From the NCBI GenBank assembly GCA_002887195.1, contig PJAB01002082.1, positions 1 to 10,599 on the forward strand: 10,599 bases of DNA. Direction: 5' to 3'. Position numbers and translations under genes: made by a program. The first letter of the stretch is position 1. Every line of letters begins with the position of its first letter. The notes under the pieces are model-generated. The model was not told the origin of the DNA. It saw only the letters and a list, made by a program, of their open reading frames with translations, and did no database searches. Shown in pieces: positions 1 to 10,599 of the stretch. The DNA comes from Chrysochromulina parva. Taxonomy: Eukaryota; Haptophyta; Prymnesiales; Chrysochromulinaceae.

Positions 1-21
1 ATAGAGCGACTTGATGCGTGC
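1..21 (-). other. Exon 21 (partial): continuation of Y domain
   Basis: Seven codons, ARIKSLY, follow CTTCATCAG at 22-30 and run off the window. A second copy of the same 21 bases lies at 79-99, also behind CTTCATCAG, so the exon could instead begin at 99 if that unit is retained. Confidence 0.5.
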
Positions 22-3000
22 CTGATGAAGGAGGCAATCAGAGGCTATCAGAGGCAATCAGAGGACGCTCGGATCCCTATAGAGCGACTTGATGCGTGCC
101 TGATGAAGGAGGCAATCAGAACCGCTCAGAGGCAATCGGAGAGGTGATCAGAGGCAATCGGAGAGGTGATCAGAGGCAATCAGAGGTCATCCGAAGCGAT
201 CTAAGGCAACGCGGATGAGCGATTGAATGCATGCATCAAATGCGGTCCGGATGAGCGATTGAATGCATGCATCAAATGCAGTCCGGATGAGCGATTGAAT
301 GCATGCCTCCGGGATGGACACGATCTCAAAAAGGCGGCTGGCTGATGAGGAGGTCAATCAGCAGGCACTCATAGGCGCAATCAGACGAGAGGATACCTCG
401 GGTGTGGACGCGATCTCAAAAGGCGAGCGCCCGTGGTCCATCGGCAACGGTTCTTTGAATCTGATCGAGGGGAGATATGTCACGTCGGAGAGCGACTCGG
501 ACCACGGGATGGCTTTCTTCGGAGGGACCTGATGAGGGGGGCAATTAGAGGTCATCAGAGGCCATCCGAGGTCATCCGAGGTCATCCGAGGCTATCAGAC
601 GCACGAAGACATGGCGTCCCTCAACGACGTGGTGCGCGGCGCTGGGATAGTGCGACGTGAAAAGAGGCCCTCCTTCGCCCTCGTCGTCTTCGTCGTACTG
701 CACCTCGTGCAACCGACGCGACAAAGCGCCGTGTTGGGCGCCGATGCCGAAGAGCTCTCGCACGCTGCCCGATACGGCGCTCACGGATCGGAGGGAGAGG
801 GTTCGTCCGCATGCAATTGACGAAGCCGGAGCTGCTGCCGAGTCAGTGGCGCCCAGCATGGCGCCCGGCATGGCGGCCGGGTGCTTGAATGAGGCGCCGT
901 ACTGGGCTCTTGCATGCGAGGCGGAGGGCGCCCCCAAGTGCTTGAAGGACTGCGTGATCGCGCTTCCGGCCTCGCTGATCCAGTGGCCGAGCATCGAAGC
1001 GAGAGGTGAGGGAGGGCACTCGGGTGCGTCGTTGAGTGCGCTCTCCGGGGGCGAGGGCGGCACCGAGGGGGGCGATGGCCTCTGACGAAACCGGCCCCCA
1101 AAGGCGGGGGTGTGACGAAACCGGCCCCCAAAGGCGGGGTTGTGACGAAACCGGGACCAAGGCGATTCCGGCGCCGTACCGGGCGCGCACGGCGCCGTAC
1201 CGGGCGCGACCGGCGCGATCGGCTCGGCTGCGGCGAAGAGACGAAACCCTGCTTGGAGCCAGGTCAACTTACGCACCGCACTTTGGAAGCGCAATCCCCG
1301 GATGGCGGAGACAGCTTCGCTGAACCGACTGCCTCTGTCCGAGGCCCGGAGACCGTTGCCGGTCGACCTGTCGGCCACGATGTCGCTGGCGATCGTTTCG
1401 TGTGGCGCCGCGCGACGCTTCCGGGCCTTGACCAGGAACTTTCCGCGAAGCTCGTCGGGGGAGGGGAGTCGGAAGGGGGGAAGGCCGGTGTAGAGTACGG
1501 GGGGGGCGAGGCGATCACCGCATTCCTCGAGGAGGATGTCGACGAGCACCTCCTGCGTTACGTTTGAGCGACGCCATCAGAGGCCATCAGAGGCAATCAA
1601 TGATAGGTATATAGATGTAACAGCACCTCTTGTGTGCGTCTCAATCTCGCAATCTCACCTGCTGCTCGGTCGAGCAATGCATCTCGAGCGAGAGTGTGAT
1701 CGGGAACGGCGATGTGACGAAACCCTCCTCGACGATCGCCCGGATGCAATCACGGAACGCAATCGGCTTGATGAGGGTGTTTCCGTGGGTGACACAGGGC
1801 TCGCCATCCGCACCGTCAAAGCAGTCTAGCTCGACGCAGCGGCACCCCATGCGCAAGAGGCGCCGGTACCTGTCCAACAGGGTGGGGCGTTGTGGTGAGC
1901 ACGTGCATGCAAGGCAGGCCATCAGCAGCTGGCGCCGGTACCTGTCCGTTGCGGCGCAATCAGGTGCAATCAGGTGCACTTAGGTGCAATCAGGTGCACA
2001 CGGGTGCTATCAGAGAGGTCCTCGTACATGTCGGATGAGGTCGGAGATCTCAATCTCAATCTCAATCTCAATCTCAATCTCGTACATGTCGGTTGAGGCG
2101 CGCGAGGTGAGTTGATTGCCCTCGAGGTACGAGTTATGCGACGAGTTGCAATAGTAGTCCGAGAGCGGCAGCGTCATATCATCGACGACCGAGGAGCGGG
2201 TACGGGGGTCGAAGGCGTCATTATGAGGCGAGAAGAGGGCCGCACGAAACTGAGTTTCGTCCAGCCATTCGTCTGAAAAGGCGTTGCCGCTTCCACAACT
2301 GCTTCCACAACTGCTTCCACAACTGCTTCCACAACTGCTTCCACAACTGCTTCCACAACTGCTTCCACAACTGTGAACGTTGACGCCGTGGAAGGGCACC
2401 TGCCGGTAAACTTGCCGCCACTCCGCCTCAAGCTCCGCCTCCGTCGCGTCTTGCATGCCCTGCTCATCGCGCAGAAACCGAAGGAAGCCGGCCTTGGGCA
2501 TCACCTTCGTGCCCGACACGACGCCTCGATGGCCGTTACTGCCCACTTCGAACGCCGGCACGGCGCTCGCATACCTGTGGACGTGCGGACGCCGTGGTGG
2601 GCACTCGCATGCAGCCCGCGCGGTGCGCGCCGGCACGGCGCGATCTGATCGCATACCGATCAAGCTCAATATCAATCTCAATCTCAATCGCATACCGATC
2701 GAAGAGGTCGGAGATCGCAATCTCCTTGGAGCGCAGCTCGCGGTCCAGAATGTCGAGCACCTGCTGCGCGTTGACGCGGCCTCCATTGGGAGGCGCCGTG
2801 GTGAGCACCTTCTGCGCGTTGAACCCCGCCACGTCACCAGTGCCGGCCTGACGACCATCGGGTACAGCGCCCATCACGGCGCCACATGTACGCGCCGCGT
2901 TGAGCTCCGCGAGCCTCGCCACGCGAGATCGCTCGGCGCGCTCGCATGCATCGGCGCATGCATTCTGAGCCCACTCGAGCGTCTGGATGATGTTGAGGCG

Positions 3001-6000
3001 TACGAAGCACTCCAACAGCTCCCTGCGGTGGAGGAAGGAGGCGCCCGAGGGCAATCTCAGGGTAAATCTCTGGGCAATCTCGAGGTAAATCTCGGGGGCA
3101 ATCTCGGTGGTAATCTCAACTCTTAATCTCGGTTCCATCTCGAGGGAAATCTAAGTGGCAATCTAGGGGACAATCTCGGCGCACCTGGCATTGAGCAGCC
3201 CGTCGCTCTTGGCATCGGACGCTCGAAAGCAAGCGAGCACGAGCGCCACGAGCTCCGGCGGGAAAGAGTGCCGCTGCTGATGCACCGAGCGCACCATCGC
3301 CTGCAGTCCATCCAGACGCGGTCGTCGGTCGCTACAAAGGAGGCAATCTCGGGGACAATCTCGGCGCACCATCGCCTGCAGTCCGGTCATCCAGACGCGG
3401 TAGTCGGTCGCTTCATTGGGGGCAATCTCGGGGACAATCTCGGCGCACCTGCAGACCGGTCATCCAGACGCGGTAGTCGGTCGCTTCATTGGGGGCAATC
3501 TCGGGGACAATCTCGGCGCACCTGCAGACCGGTCATCCAGACGCGGTAGTCGGTCGCTTCATTGGGCACGATGTCGAGCGCCCGTTGACCCTCCGCGACG
3601 CCATATGAGTTCAACATGAGCGTGATGCAAGGCGTGTTGAAGTCCGGGTGGCGAGAAGCATGCACGGAGAGGATCTCGTGCACGAGCACCTGTGAATGGG
3701 AAGGAAGGCGAAGCGCTGGGGTGAGCACTTGCATGCACGGAGAGGATCTCGTGCACGAGCACCTGATGAGGGAGGCAATCAGAGGTCATCATCAGAGGTC
3801 ATCATCAGAGGTCATCGAGTGATCATCAAGTGGTATCTCGTGCACGAGCACCGCTCTCCCGCGCCATGACCAACGCAGAGGTCGGAGATCGCAATCTCAA
3901 TCTCAATCTCAATCTCAATCTCACCGCTCTCCCGCGCCATGACCAACGAAGCAGCTCGCCGTGAGACGAGAGCTGGAGGAAGGCTGGCTTGGGCCGTTGA
4001 CCTGTGGGGAAGGCGATGCGCCGTGGTGAGCACTTGCATGCAGCTGGAGGACGGCTGGCTTGGGCCGTTGACGAAACCCGACGAGCGGAGGACGCGTGGC
4101 AATCAGTGGCCATCAAGTGATCCTCCTCGGCCATCAGTGGTCATCATCAGAGGTCATCATCGGTCATCATCAGAGGTCATCATCGGAGGTCATCATCGAA
4201 GGTCATCATCGAAGGTCATCGAATCATCATCGAAGGTCATCGAAGGAGATCAAGTGACCATCAAGTGGTCATCACCTCGCTTGGAGAGCAGCAGATAAGT
4301 TCCCGTCGCCATTTGACGAATCGCGCGCGCTTCGGCATCGGTGAGCGCCGTGGTGAGCGTCGCCATTTGACGAATCGCGCGCGCTTCGGCGTCGGTGAGC
4401 GCCGTGGTGAGCGCCGCATGCAGATGGTCGGGTAGCTCACGCCGCGGCGCCGCGCCGTCAGCGCCGCTCGACGACGACGGCGCACCGAGGAGCTGCTCGC
4501 GCTCGCGACGACGCGGACCTGTGGGGAAGCGAGCAAGGCGCCGTGGTGAGCACTCCTTCCTCGCACGCAGCCCGCACCCCATCCGCTGAAGAGGTTGGAG
4601 CGTCGTGGTGAGCACCCCGCCGTGGTGAGCACCCCGCCGTGGTGAGCACCCCGCCCGCTGAAGAGGTTGGGGCGTGAGCGTACCTCGGCGCTGTCGTGAG
4701 CGCAGTCGGGTCTCTTGGCGGTGCTCGTACCGGTAAGTGTAACGAATGTATACGGCAGAGCCGACGAGGAGGAGCACACGCGCCACATTTGCGGGGATGC
4801 CCGCGATCAACGCGAAGCGCACGTCGGGTTCGGGCAGCACCGCCTGCCCAACGCCCGCGACGGCGACGACCAGGGCGCTGATCGAGAGGGCCAAATGCGT
4901 CAGACCTGATGAGGGAGATCATCATAGGCCATCAGAGGCAGGGCCCAATGCGTCAGACCGAGGAGCCCAAAGAAGAAGAGAGTTGATGAGGGAGATCATC
5001 AGAGGCAATCAGAGGCAATCAGAGGCAATCAGAGGGTTCGTCAGACCGAGGAGCCCAAAGAAGAAAAGAGTTGATGAGGGAGATCATCAGAGGCAATCAG
5101 AGGCCATCAGAGGCAATCAGAGGGTTCGTCAGACCGAGGAGCCCAAAGAAGAAAAGAGTCCTCTTATGGATCTTGCGAGATGCAATCCCGGCGAGGATCG
5201 TCGTCATCAACGAGAGGCTGATGGTGAGCACCGCGAGGACGACCCAAGCGGGCTGCCAGCCGAGACGGACCGCCTGCGGAAGAGCGCTCACGACAGCGCC
5301 ATGCCCGAGCAAAGGGGGAAAGGGGGGGACGCCGTGGTGAGCGCCGTGGTGAGCGCATGCAAGCAATCGCGTACTCTCGGGTGCAATCTCGGTGTTAATC
5401 TCGGTGTACCTGTATGATCTGAGAGAGAGAGGGACGACCTCGCAATCTCGGGTGCAATCTCGGTGGTAATCTCGGCGCACCTGTATGGTCCACCAGAGCA
5501 GGAAGGCGTGCCAGATCACCTGATGAGGGACGCAATCAGAGGTCATCAGAGGAGCCATCAGACGCAATCAGGAAGGCGTGCCAGATCACCGAGATGAAAA
5601 AGTCGATCCCAGCGAAGCCCTGGTAGTAAGTCTTACGCAGCGTCTGGCGCCGCTCCATCATGTCGAAGGTTTTCGTCTTCACGTACCTGTGGGGAAGGCG
5701 AGGCGCCGTGGTGAGCACTTGCATGCCGCTCCATCATGTCGAAGGTTTTCGTCTTCACGTACCTGTGGGGAAGGCGAGGCGCCGTGGTGAGCACTTGCAA
5801 TGCCGCACCATCATGTCGAACTCGCGGGGATTGCACTCTCGGCGCACCGGTCGGGGGCAATCTCGGGGGCAATCTCGGAGGCAATCTCGCGGGCACTCGC
5901 GGGGATTGAACTCTCGGCGCACCGGTAGCCCCACGCGCGACGCGCGACGCACTCGAGCACGAGGAAGAGCATGAGGCACGTGAACGCGAACGCGGGCGCC

Positions 6001-8146
6001 GAGGCGGTGGGCTGGTATCCCAGCCTGTACTGCGTGTATGCCGCGCACTGCGTCGCGATCGAGCTCTGGGTGCAGCAATAGCCCGCCGGCACGTACCTGT
6101 GGGGAAGGCGAGGCGCCGTGGTGAGCACTTGCATGCCGCTCCATCAAGTCTGGGTGCAGCAATAGCCCGCGGGCGCCGTCTCGGGCAGCTCAGCGGGCGC
6201 CGTCTCGGGCAGCTCAGCGGGCGCCGTCTCGGGCTGGGTGCAGCAATAGCCCGCCGGCACGTACACCGAGGCAGCGCTGCTATGGACGTTCGTCTGGTTG
6301 AGCGCCGAGGCGGCGGCGGCGGCGGCAGCGGCGGCGGCGGCGGCGGCATCTTCGGCCGCCTCGCATGCTGCCAAATCGGACCTGATGAGGGAGATCATCA
6401 GAGGCAATCAGAGGCAATCAAAGGCAATAAAAGGGTTCGTCAGGCCAAATCGGACCTGATGAGGGAGATCATCAGAGGCAATCAGAGGCAATCAAATGCA
6501 ATCAAAGGGTTCGTCAGGCCAAATCGGACCTGATGAGGGAGATCATCAGAGGCCATCATAGGCAATCTAAGGCAATCAGAGGCGATCAGAGGCAAACAAA
6601 GGGTTCGTCAGGCCAAATCGGACATGAACCGAAACCACGGGATGCGATTCGAATCGTCGGACATCGAGAGCGCTGTCAGGCCGCGGTCGACGATGATGAA
6701 GACGAGCACACAGAGCGTCGCCGCGGCGGTATCCATCTGGAACGGAGATTCGGTCCAGATTCCGGAGAGGAAGAAGAAGAGGAAGAGGACCAAGATTAAG
6801 AGCTCGATCACGCCTAGGAACACACATGCGGACGGGCTGGGGCGTGCGGCCGCGTGCTGCCCGCTGACGAACAAGGTCGAGGACTCAACGATGACCAGCA
6901 CCATCACGCCTAGGGCCACGAGCAATTGCATCTTCACAGCGAGCGGCAGGTTGCTGCGAGAGTCGATCATCAGTGGTCATCAGAGGCCATCAGTGGTCAT
7001 CAGAAGCAATCAGTGGCCATCAGTGCCATCAGAGTCATCAGTGGCAATCAGAAGTCATCAGAGTCGATCGACGATGGTCATCAGTGGCAATCAGAGCTCA
7101 TCAGTGGCCATTCGATCTGGCGCGAGCCGAGAGTGATGAGAGCGCCAATCAGTGATCAGAGGGCACCTGGGAGCCAATCATTTAAATGAGACCTCTCCGG
7201 TGTGAATAGAGACCTCTAAGGTGTGAATAGAGACCTCCCACGCACCTGAGCTGCTGCCCAAACGACATATGACTCGCGAGTGCCGTCTTCGCGAAGAGGA
7301 AGTGTTGGTGGTCGTGGATGGTTTCCTCCTCCACCTGATGAGGGAGGCAATCAGAGGTCATCATCAGAGGTCATCATCAGAGGTCATCAAGTGAGGTCAT
7401 GGATGGTTTCCTCCTCCACCTTCTTCTTCTTGACCTGGACCGCGAGCTGCAGCCACTGGTTGAGCACGTCGGCCGAGGAGACGAGCGCCGCGGGCGGTGG
7501 CGGCCACGGAGCGCCGTCCTGGCGCAGCTCGGGTGGCGCCTGCTGCAGCATCGGGCGCATCTCAATCTCGATACGATCTCGGGCGTGCGTCACGGTGCAG
7601 CGCGAGACGACGCCCGAGACGACGCCCGCACCCGCTGGCGCCTCGTGCTCCAAATCAGGCAACTGATCCACGTCATCCCACTCGCCGTGGTGCGACCTCC
7701 CTCCCTCGAGCAGATCGACGAGCGAGTGCGCCTGCAGCTCCGAGAGCTTGGCGATGGACTCGGCCACGGCGGGCGTGCAAGGCACGCGATGCCGGTGCAC
7801 GGAATGGATCTCGACGAGGATCTCGTCGGGACGTCCGTCTTCAAGTCCAGTCTTGTCGTCCCACCTCGGTGTCGTGAGAGTCGACTCCGCCCCGCCGCTA
7901 CTCCGGGCCAGCAACTTGCTCGACACCATCGAGAGCAGGCCCCGTTGGCGCTCTTTTGTAGCGTTCCGCGTGTAGCGCTCCTGACGCTCCGGAGATGACT
8001 CACCTCTTGTATTCGGGGCGCCGGCGAACGAGTCTCGGCCCGACGCCCTCCGAGAGGGATTGCTCGGCCGGGTCCGCATTCGGAGTTGGAGTTTCGTCTT
8101 CGAAAATGACGAAGGAATTCGTCTCGGCAAATCCTCTACGGGCCAT
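1..8146 (-). CDS. Multi-pass membrane protein fused to PI-specific phospholipase C (spliced, 3' end outside window)
   Basis: Predicted to hydrolyse PIP2 to IP3 and diacylglycerol at a membrane in which it is itself anchored. Proposed exons, 5' to 3' on the minus strand: 8146-8004, 7918-7420, 7334-7246, 6953-6624, 6381-6265, 6096-5923, 5686-5590, 5519-5481, 5273-5135, 4905-4684, 4518-4276, 4001-3925, 3689-3522, 3300-3185, 3022-2809, 2760-2696, 2574-2086, 1869-1659, 1552-611, 528-397, 21-1. They sum to 4,527 bases (1,509 codons) and every junction keeps phase. Order: N-terminal tail (1-243), eight hydrophobic helices (about 252-596), basic linker, PH (about 686-785), EF-hand (loop 808-819), X domain (about 1048-1190), linker, start of Y (about 1459 on). 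Nearly all acceptors are CAG|G. The X/Y assignment is very secure. The fusion is well supported by the open frame 4894-4276. Exon 1 and its intron are the weakest part. Two separate genes is the alternative. Confidence 0.8.
22..396 (-). other. Intron 20: stacked repeats with copies of the exon junction
   Basis: Donor GAG|GTATCC, acceptor CATCAG|GCACG. It holds the B-type repeat (plus strand ggcaatcagagg), three 36-base units (213-308), an exon-junction copy at about 287-335, and one extra copy of the exon 21 start (79-99). No gene seen. Confidence 0.6.
213..308. repeat. 36-base tandem repeat, about 2.7 copies
   Basis: Units start at 213, 249 and 285 (ggatgagcgattgaatgcat...). On the minus strand each unit is a decayed copy of the exon 21 start (GGCAYGCAT..AATCGCTC) and stays open (CIQSLIRTAFDA). 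Confidence 0.85.
397..528 (-). other. Exon 20: start of Y domain of the PI-PLC
   Basis: Reads VPPKKAIPWSESLSDVTYLP, then SIRFKEP and SPFEIASTPE, matching the first strands of PLC Y domains (pattern ..LSDLV.Y....F..F). Preceded by CTCATCAG at 536-529 and ended by GAG|GTATCC at 397/396. Phase 0 at both ends. The Arg/Tyr pair that contacts substrate later in Y lies beyond the window. Confidence 0.85.
529..610 (-). other. Intron 19, B-type
   Basis: CAT|GTCTTCG to CCCTCATCAG|GTCCC, 82 bases, phase 0, filled with GATGACCTCGGATGACC repeats. Confidence 0.7.
1084..1152. repeat. 30-base tandem repeat in coding linker
   Basis: gacgaaaccggcccccaaag begins at 1084 and 1114 (third start at 1144). The period of 30 keeps frame and gives a 10-residue protein repeat. 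Confidence 0.85.
1170..1212. repeat. 21-base tandem repeat in coding linker
   Basis: gcgccgtaccgggcgcg starts at 1171 and 1192. The in-frame 7-residue unit is APGTAPC-like. Confidence 0.8.
1553..1658 (-). other. Intron 18
   Basis: CAGCAG|GTGAGATTG to AACGCAG|GAGG, 106 bases, phase 0. Joins STEQQ to EVLVDILLEE as in other PLCs. AT-rich middle (about 1600-1625) and a short B-type stretch. No exon-edge copy seen. Confidence 0.85.
1659..2250 (-). other. Exons 17-18: catalytic X domain of the PI-PLC
   Basis: Reads LSDYYCNSSHNSYLEGNQLT at the end of exon 17, then YRRLLRMGCRCVELDCFDG in exon 18, through ITLSLEMHCSTEQQ. Equivalents of the catalytic and calcium-binding residues known from mammalian PLC-delta1 are present: H1057, N1058, E1087, D1089, H1102 and E1136. 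Only the usual Asn after the last Glu is changed (LSLEM). Splicing AT|G at 2086/1869 restores the family pattern ..DMYRRLL..GCRCVELD exactly. An active enzyme is expected. Confidence 0.93.
1870..2085 (-). other. Intron 17: two stacked units
   Basis: Donor GACAT|GTACGAG. The outer unit has five GATTGA repeats, the word ATCTCCGACCTC and a second copy of GACATGTACGAG, and ends GGACAG at 1942. The inner unit 1941-1870 begins GTACCGGCGCC (same as the next exon) and ends in a decayed family A block with GTGCTCACCAC and GGACAG. Confidence 0.85.
2290..2373. repeat. 12-base tandem repeat, seven copies, coding (S-C-G-S)n
   Basis: cttccacaactg starts at 2290 and repeats every 12 bases through 2373. In the coding frame it gives seven Ser-Cys-Gly-Ser units between the EF-hand lobe and the X domain. 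The frame is open on both sides and I found no phase-compatible pair of splice sites to remove it. Confidence 0.9.
2575..2695 (-). other. Intron 16
   Basis: GATCG|GTATGCGATTG to GTCCACAG|GTATGCGAG, phase 2. Three copies of GTATGCGA (two in the intron, one opening exon 17). Contains GATTGA repeats and a family A block (2575-2612). Confidence 0.85.
2761..2808 (-). other. Intron 15: 48-base, in-frame
   Basis: CAGAAG|GTGCTCACCACGG to GCGCAGCAG|GTGCTCG. The flanks TCAACGCGCAG.AGGTGCTC are repeated on both sides. Length is divisible by three with no stop, so retention would insert 16 residues. Either reading is possible. Confidence 0.6.
3023..3184 (-). other. Intron 14, family C
   Basis: GCCAG|GTGCGCCGAGATTG to CCACCGCAG|GGAG, phase 2. 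Body of about twelve degenerate GAGATTNCC words. Removing it restores the EF-hand loop. Confidence 0.85.
3301..3521 (-). other. Intron 13, family C with exon-end copies
   Basis: CTGCAG|GTGCGCCGAGATTG to GACTGCAG|GCGATGG, phase 0. Contains three more or less decayed copies of the exon 13 end, each closing on CTGCAG. Confidence 0.85.
3385..3603. repeat. 73-base tandem unit of exon end plus intron body
   Basis: ggtcatccagacgcggtagt starts at 3385, 3458 and 3531. Each unit joins the last coding bases of exon 13 (through WMTGLQ) to a GTGCGCCGAGATTG intron segment. 73 is not a multiple of three, so the copies are not protein repeats. Confidence 0.9.
3690..3924 (-). other. Intron 12: stacked D, B and A units
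   Basis: GAGAGCG|GTGAGATTG to ATTCACAG|GTGCTCG, phase 0. The start of exon 13 is present three times (from 3851, 3762 and 3689). The inner CATCAG at 3765-3763 is a further possible acceptor. The last unit copies 32 bases of exon 13. Confidence 0.85.
4002..4275 (-). other. Intron 11: B-type repeats plus family A unit
   Basis: AAGCGAG|GTGATGACC to CCCCACAG|GTCAACGG, phase 1. A copy of the exon 12 start (31 bases, one mismatch) lies at 4042-4072, followed by the 40-base family A block 4002-4041. Confidence 0.85.
4276..4518 (-). other. Exon 11: linker with 54-base in-frame duplication, leading into PH domain
   Basis: The exon starts right after CCCCACAG (4519) and reads GPRRREREQLLGAPSSSSG, then a helix segment, then MATGTYLLLSKR, which is the first strand of a PH domain. 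An 18-codon unit is repeated in tandem (4305-4358 and 4359-4412; LTDAEARAIRQMAT in each copy), with the introner-like word CTCACCACGGCG between copies. Both copies stay in frame. The exon links the last membrane helix to the lipase half without any stop, even across the unspliced upstream intron. Confidence 0.75.
4519..4683 (-). other. Intron 10: in-frame, family A
   Basis: CGAG|GTACGCTCACG to TTCCCCACAG|GTCCG, 165 bases, phase 1. Holds several GTGCTCACCACGG words. Open in the coding frame, so retention would insert 55 residues. Confidence 0.75.
4906..5134 (-). other. Intron 9, B-type, with two copies of the exon 9 end
   Basis: CTCCTCG|GTCTGACG to CTCATCAG|GTCTGACG, phase 1. Two further copies of about 34 bases spanning the exon 9 end (TTCTTCTTTGGGCTCC) sit near 5041-5075 and 4957-4988. 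Confidence 0.85.
5274..5480 (-). other. Intron 8, family C with A words
   Basis: ATACAG|GTGCGCCGAGATT to CTTCCGCAG|GCGG, phase 0. The exon-end word ATACAGGT recurs inside. Two CTCACCACGGCG words lie near 5325-5350. Confidence 0.8.
5520..5589 (-). other. Intron 7, B-type, with 21-base exon copy
   Basis: TCG|GTGATCTGG to CTCATCAG|GTGATCTGG, 70 bases, phase 0. The first 21 intron bases equal the first 21 bases of exon 8. Confidence 0.9.
5687..5726 (-). mobile_element. Family A introner-like block (type copy)
   Basis: A 40-base block from GCATGCAAGTGCTC to CCTTCCCCACAG carrying its own 3' splice site. Close copies on this strand: 6097-6136, 5763-5803, 4002-4041. Decayed copies: 4519-4553, 3690-3736, 2575-2612, 1870-1910. 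One copy lies on the plus strand in the other gene (9434-9478). Too short to encode anything, so any transposition would be non-autonomous. Confidence 0.7.
5687..5922 (-). other. Intron 6: family C head, two family A units
   Basis: TACCG|GTGCGCCGAGA to CCCCACAG|GTACGTG, phase 2. The last unit (5762-5687, 76 bases) is 38 bases of exon 7 plus the family A tail. A second acceptor stands at 5765-5763. Confidence 0.9.
6097..6264 (-). other. Intron 5, family A, 31-base exon copy
   Basis: TCGGT|GTACGTG to CCCCACAG|GTACGTG, phase 2. The first 31 intron bases (6234-6264) equal the first 31 of exon 6 (6066-6096). Includes a 24-base tandem repeat. Confidence 0.9.
6171..6235. repeat. 24-base tandem repeat inside intron 5
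   Basis: gggcgccgtctcgggcagct begins at 6171 and 6195, with a shortened third copy from 6219. Confidence 0.85.
6382..6623 (-). other. Intron 4: three stacked B-type units
   Basis: CAT|GTCCGATTTGGC to CTCATCAG|GTCCGATTTGGC, phase 2. Units 6623-6530, 6529-6456 and 6455-6382 each begin with the same 12 bases that open exon 5 and each end CATCAG, so each could be an intron by itself. Confidence 0.9.
6456..6529 (-). mobile_element. Family B introner-like unit (type copy)
   Basis: Repeats of CCTCTGATTGCC and CTCTGATGATC closing on CCCTCATCAG, the 3' splice site. Other closing sites on this strand end at 22, 100, 529, 3763, 4906, 5520, 6382, 6530 and 7335. Confidence 0.65.
6954..7245 (-). other. 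Intron 3, B-type
   Basis: CTCAG|GTGCGTGG to CTCGCAG|CAACC, phase 2, 292 bases. The 5' part holds two GAGGTCTCTATTCACACC units, the middle is B-type. Only acceptor in the window not followed by G. No exon copy seen. Confidence 0.75.
7335..7419 (-). other. Intron 2, B-type, 25-base exon copy
   Basis: AAGAAG|GTGGAGG to CTCATCAG|GTGGAGG, 85 bases, phase 0. The first 25 bases match the start of exon 3 (7310-7334) with one mismatch. Confidence 0.9.
7919..8003 (-). other. Intron 1 (tentative)
   Basis: Strong donor GAG|GTGAGT at 8003. The only nearby acceptor that keeps the exon 2 frame is TCGAG before 7918. No repeat family present. An unspliced start at 8130 is the alternative. Confidence 0.4.
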
Positions 8147-8252
8147 CGTTACAGAGGACTTGCGCACGGCGGTTCATCATTCACACCTCCTTCCTCACAG
8201 TGCTCGGCCGGGTTCACGCAGGGGCAGACTGCACCCCGGCTGGCTGGACGCC
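8147..8252. promoter_or_regulatory. Shared divergent 5' region
   Basis: Only 106 bases separate the two proposed start codons, so the promoters or 5' leaders must overlap or extend into the opposite gene. No TATA-like box recognised. CTTCCTCACAG at 8190-8200 could be a 5'-leader splice acceptor for the plus gene. Confidence 0.4.
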
Positions 8253-10538
8253 ATGCCCACCATCGGCGACGCTGGCCAGCACTCGATCTTCGACGACCCG
8301 TCCGTTGAGCGGCAGGCGCGGTACGTCTCCGCCGTGCTCGACGTGGCAAAGCAGCACGACGCGCTCAAGCAAAAGCGCTTGAAGCTCGAGAGCAACTATG
8401 CCGCGGAGCTCGAGCGACGCGCGTGGCTGCCATTGGGGGCGGGCGGTCGCGCGCTTGCCGGCCCGATGCCGGACTTGCAGCCGCACGCGTGGCTGCCCAC
8501 CGAGCTCAGCGAGCTGCACCGATGGATCCGTCAGTCGGCACGCGAGCTGAGCGAGGCGGACGCGTGCGCTCCGGTGGTGCCGAGCGGCACCACGGACGCG
8601 GAGCTCGCGCTCGAGCACGCGGCGGCGCAGACGCGCTGCCAGCTGGCGTACTCCTCGTCCGAGGCCGGCGGCGCGCGGCTCGCTCCCGTCTGCCTGGCGC
8701 TGCTCACCGAGCACGAGCGCCGCTGCCGTGCGGCCGACGCGCTGCTCGAGGAGTTGCCGCCGCTGCTGCTGCGCCTCTCCGTCGTACCGAGCGTCGTCCC
8801 GAGCGGCGGCGGCGGCGGCGGCGGCTCGAGGCGCACGGACTCGGAGCTTGCGCGGCTCGCGCAGCTGCCGCCGGCGCTCTCGGCCTCGTGGCTTATGCTC
8901 CCGGGCGCGCCGACAGCGAAGCTGCGCGAGGAGCTGATCTCGGGCGGCGAGATTGGCGGCCGTGCGAGCACTCGCAGCTCGAACCTCCGATTGACGAACC
9001 TCCGATTGGGCCCGGATTGACGAACCTCCGATTGGGCCAGATTGGTCCTGATTGGGCCAGATGGAGCCCGATTGGCGCTGCGGATTGACGAAGCTCTGAT
9101 TGGGCCTGATTGGCGCTGCGGAGTGCCGCTGCGGAGTGCCGTCGATGATCGACCTCAGAGATGCCTCCCTCCTTCGGGAGGTCTCAAGAGTGTCCCAATC
9201 TCGCCCCAATCTCGCCCCAATCTCGCCCCAATCTCGCCCCAATCTCGCCCCAATCTCGCGCTGCAGGTGCGTACCGGCAGCTCGCGCGCACGCTGCTGAC
9301 GAAACTGGCCACGTGGCGACGCGAGCAGAGCGCGTGGCTGGTGTGCCCGCCACGGCGCCCTGTGCCAGCCACGGGGCCCGCCGCGCCCGCCACGCCGCCC
9401 GCCGCCCCGTCTGCGAAGCTCGGCCACCCCCTCGCATGCAAGCGCTCACCACGGCGCCTCCGTCCGCCCTCCCCACAGGTGTGCCCGCCGCCCCGCCTGC
9501 GGGCGGTCGAGCTCGAGCGCACCTCGCCTCGCCTGCGCGCGGCCCTCGGGGCAGCGGCCGCGGCGGCGGCGGCCATGTGCCAGGCGGTGCGCTGGCGTGA
9601 GGCACAGAAGGGACTGCCGCCGAGCGAGCTACAAATCCCACCGCCGCCGCCACCACCACCACCGCCGCGCCCACCGCCACCGCCAGCAGCAGCGGCGGCG
9701 GCGGAGGTGGACGCGGCGGAGGCGGCCGCAGCCGTGGCGGCGGCGGCGGCGGCCGAGGAGGCGGCGGCGGCCGAAGTTGCGGCGGCCGCAGCGGCGGCCG
9801 CGGAGGCGGAGGCGACTGAAGCGGCGGCGGCGGCCGAGGCGGCCGCGGCGGCTGATGCGGCGGCGGCGGCTGAGGCGGCGGCGGCGGCTGAGGCGGCGTC
9901 CGCCAAGGTCGAGAGGTCATCAGCGGCCCCATCAGCGGGCTCATCAGCGGGCTCATTAGCCTGGGAGGCAGCCGCCGCGTCCGTCGAGAGCAGCGGAGGC
10001 GGAGGCGGGTACATGGGCGTCGTGGGATCTTTTCGACGACCGTCCTCCGCCGGCATCGCCACGTCACCAGTGCCGGGGCGCTCCTCATTAACGAACCCCG
10101 CCACGTCACCAGTGGGCAGTCCGCCTCCGCGGAGGCCGAGCTCTCCGGCGCCGACGGTTGCCAAATTAGGCAGCTCTCCTCATTCGACAACCGCAGGGGG
10201 ATTCTTCCGCCCTTCCTCTGCCAGCCACGCCACACGCACAGCCGCCTCCCCCACCAGGCCCGCCTCCCCCCCCCGGCAGCACCGGCAGGTTGCACCCCCC
10301 GCCGCCGCCGCCATCAGCAGCAGCACTCAGACGCACTCAGATGCAATCAGATGCGCATCTGAGCCGCAGGTCACAGCGCCCGACACAGCGCCCAGCTCAC
10401 GGCCTTCTACAGCCGCAGCCCCGCATACCGCAGCGACGGCGGCGACAAAGACGCACACGACGGCGCCTCCGCTCACGACGGCGCCTTCGCGCGCGCCTGC
10501 GACCCATTTATGGGAAGACCCATCGCCGCACGCCGTCC

Positions 10539-10582
<44 letters not shown>

Positions 10583-10599
10583 CGCCCTGCGCGCGCCAG
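8253..10599 (+). CDS. Helical, Ala/Pro-rich protein of unknown function (spliced, 3' end outside window)
   Basis: Proposed exons 8253-8961, 9267-9340 and 9479-10599, about 634 codons, open to the window edge. The start MPTIGDAGQHSIF is chosen because composition changes there; the frame is open upstream to 7995 but overlaps the opposite gene. Residues about 15-60 (SVERQARYVSAVLDVAKQHD, then KQKRLKLESNYAAELERRA) look like coiled coil. More charged helices follow (TELSELHRWIRQSARELSEA), then a Gly7 linker. Splicing C|GT at 8961/9267 gives GGEIGGRAYRQLARTLLTKL, and 9340/9479 gives REQSAWLVCPPPRLRAVELE. Downstream come a Pro10 run, then 70 residues of Ala broken by Glu/Asp every 5-6 residues, then a Ser/Pro/Thr-rich disordered tail and a second Ala run. 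No family recognised; a scaffold or flagellar/cytoskeletal coiled-coil role is only a guess. Confidence 0.65.
8962..9266 (+). other. Intron 1 of plus-strand gene
   Basis: GGCC|GTGCGAGC to GCTGCAG|GTGCGTACC, 305 bases, phase 1. The first 20 bases are a decayed copy of the exon 2 start. 5' half: GATTGGGCC-type repeats. 3' half: 11-base CCCCAATCTCG repeats. Confidence 0.8.
9191..9260. repeat. 11-base tandem repeat, about six copies
   Basis: ccccaatctcg repeated without change up to the intron's 3' end. Confidence 0.9.
9341..9478 (+). other. Intron 2 of plus-strand gene, family A
   Basis: GGCTG|GTGTGCCCGCC to CTCCCCACAG|GTGTGCCCGCC, 138 bases, phase 0, no stop in frame. The first 11 bases equal the start of exon 3. 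The family A block at 9434-9478 is in the sense direction of this gene. Confidence 0.8.
9690..9900. repeat. GCG/GCC-rich coding repeat (Ala-rich helix)
   Basis: Degenerate triplet repeat encoding Ala runs with regularly placed Glu/Asp, for example EAAAAADAAAAAEAAAAAEA. Such spacing favours a long single helix. Confidence 0.8.
10536..10580. repeat. GCC triplet run
   Basis: About 14 GCC codons (poly-Ala) at the right edge, in frame with the plus gene. Confidence 0.85.

Follow-up and report, generated by a model that had tools for sequence, protein, structure and literature searches.

The window, i.e., the whole stretch of DNA analyzed here, is the entire contig C2082 (10,599 bp) of Chrysochromulina parva, one of 2199 contigs of a 45.07-Mb genome. 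With 58 matches to light-harvesting proteins, the genome is that of a photosynthetic alga; out of four such frames compared with PDB sequences, one shows haptophyte-looking entries among its top matches. Its minus strand yields a single open frame of 1531 aa from 19 spliced exons separated by 18 introns, with exon boundaries placed manually by GT–AG sites and the reading frame. The protein consists, in this order, of an N-terminus assigned to the cytosol, eight hydrophobic helices, a basic linker, a PH domain, an EF-like region, the X domain of PI-PLC, and the start of the Y domain, within which the frame leaves the contig. The exons, in the direction of transcription, are as follows.

7420..8079, minus strand: exon 1, cytosolic N-terminal region (aa 1–220), start codon uncertain
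7246..7334, minus strand: exon 2, end of the N-terminal region (aa 221–249)
6624..6953, minus strand: exon 3, helices 1–3
6265..6381, minus strand: exon 4, poly-Ala and the sequon NQT in the outer loop that joins helix 3 to helix 4
5923..6096, minus strand: exon 5, Cys-rich end of the outer loop (CCT..QCAAYT) and helix 4
5590..5686, minus strand: exon 6, basic loop on the inner side, then the first part of helix 5
5481..5519, minus strand: exon 7, last part of helix 5 (WHAFLLWWT)
5135..5273, minus strand: exon 8, helix 6 and the first part of helix 7
4684..4905, minus strand: exon 9, most of helix 7, helix 8, start of the basic linker
4276..4518, minus strand: exon 10, linker (holding a 54-bp duplication) and first PH strand
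3925..4001, minus strand: exon 11, PH
3522..3689, minus strand: exon 12, PH
3185..3300, minus strand: exon 13, end of PH and first EF-like loop (DAKSDGLLNARE)
2696..3022, minus strand: exon 14, EF-like region
2086..2574, minus strand: exon 15, EF-like region including the SCGS repeats, then the beginning of X with the equivalents of H311 and N312
1659..1869, minus strand: exon 16, X domain, equivalents of E341, D343, H356, and E390
611..1552, minus strand: exon 17, end of X (K438; Arg at K440) and X–Y linker
397..528, minus strand: exon 18, start of the Y domain, equivalent of S522
79..99, minus strand: exon 19, Y domain, continued

The same 21 bases occur at positions 79–99 and again at 21–1, the contig end, so that either copy could be the start of exon 19. 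On the plus strand, a 352-aa stop-to-stop open frame without a Pfam match (7962–9020), divergent from the PLC gene, may represent a neighboring gene.

Three protein searches, with about 8000 candidates scored in each, yielded six relatives (P0001–P0006), all of them predicted proteins. P0001 (1421 aa), P0002 (1290 aa), and P0003 (1520 aa) each carry helices, PH, EF-like region, X, Y, and a C2-like end in one predicted chain, P0002 and P0003 both beginning at helix 3; P0004 (545 aa) starts at helix 2, crosses PH, and reaches the EF-like region. P0005 and P0006, which both include N-terminal sequence and stop at helix 6 and helix 4, respectively, are uninformative on the fusion. P0004 and P0005 finish in unrelated tails, as expected of plain unspliced frames. 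P0001 and P0002, 56% identical to each other, share 45–46% identity with the window protein over residues 80–800. Among aligned residues, the window protein and P0001 are identical at 156/328 positions in the helices, 64/99 in PH, and 98/146 in X; for P0003, the count in the helices is 83/260.

The relatives also bear on the exon boundaries. As judged by eye from the alignment, 14 out of 18 exon junctions continue in line with the relatives on either side, and the other four (at aa 398, 622, 932, and 1480) fall within variable loops. The C-terminal part of exon 1 can be aligned to P0001, P0005, and P0006, and P0006 has a similar stretch further upstream (by eye). Two repeats set the window copy apart: a 54-bp in-frame duplication in the linker before PH (4304–4417), single-copy in the relatives holding the linker, and about seven in-frame 12-bp units (SCGS) in the EF-like region (2289–2373), absent from P0001–P0003. 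Six out of 18 introns, including 7419–7335, 6623–6382, 6264–6097, and 5589–5520, open with a run of 8–31 bases that is found again, without mismatch, where the following exon begins, and none of 306 mismatched pairs used as a control reaches eight bases; moreover, a 40-base sequence from an intron end occurs 23 times in the genome (up to three mismatches), including four times in the window (control, zero). This pattern suggests introner-like intron gain in the PLC gene, for which part of an earlier study offers a comparison case (PMC9860276).

The preliminary description of this locus claimed that eight helices are fused to a PI-PLC in one chain, and this is borne out both by the single 1531-aa frame and by all four relatives that read past helix 8 (P0001–P0004, predicted proteins). 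Its search for the same domain order in related organisms succeeded for P0001–P0003 and, up to the EF-like region, for P0004; hence the situation that would have spoken against the fusion, with the two halves always encoded by separate genes, is not what the four fused relatives, predicted proteins as they are, present. The joint of helix 8 and PH, described earlier as open whether spliced or not, indeed lies in a 222-aa open frame (4918–4250) that starts within helix 7, spans helices 7–8, the linker, and the first PH strand, and stays open with the 165-bp intron 4683–4519 either removed or kept. A methionine immediately precedes PH (4310–4312, minus strand) in five out of five sequences reaching that point, and it could be either an internal start for a shorter soluble form or a structural residue only.

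By its sequence, the lipase half is a PLC-delta-like PH–EF–X–Y enzyme with catalytic residues, and hydrolysis of PIP2 is predicted. The X domain of the window protein matches the Pfam profile PI-PLC-X with E = 3.6e-49, and no other Pfam family is matched at E up to 1. The residues that we take to be catalytic include equivalents of H311, N312, E341, D343, H356, E390, and K438, all retained in the X domain, and K440, replaced by Arg; overall, eight out of nine of those visible are kept in the window copy, and 11 out of 11 in each of P0001, P0002, and P0003. In these three relatives the Y domain exceeds the Pfam cut-off over almost the full length of the profile, the window holding about 51 aa of it, and the C2-like end stays below the cut-off; the window contig stops before the C2 position. 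Since K440 is replaced and the end of Y and the C2 domain are not found, the lipase activity of the window copy is only putative, and the wording “complete-looking,” applied earlier to its PI-PLC, has to be withdrawn for the window because the contig stops within Y. The PH domain, of the PLC type and recognized at the level of the fold, precedes the EF-like region, whose EF loops are mostly degenerate, and the X–Y linker is long. The alignment of P0001 with rat PLC-delta1 covers X and Y, and C2 is matched weakly, at 12.5 bits.

The membrane module is predicted to comprise eight helices with both ends in the cytosol. Lys and Arg make up 125 out of 573 residues (0.218 per residue) in the segments placed inside and 25 out of 593 (0.042 per residue) in those placed outside, and the loop between helices 3 and 4 has at least one sequon and exactly four cysteines in all seven sequences. 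The basic residues inside, together with the sequon and the four cysteines of this loop, put the lipase on the cytosolic side, in agreement with the earlier assignment from the positive-inside rule and an outside sequon, although acidic residues outnumber basic ones in the 35 residues preceding helix 1, and the loop between helices 2 and 3 lacks Lys and Arg in all six sequences holding it. Several ionizable residues are invariant within the predicted helices 3, 4, 5, and 7, namely, D339 and E447 (7/7 sequences), D485 and H493 (6/6), and H552 (5/5, leaving out the unrelated tail of P0005); invariant tryptophans also lie within helices, among the five to seven sequences holding each. The conserved Asp, Glu, and His and the cysteines of the outer loop speak against a module that serves as an anchor only; they do not choose between a receptor and a channel.

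Neither Pfam nor PDB sequences assign the module to a sensor, channel, or transporter family, and its sequences produce no GPCR match in Pfam. Tetraspanins were considered as well: with E values up to 5 allowed, PF00335 matches none of the six sequences of the module (only three of these hold all of helices 1–4), and a genome search with this profile lists three other contigs, one of them over the cut-off, the window contig not being listed. Structure models of the module are of low to middling confidence. Of the one-chain receptor or channel envisaged in the preliminary description, the single chain with the lipase stands, and the receptor or channel role finds no family, PDB, or convincing fold match; the structure search suggested there for the helix region was indecisive, with matches of helices 1–6 at noise level and none convincing. 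Comparison of the module with a 7TM-like frame linked to a PIPK from the same genome gave an hhalign probability of 0.3%, a comparison of low power with a single sequence on one side.

The PIPK-linked frame just mentioned lies at 1021–4502 of locus L031 (contig C543), where five hydrophobic segments with a sub-cut-off 7tm_2 match are followed by a separate PIP5K frame, likely a GPCR-PIPK. PIP5K matches occur on six contigs, and G-alpha has three matches over the cut-off, two of them nearly full length, so that G-protein input to the lipase is possible. An IP3-receptor-type protein is encoded by one 3763-aa open frame (L029, contig C366, 6–9569, minus strand), of which a 3188-aa stretch, stopping before the end of the frame and so short of the pore part, contains Ins145_P3_rec, MIR, RIH, and RIH_assoc. 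There is also a second PI-PLC, encoded in a frame of 1430 aa that contains X and Y (L004, contig C535, 1871–6163), for which no membrane module is seen in the 1.9 kb upstream held by the contig. With an IP3-receptor-type protein, PIP5K, G-alpha, and PI-PLCs, the genome has the parts for both making and answering IP3.

We infer a sensor role for the module and consider the chances about even that the protein is a single-chain membrane sensor–lipase. In such a protein, the module would detect a chemical or physical stimulus via the Cys-rich outer loop that joins helix 3 to helix 4 and via the conserved Asp, Glu, and His within its helices; helix 8, continuing into PH, would then bring the autoinhibited barrel onto the membrane in which the protein itself resides, and the fused lipase, recruited without a G protein or a kinase, would cleave PIP2 to IP3 and DAG, the former acting on the IP3-receptor-like protein of the same genome. 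The broader proposal, a new algal class of integral-membrane PI-PLC switched by its own eight-helix receptor or channel and providing a G-protein-free calcium route from stimulus to IP3 receptor, is put forward tentatively, at a little short of an even chance.

Three other explanations were weighed against it. Suppose that the eight helices do no more than anchor the lipase or direct it to a site, e.g., the plasma membrane or a vesicle, with calcium and lipids setting its activity as in soluble PLC-delta: the PLC-delta-like domain order with its PH domain, and a module matching no sensor family in Pfam or among PDB sequences, would be natural, but a single helix would suffice for this purpose, the EF loops are mostly degenerate, and neither the invariant Asp, Glu, His, and Trp in the helices (in the five to seven sequences holding them) nor an outer loop with four cysteines in seven out of seven would be called for. 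We regard this as unlikely, yet the strongest of the three. Less probable still is a module that works as an ion channel or transporter and has the lipase as its regulator, the two being coupled by ion flow or local loss of PIP2; the invariant ionizable residues in helices 3, 4, 5, and 7 would fit, but no channel or transporter family is recognized by Pfam or PDB sequence, and the fold matches of helices 1–6 do not rise above noise.

The remaining explanation, that two adjacent genes were merged by the gene model or that translation of the lipase begins at an internal start ahead of PH, seems very improbable. The junction frame is open spliced or unspliced, four relatives form one predicted chain across it, and the unrelated tails of P0004 and P0005 look like plain unspliced frames; these observations outweigh the methionine directly before PH in all five sequences, the C535 paralog with its module-free 1.9 kb upstream, and the consideration that P0001–P0003, known as protein sequences, could themselves be spliced models. 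If the sensor–lipase were conserved, an integral-membrane PI-PLC would constitute a distinct route from stimulus to IP3 in algae and would extend the catalog of receptor–enzyme fusions to the IP3-producing step; it would also offer for testing an orphan membrane module with conserved charges inside its helices.

Known eukaryotic PI-PLCs are soluble or peripheral and are recruited by other proteins. Rat PLC-delta1 (PDB:1DJG) shares with the algal protein the PH–EF–X–Y order, the catalytic residues, and, in the relatives, the C2-like end, whereas eight membrane helices before PH and a long X–Y linker are found in the algal protein. A membrane sensor or channel joined in one chain to an enzyme acting on lipids or nucleotides is also seen in the voltage-sensing phosphatase Ci-VSP and in channel-enzymes of the TRPM2 type; however, enzyme and helix count differ there, and the algal module has no basic S4-like helix (by eye). 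Among the matches listed, no description of a PLC–membrane fusion or a PLC bigram surfaced in the open-access literature, in keeping with the earlier remark that the class is not known as described. The main text of a choanoflagellate GPCR catalog, as far as covered here, does not mention phospholipase or PLC (PMC12716839), and a study tying PI-PLC of Emiliania huxleyi to calcification has no mention of transmembrane in the parts considered (PMC7563939). A close parallel is provided by GPCR-bigrams, which, including GPCR-PIPK, occur in oomycetes, amoebae, and haptophytes, and combine 7TM with PIPK, INPP, AC, PDE, or TKL, AP being the type with an N-terminal protease; in the portions of these sources used here, PLC is absent among the types, and oomycetes are said to lack PLC of the stereotypical form (PMC6033456, PMC5784254). 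Like GPCR-bigrams, the algal protein carries a cytosolic catalytic domain at the C-terminal end of the membrane-spanning chain. In view of these literature results, we file it under receptor–enzyme fusions and, going by the lipase half, under PI-PLCs. As far as those portions go, in GPCR-PIPK, as in the algal protein, a membrane module of several helices precedes a cytosolic enzyme acting on phosphoinositides within a single chain, whereas the GPCR-bigrams have seven helices and no PLC, and the algal protein has eight helices with the N-terminus inside.
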